NCBI GenBank assembly: GCA_020160935.1
Contig: JAIUPL010000003.1
Span: 186,001 to 250,000, forward strand
Direction: 5' to 3'
DNA length: 64,000 nt
From: Bacteroidota bacterium
GTDB lineage: Bacteria; Bacteroidota; Bacteroidia; Chitinophagales; Saprospiraceae
This document shows, one piece after another, positions 1 to 64,000 of this stretch. The notes beneath the pieces are model-generated. The model was given only the letters and a program-made list of their open reading frames with translations, ran no database searches and was not told the DNA's origin. Each line of letters begins with the position of its first letter. The stretch's first letter is position 1. A program made the translations under genes and the position numbers.

Positions 1-1469
1 TTGCCGCCAAACCACATGCCGCCATCCGGGTCTTCAATGCCGCATTGAAGTGTTACCAATCCTTCCTGGCTTTGAATAAATCTAAACGCCTGTATTTCAG
101 GTGTTTTGTTTGCGCCATTTACCCGAATCCGGGAAACTCCGGCATCGCCGACAGCCCAGAAGTTGCCCCTGGAATCTGGTATCAGCGCAAAAAGGCCTTC
201 ATCGTGCAGGCCATCTTTTTTCCCGAAAATCTTTCGTTTGCCACGGGTTTCCATGATGAGGCCCTCATACTCGCTGGCCATCCAGTTATTGCCGTATTGA
301 TCGGAATGAAAATCGTTGATATTGGCATTGGCGCACACCTGCCTGACGGCTGGCTTGTATGCGTGCAAGCGTTTGTCCGATAACATATAAACCCGCCCAT
401 GATTGGCGCCCAGGAGCAGGTCACCACCTTGTTCAGTTCCAATTCCATATATTTCCTGTAATTCAGGCTGTATCAATGGTGTGAAATGACGTGGACTGAT
501 TTTTACAAGTCCATCCCAGGTGCCTATCCACAAATTTTGCTCCCGGTCAATCAGTACATCACTGATACCAACGCGGATAGGGTGCGGCCAGATGCGTACA
601 AGTTTGCCTGCTTCGATCCGGTAGAAATCGGCTGCAGAAAAAAAGAATACTTGTTTGTTATGCCTGAAAAGGTCGGTCACATAAAACGTACTATCTGGAA
701 ATACCATCACCTGACCATTGAAACAGGCCATTAATCTGCCAGAGTTGCCGCCGAAATACACAGAATCCGTCCCCGTTTCCTGGATACATGTGACTTCATT
801 GGTTGTGCCGGAATGCCACAATTGCCGGCATTTACCCTGCTCACAATTGTACAAACTGTTGGAAGTACCTATCCATAATTGATCGTGTCTGCTTTGAGCA
901 AGCGAGAATGCACGTGGATCATCAGCCTGCATTGGCAACCAACCGGGGCAGACGCGTGGATGAATATCCATATTCCCCGAGTGTGCCAACACCAGATCGA
1001 TTTCTGCTTTTGATAAGTAAAAAGGGCCCAATGCACTGGCATACCAAAGTCTTCGCCCTTCTTCATCCCATAAAAACTGGCGTACCTGGCGGAATCCTTG
1101 GGCAAAACTGAACTGCAAAGCCCGTATTACACCGTTTTTTTCTACAAAAATCCCGGTTTCCGTTCCAATCCAGAGCGTTCCGTCCGGTGTTTCCAATAAG
1201 GCCCGAATGTGCCCCAGTGGCCTTCCATCTGCTTCCGGAAAATGTTCGAACCGGTATCCATTGTAACGACATAAACCTGCCTCGGTTCCGATCCACAGGT
1301 ATCCTTTCCGATCCTGACAAAGTGCCTGAATAGAATTGTGTGGCAGTCCTTCCCGCGCGCCGAATACCGTCAATTGGTATGGCTCCAGAGGCTGCGCCAA
1401 CACATTTGTTTGGCCCATTAAGCAGGCCAGTATCCAGACCAATGCGTGAGGGAGGGAGATTCGATTCAT
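1..1469 (-). CDS. Two-component regulator propeller protein, partial (C-terminus beyond left edge)
   Basis: The minus-strand frame is open from an ATG at 1467-1469 to the window edge, giving 489 codons plus two bases. The first ~25 residues form a signal peptide ending near NVLAQP. Next come repeated Reg_prop blades with the usual pattern: REGLPHNSIQALCQDRKGYL followed by WIGTEAGLCRYNG, then DGTLWIGTETGI, DQLWIGTSNSL, NLWIGTWDGLV and DGGMWFGG. In Bacteroidota such periplasmic propellers usually precede a Y_Y_Y domain, a membrane segment and a histidine kinase or HTH output domain. The output part is not visible here, so the signalling type is open. It is divergent from the DUF3592 gene. Family is secure, specific role unknown. 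Confidence 0.85.
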   Translation of the reverse strand, partial: MNRISLPHALVWILACLMGQTNVLAQPLEPYQLTVFGAREGLPHNSIQALCQDRKGYLWIGTEAGLCRYNGYRFEHFPEADGRPLGHIRALLETPDGTLWIGTETGIFVEKNGVIRALQFSFAQGFRQVRQFLWDEEGRRLWYASALGPFYLSKAEIDLVLAHSGNMDIHPRVCPGWLPMQADDPRAFSLAQSRHDQLWIGTSNSLYNCEQGKCRQLWHSGTTNEVTCIQETGTDSVYFGGNSGRLMACFNGQVMVFPDSTFYVTDLFRHNKQVFFFSAADFYRIEAGKLVRIWPHPIRVGISDVLIDREQNLWIGTWDGLVKISPRHFTPLIQPELQEIYGIGTEQGGDLLLGANHGRVYMLSDKRLHAYKPAVRQVCANANINDFHSDQYGNNWMASEYEGLIMETRGKRKIFGKKDGLHDEGLFALIPDSRGNFWAVGDAGVSRIRVNGANKTPEIQAFRFIQSQEGLVTLQCGIEDPDGGMWFGG

Positions 1470-1596
1470 ACCGACAAAGGTGGCAAGAAAATCGGGCACA
1501 TCGCGACCGTTCAAACAATGAAAACGACCGCTTGTACATCGGATTTGTGAACGCATACGAGACGTTTGATTTTTGAAACACTAAAGTCAATTCGCT

Positions 1597-2043
1597 ATGC
1601 TCAAATTCATTGTCAGGCTGTTGTTAGCAGGAGTGGCTGCATTTATTTTTTTCACATTTGGAACCTCCCTGTTCAATACGGTTCGGTACCGCTTATCAGG
1701 TACGGTGGTAGAAGGTCGTGTCACAGGATTTTTGGCAGGCAGGAATACGCCCTCTGTTCAAACCGAATCGACGGGCGTTCGCAAGGGCAAACGAAGGGCA
1801 CGCCGCCCCGTTTACCGCTATCCTGTTTCGGAAGCGAGCGCCGACTCCCTTACTGGCAGAAGCAATCTTGCCACTCTGTTTTCTTTTACCCAGTTTGATT
1901 TGAATGAACGGGTGACCATTGTGTTTTCGCCGGCCAAACCGGAGGATAGTTACATTTTCAGCGGACAGTTATTGTTTACCAACCTCCTGGTTCTCTTGTT
2001 TGGCGCTTTTATGTTTTACATGGCATGGAGTGGGAGAGGATAA
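1597..2043 (+). CDS. Small membrane protein, DUF3592-like
   Basis: This 148-residue protein has an N-terminal membrane segment (about residues 5-27) and a second near the C-terminus (about 122-143). Between them lies a soluble part with a basic stretch (KGKRRARRPVYRYPV) followed by FDLNERVTIVFSPAKPEDSY. The two-helix layout with an intervening beta-rich part and the motif of a valine-rich strand before a PxxP-like turn resembles DUF3592 proteins, whose function is unknown. It stands alone between the divergent propeller gene and the beta-helix gene. The DUF assignment is by resemblance only. Confidence 0.65.
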   Translation: MLKFIVRLLLAGVAAFIFFTFGTSLFNTVRYRLSGTVVEGRVTGFLAGRNTPSVQTESTGVRKGKRRARRPVYRYPVSEASADSLTGRSNLATLFSFTQFDLNERVTIVFSPAKPEDSYIFSGQLLFTNLLVLLFGAFMFYMAWSGRG

Positions 2044-2095
2044 TTCGTAAGCGCTTTTTTGGAACTGGTTTTCAAAACTATAAATATTCAACCCA

Positions 2096-3760
2096 ATGAA
2101 ATATATTCTTTGTTTTGCCATATTGAACATCACTTTGACAACCGCTTTCGGGCAATCGCACTGGTATGTTTCACCTTCCGGGAATGACAACAACCCTGGT
2201 ACCTTTTCAGCGCCGTTCAAATCGATTCCTGTAGCCATCGAGGCGGCTGAACCGGGGGATGAAATCTTGTTGCGCAACGGGAATTATACCAGCAACGAGA
2301 TTCGTATCGGCAAAAGCAACCTGACTATTCATTCCTACCCGGGCGAGTGGGCGGTTATTACCGCTAATCCGGATGTGGCAGACATTACCTCCTGCATCTG
2401 GTACGACGAGCCCGATGTAGAGGGCGGTGTACTGGAAAACCTTGAAATCGTGGGCGGTGCTTTGTATGGCATTTCATTTGAAACCAACTGGGAATGGGGT
2501 GTGCCCGACAACGAGCGGCATGGAGCCAGCAACATTACCATTCGAAACTGTCGTATTCATCATACCGGCCGCGATTGCATCAAAATAAAACCCGGATGTG
2601 ATGGTATTCAGGTGTTGAATTGTGAAATACACCACAGCGGTATCGGTATTTTCAACAGTCCCGACAATGGAGGCCCCAATGCAGAAGGTATCGACAATGT
2701 GAATGGGGCAAATATGCTGGTGCGCGGGTGTTATTTTCATGATATTTCAACCAGTGGAGTCTACGCGAAAGGAGGCGCCCGGAATTGCCTCATCGAAGAA
2801 AATCTGTTTGTCAACATCGGAGAAGGCGGCATATTGCTCGGTTTTTACACCGATGCCGATTATTTCGATACCAATGTCAACCCGGAATATTACGAATGCC
2901 TCCAGGGGGTGGCGCGCAACAACATCGTACTGGGTACGGGCGGAGCGGGTATCGGCTTGTGGGGCGCACGCGATTGTCAGGCGTACAACAATACCGTAGT
3001 AACAGCCAGCCCTGCATTCCATGCGCCGCTGCACATTGCCAAAGCGGAAGTGTATGTAAACGACAATTACACAGCTACTCCTCCTTGCCGCAACATTCAG
3101 GTTTTCAACAACATTTTTATCGATCAAAGCGGAAATGGAGAAGAAGATCACACGGTACAGGTGCGAGATGGAGCACTGGCAGGCGTCAACCTGATCAACA
3201 ACAACATTTACTACAAAACTGCCGGCCCTGCTCAATTCGACGATAATGTGCACTACCCCGCACTGAGTTTTAACGAATGGAAATCGACATTCGGTTTCGA
3301 CCAGCAAAGCATCGAAACCAACCCGGGGCTGGATGCCCAGTATCACCTGGCTGCGTCCAGTCCCGCCCTCGATGCCGGCAGGGCTGTAGCAGGTATCCGT
3401 GATTATGATGGCGCTTTGCGTTCGGGTCCGCTGGATATTGGCGCCGATGAATATGAACAGGGTATTCCACTAACCGTGCCTCCACCTCCCGGAACGATTG
3501 GTACCGGGGTAAACCAATCAGTAGGTACAGTAGAGCCTGCAGTATTTGATTTTGAAGTGTTCCCTAACCCGGTATCAGACATGTTGACTATCCGTTCTTA
3601 CCCAGCCCATGCAATTGTTTTTTTGTCAGATGCAAGTGGCAAGGTTGTAAAAATGATATTTTCTGAAAAAGTAAAAGTTGCAGATCTGCCGGCCGGGCAT
3701 TATTTCCTTAGCCTGATAACTGAAAACGGCATCTCAAGTAAAACAATTGAAATTCGTTGA
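2096..3760 (+). CDS. Secreted right-handed beta-helix protein with T9SS type A sorting domain
   Basis: This 554-residue protein starts with a signal peptide (MKYILCFAILNITLTTAFG). The segment HWYVSPSGNDNNPGTFSAPF is the classic opening of DUF1565/Pel9A-like parallel beta-helices. Residues ~60-400 hold the helix coils, rich in N/G-N-x-I-x-N ladders such as ASNITIRNCRIHHTG. A 'choice-of-anchor Q' segment follows (SSPALDAG ... GPLDIGADEYE). The last ~75 residues are a type A T9SS C-terminal domain (FEVFPNPVSDMLTIRS ... GHYFLSLITENG), so the protein should cross the outer membrane by type IX secretion and be anchored or released. The helix suggests polysaccharide binding or lyase activity, but no catalytic residues could be assigned. 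Its stop overlaps the frame of the next gene. Confidence 0.85.
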   Translation: MKYILCFAILNITLTTAFGQSHWYVSPSGNDNNPGTFSAPFKSIPVAIEAAEPGDEILLRNGNYTSNEIRIGKSNLTIHSYPGEWAVITANPDVADITSCIWYDEPDVEGGVLENLEIVGGALYGISFETNWEWGVPDNERHGASNITIRNCRIHHTGRDCIKIKPGCDGIQVLNCEIHHSGIGIFNSPDNGGPNAEGIDNVNGANMLVRGCYFHDISTSGVYAKGGARNCLIEENLFVNIGEGGILLGFYTDADYFDTNVNPEYYECLQGVARNNIVLGTGGAGIGLWGARDCQAYNNTVVTASPAFHAPLHIAKAEVYVNDNYTATPPCRNIQVFNNIFIDQSGNGEEDHTVQVRDGALAGVNLINNNIYYKTAGPAQFDDNVHYPALSFNEWKSTFGFDQQSIETNPGLDAQYHLAASSPALDAGRAVAGIRDYDGALRSGPLDIGADEYEQGIPLTVPPPPGTIGTGVNQSVGTVEPAVFDFEVFPNPVSDMLTIRSYPAHAIVFLSDASGKVVKMIFSEKVKVADLPAGHYFLSLITENGISSKTIEIR

Positions 3761-3777
3761 AAATCAAACCCAAACAC

Positions 3778-4296
3778 ATGAAAAAATTTTCTTTGATACT
3801 TTGTTTGTCTTTCTTTGCTTTCTGTGCCTGCGACAAAGCAGATGATTCCGCTACTGGCAACAGTGATACCAACGGGAAAAAACTGGAAGGCCGGTGGAAA
3901 CCTTCCAGTATGAAATTTACCCTCAAATTTGATGATGGAAGCGTTGTCAATCAAACCATCCCGCTCAGTGAAGAAGACCATACCACTTTTGTTTACCAAA
4001 AAACCAGCAACAACAAATCAGAAGGCACTTATCAAACCTATGGGTTAGGTTTTGCTTCGAATGGCACCTGGGTACTTGAAAACAACAACAATGAATTATC
4101 CTTTTTTTCAACTGCTCTTGACGGCACAGCCTTTGCCATTTTCAGAAAAATTGAAACCATAACCGATAATCAACTCATTCTGACCGCCGACGATCGCTTG
4201 GTCGTGCTCTGGGCAGAGGTGAATGATCTGAATCAAGGGGAAGATAAAAAAGTGGTGGGTGGCAGTGCTTACGAAGTATATGCAAAGGTCAGATAA
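3778..4296 (+). CDS. Lipocalin-like lipoprotein, hypothetical
   Basis: I chose the ATG at 3778 rather than the upstream one at 3757. It gives a clean lipoprotein signal: MKKFSLILCLSFFAFCACDK, with Cys in the lipobox (FCAC). The mature ~150 residues start with a low-complexity linker (DDSATGNSDTNG), then GRWKPSSMKFTLKF and later GTWVLENNNNELSFF and NQLILTADD. This pattern of paired strands beginning with G-x-W is typical of the lipocalin-like/DUF5004 lipoproteins of Bacteroidota, whose ligands are unknown. It lies 17 bp after the beta-helix gene and is probably cotranscribed with it. Confidence 0.7.
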   Translation: MKKFSLILCLSFFAFCACDKADDSATGNSDTNGKKLEGRWKPSSMKFTLKFDDGSVVNQTIPLSEEDHTTFVYQKTSNNKSEGTYQTYGLGFASNGTWVLENNNNELSFFSTALDGTAFAIFRKIETITDNQLILTADDRLVVLWAEVNDLNQGEDKKVVGGSAYEVYAKVR

Positions 4297-4298
4297 GT

Positions 4299-5462
4299 TT
4301 ACAGATACTTCAGCCACCAGTGCGTGTGCGAAAACTTGTAATTCCCGTACCAACGACACACAAAGTACATCGCACTGATAAACAAGGCCCACACCAGGTA
4401 CACCAGCCCCAGGTTGGGTACATAATCTTTGGGCCAACTATCCGGCGAACTAAAGAAAAAGTCGTATTCCCATCCGTAATACAACTTCGACAACAGGTGC
4501 ACGAGCGAGAAATGGATGATATAAAAGAAAAAAGGTACCTGCCCATATACCTGTAAAAAAGAAGTAACCGGGCTTTTCCAACGCTCAAACAACCAAAGCA
4601 GCAGGGCGCCCAGCCCCAGTGTCATACACAGGTACAAGAGTGATGGCGGATATTTAGTTGCGTTGAGAAACGATAAAAACGAATAAATGCCTCCTCTTTC
4701 CTGTGGCGACCAGTCCTGCAAATCGCCATACCAGTTTGTTGCTCTCAAGACAACAAAAAACACCTGAATACCCAATCCACATTTCCATAAAAACGATTGC
4801 CTGCGGGCGGGCTCCCAGCGCATTATTGGCCCAAACGAATATCCCAGCGCCATGACGCCAATCCACGGAATCAATGGATACGCCACGATTAGTCCGAAGG
4901 AATCTGTAAATGGAATAAAAGAGCCGCCCACGTGCATCACTTTCCACAGCCAACTCAAATTTCCCCAGGTTTCGGGACGAATTCCATCCAGTAAATTGTG
5001 GCCTGCAATCAGGACAATCCCAAAACCCAAAATCCAGCGCATCGGCAGCCGCACCAGACCGGCCATTATAATCATGGAGCATCCGATGGCCCAAAGTACC
5101 TGAACAAATACAAATCCTTTGTGCCAGGGCCAGTCGAACATCAAACTCGTATTGACGACCAGAAATTCAAGCAATACAAACCAAATGCCCCTTGTAAGCA
5201 AAAAACGGCTCAGCAAATTTTTGTCTTTCACCTTGTTGCCATACAGCCAGGCGCTCGTACCCGCCAAAAAAACAAAGATGGGAGCGCACAAATGCGTGAT
5301 CCAGCGGGTGAAAAACAAAGCCGGATATGTTTGGGTAAGATCTTCAGGCTGAAAGGGCGTAGAGCCGAAAAAATCGCGGATATGATCCAGGGCCATCAGG
5401 ATGATTACAAAACCACGCAATACATCCGGTGAAGAAATGCGAGAGGTAGAAGATTGGTTCAT
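4299..5462 (-). CDS. Polytopic membrane protein, DUF1624/heparan-alpha-glucosaminide acetyltransferase-like
   Basis: This 387-residue protein has about ten hydrophobic segments. It opens with SSPDVLRGFVIILMALDHIR, the D-x-x-R-G-x-x-x-x-x-M-x-x-D-H pattern of DUF1624, a family related to heparan-alpha-glucosaminide N-acetyltransferase and acyltransferase 3. A second family feature is the ICAPIFVFLAG-like run (HLCAPIFVFLAGTSA). The conserved His near residue 27 is the expected acyl carrier site by analogy. Substrate unknown; probably envelope glycan acylation. Its stop lies 3 bp from the convergent lipoprotein stop. Confidence 0.8.
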   Translation of the reverse strand: MNQSSTSRISSPDVLRGFVIILMALDHIRDFFGSTPFQPEDLTQTYPALFFTRWITHLCAPIFVFLAGTSAWLYGNKVKDKNLLSRFLLTRGIWFVLLEFLVVNTSLMFDWPWHKGFVFVQVLWAIGCSMIIMAGLVRLPMRWILGFGIVLIAGHNLLDGIRPETWGNLSWLWKVMHVGGSFIPFTDSFGLIVAYPLIPWIGVMALGYSFGPIMRWEPARRQSFLWKCGLGIQVFFVVLRATNWYGDLQDWSPQERGGIYSFLSFLNATKYPPSLLYLCMTLGLGALLLWLFERWKSPVTSFLQVYGQVPFFFYIIHFSLVHLLSKLYYGWEYDFFFSSPDSWPKDYVPNLGLVYLVWALFISAMYFVCRWYGNYKFSHTHWWLKYL

Positions 5463-5537
5463 TTTCGTTTGATGGTTTCAAATTCATGCAATATTACACT
5501 GTTTGGTTAAATTGAGTTCCTTCCTGTTCCGGCAACG

Positions 5538-5568
5538 TTTGGCAAATCGGAATGTTGGCCTAATTTTG
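5538..5568 (+). promoter_or_regulatory. Bacteroidota-type promoter of tyrS
   Basis: TTTG at 5538-5541, a 19-bp spacer and TAATTTTG at 5561-5568 match the -33/-7 consensus of the Bacteroidota housekeeping sigma factor exactly. The expected start of transcription is near 5575, about 20 bases before the tyrS start codon. Confidence 0.75.
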
Positions 5569-5594
5569 CGGCCCGCATTCTAAAAAAATCTGAT

Positions 5595-6875
5595 ATGGAT
5601 TTCCTTTCCGAACTCCGCTGGCGCGGACTGATACACGACGTAACGCCTGGCATAGAAGAACACATGCAAAGCCGCCGCATACGGGCCTATATCGGCTTCG
5701 ACCCAACAGCGACTTCTCTTACCATCGGTAACTACGTTCAGATCATGCTGCTGACTTTCCTGCAACGCGCCGGCCACCAGCCTGTCGTGCTGATGGGAGG
5801 CGCTACCGGGCGCATCGGCGACCCTAGTGGGAAGGATAAGGAACGCGAATTAAAGAGTTACGAGGAACTGGACAACAACATTGCCCGACAGATGGTGCAA
5901 ATGAAAAAGTTTCTCAATTTCGACCCGGAGTTGCCCAATCGCGCCCTGTTGGTCAACAATTACGACTTTTACAAGGACATGAACGTGCTCGACTTCCTGC
6001 GCGATGTAGGTAAGTACCTGACCGTCAACTACATGATGTCTAAGGAAAGTGTAAAACGACGCATCGAAGGTGAAACAGGTATTTCATTTACAGAATTCAG
6101 TTATCAGTTGCTGCAAGGCTATGATTTTGTGCTGCTGCACCGCGAGCATGGCATTACCGTGCAAATGGGTGGATCGGATCAATACGGCAATATCACTGCC
6201 GGAGTAGAACTGGCGCGCAAGATCGACGACGCCAAGGTCTTCGCGGTAACCACCCCGCTGCTTACCAAGGCCGATGGCAGCAAATTCGGGAAAAGTGAAG
6301 CAGGCAATATCTGGCTCGATCCGGCACAAACCAGTCCTTACCGCTTCTACCAGTTCTGGCTGAATGCCGACGACCGCGACCTGCCGAAATTTCTCCGTTA
6401 CTTCTCCCTGCGCAGTAAAGAGGAAATTGAGGCGCTGGAAAACACAGAATCACCACAAACCATCAAACGCATTTTTGCCGAAGAAATGACACGCCGCATT
6501 CATGGCGACGAAGAATTTGAAGCAGTCCAAAACGTATCCAAACTGCTGTTCGATCCCAAAGCAGATGCCGATACGCTACAAGCGCTGAGCGAGGCCTTAC
6601 TGGCTCAGGTAGCAGAAGAAATTCCTTCGCCCAAACTGTCGCTCGCTGCCCTTGACGAGCCGCAAAACCTGCCTGAATTCCTCAGCGACCTCAGCAATAT
6701 TCTGTCAAGTCGCGGCGAAGCCAAAAAGGCGGTTCAGAACAATGCCATTTCCATTAACAAGGTGAAAATTGCTGATCCCAATACAACTGTTGGCAAAGAT
6801 GACCTGCTCCATGGCAAGTACATGATGGTGGAAAACGGTAAGAAAAACAAGTTTTTGGTGGAGTTTGTGCAATAA
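5595..6875 (+). CDS. tyrS: Tyrosine--tRNA ligase
   Basis: This 426-residue class I aminoacyl-tRNA synthetase charges tRNA-Tyr in the cytoplasm. Visible landmarks are the Rossmann start AYIGFDPTATSLTIGNY (residues 31-47), VVLMGGATGRIGDPSGK (64-80), the tyrosine-binding QMGGSDQYGNI (190-200), the KMSKS-equivalent KFGKS (230-234) and a C-terminal S4 RNA-binding domain (about 355-425). Length and order are those of the bacterial TyrRS. The HIGH-equivalent reads TIGN (43-46), so the first His is replaced by Thr. It is a single-copy-type gene with its own promoter. Confidence 0.97.
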   Translation: MDFLSELRWRGLIHDVTPGIEEHMQSRRIRAYIGFDPTATSLTIGNYVQIMLLTFLQRAGHQPVVLMGGATGRIGDPSGKDKERELKSYEELDNNIARQMVQMKKFLNFDPELPNRALLVNNYDFYKDMNVLDFLRDVGKYLTVNYMMSKESVKRRIEGETGISFTEFSYQLLQGYDFVLLHREHGITVQMGGSDQYGNITAGVELARKIDDAKVFAVTTPLLTKADGSKFGKSEAGNIWLDPAQTSPYRFYQFWLNADDRDLPKFLRYFSLRSKEEIEALENTESPQTIKRIFAEEMTRRIHGDEEFEAVQNVSKLLFDPKADADTLQALSEALLAQVAEEIPSPKLSLAALDEPQNLPEFLSDLSNILSSRGEAKKAVQNNAISINKVKIADPNTTVGKDDLLHGKYMMVENGKKNKFLVEFVQ

Positions 6876-6924
6876 ACACAATGTTCACCCCGGAGGCAGG
6901 GTTGACTATACACAGGGCGAAAAA

Positions 6925-8577
6925 CTACCGCTTTGCTAATTCCGCATACTTTTCCTCCAGCCACTCCCAGTCCACTACCGTCTCCTGATCGAGGCGTTTG
7001 CGAATTTTTGCCAATCCTGCTGCAATATTTTCCTTGCGCAGGTGCTGCTGCCGCAATTTGTCGAGCGCCGAAATAATGCTGAAAAACCGCACCCGCTCCT
7101 CGCGCCGGTGTGCTGGCATGGCATCGTCGCGGCGGATATGCGTGGAGGTAGCCCTCATCATGTTTTCGCTGTAATCGTTGTCCAAATCGTCGAGTTCGTA
7201 GCGAATGCGCGCATCCAGCGTAGCGCTGATAGCATACAGGTAAATGTCGTCGAGTTCGCCGTAATGCAGGTAGTGCGGCAAAGTTTTGGATGCCTGTTTG
7301 AATTCCTTTCTGGAAAAATACAAGGCCGATTGCAAAATATCGGCAATCAGTTCCTGCTGCTGGGTACCGAGGATACGTTTTTTGAACTCGTTGAAAAACA
7401 TTTCAGCCCAGTTGATATGCCCGAGTTTCAAGGCTGTAAACATGATGTTTTGAATCTGGCTGCTCGGTAAGCCATGCTGGGTGCCAATGGCCCGCAATTG
7501 ATCCAGTTGAATCTGGTACAGGCGTTCCAAAAAGCGCCGGTCTTTGGTTTCCAGATAACGGCTGGGCCAGAAACTGCGCAGCATGATCTTGCAGTCGCGC
7601 AGGCGATCCTGCGGTAACACATTTGGGTATTCTTTGAGCCACTGACCAATTTGTTCCGATAGTTCATCGGCATGCGTCGGGTCGTCCTGCGTCAGGAAAT
7701 CCAGCATGAGGCAGTAAAACCGGATGGCTGGCGATTGCAGGTAATGCCGTTCGGTGAGCAAATGTGCCAGTTGTACGGTGATGTCGCGGTTGGTTTGCAG
7801 GCGCTGGTATTCGTCGGAATCGCGGTCATACACCTCCGCAATACGCTGATAGTGCATCTGTCGGCACATCAGATCGAGTTTGTTCAGGAGGTAAAACTCG
7901 TCGAGCCGCTCCATGGTCGGCAGGAAATTGTGGTCGCTGTAGTGATTTTCCTCCAGGCTTTCATAATAAGACTTTTCCTGTTCGAGCAAAAACCTGAAAT
8001 AATGGAAATCGGTAAACTCATATTCCTCGAAATGCGAAAACTGGCGGTGGCTGTCAATTTCCTTTTTGGCCTGCTGGTAAAGGTTTAAAAAGAAATTTTC
8101 CGCCTTCCGCTCGCGGCGGTTGGCGTCGGCGTCCGGTTTTTCACTCGGCGCGGGGCTGCTTGGAGGCAATTTCTGCTGGTGCAGCCGTTCGCTGTAAAAA
8201 CGCATCAGCGCCAGGCGCTGGCGCGTATCGTGCAGGGATTCTGATACTGAACTGCCTTTTTTTCCTGCGCTTTCTTCCCCTGCATTCCAGTGCTGGAAAG
8301 TGATAAATTTCCGCACAATGGCCATCACCTGCGTCATGGTGCGGTGCAGCGCCGCTACCGGATCCTTCGATTGCGGAAAAAAAAGACGCCCCGCCTGCTC
8401 CCGATCCAGGGAAGCATGCTGGAAATGCGGGTAGTGATTTTTTAGAAATTCAAACAAATTTCGGGTGTCTTCAGGCCGCACCGAATTAAAAACAGGCGAC
8501 TGAACAAATAGATACAGGGTTTCTATCTCTTCCTGCCGAAGCAATTGAAGGGTGCGAACGAGTGGACTATTGTGCAT
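6925..8577 (-). CDS. Hypothetical alpha-helical protein, 550 residues
   Basis: I do not recognise this gene. The protein is soluble, without signal peptide or membrane segment, and rich in charged helices with many RxL and ExxR patterns, such as EEIETLYLFVQSPVFNS and the LERLYQIQLDQLRAIGTQHG region. A low-complexity linker rich in Ser, Pro and Glu lies near residues 130-155. Codon use is like that of its neighbours and the frame is intact, so it is a real gene. The helical repeats of ~35-40 residues in the second half suggest a TPR-like solenoid. It converges on tyrS with a 49-bp gap. I suspect it is restricted to this lineage. Confidence 0.75.
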   Translation of the reverse strand: MHNSPLVRTLQLLRQEEIETLYLFVQSPVFNSVRPEDTRNLFEFLKNHYPHFQHASLDREQAGRLFFPQSKDPVAALHRTMTQVMAIVRKFITFQHWNAGEESAGKKGSSVSESLHDTRQRLALMRFYSERLHQQKLPPSSPAPSEKPDADANRRERKAENFFLNLYQQAKKEIDSHRQFSHFEEYEFTDFHYFRFLLEQEKSYYESLEENHYSDHNFLPTMERLDEFYLLNKLDLMCRQMHYQRIAEVYDRDSDEYQRLQTNRDITVQLAHLLTERHYLQSPAIRFYCLMLDFLTQDDPTHADELSEQIGQWLKEYPNVLPQDRLRDCKIMLRSFWPSRYLETKDRRFLERLYQIQLDQLRAIGTQHGLPSSQIQNIMFTALKLGHINWAEMFFNEFKKRILGTQQQELIADILQSALYFSRKEFKQASKTLPHYLHYGELDDIYLYAISATLDARIRYELDDLDNDYSENMMRATSTHIRRDDAMPAHRREERVRFFSIISALDKLRQQHLRKENIAAGLAKIRKRLDQETVVDWEWLEEKYAELAKR

Positions 8578-8688
8578 GAAATGGCGGGTAAATGGGCTTT
8601 TTTAATCAAAAAAGCGTGTTCTCATTGTTGTGCGAGCAATGAACAATGACAAAAGTCTTAAAAACATGAGATATCGGGAGTTTTTTTT

Positions 8689-8908
8689 GGATACCGATTG
8701 GGCTTTGCCTTACGGCAAAGTGGGCTTTGGATTGAGCGGATATAGCGGATTGAATAGATTTTATGGCCAATCGTCCATTTTGATATTATTAAATACGCAA
8801 TAAAACCAATTAAAAGTGGCTGGCAGGCCACGTAAATCCATAAAATCCACTTTATCCGCCCAATCCCAGGCCCCCCCTTTGCCGTAAGGCAAAGCCCAAT
8901 CGGTATCC
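8689..8908. repeat. Long intergenic palindrome A1
   Basis: Arms at 8689-8720 and 8877-8908 are 32-bp perfect inverted repeats. Each arm end itself contains a small hairpin (CTTTGCC-TTAC-GGCAAAG). The pairing continues imperfectly inward (about 16 of 20 bases, through GGATTGAGCGGAT against ATCCGCCCAATCC). The centre includes GTGGCTGGCAGGCCAC. The same plan and words recur in the element at 18688-18863. It sits upstream of the 6925-8577 gene, in a gene-poor stretch. Confidence 0.9.
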
Positions 8909-8937
8909 CACCCTTGGAAGTAATCTCAAAATCTGTG

Positions 8938-8970
8938 TTTGACGACTCGCGGGTAGCCCCTGCATCTTTG
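8938..8970 (+). promoter_or_regulatory. Candidate plus-strand promoter in gene-poor region
   Basis: TTTG at 8938-8941 and CATCTTTG at 8963-8970 with a 21-bp spacer resemble the Bacteroidota promoter; only the first T of TAnnTTTG is replaced by C. The 18 bases CATCTTTGTGCTATCAAA (8963-8980) recur exactly at 37739-37756 in front of the persulfide dioxygenase gene, which supports a real promoter. Confidence 0.5.
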
Positions 8971-8976
8971 TGCTAT

Positions 8977-9579
8977 CAAAAACGGAATGAAACAGTATGC
9001 GACGCCGGGGTGCTCAAAGGAATGCCCCGGCAATAACCAAAAAGCCGGAAGACCCAGAAAGCCACTGACTTCCAATGAACCATAAACCCCTTCAAAAAAC
9101 CTCCCAAACCAACCCGAGCGAGTTCAAACCTGGCAGTGTCTCCGATAAAAGTCAATAGGCGGGGGCCGACGACGGACCACTGTCAGGGTTTCGCTTGATC
9201 GCTTCGATGTGAAACCATGAGATAAAAAGCCATTACTACCCCGAATGCCTAATCTCGAGCCAAACAACTCCCTTCCCCGGGAAACCACCCAAACCAATTG
9301 AAAATGTGTGCATGAACCTGGATGATTGTAGCAATACATGATGTCTGCCTCGCCCCAAAAAACCACCTTTGAAAACACACTTCCCAAAACCGTTCCCAAA
9401 TTCCGTCATACAACCCTGTATGATCCCAATTGTGAGGCCTCCCTTATGGCCGATCCTGCATAACCATTGAAAACGACCTTTTGAAAACACAAAACCCTGT
9501 TAGAGTCAACAGTTTTGTTGGTTACCAAATGATGTAAGTGCCGCCGTCTCGTAAGCGTGTCTTACGAGGCGGCTTTTTT
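8977..9579 (+). ncRNA. Candidate ~600-nt non-coding RNA (unidentified)
   Basis: No convincing protein is encoded between 8578 and 9577. The stretch is bounded by the promoter-like site at 8938-8970 and a T-tailed hairpin at 9540-9579 on the same strand. Between them are several possible stems: 9004-9010 with 9025-9031 (GCCGGGG/CCCCGGC), 9129-9138 with 9178-9187 (nine of ten pairs) and 9407-9412 with 9417-9422. I checked for the hallmarks of RNase P RNA, tmRNA and common riboswitches and did not find them. Two overlapping minus-strand frames (9124-9399, 9236-9490) look like noise. This is an inference from the boundaries; it may also be decayed sequence. Confidence 0.3.
9540..9579 (+). terminator. 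Rho-independent terminator (plus strand)
   Basis: The stem pairs CTCGTAAG (9548-9555) with CTTACGAG (9561-9568), extended by GCCGC/GCGGC after a small bulge, and is followed by six T (9574-9579). The T-run makes it work for plus-strand transcription. It ends on the stop codon of the giant minus-strand gene, so it would block antisense transcription into that gene. Confidence 0.75.
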
Positions 9580-12500
9580 ATCTTATCAGCAACACATCTC
9601 CATGTGCCTGCCAACGCTCCATCTTTCCGCATTGCTCCCATTCCATTTCCAGCAGCCACACATATACTCCGGTCGGGGCTACCCCGCGCGATGTGCGGCC
9701 ATCCCAACCGCTGTCCTGCACGTCCGTTTCATAGACCAGACTGCCCCAGCGGTCGTACACCCGAAGTCGGTATTGCGCCGGGACAACATCGCTGCGCAGG
9801 AAAGGCCGGAATAAACGATTACCGTCTACTGGCGATTCCGGTGCGAATACATTCGGCACGAATGCGGGGCTGCCAGCCGCCTGTTCAGCCCGGGTAACAA
9901 GCGCTTCTGCACGTTCCATCTGGCAGGTGTTTCGCACCGAAACGCTGTACAAACCTGGCGCCGACACTTCGATCATGGCCTGGGTAGCGCCGGTGCTCCA
10001 TTGGTAAGTCAACTGCTCTACAAGGCCCTGCACTTCTACAACAAGCGTTGCCACCGTGCCCGGATCGCAGGGCAACACCGCATCGGGAAGATCGAGGTAC
10101 AGTCCGGGCAATGACTCTACCGTAACAATGGTATCTGTCAAACACCCCAGGGCATCCCGTATCCGTATGCTGTGCAAACCAGCATTCAGTTCGCTTGCTT
10201 CCAAACCCGCATGGAAATCCGCTCCGTCGATCGATATTTCAAACGGCCCTTCACCGCCCGACAGATACGCCCCTTGCAAGATGCCGGTAGCCTGGTCAGG
10301 GCAGGAAGGTTCGGAAGACCAGGAAATGAGTGCCTGCGGCATCAATGTCGTTATAGTTATCACCAAGGAATCGCAGCCGTAAACCGTACTCAAGTGCAAG
10401 GTGTCCACTCCTACCAATGTTGGATCGCAAGTCGTAGTACTCAAATCCGTTTGCACCGACGGCAGCAAGGTCGTCGTGGTTATTACTAAAGAATCGCAGC
10501 CGTAAGTTGTACTTAAATGCAAAGTATCTACACCTGCTAATGAGGGGTCGCAGGTCGTGGCGTTCAGATTCGTTTGCACCGATGGCAGCAAAATTGTTGT
10601 GATAATCACCAAAGAATCACAACCATAAGTTGTACTTAAATGCAAGGTGTCCACGCCTGCCAATGTTGGATCGCAGGTCGTCGCGTTCACGTTCGTTTGC
10701 ACCGATGGCAGCAAAATTGTTGTGATAATCACCAAAGAATCACAACCATAAGTTGTACTTAAATGCAAGGTGTCCACGCCTGCCAATGTTGGATCGCAAG
10801 TCGTCGCGTTCACGTTCGTTTGCGCCGACGGCAGCAAAGTAGTTGTAGTAATCACCAATGAATCACAACTATAAATCGTGCTCAAATGTAAGGTGTCCAC
10901 TCCTGCCAATGTTGGATCGCAGGTCGTCGCGTTCAGATTCGTTTGTATCGATGCCAGCAATGTCGTTGTCGTTATCACTAAAGAATCGCAGCCATAAATC
11001 GTAATCAAATGCAAAGTATCCACTCCTGCCAATGCCGCATCACAAGTCGTGGCACTCAAATCCGTTTGCACCGACGGCAGCAAAATTGTTGTGATAATCA
11101 CCAAAGAATCACAGCCATAAATCGTGCTCAAATGCAAAGTGTCCACGCCTGCCAATGTTGGGTCGCAAGTCGTGGCGTTCACGTTCGTTTGCACCGAGGG
11201 CAGCAAAGTTGTCGTAGTAATCACTAAAGAATCGCAACCATAAATCGTGCTCAAATGCAGAGTGTCCACTCCTGCCAATGTTGGATCGCAAGTCGTGGCA
11301 CTCAAATCCGTTTGCACCGATGGTAGCAAAGTTGTTGTCGTAATTACTAAAGAATCACAGCCATAAATCGTGCTCAAATGCAAGGTGTCGACACCTGCCA
11401 ATGTTGGGTCGCAGGTCGTAGCGCTCAAATCCGTTTGTGCTGTCGGCAGCAAGGTTGTCGTTGTAATCACTAAAGAATCACAGCCATAAGTTGTACTTAA
11501 ATGCAAAGTATCCACACCTGCCAATGTTGGGTCGCAGGTCGTGGCGCTCAAATCCGTTTGTGCTGTCGGCAGCAAGGTTGTCGTTGTAATCACTAAAGAA
11601 TCACAACCATAAATCGTGCTCAAATGCAGAGTATCCACTCCTGCCAATGTTGGATCGCAGGTCGTGGCACTCAAATCCGTTTGTACCGATGGCAGCAATG
11701 TCGTTGTAGTAATCACTAAAGAATCACAGCCATAAATCGTGCTCAAATGTAAGGTATCCACGCCTGGCAATGTTGGGTCGCAGGTCGTCGCGTTCAGGTT
11801 CGTTTGCACCGATGGTAGCAAAGTCCTTGTCGTAATCACCAGCGAATCACAACCCTCCACCGTACTCAACTGCACCGTATCCACCCCCACAATCGCCGCA
11901 TCACAAGTCGTAGCTGCCACCTGCACCTCCACCGGCACACAAGGACTGCACGATTTCACTTCCACCCGCAGCGTATCGCTGCGGTCGCCACAAGTCCACA
12001 CTTTGCGTACCCGTACTTCTTGTACTCCTGCCTGCTGCCAGCGCACCCATGCCGTGTCCTGCTGCTGCTGCACCACCGTGCCGCCCGTGGCCGACCACTC
12101 GTACTGCGCCCCTGCCACACAGGAGCCTGTCACGTAATACTGCTGCACCGAATCGCGGCACAGCGGAGTACATCGCGCACCCGTGGTGGCGATGTACGGC
12201 TTGCCGGGGGCATAGTACGAGGCCGGGAAGGTGGGAATGCCCAGCAGCGACTCCCCCGAAGAAAATGTAATGGCCTGCTTTTCGTACTGGCAGGCAAGGC
12301 CTTTTTCGTTGGGGTGGTGGATGATGCTGATGTAGTTGCGAAAAGCGCTGCTGATATAGATTTTGCCATCCGGGCCAAGTTGAAACTGACCGGTATTGGA
12401 GGCGGCCCGGGCTATGGGCGTTTTGGAGGCGAGGATGGAATCTGCCTGATATACACACAGATCATATTGGTACAGGCTGTCAATGATCGGCGTCCAGTAA

Positions 12501-15058
12501 TTGAAATAGAGTTTGGTGTTGTCGGGTGAAAATTCTCCTCCATAAACGCTCCTCACACTGTCAATAATTAATATAGGATTATATATGGCTCCTGTAGCAT
12601 TATCAAACTCTAGTAATTCTACATAACAATCAAATGACCAGGGTTGAGCGAGAGATATTCGAGCAGCGCCAATCTTTAATATTTGATTAGCACCCGGACT
12701 AAAATTTAATTCCCCACCTTTCCCAGCTCCATTAGGTTGGTTTATTCTACCAATTGAATTTACTATTGGTGTTGCCGACAAACCCGCAGGCGTAAATGTC
12801 CATACAAAATAACGATTACTTCCGGATTCAGAGGTCAACACCCACCAGTCTTCTCCGTTGCAATGTCGGGTGGCCGCCACTTTCTCTGTAGTTTTTTCAA
12901 ATAAAAAATGATCCTTGTCTATCACATCACCCAAGCCTCCATTTTGTGTCATGTCTATCACTGAGTAATACATTTTTCGTAAGGTATCAGTAGTTGCTGT
13001 TGCATTATCGAATACCTCAGGATAAAACAAGTAAAATATGGTAGAACTACCCGGAAGTGGAAGGGCCAAAATCTGTGTAGATGATCTATGCCCTCTTAAT
13101 GCAATCCCTCCCATAGATGGATTTACAGCGGGCATCCGTTGGTGGTTTCTATCCCAGATATACTCTCCATTGCTATAAAAGAGCAGGTTCCCATCCGCAT
13201 CGCTCACAATGGTACTGGCCTCATAAGTATTCATAGGCATGCCGGTTAGCACAGACGGTGGCGAAACGTTAAAGTCAAGCCCTATATGGTCGCCAAAAAA
13301 CCAGAAATTGCCTTCCTTGCCGGAGGGGCAGAGAGGCGCACAATCCGGAGACAATTCCCATGTCGTAATCACCAGCGAATCGCAACCCATGGTAGTCAGG
13401 TAATACATGGTGTCCACTCCTGCCAGCGCAGGATCACAAGTCGTGGCACTCAAATCCGTCTGCACCGACGGCAGCAATGTCCTTGTCGTAATCACCAGCG
13501 AATCACAGCCCTCCACCGTACTCAACTGCACCGTATCCACCCCTACAAGCGCAGCATCACAAGTCGTGGCTGCCACCTGCACCTCCACCGGCACACAAGG
13601 ACTGCACGATTTCACCTCCACCCGCAGCGTATCACTGCGGTCGCCGCAGTTCCACACTTTGCGCACGCGTACCTCCTGCACTCCTGACTGCTGCCAGCGC
13701 ACCCAGGCCGTGTCCTGGGCCTGCTGCACTACCATGCCGCCCGTGGCCGACCACTCGTACTGTGCACCCGACACACAGGAACCCGTCACGTAATACTGCT
13801 GCACCGAATCGCGGCACAGCGGAGTACATCGCGCACCCGTGGTGGCGATGTACGGCTTGCCGGGGGCATAGTACGAGGCCGGGAAGGTGGGAATGCCCAG
13901 CAGCGACCCTCCCGAAGGAAAGGTGATGGCCTGCTTTTCATATTGGCAGGCAAGGCCTTTTTCATTGGGGTGGTGGATGATGCTGATGTAGTTGCGAAAA
14001 GTGCTGCTTAAGTATATCTTTCCGTCTGGCCCCAATTGAATTTGTCCAGTATTACTTGCGGCTTGATCTACAGGAGTTTTAGACGCAATTATTGAATCAG
14101 GATGGTAAATGCAAAGATCATACTGGAACAGGCTATCTTTCAATGGAGTCCAATAGTCAAAATATAATTTAGAGTTATCTGGTGAGAATTCAGCCCCTCT
14201 AACCCTTCTTAAACTATCGATCAATAATATAGGACTGGAGAGCATGCCATTCGAGTTATCGAATAAAAATAATTCAACATATGCGTCCATAGTCCAATTC
14301 GACAAATTTCTCTGGGCATCCGTCATCTTTACTAACATATTTCCACTAGGGCTATACTTAAGAGCACCTGTTTTAGCTCCTAAAAATGGTTGACTATATT
14401 TTCCAATTACATTTAATATAGGGGAAGGGTTAACTCCAAGGTTGGTAAGTTGCCATAAATACATACGATTGCTTCCAGACTCTGCTGTGGCGATCCACCA
14501 ATCCTCTCCATTGCAATGGTGGGTTGCGGCCAATTTCTCCGTAGTCTTTTCAAATAAAAAATGATCTTTATCGGCTATATCACCCATTCCTCCATTTAAA
14601 GATAAGTCTATTACTGAGTAATACATATTTCGAAGCGTGTCCAATGATGTATTTGCTACGTTATCAAATGTTTCTGGATAAAATAGATAATAAATACTAG
14701 AATTACCTGGTAGAGGTAGCGCTAAAATATGGGTAGCAGATTCTGAGCCTTTCAACTTGCTCCCCCCCATCGCCGGATTTACAGCCGGCATCAACTCATG
14801 GTTTCTGTCCCATACATACTCCCCATTGCTGTAAAACAGCAAACTCCCATCTGTATCGCTCACAATAGCGCTGGCTTCATACGTGCTCATCGGTATATCG
14901 GTCAGAACTGTAGGAGGCTGCGTATTGAAATTTAGCCCCACGCTGTCCCCGAAGAACCAGAAATTTCCTTCCTTGCCGGAGGGGCAGAAAGTGGATTGCG
15001 CATTCGCCGAATAATAAAATACAAAGAAGATTGGAACTAATATTCTGAGCAGGGGCAT
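9578..15058 (-). CDS. Giant secreted repeat protein with T9SS type B C-terminal domain
   Basis: This 1826-residue protein begins with a signal peptide (about 1-20, ending YYSANAQ). Two copies of a ~570-residue module follow. Each starts CPSGKEGNFWFFGD, continues with propeller-like segments (DGSLLFYSNGEYVWDRNH, HFLFEKTTEKLAAT, EFSPDNSKLYFDYW), and ends in a PKD/Ig-like domain (RDSVQQYYVTGSC ... VRVRKVWNCGDRSDTL). The first module is followed by two, and the second by thirteen, tandem 41-residue repeats (ATTCDPTLAGVDTLHLST + GCDSLVITTT). Then come a SprB-like domain, an Ig-like domain and a type B sorting domain (NVFAPESPVDGN ... YDRWGSLVYETD). It should be exported by type IX secretion and displayed at the surface. 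Adhesion is a reasonable guess, not shown. Confidence 0.9.
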   Translation of the reverse strand: MPLLRILVPIFFVFYYSANAQSTFCPSGKEGNFWFFGDSVGLNFNTQPPTVLTDIPMSTYEASAIVSDTDGSLLFYSNGEYVWDRNHELMPAVNPAMGGSKLKGSESATHILALPLPGNSSIYYLFYPETFDNVANTSLDTLRNMYYSVIDLSLNGGMGDIADKDHFLFEKTTEKLAATHHCNGEDWWIATAESGSNRMYLWQLTNLGVNPSPILNVIGKYSQPFLGAKTGALKYSPSGNMLVKMTDAQRNLSNWTMDAYVELFLFDNSNGMLSSPILLIDSLRRVRGAEFSPDNSKLYFDYWTPLKDSLFQYDLCIYHPDSIIASKTPVDQAASNTGQIQLGPDGKIYLSSTFRNYISIIHHPNEKGLACQYEKQAITFPSGGSLLGIPTFPASYYAPGKPYIATTGARCTPLCRDSVQQYYVTGSCVSGAQYEWSATGGMVVQQAQDTAWVRWQQSGVQEVRVRKVWNCGDRSDTLRVEVKSCSPCVPVEVQVAATTCDAALVGVDTVQLSTVEGCDSLVITTRTLLPSVQTDLSATTCDPALAGVDTMYYLTTMGCDSLVITTWELSPDCAPLCPSGKEGNFWFFGDHIGLDFNVSPPSVLTGMPMNTYEASTIVSDADGNLLFYSNGEYIWDRNHQRMPAVNPSMGGIALRGHRSSTQILALPLPGSSTIFYLFYPEVFDNATATTDTLRKMYYSVIDMTQNGGLGDVIDKDHFLFEKTTEKVAATRHCNGEDWWVLTSESGSNRYFVWTFTPAGLSATPIVNSIGRINQPNGAGKGGELNFSPGANQILKIGAARISLAQPWSFDCYVELLEFDNATGAIYNPILIIDSVRSVYGGEFSPDNTKLYFNYWTPIIDSLYQYDLCVYQADSILASKTPIARAASNTGQFQLGPDGKIYISSAFRNYISIIHHPNEKGLACQYEKQAITFSSGESLLGIPTFPASYYAPGKPYIATTGARCTPLCRDSVQQYYVTGSCVAGAQYEWSATGGTVVQQQQDTAWVRWQQAGVQEVRVRKVWTCGDRSDTLRVEVKSCSPCVPVEVQVAATTCDAAIVGVDTVQLSTVEGCDSLVITTRTLLPSVQTNLNATTCDPTLPGVDTLHLSTIYGCDSLVITTTTLLPSVQTDLSATTCDPTLAGVDTLHLSTIYGCDSLVITTTTLLPTAQTDLSATTCDPTLAGVDTLHLSTTYGCDSLVITTTTLLPTAQTDLSATTCDPTLAGVDTLHLSTIYGCDSLVITTTTLLPSVQTDLSATTCDPTLAGVDTLHLSTIYGCDSLVITTTTLLPSVQTNVNATTCDPTLAGVDTLHLSTIYGCDSLVIITTILLPSVQTDLSATTCDAALAGVDTLHLITIYGCDSLVITTTTLLASIQTNLNATTCDPTLAGVDTLHLSTIYSCDSLVITTTTLLPSAQTNVNATTCDPTLAGVDTLHLSTTYGCDSLVIITTILLPSVQTNVNATTCDPTLAGVDTLHLSTTYGCDSLVIITTILLPSVQTNLNATTCDPSLAGVDTLHLSTTYGCDSLVITTTTLLPSVQTDLSTTTCDPTLVGVDTLHLSTVYGCDSLVITITTLMPQALISWSSEPSCPDQATGILQGAYLSGGEGPFEISIDGADFHAGLEASELNAGLHSIRIRDALGCLTDTIVTVESLPGLYLDLPDAVLPCDPGTVATLVVEVQGLVEQLTYQWSTGATQAMIEVSAPGLYSVSVRNTCQMERAEALVTRAEQAAGSPAFVPNVFAPESPVDGNRLFRPFLRSDVVPAQYRLRVYDRWGSLVYETDVQDSGWDGRTSRGVAPTGVYVWLLEMEWEQCGKMERWQAHGDVLLIR
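10340..11930 (-). repeat. Tandem 123-bp (41-residue) coding repeats, 13 copies
   Basis: Thirteen units encode a 41-residue motif with two conserved Cys (ATTCDP and YGCDSL) and alternating spacer variants (LLPSVQTDLS, LLPTAQTDLS, LLPSVQTNVN). The DNA copies are very similar and in several cases nearly identical over the whole unit, which points to recent expansion or contraction by slipped pairing or recombination. Two further units lie after the first module at about 13345-13590. Confidence 0.95.
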
Positions 15059-15103
15059 ATTGATGAAGGTAGATATTGAAAATAGTATAGAATAAAGGTA
15101 ATT

Positions 15104-15156
15104 GACAATCCGGAATCAGGAAACAAGGACTCCTTGTTTCCTGATTCTGGATTGTC
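15104..15156. repeat. Long palindrome F in the leader of the giant gene
   Basis: Arms 15104-15129 and 15131-15156 pair over 26 bp with one mismatch and a one-base centre. The arm word is GGAATCAGGAAACAAGGA. The element lies 46 bp upstream of the giant gene's start codon, so the hairpin would be in its leader or promoter region, not after a gene. Confidence 0.9.
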
Positions 15157-15308
15157 ATTAAAATTAATTTCTCTCCTCTACATAATACCCTGAAAACCAC
15201 TCCGTTTCTCTCCCATGCAATGCCCCGCGGGCTGCCCGATCTGGCGCAGGCTTGCTTGTTCAAAACCAAACTTCTCACACAATTTCCTGACAACCGATGA
15301 TCGATTTA

Positions 15309-16166
15309 GAACGTGTTCGGGAATTTAATTTGGTTTATAGGTTTGTTCGTTGAAGCATAATTGTGATATTAGCAAAAAGGAGCCATGCTACCGAAGATTG
15401 TGTGGTGTTTTCATAATCTTTGACGATTCTGCGGAAAAAATTCGTCCAGGCAATTGTCCGCTCTACCACCCAACGTTTAGCAATTGGCACAAACCCTTTG
15501 GCACTTTCGGGGCGCGAAGCCCGCTCAAAAATGATCCCTCGTTCCTTAGATTTTTGGGCAAAAACGCCTTTGTAGGCATCATCACCCAAAATCTTTTTCA
15601 AATGTTTGTCAAAGGACTTCGTGTCCTTTAGCAGATCACTTCCAGCCGGCCCGTCGTGCAGGTTTGCCGCATGCACATGAGCCCGCCAAAGCCTTCCCTC
15701 TGTGTCTACCAGTATTTGCCTTTTACGCCCGTTTATCTTTTTGTTATTGTCAATACCTCGATCCTCAAAGATCATCGGTGTCAACTTAACACTCTGACTA
15801 TCAACGCAAAGAAGAGATGGCAATATGGGCCGCTCCGATCTTATCCGATCCAGCATGTTCAACTTATCGTTTATCTTCAACAAGATACCATACCGTTTCC
15901 ATTGTTCAAAGTAATAGTTTACTGCTCGATGCGGAGGGTAGTTCGGAGGAAGGTTTCTCCACTGGCAACCCGTTCGTACCATGTATAATAGTGCGTTCAT
16001 AATTTGACGTAAATCATGCCTACGCTTGCGTTGTACATTCAAATAAGGCGATATTGCAGCCCACTGAGAGTCGGTCAGTTCTTTGAACTGTTTTGTCATT
16101 TCTTCGAAGTTTGGTCACTCCAAAGATAGGGCCCGACTCTCGGCTTTTAAATTCCCGAACACGTTC
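15309..16166. mobile_element. Complete IS5-family insertion sequence (858 bp)
   Basis: Perfect 20-bp terminal inverted repeats GAACGTGTTCGGGAATTTAA lie at 15309-15328 and 16147-16166. They are flanked by a 3-bp direct repeat TTA (15306-15308 and 16167-16169), the target duplication. A 3-bp TNA duplication and a single transposase frame fit the IS1031 group of the IS5 family. The element is intact and may be active. It landed 27 bp in front of the start codon of the 16194-16676 gene. Confidence 0.93.
15335..16099 (-). CDS. IS5-family DDE transposase
   Basis: This 254-residue transposase fills the IS. The N-terminal part holds a helix-turn-helix-like domain (DSQWAAISPYL ... MVRTGCQWRNLPPNYPPHRA), which matches the DUF4096 region of IS5 enzymes. 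The catalytic triad is visible as D in LLCVDSQSVKL, D in KILGDDAYKG and E in RWVVERTIAWTNFFRR, the last with the family's arginines. There is no frameshift or stop, so the enzyme looks functional. It cuts and joins DNA at the 20-bp terminal repeats. Confidence 0.95.
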   Translation of the reverse strand: MTKQFKELTDSQWAAISPYLNVQRKRRHDLRQIMNALLYMVRTGCQWRNLPPNYPPHRAVNYYFEQWKRYGILLKINDKLNMLDRIRSERPILPSLLCVDSQSVKLTPMIFEDRGIDNNKKINGRKRQILVDTEGRLWRAHVHAANLHDGPAGSDLLKDTKSFDKHLKKILGDDAYKGVFAQKSKERGIIFERASRPESAKGFVPIAKRWVVERTIAWTNFFRRIVKDYENTTQSSVAWLLFANITIMLQRTNL

Positions 16167-16193
16167 TTAAATTCCAATCGCATCACTTCTGCC

Positions 16194-16676
16194 ATGAGCG
16201 CGGAAGCCTTTGCTGCGACCAAAACCGACCTGCAAAAAGTATCACAATCCCTGGCTTCTTTCCTGATCAAATTAGATCAGCAGGAAACCGAAACCATGTA
16301 TCGCATGAGCGACGCCGACAAAACCTTTGTGCGCAACTGCCTGACGGAGATGAACAGCGCCGGCGACATTTTACCGGCCTACGTAAAACCCGATGACATT
16401 CAGCAAGACCTGCTGTGCGGCGACCAATTGCTCGAACTCGAAAATGCTTTGGCAGAACTGCTCACCAATATACGACGCAATCGCATGCTGGCCAACCACG
16501 AAGCCTACCAAGGCGCTTCGGTGTTTTACAGGCTGGTAAGTGCGGCCGCGCGATCGGGTTCGGCCCCGGCCAAAGCCATGTATAATCGTTTACAGAAGTA
16601 CCACCTCAACCGCAAAAAGGGCGGGCGAACCGTGGTGCAAAGCACTCAAAACAACAATGATACACCGGTAGTATAA
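16194..16676 (+). CDS. Hypothetical helical protein
   Basis: The frame extends upstream into the IS, but the first ATG outside it is at 16194, giving 160 residues (MSAEAFAATKTDLQKVSQSL). The protein is soluble and mostly helical, with no signal peptide. I do not recognise a domain; a run such as ADKTFVRNCLTEMNSAGDIL and the basic C-terminal half recall small helical-bundle proteins. Because the IS inserted 27 bp upstream, its original promoter is displaced to the far side of the IS; expression may now depend on the IS end. A clear terminator follows at 16706-16741, supporting a real gene. Confidence 0.65.
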   Translation: MSAEAFAATKTDLQKVSQSLASFLIKLDQQETETMYRMSDADKTFVRNCLTEMNSAGDILPAYVKPDDIQQDLLCGDQLLELENALAELLTNIRRNRMLANHEAYQGASVFYRLVSAAARSGSAPAKAMYNRLQKYHLNRKKGGRTVVQSTQNNNDTPVV

Positions 16677-16705
16677 CCTTCCGGTGGAATATTGCGGGCA
16701 GTCCG

Positions 16706-16741
16706 GCCGCACAGATGCTTTGGCGTTTGTGCGGCTTTTTT
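16706..16741 (+). terminator. Rho-independent terminator
   Basis: Stem GCCGCACA (16706-16713) pairs with TGTGCGGC (16728-16735), loop 14 nt, followed by six T. It ends the 16194-16676 transcript. Confidence 0.85.
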
Positions 16742-16755
16742 GTTCGACTCGAAGT

Positions 16756-16965
16756 GTTTGCGGAAGCCTTCATGGGGTGTTCAACACCCTTCAAAGCGTC
16801 TGCATAAGCCTTCGAAGCGTTCAAAGAACGCTCATTAGGGTGTCAAAGACCCTTCAAAGGGTCGCCACAACGCTTCGAAGGGTCTTTCGAACGTTAAAAG
16901 GGCTGCCAACAACGCTTCGAGGGGTTTCGCAAACGCTAAAAAGGGTAGGGCCGACCCTCTACCGC
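16756..16965. repeat. Degenerate 21-bp tandem repeat, ten units
   Basis: Ten consecutive 21-bp units follow a loose consensus of GT, variable bases, then AACGCTTCGAAGG or ACCCTTCAAAGG. Read in one plus-strand frame (16684-17016) they give ten heptads of the form V-x-x-T-L-x-R. The array begins after the terminator and its last unit overlaps the final codons of tsaD. No start site or promoter was seen for a peptide, so I list it as a repeat, not a gene. Confidence 0.8.
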
Positions 16966-17951
16966 GCAAACGGCACCGCATCCTGCCCGCAAAATTCCCC
17001 TTTCAGGTATTTGTAGTACGCCGCCACGCCGATCATACCCGCATTGTCGGTGCAATACTGAAAAGCAGGAATGTAGGTGTTCCAGCCCTCTCGGGCGCCC
17101 ATGTCTTCCAGCGCGTGGCGCAGGCCCGAGTTGGCGCTCACACCACCAGCAATGGCAATTTCGCGGATACCTGTTGCGCGCGCGGCTTTCCGCAGTTTTT
17201 TCAGCAGAATGGTGATGATGCTTTGCTGCACGGAGGCGCAAATGTCGTTCAGGTTTTCCGTGATGAAATCCGGGTTTGCCGCCATTTCCTTTTTCAGAAA
17301 ATATAAAATGCTGGTTTTCAAGCCACTGAAACTGAAGTTGAAATCGGCGATGGCGGGCTCCGGAAACGGGAATCTCGGCGTACCTTCTTTAGCCAGTCGG
17401 TCGATGACCGGGCCTGCTGGGTAGCCAAGGTTGAGAATTTTTCCCGTTTTGTCGAAGGCTTCTCCCGCTGCATCGTCGAGGGTTTCGCCAATTACTTCCA
17501 TATCGAGGTAATCGCGCACCAGCACGATCTGGGTGTGGCCGCCACTCACAGTCAGGCACAGAAACGGAAAGGCTGGCTTGGGGTCTTCTGCAAAATGTGC
17601 CAGTACGTGCGCGTGCATGTGGTTTACTTCTATCAGCGGCAGGCCATAACTAAGCGCGTAGGCTTTGGCAAAAGAAGTGCCTACGAGCAGCGATCCCAGC
17701 AGTCCTGGGCCACGGGTGAAGGCCACGGCGCCGATGTCTTCTTTCCGCACACCGGCTTTGTTCAGGGCGAGGTCGACTACAGGAACGATATTGGCCTGAT
17801 GTGCCCGCGAGGCTACTTCCGGCACCACACCTCCATAGAGGCGATGTGCTTCCTGGTTGGCTACGCAATTGGACAATACGGCGCCGTCGCGGATGATAGC
17901 GGCAGAGGTGTCGTCGCAGGAGGATTCTATGGCTAAAATGGTGATGCTCAT
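16959..17951 (-). CDS. tsaD: tRNA N6-adenosine threonylcarbamoyltransferase
   Basis: TsaD transfers the threonylcarbamoyl group onto A37 of ANN-decoding tRNAs, with TsaB and TsaE. The start ATG at 17949-17951 gives MSITILAIESSCDDTSAAI, the family's N-terminus; the longer frame would need a TTG. Visible motifs are the metal-binding HMHAHVLAHF (H-x-x-x-H near residue 110), LTVSGGHTQIVLV, GEAFDKTGKILNLGYPAGP and the C-terminal AGGVSANSGLR and DNAGMIGVAAY. At ~330 residues it is full length. The 21-bp repeat array abuts its stop and a palindrome lies 14 bp upstream of its start. Confidence 0.97.
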   Translation of the reverse strand: MSITILAIESSCDDTSAAIIRDGAVLSNCVANQEAHRLYGGVVPEVASRAHQANIVPVVDLALNKAGVRKEDIGAVAFTRGPGLLGSLLVGTSFAKAYALSYGLPLIEVNHMHAHVLAHFAEDPKPAFPFLCLTVSGGHTQIVLVRDYLDMEVIGETLDDAAGEAFDKTGKILNLGYPAGPVIDRLAKEGTPRFPFPEPAIADFNFSFSGLKTSILYFLKKEMAANPDFITENLNDICASVQQSIITILLKKLRKAARATGIREIAIAGGVSANSGLRHALEDMGAREGWNTYIPAFQYCTDNAGMIGVAAYYKYLKGEFCGQDAVPFAR

Positions 17952-17965
17952 ATGCAAATCATGCT

Positions 17966-18075
17966 CCCCTCTACGCCTTGTGTCCTTTGTGCAACCCTTT
18001 GTGTCCTTCGTGGTAAAAAAATATTAAACACTAAGGACACAAAGGGTTGCACAAAGGACACAAGGCGTAGAGGGG
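17966..18075. repeat. Long palindrome B1 between divergent genes
   Basis: Arms 17966-18008 and 18033-18075 are perfect 43-bp inverted repeats with a 24-bp centre. The arm contains the word CACAAAGGACACAAGG and its shorter variant. It lies between the start of tsaD and the start of bactofilin, which diverge, so it cannot serve as a terminator for either. The word recurs in the element at 20412-20500. Confidence 0.95.
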
Positions 18076-18261
18076 ATAAAAAACATATTTGTATTTAATT
18101 GTATTTGACCGCGTAAAATTACGACTTTTGCAACGCTTGACCACAACAGGATAGTTTGACCGCCTGAATTGGCATGATTCTTCGTTATCTATATCATGGT
18201 TCCGCTGAAGCGGGATCGTATCAAAACATACTATCCAAAAATTTCAAATCACCTGTTTTCT

Positions 18262-18654
18262 ATGTTTGGAAGCAATACCAAAGAAAAGAGCCCTGCTACC
18301 AGCACCCTGATTGGCACGGACAAAGAAGGGTCCGCCACCACTGTCATTGCAAAAGGCACCGTTATAGAAGGTTCGTTTGCCTGCAATGAAAATGTGCGTC
18401 TCGACGGCGCTATCCACGGCGAAGTGAAGGTCGACAAACGTTTTGTCATGGGCGACACCAGTTATGTACAAGGCAATATCCACGCCCGCGACGCTGCTAT
18501 CAAAGGCAAGATCAAAGGCGATCTGTATATCAAGGAAGCCCTTCACCTCATGGACTCCGCTGTGATCGAAGGCAATATCACTGCCAAAACCATGGTGGTG
18601 GAAGAAGGTGCACGGTATAATGGATCGTGCAAGATAGGGGAGAGCAAAGCATAG
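18262..18654 (+). CDS. Bactofilin (polymer-forming cytoskeletal protein)
   Basis: The ATG at 18262 gives a 130-residue protein (MFGSNTKEKSPATSTLIG). After a ~25-residue disordered tail comes the bactofilin right-handed beta-helix: TVIAKGTVIEGSF, NVRLDGAIHGEV, YVQGNIHARDAAIKGKIKGD and ALHLMDSAVIEGNI. The regular V/I-x-G-x-I/V ladder is diagnostic. Bactofilins polymerise without nucleotide into filaments used in shape or polar organisation. The longer upstream frame (from 18196) carries no family features. No obvious partner peptidase is next to it. Confidence 0.93.
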   Translation: MFGSNTKEKSPATSTLIGTDKEGSATTVIAKGTVIEGSFACNENVRLDGAIHGEVKVDKRFVMGDTSYVQGNIHARDAAIKGKIKGDLYIKEALHLMDSAVIEGNITAKTMVVEEGARYNGSCKIGESKA

Positions 18655-18687
18655 TAAGATTTTGAGGGTTCGGCTTGCGCCGAACAT

Positions 18688-18863
18688 GGGTCTGGGATTT
18701 TGCGGATTGAGCGGATAATATTGATTTTTGGTGGCCTGGCGGCCACTTTATTCTTTTATACTGTTTAATCTACATAACTGCCGAAGGCAGAAAAATTGAA
18801 TAAAGTGGCCGCCAGGCCACCAAAAATCAATATTATCCGCTCAATCCGCAAAATCCCAGACCC
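18688..18863. repeat. Long palindrome A2, 66-bp perfect arms
   Basis: Arms 18688-18753 and 18798-18863 are identical in inverse over 66 bp; the centre of 44 bp holds a minor hairpin (CTGCC-GAA-GGCAG). Outside the arms lie two small hairpins (TTCGGC-TTGC-GCCGAA and TTTGGC-GCAA-GCCAAA), so the imperfect pairing spans about 18667-18885. The words GGATTGAGCGGAT and GTGGCCTGGCGGCCAC are shared with the element at 8689-8908. It separates bactofilin from the DUF3822 gene. Confidence 0.95.
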
Positions 18864-18998
18864 CATTTGGCGCAAGCCAAATCCCTTTCGGCAAAGCCAA
18901 CATCCAAACAAATACAGTCGGAAATCCGAATTCGCAGTACATTCACGCGCTCTTACGCGATGACGGTGCCGAATTCAGGTTTCCGTTCTTTTTTTAGC

Positions 18999-19835
18999 AT
19001 GGATAAATCCGTTTTTTCTTTTGTAGACAAGCGCCTGAATGCCGATACAGCCGCCACTGCCCGCCGACTGCTGACCGTAGGCGCGGGAGGGCTGCACTTG
19101 GCCGTTTTGTCGGAAACAGGAGAAGTGTGGGCCTTACAGGCCTGGCATTTTCAGAGGCCCGGTCCGACCGAACAGCACATTCGGATGGTGATGGGGCAGG
19201 AGCCGGTGCTGCAATGGACTTACAAACACACTTCCTGGGCCTGGGCCGAACCGCAGGCCACGCTGGTGCCTCGCCGCTTGTTTCACCCTGATCACCTGAG
19301 CGATTATTTTCAGATCCTGCTACCGGCCGGTGGGCAATACCATTACGGATATGAATCGCTGTCGGTATTCGACTGTTTTCTGGTGTATGCCATCGAAACT
19401 TCTTTGCATACCTGGAGCGAGCAGCACAGGCCGTCGGGCGATTCCTCGCAGCACCTGGCAGGGGCTTTGTTGCAGAATTTTCACCATATCGCCGACTTTT
19501 CTGACCATCAGGTATTTGTTCATTTCAGGTTTCAAAGCCTGCAAATTGCAGTGTTTGAACGGCGCAATCTGTTGTTTTTCAATAGTTTCGAATATCAACA
19601 TGCCAATGATGCGCTGTACTACGTTTTGCTGGCGTATGAGCAGTTTAAACTAAACCCGCTGGACCTGCCCTTGATGCTCAGCGGCAGCCTGGTGGAAGAT
19701 TCTGAAATTTTCCGGCAGTTGAAGCGATACTTCCGTACTCTGCGTTTTTCGCCCCTGCCTTCTTCCATTCAACTGCCGCAAAGCGCCGTAGAATTGCCTG
19801 CTCATTACTGGTTTGAGGTGTTCAGCCTGTTGTAA
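18999..19835 (+). CDS. DUF3822 family protein
   Basis: The ATG at 18999 gives 278 residues; the longer frame from 18867 begins inside the palindrome and is not family-like. The protein matches DUF3822, a Bacteroidota family with an actin-like (ASKHA) N-terminal fold: FSMDKSVFSFVD, GGLHLAVLSETGEVWALQ, SVFDCFLVYAIE, HFRFQSLQIAVFERRNLLFF and NDALYYVLLAYEQFKLNPLD. It is usually found directly before rsmD, as here with a 36-bp gap, so the two form an operon. Function unknown. Confidence 0.85.
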   Translation: MDKSVFSFVDKRLNADTAATARRLLTVGAGGLHLAVLSETGEVWALQAWHFQRPGPTEQHIRMVMGQEPVLQWTYKHTSWAWAEPQATLVPRRLFHPDHLSDYFQILLPAGGQYHYGYESLSVFDCFLVYAIETSLHTWSEQHRPSGDSSQHLAGALLQNFHHIADFSDHQVFVHFRFQSLQIAVFERRNLLFFNSFEYQHANDALYYVLLAYEQFKLNPLDLPLMLSGSLVEDSEIFRQLKRYFRTLRFSPLPSSIQLPQSAVELPAHYWFEVFSLL

Positions 19836-19871
19836 GTTTCCATTTTCCGAACTCAAAATTACCGATACGAT

Positions 19872-20411
19872 ATGCGCATTATTGGAGGCAAATTCAAGGG
19901 CCGACGTTTTACCCCGCCTGCCGACCACTGGCCGACTCGGCCTACCACGGACTATGCCAAAGAGGCTCTGTTCAATATTTTGAACAATCAACTCGATTTC
20001 GAGGCCTCCAAAGTGCTCGATTTGTTCGGGGGCACAGGTAGCCATAGTTATGAGTTTATATCGCGGGGGTGTGAGGATGTGACGTATGTCGACAAGTTTC
20101 CCGACGCGGTTCGTTTTGTGCGCAAAACCGTGCAAACACTCGGCATCGAAGCGCAGTTGAAAATCATGCAAATGGATGTGTTCAAGTTTATCGAACATGC
20201 CACCTCTCAGTACGACTACATTTTTGCCGGGCCGCCTTATGCGCTGCCGACGATCGATATTATTCCCAACCTGATTTTTGAAAAGAATTTGCTGGTGTCG
20301 GATGGGCTGTTTGTGCTGGAACACAACCCGCACCACGATTTTCTGGAGCATCCGCATTTGGTGGATGTGCGGAATTATGGGAAAACAATTTTTAGTTTTT
20401 TCAGACCTTAG
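19872..20411 (+). CDS. rsmD: 16S rRNA (guanine(966)-N2)-methyltransferase
   Basis: This 179-residue SAM-dependent methyltransferase modifies G966 in helix 31 of 16S rRNA. It opens MRIIGGKFKGRRF, then RPTTDYAKEALFNIL and the SAM motif VLDLFGGTGSHSYE (residues 48-61). The catalytic (D/N)PPY motif reads GPPY at residues 120-123, with Gly in place of Asp. Length and all other motifs fit RsmD. A palindrome begins at the base after its stop codon. Confidence 0.92.
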   Translation: MRIIGGKFKGRRFTPPADHWPTRPTTDYAKEALFNILNNQLDFEASKVLDLFGGTGSHSYEFISRGCEDVTYVDKFPDAVRFVRKTVQTLGIEAQLKIMQMDVFKFIEHATSQYDYIFAGPPYALPTIDIIPNLIFEKNLLVSDGLFVLEHNPHHDFLEHPHLVDVRNYGKTIFSFFRP

Positions 20412-20500
20412 CCTTGTGTTCTTTGTGAAACCTTCGTGTTCTTCGTGGTAAAAAAATTTTTAACCACAACGTGCACAAAGGTTTCACAAAGAACACAAAG
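20412..20500. repeat. Long palindrome B2
   Basis: Arms 20412-20434 and 20478-20500 pair over 23 bp with one mismatch; pairing continues imperfectly through CGTGGTAAAAAAA against TTTTTAACCAC. The arm word (CACAAAGAACACAAAG) is a variant of that at 17966-18075. The left arm starts at the base next to the rsmD stop codon (20409-20411). Confidence 0.9.
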
Positions 20501-20539
20501 CGTAGAGTTGACCAATTTAATTGATAAATTTATACAGAC

Positions 20540-20821
20540 ATGGGCGAAGAATTCCCCTCTCCAAATGGAAAATACATCCTCTACCTGAGTTGCAACGAAA
20601 TGCGCATGTCGCTGTGGGTGTGCAGCCCGACGCTGGTAGAAGCCGACACCAAACGCGTGTTGTACGATGCCCCTGGCGACCATGATGCAGGCGATATCAA
20701 ATGGTCGGACGATAGCACAGAAGTCCGTTTTTACCAACGCATTTACCCCAATGGATCTGAAGGCAAGTATGCATGCCTCCGCATCGCCCATGGAGAAGCC
20801 ACCCTTGAATACGAATCCTGA
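20540..20821 (+). CDS. Small hypothetical protein
   Basis: This 93-residue protein has no signal peptide or membrane segment. The composition is normal for a soluble beta-rich protein (PNGKYILYLSCNEMRMSLWV, then GDIKWSDDSTEVRFYQRIYP), and the second half recalls a single WD40-like blade, which is only a resemblance. It is followed 13 bp later by the ligand-gated channel gene, so the two are probably cotranscribed. I do not know its function. Confidence 0.6.
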   Translation: MGEEFPSPNGKYILYLSCNEMRMSLWVCSPTLVEADTKRVLYDAPGDHDAGDIKWSDDSTEVRFYQRIYPNGSEGKYACLRIAHGEATLEYES

Positions 20822-20834
20822 GTATTGTTTCTAT

Positions 20835-21779
20835 ATGAAAATCATCCTGTCCCTCCTGCTGTTCGTTTGTAGCCTCGGGTTTGTGCACGCGCAGGCCGAT
20901 ACCGTCAAAATCGGCGCCTATATCAACGACCTGTACGACATCAACCTGAGCGAAAAGAGTTTTTCCACCGAGTTCTGGGTGTGGTTTAATTACCGGGATT
21001 CGCTGCTGAAACCCCTGGAATCGCTTGAAGTGTCGAATGCGAAGGAGGTAGACAGCAGTCTTTCCTTTTTTGAAATCAAGGGCGGTACCTGCTGGGCCAG
21101 CAAAAAGGTGCATGCAGTCATCAAAAAAGACTGGGATATCCGTCGTTTCCCGTTCGATGAACAAACCATGCACATCGAACTGGAAGACAGCAACTACGAC
21201 ATCAATGCCGTGGTGTATGTGGCAGATACGGCCAATACCCGTTACGATGAACAGGTGAAATTATCAAACTGGAACATCGAGTCGTTTCACGTCAGCACCG
21301 GGGTCAAAAAATACCCGACTACTTATGGCGACCCTACGCTGACCGGCAGCAGCGAATATCCGTATGCATCGCTCGACATGACCATCAAACGCAAGAGTTG
21401 GGGGTTGTTTTTTTCCCTGTTCACTGGCTTGTATGTGGCATTTTTTATCTCTTCACTGGTTTTCTTTATCGATCCGATCGAGGTAGATCCGCGCTTTGGA
21501 CTTTCAGTGGGCGGGCTGTTTGCTGCCGTGGGCAACAAGTACATCGTGGATTCTATTCTGCCGCAGTCGACCACTTTTACGCTCGTTGACAAATTGCATA
21601 TCCTGACTTACGTGTTTTTGCTGATCTGCATTGTATTTTCGGTCATTTCACTACGTATGTGGAAAAATGGCGAAGAGGAACGCTCTCGGCGCTTCGACCG
21701 GCGTTCGTATGCATTCATCTTCTCGCTGTATGTACTGGCGAATGTGGTGCTGATCGGGATGGCTGCGATAGGAGTGTGA
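20835..21779 (+). CDS. Pentameric ligand-gated ion channel homologue
   Basis: The ATG at 20835 gives 314 residues, close to GLIC (317). A signal peptide (1-19) precedes an extracellular beta domain with the family's FPFDEQ (105-110), W100 and the pre-M1 strand YASLDMTIKRKSW. Four membrane helices follow: M1 ~189-212, M2 220-242 (PRFGLSVGGLFAAVGNKYIV, with the LP turn after it), M3 252-274 and M4 291-313. The Cys loop is absent, as in other prokaryotic members. It should form a homopentameric cation or anion channel in the inner membrane; the ligand cannot be read from sequence. Confidence 0.82.
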   Translation: MKIILSLLLFVCSLGFVHAQADTVKIGAYINDLYDINLSEKSFSTEFWVWFNYRDSLLKPLESLEVSNAKEVDSSLSFFEIKGGTCWASKKVHAVIKKDWDIRRFPFDEQTMHIELEDSNYDINAVVYVADTANTRYDEQVKLSNWNIESFHVSTGVKKYPTTYGDPTLTGSSEYPYASLDMTIKRKSWGLFFSLFTGLYVAFFISSLVFFIDPIEVDPRFGLSVGGLFAAVGNKYIVDSILPQSTTFTLVDKLHILTYVFLLICIVFSVISLRMWKNGEEERSRRFDRRSYAFIFSLYVLANVVLIGMAAIGV

Positions 21780-21790
21780 GGTAAAACACC

Positions 21791-22477
21791 CTAGATTCCC
21801 ATCCTGAAATCCTTTACACTTTCCTCCGCAAACCGGAAATCTTCAAAGGTAGCCTTGTTGCCCTGTCCGGCAGGCGACTGAGCGCCCACGCCAATTTTCA
21901 AAGCGGCTGGGTATTCGTTTTTAAAGACACGCACCAGTTGCCATTCCGAGCCATTCAGCGAATAGTAAAACCCCACCACTTTAGTGTCGGATGAAATTTT
22001 AAGGTACACGGCACTAGTGTCCACGGCGTCGTGGTTGTTGTCATCTGAAAAATCCCGGGTTTTTACCGTCACCAGGCGCTTGTGCAATCTTTCATCGGCC
22101 TCGAAGGCAAATTTCAGCCATTGTTTTTCATTGACGTACAGAAATGCCATGCCCGCATCGTATTTCACCTGATGCACCGGCGTGGTTTTACAGGAAAAGG
22201 TAAAGGGTTTGGTATTATCTATCGTTTTCAGCAGGAGCGGTGCATTGGCTTTTTCATAAGGCGGGGCGCCGGGTTCAATGAAATAATCCGTTTCTGGTCC
22301 GGAAGTAATTTCCAGTTTGCCATCTGCCATTTGGGTGGTTTGCGCCGCTGCATTGTTCAGGCTTTCGGTAAATTCCCAGAATATTTTCCGGGATGGTTGT
22401 TGTTGGGGTTCCGGGGTTTTGCCGCAACCAAGCAAAGTGGCTAATGTGAAAGAGAAAGGAATAAGATTGCGTACCAT
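21791..22477 (-). CDS. DUF1349-family lipoprotein
   Basis: This 228-residue protein has a lipoprotein signal (LATLLGCGK, Cys18). The rest fits DUF1349, a concanavalin-like beta-sandwich: FWEFTESLNN, GPETDYFIEPGAPPY, DAGMAFLYVNEKQWLKFAFE, FYYSLNGSEWQLVRVFKN and KIGVGAQSPAGQGNKATFED, the last being the conserved family end. Such proteins are often linked to carbohydrate use, but no activity is established. Eleven bases separate it from the upstream permease gene, so they may be cotranscribed. It converges with the channel gene. Confidence 0.85.
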   Translation of the reverse strand: MVRNLIPFSFTLATLLGCGKTPEPQQQPSRKIFWEFTESLNNAAAQTTQMADGKLEITSGPETDYFIEPGAPPYEKANAPLLLKTIDNTKPFTFSCKTTPVHQVKYDAGMAFLYVNEKQWLKFAFEADERLHKRLVTVKTRDFSDDNNHDAVDTSAVYLKISSDTKVVGFYYSLNGSEWQLVRVFKNEYPAALKIGVGAQSPAGQGNKATFEDFRFAEESVKDFRMGI

Positions 22478-22488
22478 GTTTGAATAAT

Positions 22489-23916
22489 TTATTTAATTCT
22501 GCCTTTTGCCCAAAAATAAAGCGGGAACCCCAGGCCTACAATAGCCAAACCCGGAATGGTAAACTGCGGTTTGGTAAATAACAAATTGACCGTAAACAAT
22601 GCTGCCATTACCATGTACAAAATCGGCAGATACGGATAACCGAATGCCTTGTAAGGGCGCTCGATTTCAGGTCGCTTTTTTCGCAGAATAAAAATGCCTG
22701 CTACGGTAAGGATGTAGAACAGCATCACGGCAAACATGACATAATCCAGCAAGTCGCCATATTTCCCGGACAAACACAACACCGAACACCAGATAAACTG
22801 CACCCACAAAGCAAAGCCGGGTACACCATTGGTATTGAGTTCCTTCATTTTGTCAAAAAACAGGCCGTCGGTTGCCATCGAACGATACAAACGAGCACCC
22901 GACAGCACCAGTCCGTTGTTGCATCCAAAAGTGGAGATCATGATGATGACAGCCATAATGACGCCTCCGCCCAGGCCCAGCATGGCCGTGAGTGCAGCCG
23001 TGCCCACACGATCCTGCGTGGCGTGCTGAATGCCCTTGCTGAGCACATCGGCGCCGGAGGCTTCGCCCCAGAACGGAAGGATGCAGAGGTAAGCCAGGTT
23101 GGCCAGCATGTACAAAACCGTCACGCCAATGACGCCCATGGCCAGTGCAAGGGGCACATTGCGCTTCGGATTTTCGATTTCACCGGCAATAAAAGTTACA
23201 TTGTTCCAGGCGTCGCTGCTGAACAGGGAACCAACCATTGCCACACCCAGTGCCGAGCCGATACCGATCAGGCCCCAGGTTTCGGTGGATTTGATATTGG
23301 TGAAAAAATTGTCGAAATTCAGGGCAATAACCTCCGGGTTTCTAAAAACAAGCAATCCGAATATAATCAGCAGACCCAGCGACAAGGCTTTGAGCGTCGT
23401 CAGCACATTTTGAATAAACGCTCCGGTTTGCAGCCCGCGTGTATTCAGCCAGGTGAGTACAAAAAGGGAAGCAATAGCCAGCAATTGTGCGGCGGAGATG
23501 CGCACAAACCCCAAATCCGCCAGAATATTGTCGGGGCCCAGAGAGGGCACCAATACGCCTGTAAATTTGGCAAATGCTACTGCTACGGCAGCAATCGTAC
23601 CGCTTTGTATGACTGCGAACATGGCCCAGCCAAACAAAAAAGCCACCATTTGGCCATACGATTCTTTCAGATATTGGTACTGCCCGCCACTTTTAGGAAA
23701 CATCCCTGCAAGTTCGCCATACGACAAAGCGGCTATCAGGGTCATCACGCCGGTGAGCGCCCAGGCCAGCATCAGTAAAAATGGACTGCCCAGCACACGG
23801 CTCATGTCGGCGCTGACGATGAAAATGCCGGAGCCGATCATGCTGCCCGAAACGATGAATGTAGCGGTGGTGAGGGAAACTTTTGGGGTAGATGGTTCTG
23901 TCTGATGTTGCTCCAT
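22489..23916 (-). CDS. Amino acid permease, APC superfamily
   Basis: I chose the ATG at 23914-23916 (MEQHQTEPSTPKVSLTT); the longer frame adds 15 unlikely residues. The 475-residue protein has about 12 membrane helices. The first carries the APC motif GSMIGSGIFIVSADM, followed by SYGELAGMFPKSGGQYQYLK, both typical of the LAT/amino-acid-transporter group. WNNVTFIAGEIENPKRNVPLA and the C-terminal RPEIERPYKAFGYPYLPI fit as well. It takes up or exchanges amino acids across the inner membrane; the substrate is not predictable. Confidence 0.92.
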   Translation of the reverse strand: MEQHQTEPSTPKVSLTTATFIVSGSMIGSGIFIVSADMSRVLGSPFLLMLAWALTGVMTLIAALSYGELAGMFPKSGGQYQYLKESYGQMVAFLFGWAMFAVIQSGTIAAVAVAFAKFTGVLVPSLGPDNILADLGFVRISAAQLLAIASLFVLTWLNTRGLQTGAFIQNVLTTLKALSLGLLIIFGLLVFRNPEVIALNFDNFFTNIKSTETWGLIGIGSALGVAMVGSLFSSDAWNNVTFIAGEIENPKRNVPLALAMGVIGVTVLYMLANLAYLCILPFWGEASGADVLSKGIQHATQDRVGTAALTAMLGLGGGVIMAVIIMISTFGCNNGLVLSGARLYRSMATDGLFFDKMKELNTNGVPGFALWVQFIWCSVLCLSGKYGDLLDYVMFAVMLFYILTVAGIFILRKKRPEIERPYKAFGYPYLPILYMVMAALFTVNLLFTKPQFTIPGLAIVGLGFPLYFWAKGRIK

Positions 23917-24000
23917 GGATGCGGGTTGGTCTTGTTCGAATGCGCTAAAGTAGCACAGCAAGGGTAATGAAGAGGGGGCGCTGTGTATTTTTATCTACGA

Positions 24001-24900
24001 ATGTACTTCTGGGGCGTTTTTTCTACAATGGATGCCTGTTTTCCCCGGCACAGGGTTTTGAGGTTTGCCAGCATACTGCAGCAAGCAGGTAAATTTTCAA
24101 TAAGAATATCCTTGGCAAACGAAACCACATCAAAATCCGGATTGGGCGCAAGATGGGAAGAACTCACGCTTGGCCTGTACGATGCCGTCCGCTTCCTGGG
24201 GCGATTATTCAGGCAGGCAGTAAGCCGGCCCTTTGATTTTCAGGAGATTATACGTCAATGTTATGAAATCGGGTACCGATCCCTGCCACTTATTACCCTC
24301 ACGGGGTTTGTGACGGGTATTGTTTTTACGAAACAGTCGCGACCATCACTGGTATCATTTGGCGCTACCTCCTGGCTGCCTTCGCTGATTGCTATTGCCA
24401 TGATTCGGGCGCTGGCGCCGCTGGTAACGGCGCTGATCTGTGCAGGCAAGGTAGGTTCAAACATCGGCGCTGAACTAGGCTCCATGAAAGTAACCGAACA
24501 GATCGACGCCATGGAAGTATCGGGTTCCCGGCCGTTCAATTTTCTGATTGTAACACGTGTGGCTGCCAGTACGCTGATGATTCCCGTGCTGGCCATGTAC
24601 TGCGCTTTTGTTGGCCTGCTTGGCTCTTTTCTGAACATTTATCAGAATGAAAAAACCAGTTTTGTTACGTTCATCGCAGATGCCTTCGAACAAATCAGTT
24701 TTCTGGACCTGGGCACCTCCCTCACCAAAGCCATTTCGTTTGGCTTCACCATTGGCGCGGTGGCTTGTTACAAAGGTTTTTATGCCTCCAACGGCACCCA
24801 GGGGGTAGGGAAGGCCGCCAACACGGCGGTAGTGCTGTCCATGTTTCTCATTTTTATGGAAGAACTCGTCATCGTCCAGGTTTCCAACTGGCTGCGATAA
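24001..24900 (+). CDS. mlaE: MlaE-family ABC transporter permease
   Basis: MlaE is the membrane permease of the phospholipid transport ABC system at the inner membrane. Hallmarks are LPLITLTGFVTGIVFTKQSR, the conserved ELGSMKVTEQIDAMEV, and the C-terminal helices GFTIGAVACYKGFYAS. The start is uncertain: GTG at 23983, ATG 24001 or ATG 24028 (MDACFPRH) are all possible, and the family usually runs 250-265 residues, which favours a late one. The mlaF gene starts 11 bp after the stop, and mlaD follows 2 bp after mlaF. Confidence 0.93.
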   Translation: MYFWGVFSTMDACFPRHRVLRFASILQQAGKFSIRISLANETTSKSGLGARWEELTLGLYDAVRFLGRLFRQAVSRPFDFQEIIRQCYEIGYRSLPLITLTGFVTGIVFTKQSRPSLVSFGATSWLPSLIAIAMIRALAPLVTALICAGKVGSNIGAELGSMKVTEQIDAMEVSGSRPFNFLIVTRVAASTLMIPVLAMYCAFVGLLGSFLNIYQNEKTSFVTFIADAFEQISFLDLGTSLTKAISFGFTIGAVACYKGFYASNGTQGVGKAANTAVVLSMFLIFMEELVIVQVSNWLR

Positions 24901-24911
24901 TTGTATTCATT

Positions 24912-25682
24912 ATGGCATACGAACATCAGATAGATTACGATCAGCGCGTCATTGAAATACGCGGTTTGTACAAATCCTTTGGCTCGCTCAAGGTGCTGCA
25001 GGGTGTCGACCTTGATGTATTCAAAGGCGAAAATGTGGTGGTACTCGGTCGGTCAGGTACCGGCAAATCGGTTTTGATCAAAATTATTGCAGGTCTGCTG
25101 CCACCCGATGCGGGAACAGTGGATGTGCTGGGCCGTCGCGTCAGCGAACTTTCCGAAGAAGCATTGCGCGCACTGCGACTGAAATTGGGTTTTTCTTTCC
25201 AAAACAGCGCTTTGTACGACAGCATGAGCATTCGGGAAAACCTGGAATTTCCGGTGATCCGGAATATGCCGGCCATGAACAAATCCTCCCTGAATGACCT
25301 GGTAAAAGAAACGCTGGACGCGGTCGGGCTGCTCAACAAAATAGACCGAATGCCTTCGGAACTTTCTGGCGGGCAGCGAAAACGCATCGGCATCGCACGC
25401 ACATTGATGCTGAAACCCGAGATCATGCTGTACGACGAGCCCACAGCCGGACTCGACCCCGTGACATCCGTGGAGATCAACAAACTCATCAACGAGGTGC
25501 AGGAACGTTACAACACCAGCGCCATCATCATTACCCACGACCTGGCCTGCGCCAAAACCACGGGCGACCGCGTCGTGATGCTTTTTGAAGGAAAAGTGGC
25601 CAAAGAAGGTTCTTTTCAGGAGGTTTTTGCTTCGGATGACCCGGAGGTGCAAAATTTTTACAACTACAACTTTATTCAATAG
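24912..25682 (+). CDS. mlaF: MlaF-family ABC transporter ATP-binding protein
   Basis: This 256-residue ATPase drives the lipid transporter. The ATG at 24912 gives MAYEHQIDYDQRVIEIRGLY; the longer frame overlaps mlaE. Walker A is GRSGTGKSVL, the Q-loop is in FSFQNSALYDSMSIREN, the signature is LSGGQRKRIG, Walker B is IMLYDEPTAGLDP and the switch His is in IIITHDLA. The Gln-Asn-Ser-Ala-Leu-Tyr-Asp run after the Q is typical of MlaF. Confidence 0.95.
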   Translation: MAYEHQIDYDQRVIEIRGLYKSFGSLKVLQGVDLDVFKGENVVVLGRSGTGKSVLIKIIAGLLPPDAGTVDVLGRRVSELSEEALRALRLKLGFSFQNSALYDSMSIRENLEFPVIRNMPAMNKSSLNDLVKETLDAVGLLNKIDRMPSELSGGQRKRIGIARTLMLKPEIMLYDEPTAGLDPVTSVEINKLINEVQERYNTSAIIITHDLACAKTTGDRVVMLFEGKVAKEGSFQEVFASDDPEVQNFYNYNFIQ

Positions 25683-25684
25683 CC

Positions 25685-26671
25685 ATGCAAACGACACCAA
25701 AAAAACGCGCCGTTATTGTCGGCAGTTTCGTCTTTTTAGGCCTCCTGTTTTTACTTGGAGGTATTCTGACCGTTGGAAATCTGCACAGCACCTTTTCCAG
25801 AAAAGTGGAGGTGACTGCCATTTTTGATGATGTAAACGGCCTGCAAGCGGGCAACAACGTCTGGTTTTCCGGGGTAAAAATCGGTACGGTCAAAAAACTG
25901 AGTTTCTACGGCGACTCCCGCGTGCTGGTACAAATGCGCCTTGAAGAGAAATCCCTGAATTTTATCCGAAAGGACGCCAAAGCCAAAATCAGTACTGATG
26001 GCCTTATTGGAAACAAGATCATCGTCATTACCGGCGGCACGCAGGCAGTGGGCCCGGTCGAAGACGGCGATGCGCTGGGTATAGAAAAACAGGTATCGAC
26101 GGAAGATATGCTGAATATGTTGCAAGACAACAACCGCAATTTGCTGCAAATCACCAGCGATTTTAAAGTTGTGAGCGGCAAAATTGCTGCCGGTGAAGGG
26201 TCGCTCGGTAAAATCATTCAGGATGAATCACTGTACAATACGCTCGATGCCACCATGGCTGCCTTGAAACGCTCATCAGCCCATGCCGAGCAATTGACAG
26301 CATCTGTGGCGAATTATGGTGAAAAATTGAACCGGGAGGGCTCTCTGGCCAACGACCTGGTAACGGATACCACCGTATTTAACAGCATACAGGCCTCCGT
26401 GAGACAACTGGAACAAACCATGGTGCTGGCTACTGCTGCCGCCGACTACCTGAAATCGACGACTTCCAATCTGGATAAGGCCACCGATCAATTGAGTAAC
26501 AATACGTCGCCTGCCGGCGTACTGCTCAACGACGAGCAAGCCGCTGCCCATCTGAAAGGAACCCTCAAAAACCTCGAAAGTGGATCTCAAAAACTGGACG
26601 AGGATTTGCGGGCTTTGCAGGACAATTTCCTGTTGCGCAGGTATTTTAAGAAGAAACGCAAAGCAGAGTAA
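25685..26671 (+). CDS. mlaD: MlaD-family (MCE domain) lipid-binding protein
   Basis: This 328-residue protein has one N-terminal membrane helix (about 9-31) and an MCE domain (about 38-120: VTAIFDDVNGLQAGNNVWFS, GVKIGTVKKL, ISTDGLIGNKIIVI). A long helical region to the C-terminus (about 130-320) resembles the extended coils of larger MCE proteins and may form a periplasmic bridge. No mlaB or mlaC lies adjacent. With mlaE and mlaF it forms one operon. A palindrome begins at the base after its stop codon. Confidence 0.93.
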   Translation: MQTTPKKRAVIVGSFVFLGLLFLLGGILTVGNLHSTFSRKVEVTAIFDDVNGLQAGNNVWFSGVKIGTVKKLSFYGDSRVLVQMRLEEKSLNFIRKDAKAKISTDGLIGNKIIVITGGTQAVGPVEDGDALGIEKQVSTEDMLNMLQDNNRNLLQITSDFKVVSGKIAAGEGSLGKIIQDESLYNTLDATMAALKRSSAHAEQLTASVANYGEKLNREGSLANDLVTDTTVFNSIQASVRQLEQTMVLATAAADYLKSTTSNLDKATDQLSNNTSPAGVLLNDEQAAAHLKGTLKNLESGSQKLDEDLRALQDNFLLRRYFKKKRKAE

Positions 26672-26776
26672 GTGCAACACGGATTGCGCGGATGAAAAGG
26701 CGGATTACACGGATTGGATGGGTAGTAGGGGAGGGATGGGTTTTAATCGGCGATCGCATAAAAGATTTACTGTAGA

Positions 26777-26949
26777 GTAGATTTCCCGTAGAGAGGTTTC
26801 CCGCAGATCCCGCAGATTTACCCGCAGAACTCGCAGAACGTAGCGTACACCTCATTATCGCTTTGAAGAAAAAAGGTGTACGCTACGTTCTGCGAGTTCT
26901 GCGGGTAAATCTGCGGGATCTGCGGGAAACTACTCTACGGGAAATCTAC
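26777..26949. repeat. Long palindrome C1
   Basis: Arms 26797-26852 and 26874-26929 pair perfectly over 56 bp; with flanks 26777-26796 and 26930-26949 the match is 74 of 76. The arm is made of imperfect repeats of the word CCCGCAGA(TC). The words GTAGAGTAG-TTTCCCGCAG and GCAGATTTACCCGCA also occur at 62419-62488. Confidence 0.93.
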
Positions 26950-26961
26950 ATAAAACAACCT

Positions 26962-27008
26962 ACAAAAAACAAATATCCCGAACCCTGGCTTTGACCAAAA
27001 TTCGGGAT
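26962..27008 (-). terminator. Rho-independent terminator of the outer-membrane protein gene
   Basis: ATCCCGAA (26975-26982) pairs with TTCGGGAT (27001-27008). On the minus strand the stem is followed by a T-rich run (ATTTGTTTTTTG), so it terminates the 27144-27773 transcript. Its stem and loop start (ATCCCGAATTTTGGT) match the plus-strand terminator at 62361. Confidence 0.65.
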
Positions 27009-27143
27009 ACCGTAATTAAAAAGGCGGATTACACGGATTGGATGAATAACAGAATGGCTTATATTCTAAAAACATCCATAAGCCTCCTTCATACCCATCC
27101 AATCCGTGTAATCCGCCTTTTCATCCGCGCAATCCGTGTTGCA

Positions 27144-27773
27144 CTATTTGATCAACGCGATATTCAAACCCACGATCAAACGACCCGGCGTATTATCGAA
27201 GTGGTATTGATCGCCGAAGAACGTAATGTGATCACCCTGGTTATTGAAGTTGCCTTCATACCGCAAATCGGCAGAAATACGACCTGTACCCAGCGTAAGG
27301 CCAGCCTGCCAGCCCCAGGTGAACTGTTTGAAACGCGCTTCATAGCCGTTGATGTCGGTCAATTCGGAAGTACTGTTCAGGAAATAATGGCCTACGGGGC
27401 CAGCCTGTGCGCGAATCGGGCCGAGTTTGATACCCAGCAGGATAGGCATATCCAGGTAATTGTATTTTTCATTTTTGATCACTTCGCCCACGCTGCTCTG
27501 CCCAATGCGGTAATCCGTTTTATTGGAATTAAACAGCACCTCCGGCTGAATGGAAATGGTGTTACCGATGCGGATATAACCGCCAAACTGGGTGCCAAAT
27601 TTGAAATCCTCGACACCAAAACTGGTATTTCCGTTTTCACCCGGAATGACGATGTCGCTGGGTTTGTTGACTTGTGTGTTGATACCTCCCTTGAAACCGA
27701 GGCCAAAGAAAGATTGAGACTGTGCTATGTGGCCGAAAAATAAAAGAATAGCGACCGGAACTATGTTTTTCAT
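27144..27773 (-). CDS. Outer-membrane beta-barrel protein
   Basis: The ATG at 27773 (MKNIVPVAILLFFGHIAQSQ) gives a 209-residue protein with a signal peptide of ~20 residues; the longer frame adds an implausible leader. The mature part is alternating strands with family-like pieces: GLGFKGGINTQVN, KFGTQFGGYIRIG, SIQPEVLFNSNK, YNYLDMPILLGIKL, FTWGWQAGLTLGTGRISADLRYEG and the terminal strand GRLIVGLNIALIK. It belongs to the 'outer membrane beta-barrel' (PorT-like) group of Bacteroidota. Its transport role is unknown. Confidence 0.85.
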   Translation of the reverse strand: MKNIVPVAILLFFGHIAQSQSFFGLGFKGGINTQVNKPSDIVIPGENGNTSFGVEDFKFGTQFGGYIRIGNTISIQPEVLFNSNKTDYRIGQSSVGEVIKNEKYNYLDMPILLGIKLGPIRAQAGPVGHYFLNSTSELTDINGYEARFKQFTWGWQAGLTLGTGRISADLRYEGNFNNQGDHITFFGDQYHFDNTPGRLIVGLNIALIK

Positions 27774-27971
27774 ACGAATCAGAAAGTTTTTGTGAGCGAT
27801 TGTAAAGATGCTGCTGAAAACGCCGTGCCGATGAAATTTCGTGCCGAGGCGTTGCTTTTTGGGCAATATTTAACCCGTCGCTAACACTTGTAGTTATGAA
27901 GTTCAAAAAGAAACATTCCGTTGGTAGTTGGTCGCGACTTCGACCTTCTGAAAATTTCTTGTATCAAAGTA

Positions 27972-28002
27972 TTTGTTTAAAAAGTAAAAGAAATTACATT
28001 TG
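27972..28002 (+). promoter_or_regulatory. Bacteroidota-type promoter
   Basis: TTTG at 27972-27975, a 19-bp spacer and TACATTTG at 27995-28002 fit the consensus exactly. Transcription should start near 28009, leaving a ~68-nt leader before the gene at 28077. Confidence 0.75.
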
Positions 28003-28076
28003 TCGCAGTTTTATTCAGTTGCTGTCCATATTTAAACAATTATTAGACAGCAGTTTGCACCAAAACAATAAGTTTT

Positions 28077-28784
28077 ATGAAAAAACAGGCTGGCCACCGC
28101 GCGTACAATATCTCGGAAGCGGATTTGTATGTATCCTGCATGGAAGCCATTCGTGCAGCCCATCGCGACCTCGAATTTTTCAAACAATACGGTTATGGCG
28201 TTGAACGCCTCAAAACGTTTCAATCGCTTTGCGAACAGTTTCAGGCCCTTCCTGGCGACGACGAACTCGTAGGGGAGCAAATGATTACTACCGAGAAAAA
28301 AGATTTTGCCGCTGAAAAATTAAAAACCGCTATCCGGTCGCTCATGACCCGTGTAGCCATGAAATACCACGACCGCAGCGGCCGCTATCGCAAATTTGGC
28401 ACAGCCAAACTCGGCGACATGAGCGCACCCCAACTGCTTTTCTGCGGAAGAAGGGTAGCCCGCGTAGCACGACAACAGATTGATTTTCTGGCAGATGTAG
28501 GCGTTAATGAAAATATTATTCAGCGCGTACTGGATGCCTGTTCTGCTTTCGAAACAGCGCTCAATATCCAGCAGGATAAACTACACGATCGCGACATTGG
28601 TGTAGAGCGACGCATGGAAGCAGGCAATAAACTGTACACCGAACTGGTCGTACTGGCCGATATCGGAAAAGACATCTGGGCCGAAAAAGACCCCGTGAAG
28701 TACGAACAGTATTGCCTGTATGAAAGCAACGCGGAGCAAAAAAGAATGAGAAAACAGAAAATGCAAGAGAGTTATGAGGTGTAG
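28077..28784 (+). CDS. Hypothetical helical protein
   Basis: This 235-residue soluble protein has no signal peptide. It appears to be a helical bundle of two similar halves: the first around EADLYVSCMEAIRAAHRDLE, the second around ENIIQRVLDACSAFETALNI. Charged residues and a basic C-terminal tail (EQKRMRKQKMQ) follow. I know no domain name for it. It has its own consensus promoter and ends at a palindrome, part of which (GTTATGAGGT) lies inside its last codons. Real gene, function unknown. Confidence 0.75.
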   Translation: MKKQAGHRAYNISEADLYVSCMEAIRAAHRDLEFFKQYGYGVERLKTFQSLCEQFQALPGDDELVGEQMITTEKKDFAAEKLKTAIRSLMTRVAMKYHDRSGRYRKFGTAKLGDMSAPQLLFCGRRVARVARQQIDFLADVGVNENIIQRVLDACSAFETALNIQQDKLHDRDIGVERRMEAGNKLYTELVVLADIGKDIWAEKDPVKYEQYCLYESNAEQKRMRKQKMQESYEV

Positions 28785-28794
28785 TTCGAAGTTA

Positions 28795-28875
28795 TGAGTT
28801 ATGAGTTATACTCACGTTGCTTTTGGTTTCTTCATCACGGCAGCCAAAAACAACGTGAGTATAACTCATAACTCA
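28795..28875. repeat. Long palindrome E1
   Basis: Arms 28795-28826 and 28844-28875 pair over 32 bp with one mismatch. The word is repeated TAACTCATAACTCA. A further pair, GTTATGAGGT (28771-28780) with ACCTCATAAC (about 28877-28886), reaches into the 3' codons of the 28077-28784 gene. It lies between convergent genes. Confidence 0.9.
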
Positions 28876-28889
28876 AACCTCATAACTAC

Positions 28890-29489
28890 TCAAAGAAGCC
28901 TCGTCAGCACCCCCGACACCACCAGCGTAATTCCCGTAATAATTCCTGCATTGTGCTCCCAAGCATGCCAGTTGAGCCTATGCAAACCATGCAAGGCAAG
29001 CCATACCCAAACCAGCATTCCGATCACGGTAGTTACGCCATACGTAAGGGCCAGGAGCGCCACAAACCACCAGCCGTATTGCCCGGCGGCGAGAAAATAC
29101 CCTTCAATTTCAAGACAAGGAGAGAAAAACATGGCAATGGCCAGCGAGCCGATGATACCCCAGTTCGTAGACTGTTTGTGCAGGTGAAAATGATGGTGGT
29201 AATAATGCGCCCAGATGTAATAGCCTCCCAATCCGATCAGTGCCACAGGCGAAATCCATGCACTCCATTTTTCAGCCTGATCCGCCAGAACCGTCCCCAA
29301 GGCAGCAAAAACGCCACCAGCCAATACAGTGCTCAGTACATGCATCGAGCCAGCCACCAGGGTCACCCACAGTATTTTATAGGTCGACCACGCGTGTTGC
29401 CGGCCAATGGCCAGGATCGGAAGCCAATGACTTGGAATCAGGGCATGAAAAAGACTAAGTAAAGCACTTCCTATGAGCAGGGTCTGCAT
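28890..29489 (-). CDS. Polytopic membrane protein, NicO/UreH-like
   Basis: This 199-residue protein has about six membrane helices. The first helices read LLSLFHALIPSHWLPILAIG and VTLVAGSMHVLSTVLAGGVF, the H-x-x-x-P-x-H-W pattern and the H-x-x-x-x-x-x-x-G of NicO/UreH-like metal transporters (LysE superfamily). A His-rich loop (HYYHHHFHLHK) after helix 3 supports a role with transition metals. FFSPCLEIEGYF in helix 4 is the conserved Cys-Pro-like site. Probably nickel/cobalt or similar metal efflux; the metal is not predictable. Its start codon lies 5 bp from a palindrome arm. Confidence 0.65.
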   Translation of the reverse strand: MQTLLIGSALLSLFHALIPSHWLPILAIGRQHAWSTYKILWVTLVAGSMHVLSTVLAGGVFAALGTVLADQAEKWSAWISPVALIGLGGYYIWAHYYHHHFHLHKQSTNWGIIGSLAIAMFFSPCLEIEGYFLAAGQYGWWFVALLALTYGVTTVIGMLVWVWLALHGLHRLNWHAWEHNAGIITGITLVVSGVLTRLL

Positions 29490-29493
29490 ATTT

Positions 29494-29649
29494 GTTATCA
29501 GTTATTGGTTATCGGTTATCTGTTATTGGTTATTAGGACTTGGTAAGGGTTTATTTATTGCAACTTTTGGCTTTCATTTAAGCGAGGCCGGGCATTTAAG
29601 TGAATAAACCCTTACCAGCCCTGATAACCAATAACTAATAACTGATAAC
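29494..29649. repeat. Long palindrome E2
   Basis: The core stem pairs TGGTAAGGGTTTATT (29541-29555) with its inverse at 29603-29617. The outer arms are repeats of GTTATCAGTTATTGGTTATC on the left and the inverse on the right, ending on the stop codon of the FAD oxidoreductase gene (29649-29651). The element fills nearly the whole gap between that stop and the next start codon, so it contains the ribosome-binding region of the 28890-29489 gene. Confidence 0.85.
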
Positions 29650-30797
29650 TACACGATTTTCTCCACTTCATAAATTGAATTGATTTTGCCTGAAAAAAGG
29701 CAATAAAAACGGGGTGATTGACGCAGCATGGAAATTTCGGTAGGGCGGCCGTCATCAATATAACTCGATTTCAGTTTGGATTTGATCGTGTAATACGAAA
29801 AAAGGTGTTCGAACTGAACAGATTCCGAAAAATATTGCCTCATCTGAGCCAGCATTTTGGCTGCATTGCTCATTGGTCGCCGGGGGCAGTCGGTACATAT
29901 CCCGGGTGCAGCGGGGCGGCAGGATGGATCTTCTGCAACCTGACAATCGAATTGAGGCAAATCATCATAAGAAATTTTATGGTGTGTATAAGCCACTGAA
30001 GACAGCGATAAAAGTCCGCTCAATCCATATGGCATGATGGAACCGAAAGGCCCATCCATGACGGTGAGGCCTCTGTCGCCGAATTCCCGCGAAACAACAA
30101 AGGCAATTTCAGAAAGTTCGTGCGTGAGCGCCAGTCGATCTACGCCGAACATCGTATTGACTGCATTTGTGGCGGCATAGGTGGCATTGATGACCGTAGG
30201 CGCAACGAGGCGACTGCTTGGGCTCGGAGAGGGTAGGGTGGAGTTTCGAGTAAATTCTATTCGCCAGTTTACGCCATCGGGCAGGGCATTTTGCAGTTGA
30301 ACATCCAGGAACACTTCGATATTTGGATCGTTTTCAACCATTTCCGAGTAATATCGACTCAGCAGCACAGGATCGAATGAGTGCTCTTCGGTGAGGTACA
30401 AAGCCTCCAGTCGGTTGAAATTGAAGAGAGCATGTTCGTTGATTCGCTTGAATGGGATGTGAATTCTGGAGCAAAATCGTTCGAACTGAAGCGGGTCGGT
30501 AAATGAGCCAAACCGATCGATGGCATAGTATTTTTCAAAGGATGAATGAACAAACTGACGGTGTTCGTTGGTGAAACGCTCTTTGTGTTCATCACTCAGC
30601 GCAGCAGTTGCCAGACTTCTTGGATAGTGATAGCCACTGTGCAGGCGTGCCTGGTTTACGAGTGATGCTTTTCGAAACAACCTGCTTTCTTTTTCCAAAA
30701 GCGCTATTTTTGCACCCTTTTTAGAGAGGTACGAAGCAGCATAACAGCCGAAGATGCCTCCGCCGATCACTACAAAATCGAATTGTTGCGTATCCAT
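29649..30797 (-). CDS. FAD-dependent oxidoreductase (DAO family)
   Basis: This 382-residue protein opens with a dinucleotide-binding motif (FVVIGGGIFGCYAASYL, residues 8-24), then KIALLEKESRLF and LVNQARLHSGYHYPRS, which matches DAO-type flavoproteins. A small Cys cluster (CRPAAPGICTDC, C-x7-C-x2-C) near residue 300 is unusual and could bind a metal. The C-terminal part (CLFSGKINSIYEVEKIV) lacks a clear GD-x-x-x-x FAD motif. It is not adjacent to an obvious pathway; glycosyltransferases lie downstream on the chromosome, so a role in sugar or surface polymer metabolism is possible but unproven. Confidence 0.8.
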   Translation of the reverse strand: MDTQQFDFVVIGGGIFGCYAASYLSKKGAKIALLEKESRLFRKASLVNQARLHSGYHYPRSLATAALSDEHKERFTNEHRQFVHSSFEKYYAIDRFGSFTDPLQFERFCSRIHIPFKRINEHALFNFNRLEALYLTEEHSFDPVLLSRYYSEMVENDPNIEVFLDVQLQNALPDGVNWRIEFTRNSTLPSPSPSSRLVAPTVINATYAATNAVNTMFGVDRLALTHELSEIAFVVSREFGDRGLTVMDGPFGSIMPYGLSGLLSLSSVAYTHHKISYDDLPQFDCQVAEDPSCRPAAPGICTDCPRRPMSNAAKMLAQMRQYFSESVQFEHLFSYYTIKSKLKSSYIDDGRPTEISMLRQSPRFYCLFSGKINSIYEVEKIV

Positions 30798-30925
30798 TCC
30801 CCGCAGAAAGTAAGGTCTGTGACAATTTGCTGAATTACAGAATAACCTGGCATGTTTTGGCCCGATGCTTGCAATCGTATTGTTGGCCCCTGCCCTCGGT
30901 TAATCTTTTTTTTATCCTCTGAAGC

Positions 30926-32341
30926 ATGAAACTTTATTTACGTCCAATTTCTTTTTTCATTTTGCTTTTGTCTGCTTTCACCATTTCGGCCCAGCAGCAA
31001 AAAATACCCGCCCCGCAAGGCATCCGTTTGAAAAAATACAAATTCGACGAAATGCCCTTATTGGGCACTTACAATGGGCTTACAGTAAAGGAAGGCGGCG
31101 TTTCTGGTATCGTTTATCAAAATGGCGCCTTCTACCTGCTTAGCGACCGCGGCCCCAATGTAGACGTAACTGCCAGTACTGCCGCCAAAGGTAAATCGCC
31201 CATGCTTTTTCCTTTCCCTAAATATGCGCCTAAAGTATGGCAAGCCTCTCTGGAGGGAGACAACCTGCACATCATTCGTAAAAATGTGATCAAGCGCCCC
31301 GATAATTCCCCTGCGACCGGCTTGCCCATAGGCGTTAATCAGGGCGAATTGGCCTGGGCTGACACACTTGGAACCACCATTCCATTCGACAACTGGGGGC
31401 TCGATGCAGAGGGACTGACACGCGATACAAAAGGAGATTGGTGGGTTTGTGAAGAATATGGAACCAGTATCTGGCAACTGGATGCGCATTTCCGGGTAAA
31501 AAAGCGCTACACGCCATTTCCTGCCCAGCCTCAGGATGTAGCACTGGATCCTTCCTGGGGAAAACGGCGTCCCAACCGCGGTTTTGAAGGTATTACCTGC
31601 ACACCCAACGGCAAAATTTATGCACTCCTGCAAAGCCCGGCCGCCATTCCCGACGACAAAACAGGGCAACAATCCCGCTTGCACCGCTTGCTGGAAATTG
31701 ACCCGGCCACTGGAAAAACACGCACATTCATTTACGAGCATGCAGTCACTTCCGGTAACATCAGAAATCAAGATGTAAAAATCGGTGACATTTCAGCGAT
31801 CAATGACCATGAATTTCTCGTGATTGAACACGCAGAAAGAAAGAAGGAATCAGTCAAAAATGTTTACAAAATAAGCATCGAGCGTGCCACACCTCTTGAA
31901 ACTTCCACTCAGCCGGTAGAGTCGTTTTTGGATGGCAGCAACCTGGCAAAACACGGTATTCGTCCGGTCAGCAAACACCTGTTGGCCGACCTCACACAGT
32001 TGGGGTGGGAGAAAGACCACGACAAGCCGGAAGGTCTTACTGTCATGAATGATTCAACCTTTGCAGTGATCAATGACAATGATTTTGGCATCGAATCGCC
32101 CAAAGAAGATGGCCAACTGGTTCAAACAGGTAAAACCACTCGCCTGTATGTTTTTACGCTTCCACCGAATGACAAACTAGGTTTTGTGCCAGTGACAAGC
32201 CGCCCTGCCGAACGAATGCTGAGTCGCTCGCCTGTAGGCGCCGCTACGGGTATGGCCGTACTGCCTGTCGTGCGGTTCTGGGCGGCGTATCTCTACCAGG
32301 TACAAGGTATATTGTTGAAAATCAGTTCGAAAGGAAATTAG
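30926..32341 (+). CDS. Secreted phytase-like esterase family protein
   Basis: This 471-residue protein has a signal peptide (MKLYLRPISFFILLLSAFTI). It fits the 'esterase-like activity of phytase' family, a six-bladed propeller: GGVSGIVYQNGAFYLLSDRG, GLDAEGLTRDTKGDWWVCEEYG, GFEGITCTPNGKIYALLQSP, FLVIEHAERK and KPEGLTVMNDSTFAVINDND. The acidic residues at blade tops (E in DAEG, GFEG, KPEG) are the expected metal ligands. Probably a periplasmic phosphoesterase. Its stop overlaps that of the convergent glycosyltransferase by 4 bp. Confidence 0.88.
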   Translation: MKLYLRPISFFILLLSAFTISAQQQKIPAPQGIRLKKYKFDEMPLLGTYNGLTVKEGGVSGIVYQNGAFYLLSDRGPNVDVTASTAAKGKSPMLFPFPKYAPKVWQASLEGDNLHIIRKNVIKRPDNSPATGLPIGVNQGELAWADTLGTTIPFDNWGLDAEGLTRDTKGDWWVCEEYGTSIWQLDAHFRVKKRYTPFPAQPQDVALDPSWGKRRPNRGFEGITCTPNGKIYALLQSPAAIPDDKTGQQSRLHRLLEIDPATGKTRTFIYEHAVTSGNIRNQDVKIGDISAINDHEFLVIEHAERKKESVKNVYKISIERATPLETSTQPVESFLDGSNLAKHGIRPVSKHLLADLTQLGWEKDHDKPEGLTVMNDSTFAVINDNDFGIESPKEDGQLVQTGKTTRLYVFTLPPNDKLGFVPVTSRPAERMLSRSPVGAATGMAVLPVVRFWAAYLYQVQGILLKISSKGN

Positions 32342-33555
32342 CCGCGCTCTGTCAACACCTCCTCGTATACCTTCATGTATTTTGCAGCAACCACTGGACG
32401 GGCATACTCTGCCTCCACTTTTTCGCGTGCCTGTCGGCGCAAAACGGATATGTCTGCCCGTTGCAATATCCAGTAAATGCCATCTGCGAGCGCCTGGCTA
32501 TCACGCTGTGGCGCTATGTACCCTTGTTCAAGGTGACCAGCCATTTCAGGAATACCTCCTGTTGCAAATCCCGCTACCGGCGTACCGCATGCCAATGCTT
32601 CCATGACTGTGTTGGGTAAATTGTCTTCCAGGGAAGGAATCACAAACACGTCTGAAGCCCCATAGATCATGGCAAGTTCGGCCTGCTGGCGTACCAGGCC
32701 CAGGGCATGAACAGGATAGGGTAGTGTAGCCAATGCCTCTTCCTGTGCTTTGCCCATCACTATTATATCTAATTGAAAATCAGGTTGTTGTGATTTAAGT
32801 ATCTGCAAAGATTCCTGTAAATACCGAAAACCTTTTCGCTCCTCGGCGACATTCATCGCAACGAACAACAACTTGGGAGTTTCTGGATTTAAATTTTTAC
32901 TCCGCCAGAAATTTCTTTTTTGTTCTTCATCAATAGGATAAAACAAATTTGTGTCGATCGGATTGGGAATGCTTGAAACCTTCATGTGTTGCAGCAAACT
33001 GCTTGTTCTGGCTGTTTTGGCCAGCCATTCGCTACAGGTCACGACCCGAAGGGTGGGGGAGTAGGCCTCTTTTTTTCTGGACCATATTCGATGCGATAAA
33101 TCCCTGTCGGAAGGCTTTGCGAGATAGGGACAGTTGCCGCAAGAGCCCTCGTAATTCGTACAGGCCCCGCTGTAATGGCAACCTCCTGTGAAAGTCCACA
33201 TGTCGTGTAGTGTCCAGACTACGGGTTTGCCCAGCCGGCTCAATGCGCCAATCCCTTCCACACTCAGAAAACCCTGATTTACCCAGTGCAGGTGTAGCAC
33301 ATCGGCTTCCTGAACCCATGAATGCTGTGTAATGTCTTTGCCAAAATTTGCAGGCGAAAAAGAAAAACGAACCGATTTATCGCGTTCAAACGGCAAGAAT
33401 GACAACCGTTCTGCATAAAACGGCCAGCGATTTCCGGCCATGTCAGCGTTCATTGTACGCACCGACACCCCCTCGCTTTGTAGCGCATTTTCCAGGCGAA
33501 GGCATGCAGTTGCCGCTCCTCCATGAAGATAGGTATTTAAGAGTAATACTTTCAT
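32338..33555 (-). CDS. Glycosyltransferase family 4
   Basis: The ATG at 33553-33555 (MKVLLLNTYLHGGAATACLR) gives 405 residues; the longer frame adds a spurious leader. GT4 features are the GGAATAC acceptor-site loop, DVLHLHWVNQGF, HDMWTFTGGCHYSGAC followed by GSCGNCPYL (a Cys cluster seen in related Bacteroidota enzymes), SSIPNPIDTNLFYP, and the nucleotide-sugar site ASDVFVIPSLEDNLPNTVME with E-x7-E. It transfers a sugar in surface polysaccharide or glycoprotein synthesis. A second glycosyltransferase diverges 55 bp away. Confidence 0.93.
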   Translation of the reverse strand: MKVLLLNTYLHGGAATACLRLENALQSEGVSVRTMNADMAGNRWPFYAERLSFLPFERDKSVRFSFSPANFGKDITQHSWVQEADVLHLHWVNQGFLSVEGIGALSRLGKPVVWTLHDMWTFTGGCHYSGACTNYEGSCGNCPYLAKPSDRDLSHRIWSRKKEAYSPTLRVVTCSEWLAKTARTSSLLQHMKVSSIPNPIDTNLFYPIDEEQKRNFWRSKNLNPETPKLLFVAMNVAEERKGFRYLQESLQILKSQQPDFQLDIIVMGKAQEEALATLPYPVHALGLVRQQAELAMIYGASDVFVIPSLEDNLPNTVMEALACGTPVAGFATGGIPEMAGHLEQGYIAPQRDSQALADGIYWILQRADISVLRRQAREKVEAEYARPVVAAKYMKVYEEVLTERG

Positions 33556-33609
33556 ATTCAATTCGCAATGCCGTTCTTGTGGCCCAAAAGTCGTTCTTTT
33601 CCGCTTATT

Positions 33610-34527
33610 ATGACCTATTCCGTTCCGGTACTTTTTCTGACTTTCAACCGACCGCAACATACCAGGGTGGTACTGGAGCGGCTTCGACAGATACAGCCAC
33701 AACGCTTGTATGTGCACTGTGACGGCCCTCGACCTCAGCATCCTACCGATTCGGAAAACGTGCAACAGGTGCGTGCTGTTATCGAAACACTGGTCGACTG
33801 GCCTTGTGAAGTGCACACATTGTTTCGGGAGCAAAATATGGGGCTTCGGGAAGGCGTTTACGACGCTATCAACTGGTTTTTTGGACAAGAACCAGAAGGC
33901 GTTATCCTGGAAGATGATTGTGTACCAGATCCGACTTTTTTCAGGTTTTGTGAGGAAATGTTGCGAGAATACCGGCATGATACGCAAATAATGCACATTG
34001 GAGGCTCCAACCTCTCCCAGCGTTTTACGCTGAACTTACCCGAGAGTTTTGTGTTTTCAAAGTTTTCTTTTGTGTGGGGATGGGCAAGTTGGAAGCGCGC
34101 ATGGGAAAAAATGTCCATTTCATTGGATGGGCTGGACGCATTTGCAGCAAGCACACAGTATCAACAATTTGTATCAAATAATATTGCCAAAACATATATG
34201 CTCGATAAATTTCGCATAACCCGGGCACGAAAAAACAACTCCTGGGCCTATGCGTGGTTTTACAGCATATTGAAAAACAATGGTTTATGTATTGTTCCCA
34301 AAAAAAACTTGGTGCAGAATGTTGGGGTAGGGGAGTCCACTGCTACCAATACTCGGGGCGCTGATAATGCAGCCCGACTACAAGCGGGAAGCCTGGAATG
34401 GCCGCTGATTTACCCTCTTGATCGCGTTCCGAAGGCAAAACTGGAACAACACTTTTTTTATTCGTCTCAAAAAAAACGCCATCGATTGCTGCTTTGGTGG
34501 GCGTTGAAAAAAATCGGGCTCCGATGA
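33610..34527 (+). CDS. Glycosyltransferase, GT-A type
   Basis: I chose ATG 33610 (MTYSVPVLFLTFNRPQHTRV) over 33568. The 305-residue protein has the GT-A opening VPVLFLTFNRPQHT and the metal-binding ILEDDCVPDPTFFRF (D-x-D-like EDD). FVWGWASWKRAW and the downstream acceptor region match the hemolytic-protein/GNT-I-like glycosyltransferases of Bacteroidota. It probably works with the divergent GT4 enzyme. The next gene starts with an ATGA overlap. Confidence 0.88.
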   Translation: MTYSVPVLFLTFNRPQHTRVVLERLRQIQPQRLYVHCDGPRPQHPTDSENVQQVRAVIETLVDWPCEVHTLFREQNMGLREGVYDAINWFFGQEPEGVILEDDCVPDPTFFRFCEEMLREYRHDTQIMHIGGSNLSQRFTLNLPESFVFSKFSFVWGWASWKRAWEKMSISLDGLDAFAASTQYQQFVSNNIAKTYMLDKFRITRARKNNSWAYAWFYSILKNNGLCIVPKKNLVQNVGVGESTATNTRGADNAARLQAGSLEWPLIYPLDRVPKAKLEQHFFYSSQKKRHRLLLWWALKKIGLR

Positions 34528-35066
34528 ACTACATCATATACGATCTGGAAGCAACCTGCTGGGAAAATACGCCGCCGGATTATGCACAGGAAACCATTGA
34601 AATAGGCGCTTATCGAATCAATCATTTCGGCGAAGTACGTGGAAAATTCAATCGTTTTATCAAACCGGTGCTGCATCCGACCTTGTCACCGTTCTGTCGC
34701 GACCTGACCGGCATCACACAAGAGCATGTAAATCGAGCGCGAACATTTATTGATGTGATCGATGAGTTTCAAAACTGGGCACGCATCGAAGAGGAAGATT
34801 ATATGCTTTGCTCCTGGGGCAGTTTTGATAAAAAAATGTTCATCAATGATTGCAAACTGCATCGCCTCGATCATGAATGGGCGGAAGCCCACGTCAACCT
34901 GAAAGAGCAGTACCGCATTATGAAGCGTATGCGCAACGGTATCGGCCTCCGCAAAGCAGTGGAAGGTGAAGGCATGATTTTCACCGGCCAACACCACAGA
35001 GGAATCTCCGACGCGGAAAACCTCGTCAAAATTTTTTTGAAATACCTCGGTAACTGGAGTATCTGA
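34524..35066 (+). CDS. 3'-5' exonuclease, DEDDh family
   Basis: The ATG at 34524 overlaps the previous stop (ATGA), giving 180 residues. The exonuclease motifs are IIYDLEATCWE (ExoI, D and E), CSWGSFDKKMFINDC (ExoII) and HHRGISDAENLV (ExoIII, H and D). This is the ERI-1/KapD-like group, whose bacterial members trim RNA or DNA 3' ends. Its coupling to a glycosyltransferase is by position only. Confidence 0.9.
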   Translation: MNYIIYDLEATCWENTPPDYAQETIEIGAYRINHFGEVRGKFNRFIKPVLHPTLSPFCRDLTGITQEHVNRARTFIDVIDEFQNWARIEEEDYMLCSWGSFDKKMFINDCKLHRLDHEWAEAHVNLKEQYRIMKRMRNGIGLRKAVEGEGMIFTGQHHRGISDAENLVKIFLKYLGNWSI

Positions 35067-35070
35067 ACGA

Positions 35071-36474
35071 CTATTGATACCCGAGTATTTTCAGCATGGA
35101 ATCTGCTTCCTGTTCCTGAAAAATTTGCCAGTCAACAAATTCACCGTAATAGTTCCGATCGATCAGAATGTGCTTGGGAGCAGGCAACATACAGTGTTTC
35201 AAGCCTCCATATCCACTTAGAGCCTCCTGGTAAGCGCCGGTGTGGAAGAATCCGATGTACAAAGGCTCTTCCTTTTTAATATCAAAAGCGGGCAGGTACA
35301 CCTGGTTGATATGCGCTTCGGAATTGTAATAATCCGCATTGTCGCAACTGATGCCACCAATATTCACACGCTGGTATTCTTTTGACCAGTGATTGATAGG
35401 AAGCAGAATAAAACGCTCCTTGATACCCCAACTGTCTGGCAGGGTATTGATCAGAGAGTTATCGAGCATGTACCATTCTTCCGAGTCGTTTTGCTGCTTT
35501 TTCCCGATGACCGAGAAGATCGTGGCGCCGCTTTCGCCGACCGTAAATTTTCCAAACTCCGAGTAAATATCGGGTTCTGGTACTCCTTCGCTGTCGCAGG
35601 CTTCCTTGATCATGCGTACAATCTCATTGATCATGTACGGATAGTCGTATTCAAAACTCAGCGAGTTTCGAATGGGCATTCCGCCGCCAATATTCAAGGC
35701 GGTTAGGGTAGGGCAGACCTTCCGCAATTGGCAGTAGGTTTTGATGCCTTTTTTGAGTTCGCTCCAATAGTATATCGTGTCTTTTATGCCGATATCTACG
35801 AAAAAATGGAGCATTTTCAACTCAAATTTTGGGTTATTGGCCAGCAATTGCTCATAAAACGGCATTACTTCGCTCTGGCGGATACCCAGTCGGGAGGTGT
35901 AAAACTCAAAATTCGGCTCTTCTTCAGTTGCCATTCGAATACCGATACCACAATTATCTTTTTTGATCAGTTGCTCGTACTGTTTCAGTTCTTCTGCATT
36001 GTCGCACACGGGCACTACATTGTAGAAGCCTTCATTGATCAATCCGGCAATTTTTTCAATGTACTGGCGCGGTTTGAAGCCGTTGTTGATGATCGTGGTG
36101 CCCTTGTTTATTTTTCCCTGGTTGTACAGGCGCCATACCAGATCGATGTCAAACGAAGAGGACGTTTCCAGTTGGGTGCCGTTTTCCAGTACCTCGTTCA
36201 GAATGAAAGCAAAGTGCGAACTTTTGGTACAGTAACAGTACACGTACTTGCCATTGTAATTGTACCGCTGAATAGCATCGCGGAACAGTTTTCGCGCCAT
36301 CTGGATTTTTTCACCGATCTTGGGCAGATAGGTCAATTTCAATGGCGTACCATACTTGCGAATCAATTCATGCAGGTCGATCTCGTTGAACAACAAACGG
36401 TTGTCTTTCAGGCTGAATCCGTCTTGCGGAAAATCAAATGTTTGCGCTACGAGATCGTAGTAAGTATTTTTCAT
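35071..36474 (-). CDS. speA: Arginine decarboxylase (PLP-dependent, fold III)
   Basis: This 467-residue protein fits the short arginine decarboxylases of Bacteroidota, which make agmatine for spermidine synthesis. The PLP lysine is in YVYCYCTKSSHF. NGTQLETSSSFDIDLVWRL, TALNIGGGMPIRNSLSFEYD (phosphate-binding GGG), EFGKFTVGESGATI and CDNADYYNSEAH plus YIGFFHTGAYQEALSGYGG complete the active site of fold III decarboxylases. It converges with the exonuclease gene, 5 bp apart. A TAAATTTG box (minus strand, 36512-36519) suits its promoter. Confidence 0.9.
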   Translation of the reverse strand: MKNTYYDLVAQTFDFPQDGFSLKDNRLLFNEIDLHELIRKYGTPLKLTYLPKIGEKIQMARKLFRDAIQRYNYNGKYVYCYCTKSSHFAFILNEVLENGTQLETSSSFDIDLVWRLYNQGKINKGTTIINNGFKPRQYIEKIAGLINEGFYNVVPVCDNAEELKQYEQLIKKDNCGIGIRMATEEEPNFEFYTSRLGIRQSEVMPFYEQLLANNPKFELKMLHFFVDIGIKDTIYYWSELKKGIKTYCQLRKVCPTLTALNIGGGMPIRNSLSFEYDYPYMINEIVRMIKEACDSEGVPEPDIYSEFGKFTVGESGATIFSVIGKKQQNDSEEWYMLDNSLINTLPDSWGIKERFILLPINHWSKEYQRVNIGGISCDNADYYNSEAHINQVYLPAFDIKKEEPLYIGFFHTGAYQEALSGYGGLKHCMLPAPKHILIDRNYYGEFVDWQIFQEQEADSMLKILGYQ

Positions 36475-36954
36475 TCTTACGGGAAAGGAGGTGATGAAAA
36501 TTCAGGGGCGGCAAATTTAGGGGGTTTCAGGGATTTACAGGTGAAGGGGTAAAAAATAACTCGTTATTTAACATAATATAAATTATAGAAAATATTTTAA
36601 GCGGAAATCGACCTGTTGAACATCTCTGTAGATCGTAAAATTTCAAAAACATTCAAATGATCGTAGAAACTCTTTACATCTCGTCAGGTCATCCTGTTGA
36701 CTTTGCGTGCAGGTTGGCTAACTATCACACTGGTTTTGAGAATTCCCCGGTCATTTATTCTCTGGCGGTTCACAGGGCCACCGCCATGCAAACATATACT
36801 ATCATTGGTTACAAGGGTATTTTTAACAAATTGCGGTTATCGGTGTTTAGCCACAGGTTTTTCGTTTCCTTGGCCTGTTAGGAGAAACCTGGCCTCCCCT
36901 ACTCTTGTCAGGAAAAAAAAATCAAAAATATAAAACATTTTGTTTTTGCTCCTT

Positions 36955-36968
36955 GTGACAAAAGTCAC
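36955..36968. promoter_or_regulatory. Crp/Fnr-type operator upstream of the regulator gene
   Basis: GTGA-CAAAAG-TCAC (36955-36968) is a dyad, symmetric as TGTGAC-aaaa-GTCACA, and is followed by ACAG. The same GTGA-N6-TCACACAG occurs at 37702-37719. It is centred about 62 bp before the predicted transcription start, the class I position of Crp/Fnr activators, which suggests autoregulation. Confidence 0.6.
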
Positions 36969-37011
36969 ACAGCATGTCAGCCGCATTCCTCAAATTTGCT
37001 CTGTTAAACTA

Positions 37012-37019
37012 TAATTTTG
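37012..37019 (+). promoter_or_regulatory. -7 promoter box of the Crp/Fnr gene
   Basis: TAATTTTG matches TAnnTTTG. No good -33 TTTG stands at the usual spacing, which is common for promoters that rely on an activator. Confidence 0.55.
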
Positions 37020-37051
37020 CACACTATTTAAGCACATTGAAACCTCATTGC

Positions 37052-37678
37052 ATGGATAAATACCGGTATATGTTTAAAGACTTTGAGGAGGGTTTGTTTG
37101 CCGAATTGAAGTCAAAAGGTCGCATTGTGGAAGCAAAAGCAGGCCAATCACTGCTGGAAAGTGGTCAGTACATCCGCAATACCATGATCGTACTGGAAGG
37201 CTTGGTCAAACTTTTTCGCGAAAGCGATGAAGGCAGCGAGTTTTTTATGTACCACCTTCACCCCGGCGAAAGTTGTGCGCTGTCGCTGATTTGTGACCGG
37301 AATGTTCGTGCCAGTTCGGTCACAGCCAAAGCCGTCACCGATGCCGTTTTGCTGGTAGTGCCCCTGGAACACACCGAGAACTGGATGCGCCAATACCGAA
37401 CCTGGTATCATTTTGTAGTGGGCACTTACAGGCGTCGCTACGAGGAATTGCTGGAAACCATCGATCATATCGCTTTCCAGAATATGGATGAACGCCTGGA
37501 ATTTTATTTGCGCCGACACCAGAAAGCACTTAACTCGAATGTTCTTGAAATAACCAATACCCAGATCGCACAGGAACTAAACTCCTCTCGGGAGGTAGTG
37601 TCTCGTTTGATGAAAAAATTGTCTGAAAACGGAAAAGTGCGCTTGCTCAAAAACGGTATAGAGATACTGAAACTGTAA
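37052..37678 (+). CDS. Crp/Fnr family transcriptional regulator
   Basis: The ATG at 37052 (MDKYRYMFKDFEEGLFAELK) gives 208 residues. The N-terminal half is a cNMP-binding-like beta barrel (SGQYIRNTMIVLEGLVKLFR, MYHLHPGESCALSLICD); the C-terminal half is a winged helix (NTQIAQELNSSREVVSRLMK). The protein has only two Cys, C75 and C81, close together in the barrel, and no Fe-S cluster motif like Fnr. The neighbours are sulfur enzymes, so a thiol switch responding to persulfide or redox state is plausible. The likely operators are at 36955 and 37702. Confidence 0.93.
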   Translation: MDKYRYMFKDFEEGLFAELKSKGRIVEAKAGQSLLESGQYIRNTMIVLEGLVKLFRESDEGSEFFMYHLHPGESCALSLICDRNVRASSVTAKAVTDAVLLVVPLEHTENWMRQYRTWYHFVVGTYRRRYEELLETIDHIAFQNMDERLEFYLRRHQKALNSNVLEITNTQIAQELNSSREVVSRLMKKLSENGKVRLLKNGIEILKL

Positions 37679-37701
37679 TTCCCTGCAATATTTTTGCGTA
37701 C

Positions 37702-37715
37702 GTGATTTTTATCAC
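37702..37715. promoter_or_regulatory. Crp/Fnr-type operator upstream of the persulfide dioxygenase gene
   Basis: GTGA-TTTTTA-TCAC followed by ACAG repeats the half-sites and spacing of the site at 36955. It is centred about 42 bp before the expected start of transcription (from the CATCTTTG box at 37739-37746), the class II activator position. Confidence 0.6.
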
Positions 37716-37738
37716 ACAGATCGCCCGAATGAGGCACA

Positions 37739-37746
37739 CATCTTTG
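37739..37746 (+). promoter_or_regulatory. -7 promoter box of the persulfide dioxygenase gene
   Basis: CATCTTTG resembles TAnnTTTG. With the following TGCTATCAAA it is identical over 18 bp to 8963-8980. Confidence 0.5.
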
Positions 37747-37815
37747 TGCTATCAAATTTCAACCACAACGTTGCAACTTTGCATTGCATAGAAAAAAACA
37801 AAACTTCTCTTCGAC

Positions 37816-39234
37816 ATGAAAATTGAACAAATTTATACCGGATGCCTGGCCCAGGGTGCATACTATATCGAGAGTAATGGCGAGGCCGTGGTGATAGACC
37901 CGCTGCGGGAGGTAGAGCCTTATTTGGAAAAAGCGAGAAAAGACAATGCTACTATTAAGTACGTATTTGAAACGCACTTCCATGCCGATTTTGTGAGCGG
38001 ACATATCGATCTATCAAAAAAATCGGGCGCGCCCATCGTTTACGGCCCTACTGCAAATCCTACTTTCGAGTCCTATATCGCCAAGGACGAGGAAGAATTC
38101 AAGGTGGGAAATATTACTTTTCGGGTATTGCACACCCCCGGGCACACTATGGAAAGCACTTGCTACTTGCTGATCGATGAAAATGGTGAAGAAAAGGCCT
38201 TGTTTTCCGGCGATACACTGTTTATCGGAGATGTAGGCCGTCCAGACCTCGCACAAAAAGCAGCCAGCATGACGCAGGAACAACTGGCCGCTACCCTGTT
38301 CGATTCTCTGCGAAACAAAATTATGACCTTACCCGACGATGTAGTGGTTTACCCTGCACACGGCGCCGGTTCTGCTTGCGGCAAGAACATGTCTAAAGAA
38401 ACATATGACTCACTTGGACATCAGAAAGCAACCAACTACGCCTTGCGCCCCAATATGACCAGGGACGAATTTGTCAAGGAGGTGACCACTGGCCTCATGC
38501 CTCCCCCAGCCTATTTCCCGCTGAATGTAGCCATGAACAAAAACGGCTACGACAGTATCGATGAGGTCATTAAAAGAGGTACGCATGCCCTTTCACCCCG
38601 AGCATTCGAAGTAGCCGCTAATGAAACGGGCGCTCTAATTCTGGATACCCGTAATGCGCAGGTTTTTTCAGAAGGCTTTGTACCCAACTCCATCAATATT
38701 GGTATCGATGGCAACTTCGCCCCTTGGGTGGGTGCTTTGATACCTGACCTGAAACAGCAAATTCTACTCGTTACTGACCCGGGCCGTGAGGAGGAAGTGG
38801 TTACGCGCCTGGCTCGTGTAGGTTATGATTATTGCATCGGTTACCTCGATGGCGGATTTGAAGCCTGGAAAATTGCAGGGATGGAAATCGATCGTATCGA
38901 ACGTGTAAATGCAGATCAACTGGCAGAAATCCTGGCAGCCAACCCCGATACGCCCGTTTTTGATGTGCGCAAACAAAGCGAATACCTCAGCGAAAGAATC
39001 GAGCATGCTGAAAATGCCCCGCTCGATTTTGTAAATGAATCCATGCTTGCCATTCCAAAGGACAAACCTGTCTATGTGCATTGCGCTGGTGGATACCGTT
39101 CCATGATTTTTGCGAGTATCCTGCGCGCCCGTGGCTACGACAACCTGATCGACGTGGCTGGAGGATTCAAAACCATCAAGGAGAGTGGAAAATTCCACTT
39201 AACTGATTACGTTTGCCCTACTACCCTACTCTAG
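37816..39234 (+). CDS. CstB-like persulfide dioxygenase-rhodanese fusion
   Basis: This 472-residue protein has three domains. Residues 1-245 are a metallo-beta-lactamase fold with ETHFHADFVSGH (H54, H56, D58), HTPGH (H110), FSGDTLF (D133) and YPAHG (H182), the iron site of ETHE1-type persulfide dioxygenases. Residues ~260-355 are a rhodanese fold without the Cys loop (VTDPGREEE instead). Residues ~365-465 are a rhodanese with an intact Cys at 423 (VHCAGGYRS). MBL-pseudorhodanese-rhodanese is the layout of staphylococcal CstB, which turns low-molecular-weight persulfides into thiosulfate. Cytoplasmic sulfide/persulfide detoxification is inferred from this and from the neighbours. Confidence 0.88.
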   Translation: MKIEQIYTGCLAQGAYYIESNGEAVVIDPLREVEPYLEKARKDNATIKYVFETHFHADFVSGHIDLSKKSGAPIVYGPTANPTFESYIAKDEEEFKVGNITFRVLHTPGHTMESTCYLLIDENGEEKALFSGDTLFIGDVGRPDLAQKAASMTQEQLAATLFDSLRNKIMTLPDDVVVYPAHGAGSACGKNMSKETYDSLGHQKATNYALRPNMTRDEFVKEVTTGLMPPPAYFPLNVAMNKNGYDSIDEVIKRGTHALSPRAFEVAANETGALILDTRNAQVFSEGFVPNSINIGIDGNFAPWVGALIPDLKQQILLVTDPGREEEVVTRLARVGYDYCIGYLDGGFEAWKIAGMEIDRIERVNADQLAEILAANPDTPVFDVRKQSEYLSERIEHAENAPLDFVNESMLAIPKDKPVYVHCAGGYRSMIFASILRARGYDNLIDVAGGFKTIKESGKFHLTDYVCPTTLL

Positions 39235-39270
39235 GATTTGAACAAATAATAGATGAGCAATTGAATATGG

Positions 39271-39308
39271 GAGGTTGTCGGCCGAAAGGTTGACGACCTC
39301 TTTTTTCT
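39271..39308 (+). terminator. Rho-independent terminator
   Basis: GAGGTTGTC (39271-39279) pairs with GACGACCTC (39292-39300) with one G-U, followed by a T-run. It separates the dioxygenase gene from the DsrE gene. Confidence 0.8.
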
Positions 39309-39329
39309 TCACTTTTTAAATTAAATTGC

Positions 39330-39785
39330 ATGAAAAACATCAATCAATACCTGCTGGGCGCTACTTTTCTTCTTGCGCTGATTGCCATGCGTCCACAATG
39401 GAATAGTTACTCCGGGCAAACAAGTCTGGATGAGAAAAAAACACACCGCATCGTTTTTCATGTAACCACACCGGATACGGCAGCCTATCGCGCGCTGTCG
39501 CGCCAAATTGTGCATGTGCTGGAACATTGGCCGTCGGCTCAGATAGAAGTAGTGGCACACAACAAGGGTATCGGCATGCTGGAGAAGAAAAAAAGCAATG
39601 TCGCCGACAGGATAACTGCTCTGACCGCACAAGGAGTGCGTTTTGTTGCTTGTGAGCAGACCATGAAAATTCAAAAATTGGAGAAATCAGACATTTTGCC
39701 CGACGCAGGCTTTGTTGAACGCGGCATCGTACATGTAGTGGAAAGACAGGAAGAAGGCTGGGCATACATCAAAGCCGGCTTCTAA
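39330..39785 (+). CDS. DsrE family protein
   Basis: This 151-residue protein has an N-terminal hydrophobic segment (about 7-22), probably a signal anchor. The rest fits the DsrE/DsrF-like fold: THRIVFHVTTPDTAAYRALS, QIEVVAHNKGIGML and GVRFVACEQTMKIQKL, where the single Cys sits at the place used for sulfur relay. AGFVERGIVHVVERQEEGWAYIK is the family end. It follows the persulfide dioxygenase gene after a terminator, so it belongs to the same sulfur context though possibly not to the same mRNA. Confidence 0.85.
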   Translation: MKNINQYLLGATFLLALIAMRPQWNSYSGQTSLDEKKTHRIVFHVTTPDTAAYRALSRQIVHVLEHWPSAQIEVVAHNKGIGMLEKKKSNVADRITALTAQGVRFVACEQTMKIQKLEKSDILPDAGFVERGIVHVVERQEEGWAYIKAGF

Positions 39786-39869
39786 GTGGCGCCTATTCCT
39801 TTAAAAATGGATGAAATATAGCCTTAAAAGACAAGTCTTTGCGGCCGGCGAGGGGTATTAAAACAGTTT

Positions 39870-42800
39870 CTAACTTTTTTTGCTGATCCAGTTGCGTATC
39901 CCGGCAACCATTTCATCAAAGGAGTCGTACTCCTTTCTGAAACTCAAACCGAATCCGTATCGGGCACGCCGTTGGCCGCCCGTAATATCGGGTTCGGTAC
40001 GCTGGTACACTTTCAGGCGCCACTGGCGATTTTGAGTCAGTTGAATTTCGACGGTGACGTCCTCACCGAGAAATCCGTTTTGTACGGCCGTGCTGGGTCT
40101 GCCCAATCCAAATTGGGACCCCACCTGTACTGTAACCCTGTCATTGGCAAAGCCACTGGTAAGCCTGATTTGCAACTCCCTGCCGGTGATGGGGTTTTCC
40201 GGTGTATTGCTCAATGAATTCTGATATTCATCATATGCAATATTGAAGTCGATACTGGATACCGAAGTACCAAACCACTCTGAAGCCAGCCCGGTTAGGT
40301 AATTGGAAAACTGATTGCTCAACACCTGGGTGAGCGTGTTAAATGCGGAAGTCACATAATCCGAACTCTGGATAAATCCTCCATTGCTCGGCAGGAATGA
40401 CCCCACTACTACAAGCCCAAAAACCTGTCTGTTTAATTCGCCGGGGTCCTGCCGAAGCAATCGCAACTTGTTCTCTGTCAGGCTTTTAATGTCATTGGAC
40501 AAATTGGGAAAATCCACACTGAAACTGATATTGGGCGACATCAAATCCCCCTTCAGGTGCATGGTCACGATCGTCTTGGTTGGGCGTTTGGCTGTTTTTG
40601 CAGCATCGCCATCATCGCCGCCTACGAGTTGTAGTTCATCGCGAATGAGGTTGTAAACAGGCGTGTTTTCCTCATATGTCGCATCGAGATTTATCTGTGC
40701 CCCATATGGATCGCCATACCATACGATCGTTCCTCCTTCCGTGACCGTAAACGGTTTGTTGACCCAGTTTAACAGCGTAAACATGTACTCACCGCGCCGG
40801 ATGGTATAGTTTCCGTACATTTTGAACTCACCTTCCCGGTTGATGGTCAGTTTAATATCGCCCACTCCCCTACCCCTGATGATATCGCCAGCCTGTTCAT
40901 CAAAAATCAATTGCACCTCTGCTGCATCTGTCAGGGTTACATCCATTTCAAAATTAAGGCCTTTTAGTTCGGTTGTAAACCGATTTTTGACTTTCTGCAA
41001 CAGCGTGTCTTTGACACCTTTTGTTTTAAATTTAATAAATTTTACTTCCTGCGCATCCGTTACGGAAGTGATTGGCAAATACAAACGTGTTGCCGGGCCG
41101 GCTACCGCGTCAACCTGAATATTTGTTTTGCTGAATGTACCTGAAAACTGTGCCTTGAAACTGCCGGCGCCCTTCCCGTAATACGTAGAGTTGTCTTTTG
41201 CCGTGGTGTTCATGATAACGAAGTTTTCACTTTGCGATGAGACTTCGCAGGTATCCATTCGCCATTCTCGGAAAAATTTGTGGTTTAACCCACCTTTTAC
41301 AATCGCCATATTTCGCGGCGTACTGTTGTCCCAGATGGTGTCTTTATCCGCCCATATTTTTGTACTTGTCAGCAGAATATCCTGGTTGCTGATGTTGTAT
41401 TTTGCTTTGAGGTAATCCAGTTGAAACTGACCGCTGACGATGCGCGCTTTGCCGTTCATACCAATTTTATTGAACGGGCCAAATAATTTTACATTGGCGT
41501 TCATGGCGCCGTTTGTGCCCGAAATACCCGGAACAAATGTTTCCAATACGGCCAGCGGAAAATTCCATGCATTCACATGCGCTCCAAACTCTCCCGGATG
41601 AATCGTCATATCAACCTCATCGATCAGTTCGGGGCTGCCTTTGGGAGGTATCCAGGCGCCTGCAACCCTCAACTGCCGGTTATCGGCATTCAGAAAAAAC
41701 TTGTACCACAGCGGAGCCGACAAATGAGCCATTTCAATATTGCCGGTGACGTCGCCATAAGGCACATTGTTGATGAAAAGCGTATCGGTTGAAATGTAGG
41801 TATTGATACCTTGTAATTTGAACAGGTCGTTGATCTTGACGTCGAAGTCGTAGATTTTACCTCGGTAATTTACCTTTTTGGTGTTTACGAATCGGTTCAG
41901 GAAATTCACATCGAAATTCGTCAGTGCTAGCGATAATCCTCTGCCCTGGTTAAAACTGTCGAGCAGGATGCGCTGATCTCCATTGAACAGTTCAAAATCG
42001 CGGGTAACGAAATAGTTTTTGGCGAAACGAATGTAGTTTTCCTCATTCATTGCCCAGTAATCATTGAAAAGAGCGATTTCAGAGGAATTGAATTTTATTT
42101 GCCAAAGGCTGTCGATGGTGGACAACACGCCGTCAAAATGAACACCCTTTACAATGCTGCTTGTATCGCGTGCGGTCAGGTTGAAGTGAAGAGCATTCCT
42201 GCTCAGAGCGCCATCAAATACAATCGGCGGCAAAATGGTTTTAGAAATCACCGAATTGGGAATGGAAAGATGGAGCGCTGCATTGGCCTGATTGCCTTCC
42301 CATAGCAACTCCGTGCCGCTCAGAGCCAAACCATTATACCCCACATATGGCGCAGTGATATGCAAAGAGGACGTTCCTTCTCTTGAATCGACTTCGCCAC
42401 GAATGATAATATTTCTGAGTGTGTCCAGCGATGTAGAAAGAAGCCTGGTAAGCCCCCTGGTGTCTCGAATATTGATTCTAAGGGTAAACTTATCCTTCAA
42501 CGTGGTTGAATCCGCTGCGGGCAGGTTCAAGCGGTTCGCAAATTCTGGTTGATATCGACTGAATACCTGAATCAAATTTTTGAAGACCGTTTGAAAATCG
42601 AAATATCCCTCTATTCGTCCTTCACCGATGTCTGAGTTTACTGACATGTAACGGGTTCCATCCGCTCGTAAAAATGACTCAAAACGCAGCGAATCGACCT
42701 TGTGCCGGTACGATTTATCCTGAATAATATTGAAGTTTCGGAAAATCGCCGTCCCATTGATATCCCGCCAGTTGCGGGCATTGATACGGATGCGATCCAC

Positions 42801-44822
42801 TTTTCCGGAAACGACGATGTCATCGTTGATCAGGTTCAGCGCCCCCAAATCCAGCCGTCGAATGTCTGTTTCGAAGGAAAACTGTGGTATGCTGTCTTTC
42901 AGATTTACGGTACCATCGAATGTAAAGTCGATATTGGGGTCTTTTACCCCCAGTTTGCCATCAAAAATGAACTGACGAAATGTTCCATTCATCACCACAT
43001 TGCGATAACTGTAACCTTTATAGGAAAACGAATCGATGGTGCCTTCCAATCTCGCTTTGATCGTTGGAAGCGTGAGGCCACTCGAACCATCAGAAATGCG
43101 AATATTGAAAGTAGTGCGACCAAAATCAGGATTGTTCGACCAGGTAGCCAGGTCAAAATCGCGCATATTCAGGTAGCCGGAATAAGTGGCCCGCTCCCGG
43201 CCATTTTTCAAATCAAGGTTCAGGTCGACATCTCCATTGCCCACATCTGTCAGGATTTTTCCGTGTAATATGTGGCTGAAACCAAAAAATATCTGATAGT
43301 CGCCCGAAAAGGCGATGTTTCCCAGGGTGTAAAAGGCCGCTGGCGGATTGAATCCCGGGATGATTTTCCCAATCGTACGCAGATCCGATTGCAGACGATC
43401 GAACTGGAATTCGATGATGCTCTGGTCAATATCACCGGTCAGGCCATCGCCCCTGAAACTGCCCTCCATGTAGGTTTGGTTTCCAAGTTGGATGACCAGG
43501 TTATCGGCACGAAGTTTTTTGGCCACCTTGCCGTGTACCTGGCCGCTGATTTGTGCAACTTCCTCTTTATTGGTACTAAAAAACCGATTCCTGGCCAGTG
43601 GGCCGCTGAAGGCAATCAGGTCTCCGAGTTTGATTTTGGAGCCCTTGGCCAGCCGGACATCGAGTGCTACCCCGCTGTTGAAATGTCGGTAGTCCCGATA
43701 GGTATCGTAATGCAGCATCACGGTATCGCCCAGCGAACTTTCGGCGGTTTCAATTTTTGTGCCGTACAGGGCAGTCAAAGTGTCTGTCACCACTACCCTA
43801 CCCGCTTCTCCATGGGTTATTTCAAAACCGCATTGTTCGCGCGCTGCGAAATGTTTCAACACGCCTTCAAAAACAAGATGGCTATCAAACTTTACGCTAT
43901 CTGCCTGAAAATCAATGTTTTGAACTTGAAGGTGATTATAGTCCATTACCTCGGGCGCCGTTTCACGCGCTGGGGAAATGTGAAAACGATCCATTTCAAA
44001 ACGGCCATCTGTCAGGGAAAACTGGCCAATCTGAAAGCGCAAAGGTGCGGAAGGCGCTTTTAAGGTATCTGTTGAACTGGTTGCAGCAGGTTCGTCACCA
44101 GGACGAGGAGGCAAGGGCTGTGATGGATAATCTTCAAAATCAAAAAGCAGGCCTTTCAGGTTGACCGACTGAATGTCTACGATTTTTTCAACCAGATCAA
44201 TTTTGTTGACACGGATGCTGGCAGTGGGAACGAGGTAACGCATCATGCGGCCTTTCACCCGATCATCCTGTATGAAATCCACATTTTCAAGGAAGATGTT
44301 TCTGGCCTTGATTTTTACGGAGAAGGGTTTGGATGGTTCATTGTCTTTTTTGGGGCTTGAAAAGTAATCGATCAGGAATTGCAGGTTAGTGTCGTATTCG
44401 CCTGCCGCTCTTTTGATATTGATACGGGCATTTTTAAGGCTTACTTCATTGAATTCCAGGCGGTTGGAAAAAATGGAGAAGATGTTTGGATCCAGTCCAA
44501 CGCTCAAACTGCCAATAGCAGCAAGCGTATCGCCTTTTTGATCTTCCAGGTAAAATCCTTCCAGCACCAGTTTGTCAAAGAAAGCAATATCGATATGCCT
44601 CACTTCGACACGTGTCTTTAATTCGTCTGATAGATAGCCGGTCACCTTCCCGATCAGCCAGTTTTGAACTGCCGGCATTTGCAGGATAAAATACAGGATA
44701 ATCAAAAACAGCACCAGCCCGAATACGACATTCTCCAGCCTGCGCCAAAGATTGCGCAGCAGGGCAATACCTTTTTCAAAAGGTGTTTCGGGCAATTTAT
44801 CTTGTTTGGATTGATCCGGCAT
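39870..44822 (-). CDS. tamB: TamB-type translocation/assembly module protein
   Basis: This 1650-residue protein has a short cytoplasmic lead, one membrane helix (about 33-55) and a very long beta-rich periplasmic part. The N-terminal AsmA-like portion (LIGKVTGYLSDELKTRVEVR) and the C-terminal DUF490 region, with its repeated IxxDxxY patterns and final GLGRPSTAVQNGFLGEDVTV, fit TamB. Such proteins form a hydrophobic groove and move lipids or assist outer-membrane protein assembly. The usual partner (a BamA-like TamA) is not in this window. A promoter box lies in a palindrome just upstream. Confidence 0.9.
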   Translation of the reverse strand: MPDQSKQDKLPETPFEKGIALLRNLWRRLENVVFGLVLFLIILYFILQMPAVQNWLIGKVTGYLSDELKTRVEVRHIDIAFFDKLVLEGFYLEDQKGDTLAAIGSLSVGLDPNIFSIFSNRLEFNEVSLKNARINIKRAAGEYDTNLQFLIDYFSSPKKDNEPSKPFSVKIKARNIFLENVDFIQDDRVKGRMMRYLVPTASIRVNKIDLVEKIVDIQSVNLKGLLFDFEDYPSQPLPPRPGDEPAATSSTDTLKAPSAPLRFQIGQFSLTDGRFEMDRFHISPARETAPEVMDYNHLQVQNIDFQADSVKFDSHLVFEGVLKHFAAREQCGFEITHGEAGRVVVTDTLTALYGTKIETAESSLGDTVMLHYDTYRDYRHFNSGVALDVRLAKGSKIKLGDLIAFSGPLARNRFFSTNKEEVAQISGQVHGKVAKKLRADNLVIQLGNQTYMEGSFRGDGLTGDIDQSIIEFQFDRLQSDLRTIGKIIPGFNPPAAFYTLGNIAFSGDYQIFFGFSHILHGKILTDVGNGDVDLNLDLKNGRERATYSGYLNMRDFDLATWSNNPDFGRTTFNIRISDGSSGLTLPTIKARLEGTIDSFSYKGYSYRNVVMNGTFRQFIFDGKLGVKDPNIDFTFDGTVNLKDSIPQFSFETDIRRLDLGALNLINDDIVVSGKVDRIRINARNWRDINGTAIFRNFNIIQDKSYRHKVDSLRFESFLRADGTRYMSVNSDIGEGRIEGYFDFQTVFKNLIQVFSRYQPEFANRLNLPAADSTTLKDKFTLRINIRDTRGLTRLLSTSLDTLRNIIIRGEVDSREGTSSLHITAPYVGYNGLALSGTELLWEGNQANAALHLSIPNSVISKTILPPIVFDGALSRNALHFNLTARDTSSIVKGVHFDGVLSTIDSLWQIKFNSSEIALFNDYWAMNEENYIRFAKNYFVTRDFELFNGDQRILLDSFNQGRGLSLALTNFDVNFLNRFVNTKKVNYRGKIYDFDVKINDLFKLQGINTYISTDTLFINNVPYGDVTGNIEMAHLSAPLWYKFFLNADNRQLRVAGAWIPPKGSPELIDEVDMTIHPGEFGAHVNAWNFPLAVLETFVPGISGTNGAMNANVKLFGPFNKIGMNGKARIVSGQFQLDYLKAKYNISNQDILLTSTKIWADKDTIWDNSTPRNMAIVKGGLNHKFFREWRMDTCEVSSQSENFVIMNTTAKDNSTYYGKGAGSFKAQFSGTFSKTNIQVDAVAGPATRLYLPITSVTDAQEVKFIKFKTKGVKDTLLQKVKNRFTTELKGLNFEMDVTLTDAAEVQLIFDEQAGDIIRGRGVGDIKLTINREGEFKMYGNYTIRRGEYMFTLLNWVNKPFTVTEGGTIVWYGDPYGAQINLDATYEENTPVYNLIRDELQLVGGDDGDAAKTAKRPTKTIVTMHLKGDLMSPNISFSVDFPNLSNDIKSLTENKLRLLRQDPGELNRQVFGLVVVGSFLPSNGGFIQSSDYVTSAFNTLTQVLSNQFSNYLTGLASEWFGTSVSSIDFNIAYDEYQNSLSNTPENPITGRELQIRLTSGFANDRVTVQVGSQFGLGRPSTAVQNGFLGEDVTVEIQLTQNRQWRLKVYQRTEPDITGGQRRARYGFGLSFRKEYDSFDEMVAGIRNWISKKS

Positions 44823-44866
44823 ATTTTCTTACAAAGCAGCGTTGTCCCTCTCAGAATTGCAAAAAC

Positions 44867-44904
44867 GAAGAAGTGCGGGGCAAAGGTATGCCCTGCACTT
44901 CTTC
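44867..44904 (-). terminator. Terminator hairpin whose loop holds the tamB promoter box
   Basis: Arms 44867-44882 and 44889-44904 pair over 16 bp with one mismatch. On the minus strand the stem is followed by GTTTTTG, so it should terminate the upstream 44962-45885 gene. The minus-strand -7 box TACCTTTG (44881-44888) covers the loop, and TTTG stands 20 bp upstream (44909-44912). The hairpin thus carries both the end of one gene and the promoter of tamB. Confidence 0.65.
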
Positions 44905-44961
44905 AAGACAAAAATGCGGCCACTTGAGATGCCTTCCGGCAAGACTTTAAAATAAATTTAA

Positions 44962-45885
44962 TCAAGCCAGGCGGAAACTGGATGCACCAAGCAGTCCTTT
45001 TTCGCAATAGATGGCCACCACGTAGTTGCCGGATTTCAGACGCTCGTCAAATTTGTAGTTGAATGAAAGGCGCTGGGTATTTTCAAGTACCACATCTTTT
45101 ACCTGCTGGGCAGTAACTTCAACCGGCCCGGATGGTGGGTAAACCGTCGTTTTTTGTGCGGTTGTCGACACAATGGGAGTGCCCTTTTCGTCTGTAATGA
45201 CCAGGTAAAGTTTTTGTTGACCCTGATACGTTTGTGGGACGTCGGCCAGGTCGAAACTGACAAAAATTTCCCGTGCGCGACGAGCCTTGGTAGTGAGTTT
45301 GTCGTTGCGGCGTTCGAGTTCTACCCGGAAGGAAGTGGCTTTGAACGAAGCAGACTGAGTTTTGCGGATTTGATCTTCCAGTTGTTTGGCCAGGTCTTGA
45401 ACCTGACCGCTTAATTCTGTATTGGCGCCTTTCAACTGGGCATTTTCGCCGGTAAGTCGCGAATTTTCCTTTTTCAGGTCTTCGTTTTCGGTGCGAAGCG
45501 CTGCGATGATTGTTTCGTACTCAATCTTGGTTTTTTCCAGACTGACGATTTGGTCGCGCAATGACTGGATGTCTTTTGCCGATGTGGATTTAATCTGCTG
45601 AATTTGAGCCTCTTTTTGTGCTATCAGGGCAGCGGTACTGGTAATTTTTCCCTGAAGATTTTCATTTTCCGTACGGAGGTTCGAATAATCTGCAGCCAGA
45701 CTGTCGAGTTGTGCTTCGAGGTTTATTTTGGTGGTTTCGAGTTGCTGGCGTTCCGCCTCGATTTTTTGGTTTTCAATCAGGTAGTTCTTGGACTTTTGCC
45801 AAAAGAAGAAACCTAATCCGGCGGCGAGCAGTAGCAATACTGTCACCAGGATGCCGTAAATTCGGGTATTCTGATTATCACTCAT
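44962..45885 (-). CDS. Membrane-anchored coiled-coil protein, hypothetical
   Basis: This 307-residue protein has one N-terminal membrane helix (about 10-29) and a long coiled coil (about 33-195, rich in E, K, Q and L with heptads such as LRTENENLQGKITSTAALIA). A globular beta domain of ~105 residues follows (REIFVSFDLADVPQTYQGQQ ... LKSGNYVVAIYCEKGLLGAS). The layout is common in Bacteroidota without a known function. It lies upstream of tamB in the same direction, suggesting an envelope role. Well conserved in appearance and surely expressed. Confidence 0.75.
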   Translation of the reverse strand: MSDNQNTRIYGILVTVLLLLAAGLGFFFWQKSKNYLIENQKIEAERQQLETTKINLEAQLDSLAADYSNLRTENENLQGKITSTAALIAQKEAQIQQIKSTSAKDIQSLRDQIVSLEKTKIEYETIIAALRTENEDLKKENSRLTGENAQLKGANTELSGQVQDLAKQLEDQIRKTQSASFKATSFRVELERRNDKLTTKARRAREIFVSFDLADVPQTYQGQQKLYLVITDEKGTPIVSTTAQKTTVYPPSGPVEVTAQQVKDVVLENTQRLSFNYKFDERLKSGNYVVAIYCEKGLLGASSFRLA

Positions 45886-46005
45886 AGTATGAAAAGGTTG
45901 AAAAGTTGTTTTCGCAAAGTGTTATGTTATGTAAAAAATCGCCCATAGTTAAGGCTTTCTCCTGTATTTGTTTACAAAATACGAGAAAAGGAATTTTGAA
46001 TTTTA

Positions 46006-46419
46006 TCAGGGCAGGCGCGTGCTTTGCCAGTTGAGGAGTTGCCAGGTTTTCTTTTTTTTCTTGTACACTGCTGTGTACAGGAGATGAAGTTCGAAGGCTG
46101 TGTTGTTCAACAGCCCTTGTACCTGAACATCTCCATTCGTTATAGCCAGTTTTTTGTATTTTTTCACTTGAACCTCTTTTCTGGTCATTTTCTGGTACAC
46201 GATAGCCCCTGTTTTGATCGATTTGAGATGGGCTTCTTTCGTTTCCCGCATTCCATTCGAATGAATATAAACGAGGTCATCTGAAAGCATCTGACGAAGC
46301 GCCACCGTGTCGCGGCTGGTCATGGCAAGAAACCTTTTTGCTTCTGCATCCAGTACTTCAGATTGTGCATTACTGAAAAGGAAAAAACAAAGGAGTAAAA
46401 GAGTGAAAAAGTATTTCAT
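46006..46419 (-). CDS. Secreted NTF2-like (DUF4440) protein
   Basis: The ATG at 46419 (MKYFFTLLLLCFFLFSNAQ) gives 137 residues with a clear signal peptide; the longer frame adds 18 poor residues. The mature protein fits the NTF2/SnoaL-like fold: EAKRFLAMTSRDTVALRQML, SDDLVYIHSNG, THKE-like THLK variants (KEAHLKSIKTGAIVYQ) and AITNGDVQVQGLL. These are pocket-shaped proteins; no ligand can be named. Stands alone. Confidence 0.8.
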   Translation of the reverse strand: MKYFFTLLLLCFFLFSNAQSEVLDAEAKRFLAMTSRDTVALRQMLSDDLVYIHSNGMRETKEAHLKSIKTGAIVYQKMTRKEVQVKKYKKLAITNGDVQVQGLLNNTAFELHLLYTAVYKKKKKTWQLLNWQSTRLP

Positions 46420-46573
46420 TCTGGTGAAGAGCGATAGAAAAGAAAATGATTGATGTAGTTGGAAGTCACGCAAAAGTATTGCTATTAATGCAAAATATGT
46501 GTCACCCTGAATTTTGAACTTTTCAGGTTAACATCCAATTCTCAACAAATTTTCGCTCCGAATAAGAAAGGAA

Positions 46574-47347
46574 TTATCCCTGCAAACCGAACATCAACAC
46601 GGTTGTTGGTGCAGCATTGCCATTTGGGTTATCTTCAATGGAAACTGCAAATCCTTCTGCGTTCGGGTTGCAATCAAAAGTTTGTATACCGTTCAAACTA
46701 TCGATTTTGATCATACCGATACTGACCGGTGCTTTATTGACAATTGCCCAGAACTGAAGGTATTTCCCTGCAGGTTGCACGGGAAGAGAGGCTACGTCTA
46801 CGGAAATTTTGCATGGCCCTGCAGGATCGCCATTAAATACATAACTTGGGATTGCAGCGGGATTGATTTGATTGCTCATTTTAACCGGGCGAATTTTGGG
46901 ATCACGCAGCAATTCCACAATTGCACGCTGCGTAGCCAGGTTGCTTGAGCATTCCTGAATTTGTTGTTGCAATGCAAGCGATTGCTGCCTGGAGGCTTCC
47001 AATTGTTGTTCGGCTGTGCGTTGCTGCATCCAAAAATAAGTAGCAGCAGCCAGGAGCAGTACCGCAGCGGCCTGCAACAGGCGGCCTGCAGAACTATTCA
47101 GACGGGTAGTCATTGGTGGGCTGGCGCTGTCGATTTCCTGCATAATCCGGTCTTTCACCTCGGCAGGAGGTACTACGGCCTGTGTTTGTGCATATTGCTC
47201 CAATGCCAGTTCGATTGCTTCCAGTTCAGCCCTTGCTTCGGGATGTTGTTGGAGCATCTCCTCCACTAGTTTACGTTCCTCAGGCGTACACTGAGTGAGC
47301 GCATAGGATTCGAGCAAACCTGATTGCAAAAAGGATTGAATATCCAT
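46574..47347 (-). CDS. Anti-sigma factor, RskA-like
   Basis: This 257-residue protein has an N-terminal cytoplasmic anti-sigma domain (about 1-75: SGLLESYALTQCTPEERKLV, EEMLQQHPEARAELEAIELA), one membrane helix (about 88-107) and a short periplasmic coil. The C-terminal domain fits RskA: AGKYLQFWAIVNKAPVSIGM and VSIEDNPNGNAAPTTVLMFG. It sits directly downstream of an ECF sigma factor gene (96 bp gap), so it is almost surely its membrane-bound antagonist. The signal released by proteolysis is unknown. Confidence 0.92.
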   Translation of the reverse strand: MDIQSFLQSGLLESYALTQCTPEERKLVEEMLQQHPEARAELEAIELALEQYAQTQAVVPPAEVKDRIMQEIDSASPPMTTRLNSSAGRLLQAAAVLLLAAATYFWMQQRTAEQQLEASRQQSLALQQQIQECSSNLATQRAIVELLRDPKIRPVKMSNQINPAAIPSYVFNGDPAGPCKISVDVASLPVQPAGKYLQFWAIVNKAPVSIGMIKIDSLNGIQTFDCNPNAEGFAVSIEDNPNGNAAPTTVLMFGLQG

Positions 47348-47443
47348 TGTTTATATTGGTACTGAAACCTGACAGTTTCAGGGTATCATGTGATCAAAAA
47401 TGTGTGGACGCTTTCCTGATTAGTGAAATGCTGGAATAGAAGT

Positions 47444-48016
47444 CTACTTCAAAACCTGACGTATCGCTTCGGCCAGCATCAAGAATGCCAGGGCATTGGT
47501 TTCGCCAAAAACCTTGCGCAGTTCATTCATGGCATAGCGCAGGCGTGTTTTGACCGTACCGATCGGAATGCCGGTTTCTTCAGCCACTTCTTCCTGCGTA
47601 TATCCTTTAAAATAAATCAGGTCGATCAGGGTGCGGTACTTTTCGTCGAGCGCATTTACCGCCTCCCGAACACCCAGATGATCCGGATTAATCGCGTCAT
47701 TTCCAGGTCTACTTACGAGCGATTCGGTGCCTTCGGTTTTTTGTTTGTTTCTGAAATGAGCCGTACGTGTAGCATCGATGGCTGTGTTGCGGGCAATATT
47801 TAGTAGCCAGGTGAACAAACGCCCCTTGGATGAGTCGTAACTGCCACTGTTCCGCCAGACTTTTAGAAAAGTATCCTGCAAGACCTGTTGTGCCAGTTCG
47901 GGCGACTGCACGATGCGAAGAACCACGCCATACAAAGCGCTGCTGTACATGTCGTACAACTTGCTGAGTGCGTTGCGGTCCTGTCTTTGCAGCCCCTGTA
48001 TTAGTTCTGTATGCAT
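47444..48016 (-). CDS. ECF RNA polymerase sigma factor
   Basis: The ATG at 48016 (MHTELIQGLQRQDRNALSKL) gives 190 residues; the longer frame adds ten unlikely ones. Region 2 is seen in LYDMYSSALYGVVLRIV and the core-binding/−10 helix DTFLKVWRNSGSYDSSKGRL, FTWLLNIARNTAIDATR. Region 4 is RTLIDLIYFKGYTQEEVAEE plus GIPIGTVKTRLRYAMNELR. The pair with the RskA-like gene forms a standard envelope-signal response unit. No target promoter could be identified. Confidence 0.95.
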   Translation of the reverse strand: MHTELIQGLQRQDRNALSKLYDMYSSALYGVVLRIVQSPELAQQVLQDTFLKVWRNSGSYDSSKGRLFTWLLNIARNTAIDATRTAHFRNKQKTEGTESLVSRPGNDAINPDHLGVREAVNALDEKYRTLIDLIYFKGYTQEEVAEETGIPIGTVKTRLRYAMNELRKVFGETNALAFLMLAEAIRQVLK

Positions 48017-48172
48017 GGGTTTGGTTCTATGCGCAAAGCGCAGCATGTTTAGTTTGGCAAATGTGCAATTTTTTTGGGGAATGCGCGTCTGCTTGGCAAC
48101 AACAAAAGAATTTTCTAAAATGCCCCACTTTTCAGGGCTGATTATTTCCTTTGCAACCTAAATTTTAATAAT

Positions 48173-48616
48173 ATGAAACCTTTGGTACTACTCTTACCAG
48201 CACTTCTTTCATCCCGACTGCTTTTTTCTCAATGCCCACAGGTTACACTGGGGATATTACAAACGCTTGAAAAATCGGAGCCTTCCGAAAAACATGCCAA
48301 AATCACAGCCAGCGGTTTCGACCTGACAGGCACAAGCGCCAATGTTCAAAGGTACAATAGATGTTGGCTTACCACTTCAAAAGATGGAACGGCTTACTAC
48401 GAACAAATATTACTGTATCGTACAAATAGCAACGACCTCACCTTTCTCACTTCCGACGAGGCAGATTTTGCAGCCATACAGCAGGCCATCGAAGAGCGAC
48501 ACAGCAATTCCGGTAATATTGTAATCGGAAAAATGTTTCAGTATCAGTTTGTCGAACAAAAAATTGACGGCATTCAATATACTGGTTTAATCATTTCACT
48601 TCGTACGCAGCACTAA
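48173..48616 (+). CDS. Hypothetical secreted protein
   Basis: This 147-residue protein has a signal peptide (about 1-19: MKPLVLLLPALLSSRLLFSQ). The mature part has two Cys (C21 and C64) and mixed strands and helices, with no known domain. Codon use is normal. It diverges from the sigma factor gene and precedes aspartate kinase. Function unknown. Confidence 0.65.
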   Translation: MKPLVLLLPALLSSRLLFSQCPQVTLGILQTLEKSEPSEKHAKITASGFDLTGTSANVQRYNRCWLTTSKDGTAYYEQILLYRTNSNDLTFLTSDEADFAAIQQAIEERHSNSGNIVIGKMFQYQFVEQKIDGIQYTGLIISLRTQH

Positions 48617-48669
48617 GAACGTGTTTTCATGCAAAACCAGATATTTTTATAAAAATGGCGAAGGCATTC

Positions 48670-48677
48670 TACCTTTG
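48670..48677 (+). promoter_or_regulatory. -7 promoter box of the aspartate kinase operon
   Basis: TACCTTTG matches TAnnTTTG; the predicted start of transcription is near 48684, about 38 bases before the start codon. A -33 TTTG is not evident. Confidence 0.55.
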
Positions 48678-48721
48678 CGCGCCCTGACCCGTAAAACCTG
48701 TTTAAATTTCTGTCAATTCCA

Positions 48722-50032
48722 ATGAAGGTTTTCAAATTTGGTGGCGCCAGCCTTAAAGATGCAGCAGGCGTTCAGAATGTCGCCTCTATCCTGCAACGCT
48801 ACGCCCAGGAACAACTTGTTATTGTTGTATCCGCCATGGGCAAAACGACCAATGCCCTGGAAGAAGTAGTTGCCGCTTATGTCAAACAAAGCGGTGAAGC
48901 ACAGGCATTGTACGATGCGTTTAAAGAACGGCACTATGCCATCATGCGCGATCTGTTCGAACCCGGCGATGAAGTTTTTACCATCGTCAACGACACGTTT
49001 GTAGAAGGAGAATGGATGCTGGAGGAAAAACCCGCCGATAATTACGATTATATCTACGATCAGATCGTTTGTATGGGCGAACTGGTTTCTTCCAAAATTG
49101 TGGCTGCTTACCTCAATAAAGTTGGCCTCACTACCACCTGGCTGGATGCCCGCGACGTGGTGGCCACCGACAACACTTACCGGGAAGGCTGGGTCATTTG
49201 GGATAAAACGCAGGCCAATGCCAAAAGAATTGTTCCGCCCATGCTGGAACAGGGCAATTTCGTGCTCACACAAGGTTTTATCGGTTCGACCTCCGAAAAT
49301 TTTACAACAACCCTGGGTCGCGAAGGATCCGACTACTCCGCAGCCATCTTTTCTTTCTGCCTCGATGCAGAGAGTATGAGCATCTGGAAAGATGTGGCGG
49401 GCGTGTTGAATGCCGACCCACGCTTGTTTGAAAATACCATCAAACTCGATCGGCTTTCCTATCGGGAGGCCATCGAGATGACGTATTACGGCGCTTCGGT
49501 CATTCACCCGAAGACCATCAAACCGCTGCAAAACAAGAACATTCCCTTGTTCGTAAAATCGTTCCTCGATCCGGAGGCCGCAGGAACTGAAATCAGCAGC
49601 GATCTGGAGGAAACCTACCCACCCATCATTGTAGTGGAGAAAAACCAGGCCTTGCTGCACATCAGCACACTCGACTACTCCTTTGTAGCAGAGCACCATA
49701 TGGCGCGTTTGTTTGCCAAAGCCGCAGACCTGCGCATTTTTGTAAATATGATGCAGAATACGGCTATCAGTTTTACCATTTGTGTAGGTAATGTACCCGA
49801 TCGCATCGAAAAGTTTATCAAGGCGATTTCCGATGAATTCAAGGTGAAAACACAGGAAGGGCTCGAACTTATCACCATTCGGCACTACAACCAGGAAACC
49901 ATTGACAGCCTGAAAAAAGGCAAAATGGTGCTGTTTGAAGAACGTATTCGCAATACTATGCACATGGTGGTGAAAAACATGCCACCCGTTGAACGCCGTG
50001 ATGTGGACATCGCCGGATCAAAATCGAAATGA
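48722..50032 (+). CDS. lysC: Aspartate kinase
   Basis: This 436-residue protein phosphorylates aspartate, the entry to lysine, threonine and methionine synthesis. It opens MKVFKFGGASLKDAAGVQNV (K-F-G-G-A/T), and the substrate regions LTQGFIGSTSENFTTTLGRE, GSDYSAAIFSFCLDAESMSI and EMTYYGASVIHPKTIKPLQ are clear. The C-terminal ~120 residues hold ACT-like domains for feedback control. The length fits the single-function Bacteroidota type, not the fusion with homoserine dehydrogenase. It overlaps rlmH by 4 bp and is the first gene of a small operon. Confidence 0.95.
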   Translation: MKVFKFGGASLKDAAGVQNVASILQRYAQEQLVIVVSAMGKTTNALEEVVAAYVKQSGEAQALYDAFKERHYAIMRDLFEPGDEVFTIVNDTFVEGEWMLEEKPADNYDYIYDQIVCMGELVSSKIVAAYLNKVGLTTTWLDARDVVATDNTYREGWVIWDKTQANAKRIVPPMLEQGNFVLTQGFIGSTSENFTTTLGREGSDYSAAIFSFCLDAESMSIWKDVAGVLNADPRLFENTIKLDRLSYREAIEMTYYGASVIHPKTIKPLQNKNIPLFVKSFLDPEAAGTEISSDLEETYPPIIVVEKNQALLHISTLDYSFVAEHHMARLFAKAADLRIFVNMMQNTAISFTICVGNVPDRIEKFIKAISDEFKVKTQEGLELITIRHYNQETIDSLKKGKMVLFEERIRNTMHMVVKNMPPVERRDVDIAGSKSK

Positions 50033-50499
50033 AAGTAGAACTCTGGGCCATCGGCAAAACCAGCGAAAAATACCTGGAAGCAGGGATCGCGATTTTTGAA
50101 AAACGGCTGAAAAATTACCTGCCGTTTAGCATTCAGGTATTGCCCGATGTAAAAGAGAAAACTGCCGACTCTTCTCGCCTGAAAAAAAAGGAAGGCGATC
50201 TGGTATTGAGCAAACTCGGCGCCGACGATTACCTGGTTTTGCTGGATGAAAAAGGGCTGGAGTTCACATCGATGGAACTGTCGCAGTGGCTCGAACGCCG
50301 GCTGTCAACTTCTCACCGGAAAATGGTGTTTCTCATCGGTGGCGCATTCGGGTTTTCGCCTGAAATTTACCAACGTGCCCAGGAAAAACTCGCCTTGTCG
50401 AGACTTACCTTCAGCCACCAGATGGTACGCCTGTTTTTTCTGGAGCAATTGTATCGGGCGATGACCATTTTGAAAAACGAACCCTATCACAATGAATAA
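50029..50499 (+). CDS. rlmH: 23S rRNA (pseudouridine(1915)-N3)-methyltransferase
   Basis: This 156-residue SPOUT enzyme methylates pseudouridine 1915 in helix 69 of 23S rRNA. It shows the family's start MKVELWAIGKTSEKYLEAGI, LLDEKGLEFTSMELSQWLE, and the knotted SAM site KMVFLIGGAFGFSPEIYQRA with FSHQMVRLFFLEQLYRAM and the invariant end EPYHNE (the family motif is NxPYH). Length is exact. It overlaps the aspartate kinase stop (ATGA) and precedes the rhomboid gene by 3 bp. Confidence 0.97.
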   Translation: MKVELWAIGKTSEKYLEAGIAIFEKRLKNYLPFSIQVLPDVKEKTADSSRLKKKEGDLVLSKLGADDYLVLLDEKGLEFTSMELSQWLERRLSTSHRKMVFLIGGAFGFSPEIYQRAQEKLALSRLTFSHQMVRLFFLEQLYRAMTILKNEPYHNE

Positions 50500-50502
50500 C
50501 CC

Positions 50503-51141
50503 ATGATAAATGCTACTATTCTGATCATAGGCGTTACGGCGCTGTTTTCCATTGTTGCATTCAGCAATGGCGACCTGATGTACCGTTTCCGACACTGGCC
50601 TTATCAGGAAGCACGCCGCGGAGAGTATTACCGATGGATTACCAGCGGCCTGCTCCATGCCGACCCGATGCACCTGATCTTCAACATGCTGACCCTCTAT
50701 TTTTTCGGAAGAAGTGTAGAAGGTTGGTTTTTTGAAGTTTTTGGCGGCGCCGGGCAGGTCGTGTACGTGCTTTTTTATGTGCTGGCATTGGCGGCGGCTT
50801 CTTCAGCCACTTTTTATAAATACCGCAATTCGCCGTCTTTCGCAAGTATCGGCGCTTCGGGCGCCACGGCTGCCGTGCTATTTGCGTCTATTTTGCTGGA
50901 CCCTACCAATGAAATTTACCTGTTTATACTGCCAATCGGTATTCCCGGGTTCATTTTTGCCATATTTTACCTGTGGTACAGCAACTACGCAGCGAATCAC
51001 TCACGCGACAACATCGATCATACGGCTCACTTTTTTGGAGCAGTGTTCGGGTTCTTTTTTCCCCTGCTGCTTCAACCCGGACTGATTGGGTTGTTTTTCA
51101 AACAGTTGATGGGCTGGGTACGTTACGTTTTTGGGAGTTAG
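50503..51141 (+). CDS. Rhomboid family intramembrane serine protease
   Basis: This 212-residue protein has about six membrane helices. The catalytic Ser is in SFASIGASGATAAVLFASI (G-x-S-G) and the catalytic His in NIDHTAHFFGAVFGFF. YYRWITSGLLHADPMHLIFN is the first-loop motif (WR/x5-H-x2-x2-H-x2-N) of rhomboids. It cleaves membrane-spanning substrates; none is known here. It is the last gene of the lysC-rlmH operon. Confidence 0.93.
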   Translation: MINATILIIGVTALFSIVAFSNGDLMYRFRHWPYQEARRGEYYRWITSGLLHADPMHLIFNMLTLYFFGRSVEGWFFEVFGGAGQVVYVLFYVLALAAASSATFYKYRNSPSFASIGASGATAAVLFASILLDPTNEIYLFILPIGIPGFIFAIFYLWYSNYAANHSRDNIDHTAHFFGAVFGFFFPLLLQPGLIGLFFKQLMGWVRYVFGS

Positions 51142-51212
51142 GAAAGGTTTGCCAAATGTTGTGGCGCGGACAAAAGAGGAACTCAAAGTCACAGTACAAT
51201 ATCCGAAACACA

Positions 51213-51220
51213 TATTTTTG
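51213..51220 (+). promoter_or_regulatory. -7 promoter box of the thioredoxin gene
   Basis: TATTTTTG matches TAnnTTTG and lies ~79 bases before the start codon; no -33 TTTG is obvious. Confidence 0.5.
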
Positions 51221-51298
51221 CAACCAAAATCACCCAATACCTGTTATTACTACAACTTTTCAACCTAGCATTTTCACATCTCAAAATAATTTTTGAAC

Positions 51299-51616
51299 AT
51301 GGCATACGAATTCACGGATGCAACTTTCCAAACGGAAGTGATCGACAACAATAAAGTAACCCTGGTGGACCTTTGGGCAGAATGGTGCGGACCGTGCAGA
51401 TTGATGTCTCCAGTAGTAGAAGACCTTTCCAAAGAATATGAAGGCAAGGCTGTGATTGGCAAACTCAATGTCGATGACAACCCGGAAGTGCCTGTCAACT
51501 ACAATGTTCGCGGTATTCCTACATTTCTCCTCTTCAAAAATGGAGAGTTGAAAGATAAAATTGTAGGCGCTCAAACAAAAGAATACCTGAAAGCGAGAAT
51601 TGAAAGTTTGCTCTAA
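51299..51616 (+). CDS. trxA: Thioredoxin
   Basis: This 105-residue protein reduces disulfides in the cytoplasm. The active site is LVDLWAEWCGPCRLMSPVVE (W-C-G-P-C, Cys near residues 30 and 33). NVDDNPEVPVNYNVRGIPTF carries the cis-Pro, and KLDENLLFKNGEL-like strands close the fold. The frame starts six bases earlier too, but MAYEFTDATFQTEV fits the family best. A strong terminator follows. Confidence 0.97.
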   Translation: MAYEFTDATFQTEVIDNNKVTLVDLWAEWCGPCRLMSPVVEDLSKEYEGKAVIGKLNVDDNPEVPVNYNVRGIPTFLLFKNGELKDKIVGAQTKEYLKARIESLL

Positions 51617-51657
51617 GCAAATGGTTCAAGGACTGTTTACTTGTTTTATTTATTTGG

Positions 51658-51690
51658 AATCCGCATCCGTTCTTCGGGTGCGGATTTTTT
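51658..51690 (+). terminator. Rho-independent terminator of trxA
   Basis: AATCCGCATCCG pairs with CGGGTGCGGATT (one G-U), followed by six T. It reaches the stop codon of the opposite gene. Confidence 0.85.
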
Positions 51691-53194
51691 ATTGGAGCCG
51701 TTTCCAGGCTACCGGCAAATGTTCGATCAAATCGCTGGCAATAAGAGCCTCCTGACCCAGTTCAGACGCTGCCATATCGCCTGCAAGCCCGTGTAGATAA
51801 ACTCCCAGCAGGCAAGTGTTCAAGGGTGAATATCCTTGTGCCAGCAGCCCCGTCAAAATCCCCGTCAGCACATCGCCCGAGCCGCCCGTGGCCATACCGG
51901 GATTACCCGAAGAATTGAACCAGCATTGGCCGTCAGGAGTAGCAATGGCCGTGTGTGCACCTTTCAATACAATGAATACCTGATGCTTTCGGGCCCATTC
52001 CATCTGTTGATCGTTTTTTTCAAAGTCATTGGTACTGCTTCCGAACAAGCGTTGAAATTCACCGGGGTGTGGTGTCAATATAGAGTTGGGGGGAATCGCC
52101 GGCCACCATTCCGGGTGTCGGGCAAGCAGGTTCAGTGCATCGGCATCCAGTACCAATGGTACCGTTGCATTGTGGATGAGTTGTTGCAGAGCCGATGCAG
52201 TTTCTGATGCCGTACCGAGGCCCGGGCCAATTCCGATTGCATTATAAGGCTGAATATCAGGTGTTTGCGTCCATTTTTTTTCATGTGCATCACAGATCGC
52301 CATGGCTTCCGGAACAGAAGTCTGCATTATGTCGTACCCGACGCCCGGAATGCAGACACTGAGTAACCCGGCGCCCGCTCGCAGGCAGGATTTGGCAGAA
52401 AGTACGGCAGCGCCCATTTTCCCGTAACTCCCTCCTATCAGCAAAGCGTGCCCGTAAGTGCCTTTATGCCCGAATTTTTGCCTGGGTTTCCAAAGTTTTT
52501 TTGCTTCTTCATGTGTAAGATATTGATAGCAAGTGGGTTGTTCCGAGTAATAATCAGGGTGCAGACCGATGCTTCCAAAGTTCCACTCCCCCACCCGATG
52601 TGCATTTTCAGGGTAAAAAAATGCTCGTTTGGGGGCCTCGAAACTAAAAGTTCGTTCGGCTTGCACGACAGGGTATGCGGCGCTGCTCTGATCTGCAAAC
52701 ATACCGCTGGGAATATCCACAGACACCACTTCATTGGGCAGCGCATTCAGTAGATCTACCAATGCGGCCAACTTGCCGGAGAGCGGGCGATTCAGGCCGG
52801 AACCAAACAAGGCATCTATAACGATTGCTCGCGGAGGAATGTCAGGAAATCCATCCGGGTCGGACAACCACTGCACAGACACACCCTGGTGCGCCGGAAG
52901 TTGTTCCAGTTGTGTCTCAAAATCTGCACTTCTCTTATCATCGAATGCACAAACCAGTACTTTTGCCTCGTAAAACAACTGGTGCAAATAACGTGCGATC
53001 GCCAGTCCATCGCCGCCATTATTCCCTGTTCCGGCAAAAATCACCACCGGTTTGCTTACATCCTGGTACAATCCTGTAAACCATTCTGTGAAAACGCGGG
53101 CAGCACGGTTCATCAATTCCGTGGATGCAATGGGCTCATTTTCAATGGTAAAGGCATCCCAGGCGTGAACTTGTGCGGCAGAAAAGATTTTCAT
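51689..53194 (-). CDS. nnr: Bifunctional NAD(P)H-hydrate epimerase/dehydratase
   Basis: This 501-residue protein repairs damaged NAD(P)H hydrates. Residues 1-215 are the epimerase (YjeF_N): VIFAGTGNNGGDGLAIARYL and DALFGSGLNRPLSG. Residues ~220-500 are the ATP/ADP-dependent dehydratase (YjeF_C), a ribokinase-like fold with GIGPGLGTASETASAL, NSILTPHPGEFQRLFG and the catalytic NPGMATGGSGDVLTGILTGL. The fusion is common in bacteria. It diverges from the CoA-transferase gene, 32 bp apart. Confidence 0.95.
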   Translation of the reverse strand: MKIFSAAQVHAWDAFTIENEPIASTELMNRAARVFTEWFTGLYQDVSKPVVIFAGTGNNGGDGLAIARYLHQLFYEAKVLVCAFDDKRSADFETQLEQLPAHQGVSVQWLSDPDGFPDIPPRAIVIDALFGSGLNRPLSGKLAALVDLLNALPNEVVSVDIPSGMFADQSSAAYPVVQAERTFSFEAPKRAFFYPENAHRVGEWNFGSIGLHPDYYSEQPTCYQYLTHEEAKKLWKPRQKFGHKGTYGHALLIGGSYGKMGAAVLSAKSCLRAGAGLLSVCIPGVGYDIMQTSVPEAMAICDAHEKKWTQTPDIQPYNAIGIGPGLGTASETASALQQLIHNATVPLVLDADALNLLARHPEWWPAIPPNSILTPHPGEFQRLFGSSTNDFEKNDQQMEWARKHQVFIVLKGAHTAIATPDGQCWFNSSGNPGMATGGSGDVLTGILTGLLAQGYSPLNTCLLGVYLHGLAGDMAASELGQEALIASDLIEHLPVAWKRLQ

Positions 53195-53226
53195 AAAAAG
53201 GAGGGCAAATGCCCGTTTGAAACGAC

Positions 53227-54321
53227 ATGCAAGATAAGTTTTTTTCAGGCTTGAAAGTGATCGAGTTTTCCAGTGTGCTAGCGGGCCCCGCTGTGGGGAT
53301 GTTTTTTGCCGAACTGGGCGCCGAAGTAATCAAAATAGAAAATAAAACAACGGGTGGCGATGTAACCCGGGGCTGGAAACACCCTTCCGAATCGCCCGAC
53401 TCCCCTATTTCTGCCTACTGGTGCAGCGTCAACTGGGGGAAACAGCACCTTTTTCTGGATTTGGGAAATGCAGAAGACCAGCACCGTGCCATGGAAATGG
53501 CCCTTGCTGCCGATGTCGTGATTTCCAACTTTAAACCTTCTTCAGCCAAACGGATGGGCGTCGATGCCGATGCATTGCGCAAGGCCAACCCTCGTTTGAT
53601 TTATGCACAACTCAGTTCATTTGCCGACCCGGAAGATGAAAGCCCGGCATTTGATGCATTGCTACAGGCCGAAGCAGGGTTTATGTATATGAATGGAGAG
53701 GCTGGCGGAGCGCCCGTAAAAATGCCGGTCGCACTGATCGACCTGCTCGCTGCGCATCAGTTGAAAGAAGCAATTTTACTGGCTTTGTTGCACCGGGAAA
53801 GAACCGGAGAAGGGGCCACTCTAAGCACCTCACTCATGGAATCGGCCTTGTCATCGCTGGCTAACCAGGCCAGCAGTTATTTGATGACCGGCCACATTCC
53901 GCAGCGCATGGGCACGCGGCATCCCAACATCGCCCCGTATGGCGATATGTTCCCCTGCGCTGATGGGCAAATGATTTTACTGGCTGTAGGTACCGAGCGA
54001 CAATTCAGGCAATTATGCTCAAGTATTGGTCAGGAACACCTGCCCCAACAGGAAAAATTTGCCAACAACAGAGCCCGCGTGCAGCACCGGGAAGAACTGA
54101 ATGGTATGCTCGGCGCTGCGCTGGCACAACGAACCCTGAATGACTGGATAGCCACATTTAAAAGCAATGGCGTTCCCGCAGCACGAATCTGTGATATGAA
54201 AGCAGTATTCGAACGGCCGGAAGCCAGGGCTATGGTGCTGGAGGAGCAGGCGCCAGACGGAAGCAATACGCTCAGGGTGAAAACCGTGGCTTTCCATGTA
54301 GAATTTGAACCTATTGTTTGA
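53227..54321 (+). CDS. CaiB/BaiF-family CoA transferase
   Basis: This 364-residue class III CoA transferase moves CoA between carboxylic acids via an aspartyl intermediate. KVIEFSSVLAGPAVGMFFAE, LGAEVIKIENKTTGGDVTRG, NFKPSSAKRMGVDADALRKA and the catalytic Asp in SPAFDALLQAEAGFMYM are the family marks. PYGDMFPCADGQMILLAVGT and NGVPAARICDMKAVF follow. It is shorter than most members (about 400), mainly near the C-terminus. The substrate is not predictable. It precedes mrp by 80 bp and may be cotranscribed. Confidence 0.9.
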   Translation: MQDKFFSGLKVIEFSSVLAGPAVGMFFAELGAEVIKIENKTTGGDVTRGWKHPSESPDSPISAYWCSVNWGKQHLFLDLGNAEDQHRAMEMALAADVVISNFKPSSAKRMGVDADALRKANPRLIYAQLSSFADPEDESPAFDALLQAEAGFMYMNGEAGGAPVKMPVALIDLLAAHQLKEAILLALLHRERTGEGATLSTSLMESALSSLANQASSYLMTGHIPQRMGTRHPNIAPYGDMFPCADGQMILLAVGTERQFRQLCSSIGQEHLPQQEKFANNRARVQHREELNGMLGAALAQRTLNDWIATFKSNGVPAARICDMKAVFERPEARAMVLEEQAPDGSNTLRVKTVAFHVEFEPIV

Positions 54322-54401
54322 TCCCCGGACACGAACATTCATACATACCTCGTAATATTGCAGCCCGATTGATCCGGCATGATCGGCGATCGTTATCAAT
54401 C

Positions 54402-55490
54402 ATGAATACAGAACAAATCCTCGCCGCACTTCGTGAAGTGCGCGACCCGCAAACAGGGCAAGACATTGTTTCGAGAGGAATGGTGCAAGACCTTGAAATT
54501 CAAGGCAATAACATAAATTTCAAACTGGCGGTACCTTCCCTTCAGATGCAAGGGAAAGCAGAATTGAATTTTGCCTGCATGGAAGCGGTATTGAAAGTTT
54601 TTCCCGATGCGAATGTAAACGCCCACTTCATAGCCCGTACGCCAAATAGTCAGGAAAGCAGCAGCATTGTTCCACATATTAAGAACATTATTGCTGTAGC
54701 ATCCGGCAAAGGCGGCGTAGGCAAAAGCACCGTTTCAGTAAACCTGGCCCTCGGTCTGAAACAGTTAGGTGCGCGCGTGGGACTTATGGATGCCGACGTC
54801 TACGGCCCCAGTATCCCGACGATGCTTGGATTAAGTGGCCAGCGGCCGAAAATCCAGGATGTTACGGGAAAAGCCAAAATGGTTCCACTGGAAGCTTATG
54901 GCATGCCCACCATCAGCATCGGAAACATCATCGAGCCGGAGCAGGCCGTGGTGTTGCGTGGGCCGCGACTGGCCGCCATTATCAAACAGTTCTTTAATGA
55001 TGTGCTCTGGGAGCCGCTCGATTTTTTGATTGTAGACCTGCCTCCGGGCACCGGCGATGTACAACTGACACTGGTACAAACAGCGCCTATTACCGGTGTG
55101 GTGCTGGTTACTACGCCACAGGAAGTTGCGCTGGCCGACGCTGTGAAAGCCATGAATATGTTCCTGCTACCACAAATCAATGTGCCCATTTTGGGTGTAG
55201 TGGAAAACATGGCCTGGTTCACTCCGGCAGAACTGCCTGAAAACAAATACTTTATCTTCGGACAAGGTGGTGGCAAAAAACTCGCACTGGAAAGCCATTC
55301 TGTTTTATTGGGACAAATTCCGCTTGTGCAAAGTGTACGCGAAGGCGGCGACGACGGGAAACCGGCGGTTCTGCAAACAGGCTCGGATGTATCGGAGGCT
55401 TTTATGAATGTTGCCAAAAATACATTGCGTCAGGTGGGCGTGCGCAATGAAATGATAGCGCCAACGCAAATTGTGCGGCTGGGAGAATAA
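54402..55490 (+). CDS. mrp: Mrp/NBP35-family iron-sulfur cluster carrier ATPase
   Basis: The ATG at 54402 gives 362 residues; the earlier in-frame start adds an unlikely leader. An MIP18-like domain (about 1-80) leads into a ParA-type NTPase with the deviant P-loop VASGKGGVGKSTVSVNLALG, and VLMDADVYGPSIPTMLG, DFLIVDLPPGTGDVQLTLVQ and TTPQEVALADAVKAMNMF. The CxxC that binds the cluster in many Mrp proteins is absent: the region reads VENMAWFTPAELPENKYFIF, a variant I associate with Bacteroidota. It helps load Fe-S clusters. Confidence 0.93.
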   Translation: MNTEQILAALREVRDPQTGQDIVSRGMVQDLEIQGNNINFKLAVPSLQMQGKAELNFACMEAVLKVFPDANVNAHFIARTPNSQESSSIVPHIKNIIAVASGKGGVGKSTVSVNLALGLKQLGARVGLMDADVYGPSIPTMLGLSGQRPKIQDVTGKAKMVPLEAYGMPTISIGNIIEPEQAVVLRGPRLAAIIKQFFNDVLWEPLDFLIVDLPPGTGDVQLTLVQTAPITGVVLVTTPQEVALADAVKAMNMFLLPQINVPILGVVENMAWFTPAELPENKYFIFGQGGGKKLALESHSVLLGQIPLVQSVREGGDDGKPAVLQTGSDVSEAFMNVAKNTLRQVGVRNEMIAPTQIVRLGE

Positions 55491-55495
55491 TTTCG

Positions 55496-56896
55496 TTACA
55501 CTTTCATAAAACTCAAACCGGATTGCAGTACCCCGGCGGTTCGGGCGCGCACGCGTTCGTCGACTGCCGTGTCGTTCATGTGTTTGATCACTTTCCATTC
55601 GTCGACCAGCGAAACTGACTGCGGTGTGGTCAAACCGCTTTGGCCCGCTACCACGCTTACAGAGTTGCCTACCAGTCGACTCATTCCGCCAACGCCTTGG
55701 TTTACGGCCAATGCGATAACGGCGGTCAGTGCCGCTTCGGATTTGATGATGTCGCTCAATTTTGGGATATTGATACGAATCCCCCCTACGGTGACGTCGA
55801 GTTTAAAGTTGAGCGCTGCCTGTACGTACAGGATATTGGCCATGCGCAATTGTTCGCGGATCAGGGATGACTCAAAGCCAGCCTGGATAAAAGCCCCGCA
55901 CAAAGAGATATTGCGCTGAATGTATAACCAGGCATCATCTCCGCGCAGTTTGGCCCCTGTTTCCGTCAGAACCGTGGTCGTAGCCAGCGAGTCGCTACCC
56001 TCCGAATCGATGCCTACACGCTGAAATACGCGCTGAAACGCAGCAGGCGCATACTGTTTCATACTAGCCATCACCCGATTGAGGCTGCCGCCTACAGCGG
56101 ATGCACCCGTAAACTGGATAAATCCGTAGGAAAAAATAGCCTTGTCGTAACTATTGATGGCGTCGAACTTGCCTTCGTGTGTAGAGACATATTGCAAGGC
56201 CTTCGCCTGATTCAGGGTCAGACCTACAGACTGAATAGTGGCTATATCCAGTGCCATCGCCGATTGTCCGCCATACATCACGCCCTGTGGATACACCATA
56301 TATGGGCTAATGGTGACATTGTCGCGCAGATTGGCGACCACCTGACCACCATTAAGCAGCGGTACCCGCATCGCATAACGGTTGAAGCCGGCATCAGGAC
56401 GCATTTCAATTGTAAATTGACGGCGTGCTTCCAGATAACCCTCACCTATGGGCTGTATAGGCTGAACAGGTTGTACCGGCGTCGGAGTAGGCGGCGGTGG
56501 TGCAGGCGTGTTTCCCCCGGAAGATTTCACCTGGAGGGTTTGCCCTACACTCAAATTGTTGCTGGTAAGCCCGTTGGCAGATTTCAGTGCATCGACACTC
56601 ATGCCAAAGCGGGTTGCTATGGCGTACAGGGTATCACCTGGCCGCACCTGATAATTGACAAGGCCAGATGTATTGGTTGGAGTGGCTGGCGTCACAGGCG
56701 GTGGTGGCGGTACTGGAATGACCGGTATGGGAGTGGAGCCACCTGTGGAGCGTACTTTCAGGTTTTGACCGACGCTCAGGTTGTTGGTTTTCAAACTGTT
56801 TACTGCCTTGAGTTCGTCGACGCCCATCCCGAATTTGCGGGCAATGGCAAACAGGGTATCGCCTGATTTTACTTGGTAAGTCGTGAAAACACTCAT
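55496..56896 (-). CDS. LysM-domain protein with C-terminal muramidase-like part
   Basis: The ATG at 56896 (MSVFTTYQVKSGDTLFAIAR) gives 466 residues; the longer frame would need a TTG. Two LysM domains (about 3-52 and 82-131, KSGDTLFAIARKFGMG and RPGDTLYAIATRFGMSVDAL) bind peptidoglycan, joined by Pro/Thr-rich linkers (PVPPPPPVTPATPTN). The C-terminal ~300 residues contain VSTHEGKFDAINSYDKAIFS and FSYGFIQFTGASAVG, which recall lytic-transglycosylase-like or chitosanase folds; I could not assign catalytic residues with confidence. No signal peptide is seen, which is odd for a wall-binding protein; it may be a cargo of another export route. Confidence 0.75.
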   Translation of the reverse strand: MSVFTTYQVKSGDTLFAIARKFGMGVDELKAVNSLKTNNLSVGQNLKVRSTGGSTPIPVIPVPPPPPVTPATPTNTSGLVNYQVRPGDTLYAIATRFGMSVDALKSANGLTSNNLSVGQTLQVKSSGGNTPAPPPPTPTPVQPVQPIQPIGEGYLEARRQFTIEMRPDAGFNRYAMRVPLLNGGQVVANLRDNVTISPYMVYPQGVMYGGQSAMALDIATIQSVGLTLNQAKALQYVSTHEGKFDAINSYDKAIFSYGFIQFTGASAVGGSLNRVMASMKQYAPAAFQRVFQRVGIDSEGSDSLATTTVLTETGAKLRGDDAWLYIQRNISLCGAFIQAGFESSLIREQLRMANILYVQAALNFKLDVTVGGIRINIPKLSDIIKSEAALTAVIALAVNQGVGGMSRLVGNSVSVVAGQSGLTTPQSVSLVDEWKVIKHMNDTAVDERVRARTAGVLQSGLSFMKV

Positions 56897-56915
56897 CGGC
56901 AAGGTGGTTTTAAAA

Positions 56916-57929
56916 TTAAACGTGCAAAATTCTCCAGAACAACTCTTTCATCAATTCTTCTTCCCCGGTACTGGTATTGTCGTTGTGAATACCCTTGGAG
57001 CGCAAATCGTAGTTTTTCAATAAAGAAATAACTGCGGCCGTCTGTGGTTGTGTAAAATGATTGGCAGCGACGCGATATTCTTTCAAAAACCAGTCGGAAC
57101 GCAGGTCCAGTGTTTTTAAAATTTCCGCATCCGCAGCGCCCTTCAGGGCATGCAGCATAAACACCTTGGAAAAATAGGCATACAAACTGGTAATGGTAAC
57201 AATCAGCGGATTTTTTCGAATGTTGGAAGCAAAATGATGCTGAATACGCGCCACTTTGGCAGCATCGCGCATGGCCAGCGCTTTTTGCAATTCAAAAATA
57301 TTGTACTCCTTGCTGATGCCTACGTATTCCTGAATATGCGAAGTATTGATGGTGGTGTTTTTAGGCAAATTCAACGTCAACTTGTCGAGTTCGTTGGCAA
57401 TTCTGGAAAGATCGGCGCCCAGGTATTCTGCCATCAAGGCTGCTGCTGCAGTATCGATATGCAAATGATGCGATTTGCAAAAACTGCTGATCCAATCGGC
57501 AATCTGGTTGTCGTACAATTTTTTACTTTCCAGCAACACCACGTTTTTTGCCTGTAGTGACTTGCCGAATTTGGTACGTGCGTCCACTTTTTTATGCTTG
57601 TGGCACACCACGAACACCGTTGTTGGCATCGGATTTTCCATATAAGCCGTCAGTTCCGTCAGGCTTTTCATTTCCTGTGCTTCCCGCAGGATAACGACCT
57701 GACGTTCGCTCATCATAGGATAACGGCGCAGGTAGTCGAGCAGCGTCACGTGGTCTACATCTTTACCATACAACACCGTTTGATTAAATCCTTTTTCCGC
57801 TTCCGGCAAGGCATTTGCTTCCACCGCATCGGCCACCTGATCGATAAAAAAAGGTTCTTCCCCGTGCAGAAAATACACAGGAAAGAACTTTTTTGCCCGA
57901 ATGTCGCGAAGGATTTCGTCGCTGCTCAT
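56916..57929 (-). CDS. holA: DNA polymerase III subunit delta
   Basis: This 337-residue protein is the clamp-loader delta subunit. It shows FFPVYFLHGEEPFFIDQVAD, VLREAQEMKSLTELTAYMEN and VVCHKHKKVDARTKFGKSLQ, then LGADLSRIANELDKLTLNL and RKNPLIVTITSLYAYFSKVF with the C-terminal collar domain (NDNTSTGEEELMKELFWRIL). The length is usual. It follows topA by 6 bp and is in the same operon. Confidence 0.95.
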   Translation of the reverse strand: MSSDEILRDIRAKKFFPVYFLHGEEPFFIDQVADAVEANALPEAEKGFNQTVLYGKDVDHVTLLDYLRRYPMMSERQVVILREAQEMKSLTELTAYMENPMPTTVFVVCHKHKKVDARTKFGKSLQAKNVVLLESKKLYDNQIADWISSFCKSHHLHIDTAAAALMAEYLGADLSRIANELDKLTLNLPKNTTINTSHIQEYVGISKEYNIFELQKALAMRDAAKVARIQHHFASNIRKNPLIVTITSLYAYFSKVFMLHALKGAADAEILKTLDLRSDWFLKEYRVAANHFTQPQTAAVISLLKNYDLRSKGIHNDNTSTGEEELMKELFWRILHV

Positions 57930-57935
57930 GGTGGC

Positions 57936-60500
57936 TTATTTTTTCTTAGCCGGTGCTTTTGCCGATTTTCCGGGTGCTTTTTTTGAATCGAACACACCAG
58001 GATATTCTTTTTCGATAATGGCTTTTACCCCGGGCAGGTCGAGTGTGCGCGCTTGATCGGCCGTCATTTTGGCGCCGCCATCCAGTTTGGGAAGGTTGAC
58101 GATCAGTTTGCCGTATTTGATGAACGGGCCCCAGCGGCCATTTTCGATGCTGATTTGCTCCTCAGGCCAGTGCTGGATGTAGCGATTGGCCTCTTTTTCA
58201 ATTTTCTGTTCGATGATTTCGATGGCCTGTTTTTCGGTCAGGGTATCGAACTGGAACCGGGCGGGAATATTCACATACAGGTCAGCCCATTTCACAAAAG
58301 GCCCGAATCGGCCCTTACCTTTCGTAATGGGCAGGTTTTGATAATGGCCCAGAGGGCGATCTGCTTCTTTTTTACTTTGAATCAGTTCAACGGCCCGTTC
58401 AAACGTAGTTTCAAAGGGATCCTCGCCTTTGGGCAACGAAATGAACTGGCTACCAAATTTCACGTATGGCCCGTAGCGGCCGGTATTGACCTCGAGCGTT
58501 TCCCCTTCGTACTCGCCCAAAGCGCGTGGCAATTGAAAACTTTCCAGCGCTTCCGACAGCGTTACGGTTTCCAGGTTTTTGCCCGGGCGCAGGTTGGCGT
58601 ATCGAGGTTTTTCTTTCTTATCAAGTTCTTCGCCAGTGCCAATCTGAATGACGGGTTTGCCCAGGCTACTCATGCGCACGAGTACAGTGCGGCCAGTTTC
58701 GGGATCAGAGCCCAGGATACGTTCACCACTGGCACGATCGGCTTCGGCCAGTGTTTTTTCTACCGTATCGTGAAATGGCTTGTAAAAACGATCGATCATG
58801 CGCGTCCAGTCGAGTTTACCTTCGGCAATATCGTCAAATTCGCGCTCCACGCTTGCGGTGAAGCCATAATCCATGACCTTTTTGAAATACTCATCCAGGA
58901 AATCGCACACAATCATGCCCATATCCAGCGGATACAGTACGTTTTTGGTAGTGCCTGTGACCTCTTTGCCGCCTGTTTTATTGATTTGGTTGTTTTTAAG
59001 GGTAAAAATCTGGAACAGACGCTGCTCCCCTTCCCTGCTCTCTTTTACCACATAACCGCGATTGGCTTCCATGATCTTGGAAATGGTAGGCGCATATGTG
59101 GATGGTCGGCCGATGCCGAGTTCTTCCAGTTTTTTTACCAGGCTGGCCTCCGTGTATCGCGCAGGAGGACGTGTGAAGCGTTCAGTGGCTGTCATTTTAT
59201 CCATCTCAAGCGCTTGTCCCACTTTCAAAGGGGGCAAGATGCCGGATGTTTCTTCGTCTTCATCATCGGTGCCTTCGAGGTATAATTTCAGAAAGCCGTC
59301 GAAAGTCAGCACTTCGCCTTCTGCTACAAGTTTGGCCTGTGGCTGCGTGCTGATGCCAATATCTACGGTTGTCTTTTCCAGTTCGGCGTCGGCCATTTGA
59401 GAGGCCATGGCGCGTTTCCAGATCAGTTCGTACAAGCGCTGTTCATCGCGGTTGGGGCTCACGTTCTGGCGCTCCATGTAGGTGGGGCGAATGGCTTCGT
59501 GCGCTTCCTGTGCGGAATCATTTTTGGTTTTGTACCGGCGCAGGTGGTGGTAACGAGGGCCATATTGTTTCACAATTTCATCGCCCATGGCCTGCAGCGC
59601 CGACTCGGACAGATTGGTGGAGTCGGTACGCATATAGGTGATAAAACCTTCTTCGTACAGTTTCTGCGCCACACTCATGGTGCGGCTAACGGAAAAACCC
59701 AGTTTGCGGCTGGCTTCCTGCTGGAGTGTGGACGTGGTAAAAGGAGGGGCCGGTTTGCGGCGCGTTGGTTTCACGTCGATATTGGCCACCTGATAGCCTG
59801 CGCCGATGCATTTTTTCAGGAAGTCTTCTGCGCCGGCCGGGTTGTCAAAACGTTGAGGCGACTCGGCTTTGAAGGTCACCATTTTCCCCTGGGCGTTTTT
59901 TGCCAGGAAAAGAGCCTCAATTTTGAAATAAGGAGTGATGTTGAAAGCCTGAATTTCGCGTTCGCGCTCGACGACTAATTTTACGGCTACCGATTGTACG
60001 CGGCCGGCCGACAACTGGCCTTTTACTTTTTTCCAAAGCAGGCCCGACAGTTCCCAGCCGACAAGGCGGTCGAGTACACGGCGCGCCTGCTGGGCGTTGA
60101 CGATATTCAGATCGAGCGAACGCGGAGAAAGCACCGCTTTTTGAATGGCAGGCTTGGTAATTTCGTGAAAAACGATGCGTTTGGTAGCATGTTTGTCCAG
60201 CCCCAGCACTTCGCAAAGGTGCCAACTGATGGCTTCCCCTTCGCGGTCTTCGTCGGTAGCGAGCCACACTTCTTCGCTTTTCGAAGCCGCTTCTTTCAAT
60301 TCCTTGACGGTCTTGAATTTATCAGGCGGAATAATATAGTTAGGGCGATAGTGATTGCTCACATCTACACCCAGGTCATTGCCTTTTTCAAGGTCACGTA
60401 TGTGGCCGTACGACGATTTCACGGAGAAATCGCCGCCGAGGTATTTTTCAATAGTCTTTGCCTTAGCAGGCGATTCGACGATGAGGAGTTTTTTTGCCAT
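57936..60500 (-). CDS. topA: DNA topoisomerase I
   Basis: This 854-residue type IA topoisomerase relaxes negative supercoils. The Toprim domain opens MAKKLLIVESPAKAKTIEKY and contains ATDEDREGEAISWH (metal-binding DxDxE). The catalytic Tyr is in FITYMRTDSTNLSE. The C-terminus has three Topo_C-Rpt repeats (GRYGPYVKFG, GRFGPFVKWAD, GRWGPFIKYG), without zinc fingers, and a Lys/Ala-rich tail (APGKSAKAPAKKK). This matches the Bacteroidota type. holA follows directly. A TACTTTTG box at 60533-60540 (minus strand) suits its promoter. Confidence 0.97.
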   Translation of the reverse strand: MAKKLLIVESPAKAKTIEKYLGGDFSVKSSYGHIRDLEKGNDLGVDVSNHYRPNYIIPPDKFKTVKELKEAASKSEEVWLATDEDREGEAISWHLCEVLGLDKHATKRIVFHEITKPAIQKAVLSPRSLDLNIVNAQQARRVLDRLVGWELSGLLWKKVKGQLSAGRVQSVAVKLVVEREREIQAFNITPYFKIEALFLAKNAQGKMVTFKAESPQRFDNPAGAEDFLKKCIGAGYQVANIDVKPTRRKPAPPFTTSTLQQEASRKLGFSVSRTMSVAQKLYEEGFITYMRTDSTNLSESALQAMGDEIVKQYGPRYHHLRRYKTKNDSAQEAHEAIRPTYMERQNVSPNRDEQRLYELIWKRAMASQMADAELEKTTVDIGISTQPQAKLVAEGEVLTFDGFLKLYLEGTDDEDEETSGILPPLKVGQALEMDKMTATERFTRPPARYTEASLVKKLEELGIGRPSTYAPTISKIMEANRGYVVKESREGEQRLFQIFTLKNNQINKTGGKEVTGTTKNVLYPLDMGMIVCDFLDEYFKKVMDYGFTASVEREFDDIAEGKLDWTRMIDRFYKPFHDTVEKTLAEADRASGERILGSDPETGRTVLVRMSSLGKPVIQIGTGEELDKKEKPRYANLRPGKNLETVTLSEALESFQLPRALGEYEGETLEVNTGRYGPYVKFGSQFISLPKGEDPFETTFERAVELIQSKKEADRPLGHYQNLPITKGKGRFGPFVKWADLYVNIPARFQFDTLTEKQAIEIIEQKIEKEANRYIQHWPEEQISIENGRWGPFIKYGKLIVNLPKLDGGAKMTADQARTLDLPGVKAIIEKEYPGVFDSKKAPGKSAKAPAKKK

Positions 60501-60532
60501 GTATCGATGTTGGATTTGGGAGAAAACAGGCG

Positions 60533-60540
60533 CAAAAGTA
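60533..60540 (-). promoter_or_regulatory. -7 promoter box of topA
   Basis: On the minus strand TACTTTTG matches TAnnTTTG and lies 33-40 bases before the topA start codon. No clear TTTG stands at -33. Confidence 0.5.
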
Positions 60541-60597
60541 ATGGGTTTTTAAAGTTTGCAACATTTTAAAACAAATCGTTCGGGAATCAAGTGCGAT

Positions 60598-61131
60598 TTA
60601 CCTGTTTTTTTTGCGTTTTTCTTCTTTCAGTACCTTGCCTTTTTTCCTGGATTTTTCAAATTCCTGTTTTCTTTTTTCACGAAAGCGTGTGGCTAATTCT
60701 TTGATATTGACGGTTTTACCATTCAATTTGCGGGAATATGCCAGCATAATAAAGTCGGCCATATCATCTGGATATGTTATGCCGGCACTTTTTAAATAAT
60801 GCGAAAGTCGGGAGCCTCCGTAAAAACCCCAGTTGAGAATTATCCACTGCCCGAGTCGGTAATGCATAATGGCGCATACGCTGTCTTCGGGGATGGCTTT
60901 AAATTTTTCCCTGGATTCGGGTGTGGTAAGTTTATCGAGTTGCAACAGCGCATCATCGAGGTTTTTAGGAATATATACCCCATTCAGTTTGTCTTTCTTG
61001 ATGCGCTCCTGGTATTGTTGCTGGTATTCTGCCTCGCTATTGGCAGGTCCTTCCTGCACAGGTGTCTGCGCAGCGACCGAAAAAAAAGACAACACCAAAA
61101 AAGTGCAGGAAATAGATCGGATAAAATTCAT
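60598..61131 (-). CDS. DUF6794-like secreted protein
   Basis: This 177-residue protein has a signal peptide (about 1-21: MNFIRSISCTFLVLSFFSVA). The mature part fits DUF6794: VYIPKNLDDALLQLDKLTTP, SVCAIMHYRLGQWIILNWGF, YGGSRLSHYLKSAGI and YPDDMADFIMLAYSRKLNGK. The C-terminus is very basic (KRKQEFEKSRKKGKVLKEEK). The function of the family is not known. A small membrane protein gene diverges. Confidence 0.72.
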   Translation of the reverse strand: MNFIRSISCTFLVLSFFSVAAQTPVQEGPANSEAEYQQQYQERIKKDKLNGVYIPKNLDDALLQLDKLTTPESREKFKAIPEDSVCAIMHYRLGQWIILNWGFYGGSRLSHYLKSAGITYPDDMADFIMLAYSRKLNGKTVNIKELATRFREKRKQEFEKSRKKGKVLKEEKRKKNR

Positions 61132-61183
61132 AAAAATCTGTTTTGTTTGCCATCAGGTGGTTCAAATGCCACCTGGAATCAGG

Positions 61184-61471
61184 ATGCTGAAACGAATTTC
61201 CCTGCTCGAAATTTTTTTAATGGAAATGGTCATTTGGCTCGGCCTTTGGCTGTCCAATGATTACGTTGCCACCTTACTAACGCTGACGATCGGGGCCATC
61301 GTATCGGCTGTGCTGATCATTGCAGGGCTGGCAGAGTTGATTGAACGTTCCAAAGTACCCAAACGATACTTTCAGATTATGGGCATCAGCATTCTTTCGA
61401 TCGTATTGTCGGCTTTATTGTACATGTGGCTGTTTGAAGGCCGGCTGAATTTTATTGAAAAGCCGTTCTGA
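61184..61471 (+). CDS. Small membrane protein, hypothetical
   Basis: The ATG at 61184 gives 95 residues (MLKRISLLEIFLMEMVIWLG); an ATG six codons upstream (61166) is also possible. Three hydrophobic helices: about 6-25, 30-52 and 66-88. The short polar turn GLAELIERSKVPKRYF between helices 2 and 3 looks conserved and resembles small membrane proteins seen in many Bacteroidota. Function unknown. Its stop abuts the stop of the asparaginase-like gene. Confidence 0.65.
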   Translation: MLKRISLLEIFLMEMVIWLGLWLSNDYVATLLTLTIGAIVSAVLIIAGLAELIERSKVPKRYFQIMGISILSIVLSALLYMWLFEGRLNFIEKPF

Positions 61472-61990
61472 TTACAGAAAGTCTTCGTCAGTTTCTTCCA
61501 TCTCCACTTCTTCAAAACTGCCGAGTTGGCGGTTTTTCCGCACGCGATTCCATTCGAAATACCGTCCGTTCATCACGACATATACGCCCGGGGGCAATAC
61601 CTGAACAAAAGCCAGCGCGCTGCCGAGGTTGAAAAAACCATCAGAAGAAGTACCGAAAGCATATGGGATCATGGCGCCTGTCAGCACGATGGTTTTGCCT
61701 TCAATACCTGCAGCAGCAAGCATCCGTGCGGTAGAAACCATACGATCCGTACCATGGGTGACAATAATTCGATTATGCGGCGTTTTCAGGCAATTATAGG
61801 AAATTATGGCAAGGTCTTCATCGCGCATTTGAAGCGAATCGATCATCATCAGGGTTTTGATGTCGATGTCCACTTCGCAGCGGCCGCGGTCGAACATTTC
61901 CTTAAGGTGCGTATCCTTGAAGTATAGTTCGCCGGTGAGGTAATTGTATTCTTTGTCGAAGGTGCCTCCTGTGACAAAAACCTGTATCAT
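61472..61990 (-). CDS. Asparaginase-like protein, N-terminal domain only
   Basis: This 172-residue protein matches just the first domain of type I/II L-asparaginases (usually ~330). It has the first catalytic Thr in FVTGGTFDKEYN, the second site in IIVTHGTDRMVSTARML and GKTIVLTGAMIPYAFGTSSD. The second domain, which completes the intimate dimer site, is absent. Such short forms are found as separate genes in Bacteroidota and other groups, so it need not be a broken gene. Activity is uncertain. The C-terminal tail is acidic (EEVEMEETDEDFL). Confidence 0.82.
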   Translation of the reverse strand: MIQVFVTGGTFDKEYNYLTGELYFKDTHLKEMFDRGRCEVDIDIKTLMMIDSLQMRDEDLAIISYNCLKTPHNRIIVTHGTDRMVSTARMLAAAGIEGKTIVLTGAMIPYAFGTSSDGFFNLGSALAFVQVLPPGVYVVMNGRYFEWNRVRKNRQLGSFEEVEMEETDEDFL

Positions 61991-62116
61991 GATAAAATCT
62001 TGGAAAAGTAATGTGGTGAAGGTTGTACCTTGAAATTTTGGGCCTGCAAAGGAACAGGATTTGTATCGCTTTTCAAAAAAACACCTGTCGCCCTGCTGAT
62101 AACACCGCAGGTTTTC

Positions 62117-62124
62117 TACATTTG
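62117..62124 (+). promoter_or_regulatory. -7 promoter box
   Basis: TACATTTG matches TAnnTTTG and lies 22 bases before the start codon at 62146, leaving a leader of about 15 nt. Confidence 0.5.
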
Positions 62125-62145
62125 CCCCATCAAAATGGTTTGCAC

Positions 62146-62310
62146 ATGAAAAAGAACGAAGAATACACCGAAAACAAATCGCGCGACTGGCTTCTTTTTA
62201 TCGGAGGTACCATCGCCATGGTTGCTCTGTTGATCTGGAAACCCGAATGGGTTTGGGTGGCGTGGCCATTCCAGTTTACCGGTCTGGCAGGCGCTTTGGG
62301 CCGCCTCTGA
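62146..62310 (+). CDS. Small single-helix membrane protein
   Basis: The ATG at 62146 gives 54 residues (MKKNEEYTENKSRDWLLFIG). A hydrophobic segment covers about residues 15-33, followed by a Trp-rich end (KPEWVWVAWPFQFTGLAGAL). A -7 box precedes it and a good terminator follows at 62361, so a short transcript is likely. Function unknown. The Trp-rich tail suggests an interfacial membrane location. Confidence 0.6.
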   Translation: MKKNEEYTENKSRDWLLFIGGTIAMVALLIWKPEWVWVAWPFQFTGLAGALGRL

Positions 62311-62360
62311 TTGTCAGTCCGCACATATTTGCCAAATCAAACTGGCACAAGAAGATGAGT

Positions 62361-62404
62361 CATCCCGAATTTTGGTTATTGCCAAAGTTCGGGATGCTTT
62401 TTTT
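62361..62404 (+). terminator. Rho-independent terminator
   Basis: CATCCCGAA (62361-62369) pairs with TTCGGGATG (62388-62396), with inner TTTGG/CCAAA, followed by a run of seven T after a C. Its stem start matches the terminator at 26975. Confidence 0.85.
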
Positions 62405-62418
62405 GTGCGTTGTTTTCT

Positions 62419-62488
62419 GTAGAGTAGTTTCCCGCAGATGGCGCAGATTTACCCGCAAATCTGCGCCATCTGCGGGAAACTACTCTAC
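62419..62488. repeat. Long palindrome C2
   Basis: Arms 62419-62450 and 62457-62488 are perfect 32-bp inverted repeats with a 6-bp centre (ACCCGC). The words GTAGAGTAG-TTTCCCGCAG and GCAGATTTACCCGCA match the element at 26777-26949. It follows the terminator of the small membrane protein gene. Confidence 0.93.
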
Positions 62489-62552
62489 GAATAATAACAC
62501 ACGGATCAAAAAATCGAAATGTCGTCTGTTTAAAACTACCTTATGCATTCGG

Positions 62553-62605
62553 TAAAAAAAGAAATCCCTCAACCTATTGCGGCGAGGGACTCTAACCCAA
62601 ACAAA
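62553..62605 (-). ncRNA. Candidate ~50-nt small RNA
   Basis: On the minus strand, TTTG (62639-62642), an 18-bp spacer and TAGTTTTTG (62612-62620) form a near-consensus promoter. About 20-50 bases downstream a hairpin (TCCCTC 62565-62570 with GAGGGA 62584-62589) is followed by a T-run (62553-62560). No coding frame fits between. The end points are estimated. It may be a genuine short RNA or an isolated terminator with a chance promoter. Confidence 0.35.
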
Positions 62606-62851
62606 TAAACACAAAAACTACTTGGTGCAAGTTTAAGACAAAGTATTGGGAAGCGACAAATTTTTAGACCGGATTTTTTTAAAAAATATGATCCTTTGTT
62701 GGACAGGCGCGTTTTTTACAAAATCATTAAAAGCAAGGGGCTATTTTTTCCAATAAAAAAACGGTTTTCAAAAATTGAGCCTGCTCGGCTGTATGATTTC
62801 AGATAGGTTTTTACCTTCGCCCGTATTCTTTGCCATCCAAATAAAATCACC

Positions 62852-64000
62852 ATGCGAATTTTTCGATTTCTGCTGGCAGCGGTTGTGACAGGCGCTTTGA
62901 TCTGGTTTTTGAAAACGCCACAAAAAGCGGGCGACAAAAGCCTGCCGCCGCTCGGTGCTTTTTTTAACCCGTTTTCCGGATTCTGGGCCAACGCAGAACG
63001 TGCCGATGGCGCCAATTTCGACGACAAATCTCTTCCGGGTTTGAAAGCCCCCTGTCAGGTACTTTATGACGACCTGCTTGTGCCGCATATTTTTGCAGAA
63101 AATCTGGATGATGCCCTGCGGGTGGAAGGCTTTGTTATCGCCAGCCAGCGCCTATGGCAAATGGACATTACCACACGCAAGGCTTCCGGTCGTCTTTCCG
63201 AAGTGCTCGGTGCGCGCACGCTGCCTATAGATAAAATGACCCGGCGCCGGGGCATGGTATATGCCGCCGAAAATGCGCTGGTAGGATGGAAAAAATCGGA
63301 AGAAGGTATGCGCCTCTTGCAAGCCTACACAGACGGCGTCAATGCGTATATCGACCAATTGGACCCGGCTGAATATCCGATAGAATTCAAACTACTCGAC
63401 TATAAGCCCGAGCACTGGAGTGTACTGAAAACAGCCCTGGTCATTGAAAGCATGGCAGAAACCCTTGCTTCTGGCGAAAGCGACCTGGCTTCTACCAATG
63501 CACTTGCACTTTTCGGTCAGGAAACCTTTGATTTTTTGTATCCGGAGTGGAATCCAAAGCAAGAGCCCATTATTCCCGACACCGGGCAGTGGAAAGTGGC
63601 CCAGAAAGCCCTTGCCGAAGCAGAATCGGGGAAAAAACTCTCGGTTGCACCTGATTTTGTGCCCAATAGCGGCACACTTGCCTCGAATGAATTACCCGAC
63701 ATTGATCCATATCTGAAAGGCAGCAACAACTGGGCGGTTTCCGGTGGCAAAACAAAATCCGGTCACCCTATGCTGGCCAACGACCCGCACCTCAACCTGA
63801 CCCTGCCTTCCATCTGGTTTCAGGTACAAATCCATACACCTGAACAAAATTGCTACGGCGTGGCCTTGCCTGGTGTTCCCGGCGTTGTAATTGGCTTTAA
63901 TGAATATACTGCCTGGGGTATGACGAATGTCGGACAGGATGTTTCAGACTGGTATCGGGTGAAATGGGCCAATGCCGAACGCAGTAAATACCTGATCGAC
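62852..64000 (+). CDS. Penicillin acylase family protein, partial (continues beyond right edge)
   Basis: The frame is open from the ATG at 62852 to the window end, 383 codons. An N-terminal membrane helix or signal (MRIFRFLLAAVVTGALIWFL) is followed by the family's alpha-chain pattern: YDDLLVPHIFAENLDDALRV, EGFVIASQRLWQMDITTRKA and ESLGDR-like variants. The autocatalytic site is near residue 295 as GSNNWAVSGGKTKSGHPMLA, where the Ser after G would be the N-terminal nucleophile of the beta chain, and NDPHLNLTLPSIWFQV follows. It is a periplasmic Ntn hydrolase cleaving amides, for example acyl-homoserine lactones or penicillin-like compounds. The substrate is unknown. Confidence 0.92.
   Translation, partial: MRIFRFLLAAVVTGALIWFLKTPQKAGDKSLPPLGAFFNPFSGFWANAERADGANFDDKSLPGLKAPCQVLYDDLLVPHIFAENLDDALRVEGFVIASQRLWQMDITTRKASGRLSEVLGARTLPIDKMTRRRGMVYAAENALVGWKKSEEGMRLLQAYTDGVNAYIDQLDPAEYPIEFKLLDYKPEHWSVLKTALVIESMAETLASGESDLASTNALALFGQETFDFLYPEWNPKQEPIIPDTGQWKVAQKALAEAESGKKLSVAPDFVPNSGTLASNELPDIDPYLKGSNNWAVSGGKTKSGHPMLANDPHLNLTLPSIWFQVQIHTPEQNCYGVALPGVPGVVIGFNEYTAWGMTNVGQDVSDWYRVKWANAERSKYLID

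Follow-up and report, generated by a model that had tools for sequence, protein, structure and literature searches.

Two palindromes beside a Crp/Fnr-family regulator gene and a candidate sulfur-oxidation regulon in a Saprospiraceae genome

The regulator–dioxygenase locus

We analysed a 64-kb stretch of DNA (64,000 nucleotides; hereafter, the window) from a bacterium of the family Saprospiraceae. The window lies within contig C14 of a 5.84-Mb genome in 51 contigs, and the features considered here are as follows.

36955–36968, no strand assigned: candidate operator 1, GTGACAAAAGTCAC, read from the sequence; 5′ of the regulator gene, centred at about −41.5
36991–36998, + strand: predicted −7 box of the regulator promoter, CAAATTTG; TTTG 26 bases past operator 1
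37052–37678, + strand: gene for a Crp/Fnr-family regulator of 208 amino acids (Pfam PF00027 and PF13545)
37702–37715, no strand assigned: candidate operator 2, GTGATTTTTATCAC, read from the sequence; 5′ of the persulfide dioxygenase gene, centred at about −42.5
37739–37746, + strand: predicted −7 box of the dioxygenase promoter, CATCTTTG; TTTG 27 bases past operator 2
37816–39234, + strand: gene for a persulfide dioxygenase–rhodanese fusion of 472 amino acids (MBL fold plus rhodanese; PF00753, PF00581)
39330–39785, + strand: gene for a DsrE/DsrF-like protein (PF02635)

A sequence-only reading of this locus had placed GTGA-N6-TCAC sites 5′ of the regulator and dioxygenase genes, and both are present, at 36955 (GTGACAAAAGTCACACAG) and at 37702 (GTGATTTTTATCACACAG; GTGATAAAAATCAC on the opposite strand). 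Its description of the six central bases as completely different does not hold: both sixes have the form Y-WWWW-R, and their outer pair completes a palindrome, so that the sites are perfect 14-base palindromes, GTGAC-AAAA-GTCAC at site 1 and GTGAT-TTTT-ATCAC at site 2. The pattern occurs nowhere else in the window. Because 12 of 100 dinucleotide shuffles of the window also hold two or more such sites, the window alone cannot establish them; taken by itself it is weak evidence, and the sites barely exceed chance.

The predicted transcription starts lie at about 37003 for the regulator and 37751 for the dioxygenase. The start codon of the regulator at 37052 was set by ortholog alignment; a longer reading frame starting at 36974, six bases past the operator, was rejected, as the orthologs align from 37052. 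The stop codon of the regulator lies 23 bases 5′ of site 2. Pfam finds two rhodanese stretches in the fusion protein, whose gene probably shares an operon with the DsrE/DsrF-like gene; the latter is also found near the regulator in five other loci (L137, L140, L141, L146 and L147). The genome carries two closely similar dioxygenase–rhodanese genes, that of the window and a second at C40:11395–12813. The second copy lacks a separate operator and is probably transcribed behind the TauE gene as part of one operon.

A motif shared across the genome and its relatives

Used as a search motif, as the sequence-only reading had proposed, the exact pattern GTGAYWWWWRTCAC was found at eight places in the 5.84-Mb genome, mostly before sulfur genes or the regulator: two in the window, four on contig C40 in a span of 8.2 kb, and one each on C34 and C38. 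All eight have a TTTG 26 or 27 bases downstream, and a reversed control pattern gave none; this genome-wide motif, with a spacing absent from the control, makes the window sites credible. The C40 cluster encodes YeeE/YedE-type Sulf_transp proteins, an OprD-type porin, the second dioxygenase copy, TauE, an AraC regulator, a SoxB-like metallophosphoesterase/5′-nucleotidase protein, a SoxA/TsdA-type cytochrome c and, probably, a sulfide:quinone oxidoreductase (SQR); the names SoxB and SQR are those that we presume from Pfam domains and context. Its four operators precede the YeeE/YedE pair, the porin, TauE and the cytochrome, and no strict operator was found 5′ of the sqr gene on this contig.

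The candidate regulon thus delimited by sequence comprises at least eight sites, most of which precede sulfur genes or the regulator itself, with half of them in the second cluster. Its predicted members are the regulator, dioxygenase copy 1 with the DsrE-like gene, the cytochrome–SoxB operon, the OprD-type porin, the YeeE/YedE pair, a small membrane protein gene (C34) and a gene for a secreted, T9SS-sorted protein (C38); the TauE site probably covers dioxygenase copy 2 as well. A sulfur regulon, as suggested earlier, is supported; the pair in the window does not define it.

Several observations accompany these sites. The T9SS-sorted protein (site at C38:40005–40049; L030, 8037–8050) has 537 amino acids and a Por_Secre_tail domain, and the operator also stands 5′ of a similar gene from a different genus (L089, 1501). 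The C34 site (C34:34163–34207; L029, 9195–9208) precedes a gene for an 80-amino-acid membrane protein without a Pfam match, and the pattern also stands 5′ of other small membrane protein genes (L081, L082, L090, L094 and L095). Promoter patterns with one mismatch lie near two other Crp-family genes (C10:39736–39779 and C10:22952–22995), where cross-talk between paralogs is possible.

The geometry of these promoters was compared in a set of 46 from this genome and its relatives, for which the search had demanded TTTG alone. The spacing from operator to TTTG was 27 in 32 promoters and 26 in the other 14, and an A, which the search had not demanded, stands three bases 5′ of TTTG in 45 of the 46. 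Most of the boxes lack the T that opens the TAnnTTTG consensus and read nAnnTTTG. The ACAG downstream of both window sites, earlier taken as part of the motif, drops out of it: the four positions 3′ of TCAC are nearly uninformative (0.48, 0.03, 0.17 and 0.15 bits). Because the TAnnTTTG box of Flavobacterium occupies −12 to −5 (PMC9723704), the operators would be centred at −41.5 or −42.5. With the start read from the position of the box, this fixed spacing is what would be expected of class II Crp/Fnr-dependent promoters.

The earlier assignment of class II to the dioxygenase promoter agrees with this geometry; that of class I to site 1 finds no support, given a TTTG at 26. In the nearest relative, L137, whose regulator locus is 99% identical, operator 1 (as GTGACAAATGTCAC) and the TTTG at 26 (within the −7 region TTTGCTCTG) are kept, whereas TATAATTTTG, the box farther downstream that the class I (−62) reading requires, is not. 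At site 2 of L137 the operator is unchanged and the −7 box is kept with exact spacing, whereas most of the bases between them have diverged.

How far does the arrangement extend? A search with the regulator yielded 21 loci in records labelled Saprospiraceae, Chitinophagaceae or, less precisely, Bacteroidota, the close relatives being mostly named Saprospiraceae. Cultured species with a regulator of this clade include Flavisolibacter longurius (L154) and Paraflavisolibacter caeni (L152). With the near-identical L137 left out, the 20 orthologous loci contain 38 full promoters, against none in Markov shuffles; 26 of these sites have TTTG at offset 27 and 12 at offset 26, compared with 0.7 for each remaining offset. 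Counted by gene, with palindromes scored with or without TTTG, the palindrome precedes the dioxygenase in 12 of 13 orthologous loci, TauE in 13 of 14 (one more has a single mismatch), the cytochrome–soxB operon in 7 of 7, the porin in 4 of 10 and the regulator in 2 of 21, namely the window and L137. The upstream regions of orthologs, a comparison that the sequence-only reading had proposed, thus uphold the dioxygenase site, which is deeply conserved, and not the regulator site, which makes autoregulation a local feature. The sox cluster of several relatives includes the regulator gene, which in the present lineage seems to have moved beside a dioxygenase copy and gained its own operator.

The pattern is not exclusive to sulfur genes, because in other genomes of the family the same operator and −7 spacing precede hemN-like and hypA-like genes (L073, L083 and L086), which suggests that a related regulator serves other processes through the same site. 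In the wider family, the dioxygenase site is present in 4 of 30 genes whose genome has some related regulator and in 0 of 11 without one, a difference that is not significant, and most dioxygenase promoters have neither a GTGA nor a GTAAC site; the motif may serve related regulators in other roles. The dimeric Crp/Fnr-type operator proposed from the window is supported.

The protein likely to bind the operators

The regulator matches PF00027 and PF13545 above the cut-offs, with a cNMP-binding-type N-terminus and a C-terminal Crp-like winged helix, which places it in the Crp/Fnr family; its AlphaFold model (mean pLDDT 85) matches CRP-family structures. Its recognition helix, SREVVSR, contains R180, E181 and R185 (CRP numbering), and this R-E-x3-R triad is invariant in 21 aligned sequences of the clade. 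Together with GTGA half-sites and N6 spacing, the triad would provide for CRP-type operator recognition. We propose that both sites are very probably operators of the adjacent regulator, acting as a dimer and as a class II activator of sulfur-oxidation promoters. A regulator dimer would occupy GTGAYWWWWRTCAC centred at −41.5/−42.5, just 5′ of the would-be −33 element and beside a weak −7 box (nAnnTTTG, its leading T usually absent); because this box is weak, the promoters should need the activator. What we infer here is binding, a sulfur-species signal and, from the operator position, activation in place of repression.

Co-variation of helix and operator is the strongest test of which protein binds. 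In this family the half-site is dictated by residues 180 and 181 (PMC1274295), and we compared regulators 34–43% identical to that of the window. GTGA-type promoters occur nearby at 9 of 12 loci where the regulator has R-E and sulfur neighbours, and at none of 12 where it has R-V (E181V; Fisher p = 0.0003); when only sulfur-linked E181V loci are counted, the figure is 0 of 8 (p = 0.001). These and the following p values are guides and not exact, because the loci are related by descent. An unguided palindrome search returned GTGA for the R-E group (22 matches, 9 of 9 loci), a positive control inasmuch as those loci had been chosen for holding GTGA sites; for the R-V group it returned GTAAC-N4-GTTAC, with five sites in three loci and the same spacing, and there was no crossing over between the groups. 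Among dioxygenase promoters, those with an R-E regulator have GTGA in four cases and GTAAC in one, and those with an R-V regulator have GTAAC in four and GTGA in none (p = 0.048). The shift to GTAAC is seen in five exact promoters at three regulator loci and in four dioxygenase promoters of the matching genomes, which are partly the same sites. The sister clade thus shows an apparent regulon-wide switch of operator. E181V regulators of this kind, beside sulfur genes with GTAAC operators, were seen at L106, L113 and L129 and in G002, G005, G024, G030 and G033. Given the helix triad, the co-variation and the gene neighbourhood, the adjacent regulator is likely the protein that binds.

Might another protein bind, with the adjacent regulator a mere bystander? 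The genome holds nine matches to the Crp HTH model, and among the helices read only one besides this regulator carries the triad, that of a paralog on contig C48 (STREVVTR), which could therefore bind the same half-sites; the presence of the pattern 5′ of hemN-like, hypA-like and other genes in relatives points the same way. We nevertheless judge binding by this paralog very unlikely: changes in the operator go together with changes in the helix of the sulfur-linked regulator, which sits within the sulfur cluster in many relatives, and the C48 protein, used as a query against nine genomes that keep the operator, finds a single match in seven. These single matches are consistent with being the sulfur-cluster regulator itself, a placement seen directly for G040 and G141 and deduced for the rest; the paralog would then be missing from these seven genomes.

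It is also unlikely, in our estimate, that the adjacent regulator binds but represses, to be released by sulfur species. Repressors can usually act from variable positions, and class II activation fits the centre at −41.5/−42.5, the fixed −7 spacing and the weak −7 boxes, even though repression is how the known sulfide regulators SqrR/BigR (ArsR family) and CstR (CsoR family) act (PMC12170894, PMC8148161). That the palindromes arose by chance or act as RNA hairpins, such as a terminator behind the regulator gene, might be argued from their frequency in the shuffles and from the place of site 2 just past the stop codon; yet the hairpins are weak and not unusual (z of −1.75 and −1.06) and have no T-run, and the genome-wide TTTG spacing and conservation cannot be chance, so these readings are effectively ruled out. 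Activation by the adjacent regulator is the reading that we retain.

A possible signal, and comparison with known systems

The only cysteines of the regulator are Cys75 and Cys81. With none in the first 74 residues there is no N-terminal cluster for a [4Fe-4S] centre, and FNR proper is ruled out. CRP contacts cAMP through Glu72, Arg82 and Ser83; in an alignment by eye with CRP (4bh9), Glu72 falls in a gap, Arg82 is not Arg and the Ser is kept. The NCBIfam CRP model scores 34 bits against a cut-off of 266, and the protein is not a CRP proper, activated by cAMP. Cys75 and Cys81 are nearly invariant in the clade; among distant homologs the pair is not associated with sulfur neighbours (p = 1). 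No distance between the cysteines was read from the AlphaFold model, which is unreliable at residues 76–81 (pLDDT below 50). The signal is possibly a reduced or reactive sulfur species read through these two residues. The Crp of A. baumannii has been found persulfidated (PMC7315123), which makes persulfide sensing plausible by analogy and is not evidence for the present protein. Only tentatively, and with more doubt than confidence, do we combine these points into one statement: in Saprospiraceae and Chitinophagaceae, a Crp/Fnr-fold activator would sense persulfides via Cys75-x5-Cys81, where CRP binds cAMP, and control the oxidation of sulfide and thiosulfate; in its sister clade, E181V would accompany a regulon-wide shift from GTGA to GTAAC.

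In the literature searched, we found no Crp/Fnr sulfur regulon in Bacteroidota and nothing direct on a Crp/Fnr regulator of sulfide oxidation; the papers retrieved assign bacterial control of persulfide dioxygenase and sulfide:quinone oxidoreductase to proteins of the ArsR, CsoR and sigma-54 families. A Crp/Fnr regulon devoted to sulfur oxidation, as proposed here for Bacteroidota, thus had no earlier description among them. The motif turns this into a testable list of regulated genes, including the secreted T9SS protein and the small membrane protein, and the split between E181 and V181 is a natural test of a single residue against operator choice over a whole regulon.

Among known systems, SqrR/BigR (ArsR), CstR (CsoR) and the sigma-54 activator FisR govern the same kinds of genes, sqr and persulfide dioxygenase, but are unrelated to the window regulator in protein family and operator. 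Sulfur sensing has been shown for those proteins, which sense through key cysteines (PMC12170894, PMC8148161). The closest solved relative by sequence, and the first by fold, is a Crp/Fnr protein of Eubacterium rectale (EUBREC_1222, PDB 3dv8; E 2e-25 by profile), which has an aligned C-x5-C pair at only 24% identity. E. coli CRP, with its TGTGA-N6-TCACA operator at −41.5 in class II promoters, resembles the present system in fold, dimeric palindrome, R-E-x3-R triad, GTGA half-site and operator position. The window regulator differs from it in the gapped Glu72, the replaced Arg82, the two cysteines in that loop, the Bacteroidota −7 type promoters and a dedicated sulfur regulon in place of global control. 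HcpR1 and HcpR2, also of the Crp/Fnr family, use wTGTGA-N6-TCACAw or GTAAC-N4-GTTAC operators that follow residues 180/181 (PMC1274295). HcpR controls hcp and related redox genes, whereas the candidate regulon here holds mainly sulfur genes, and HcpR of P. gingivalis (9day) is a distant, weak match (E 2e-8 by profile). GTAAC is the operator of HcpR2, which likewise has no Glu181 (PMC1274295), and an HcpR2-like GTAAC operator recurs in the E181V sister clade.
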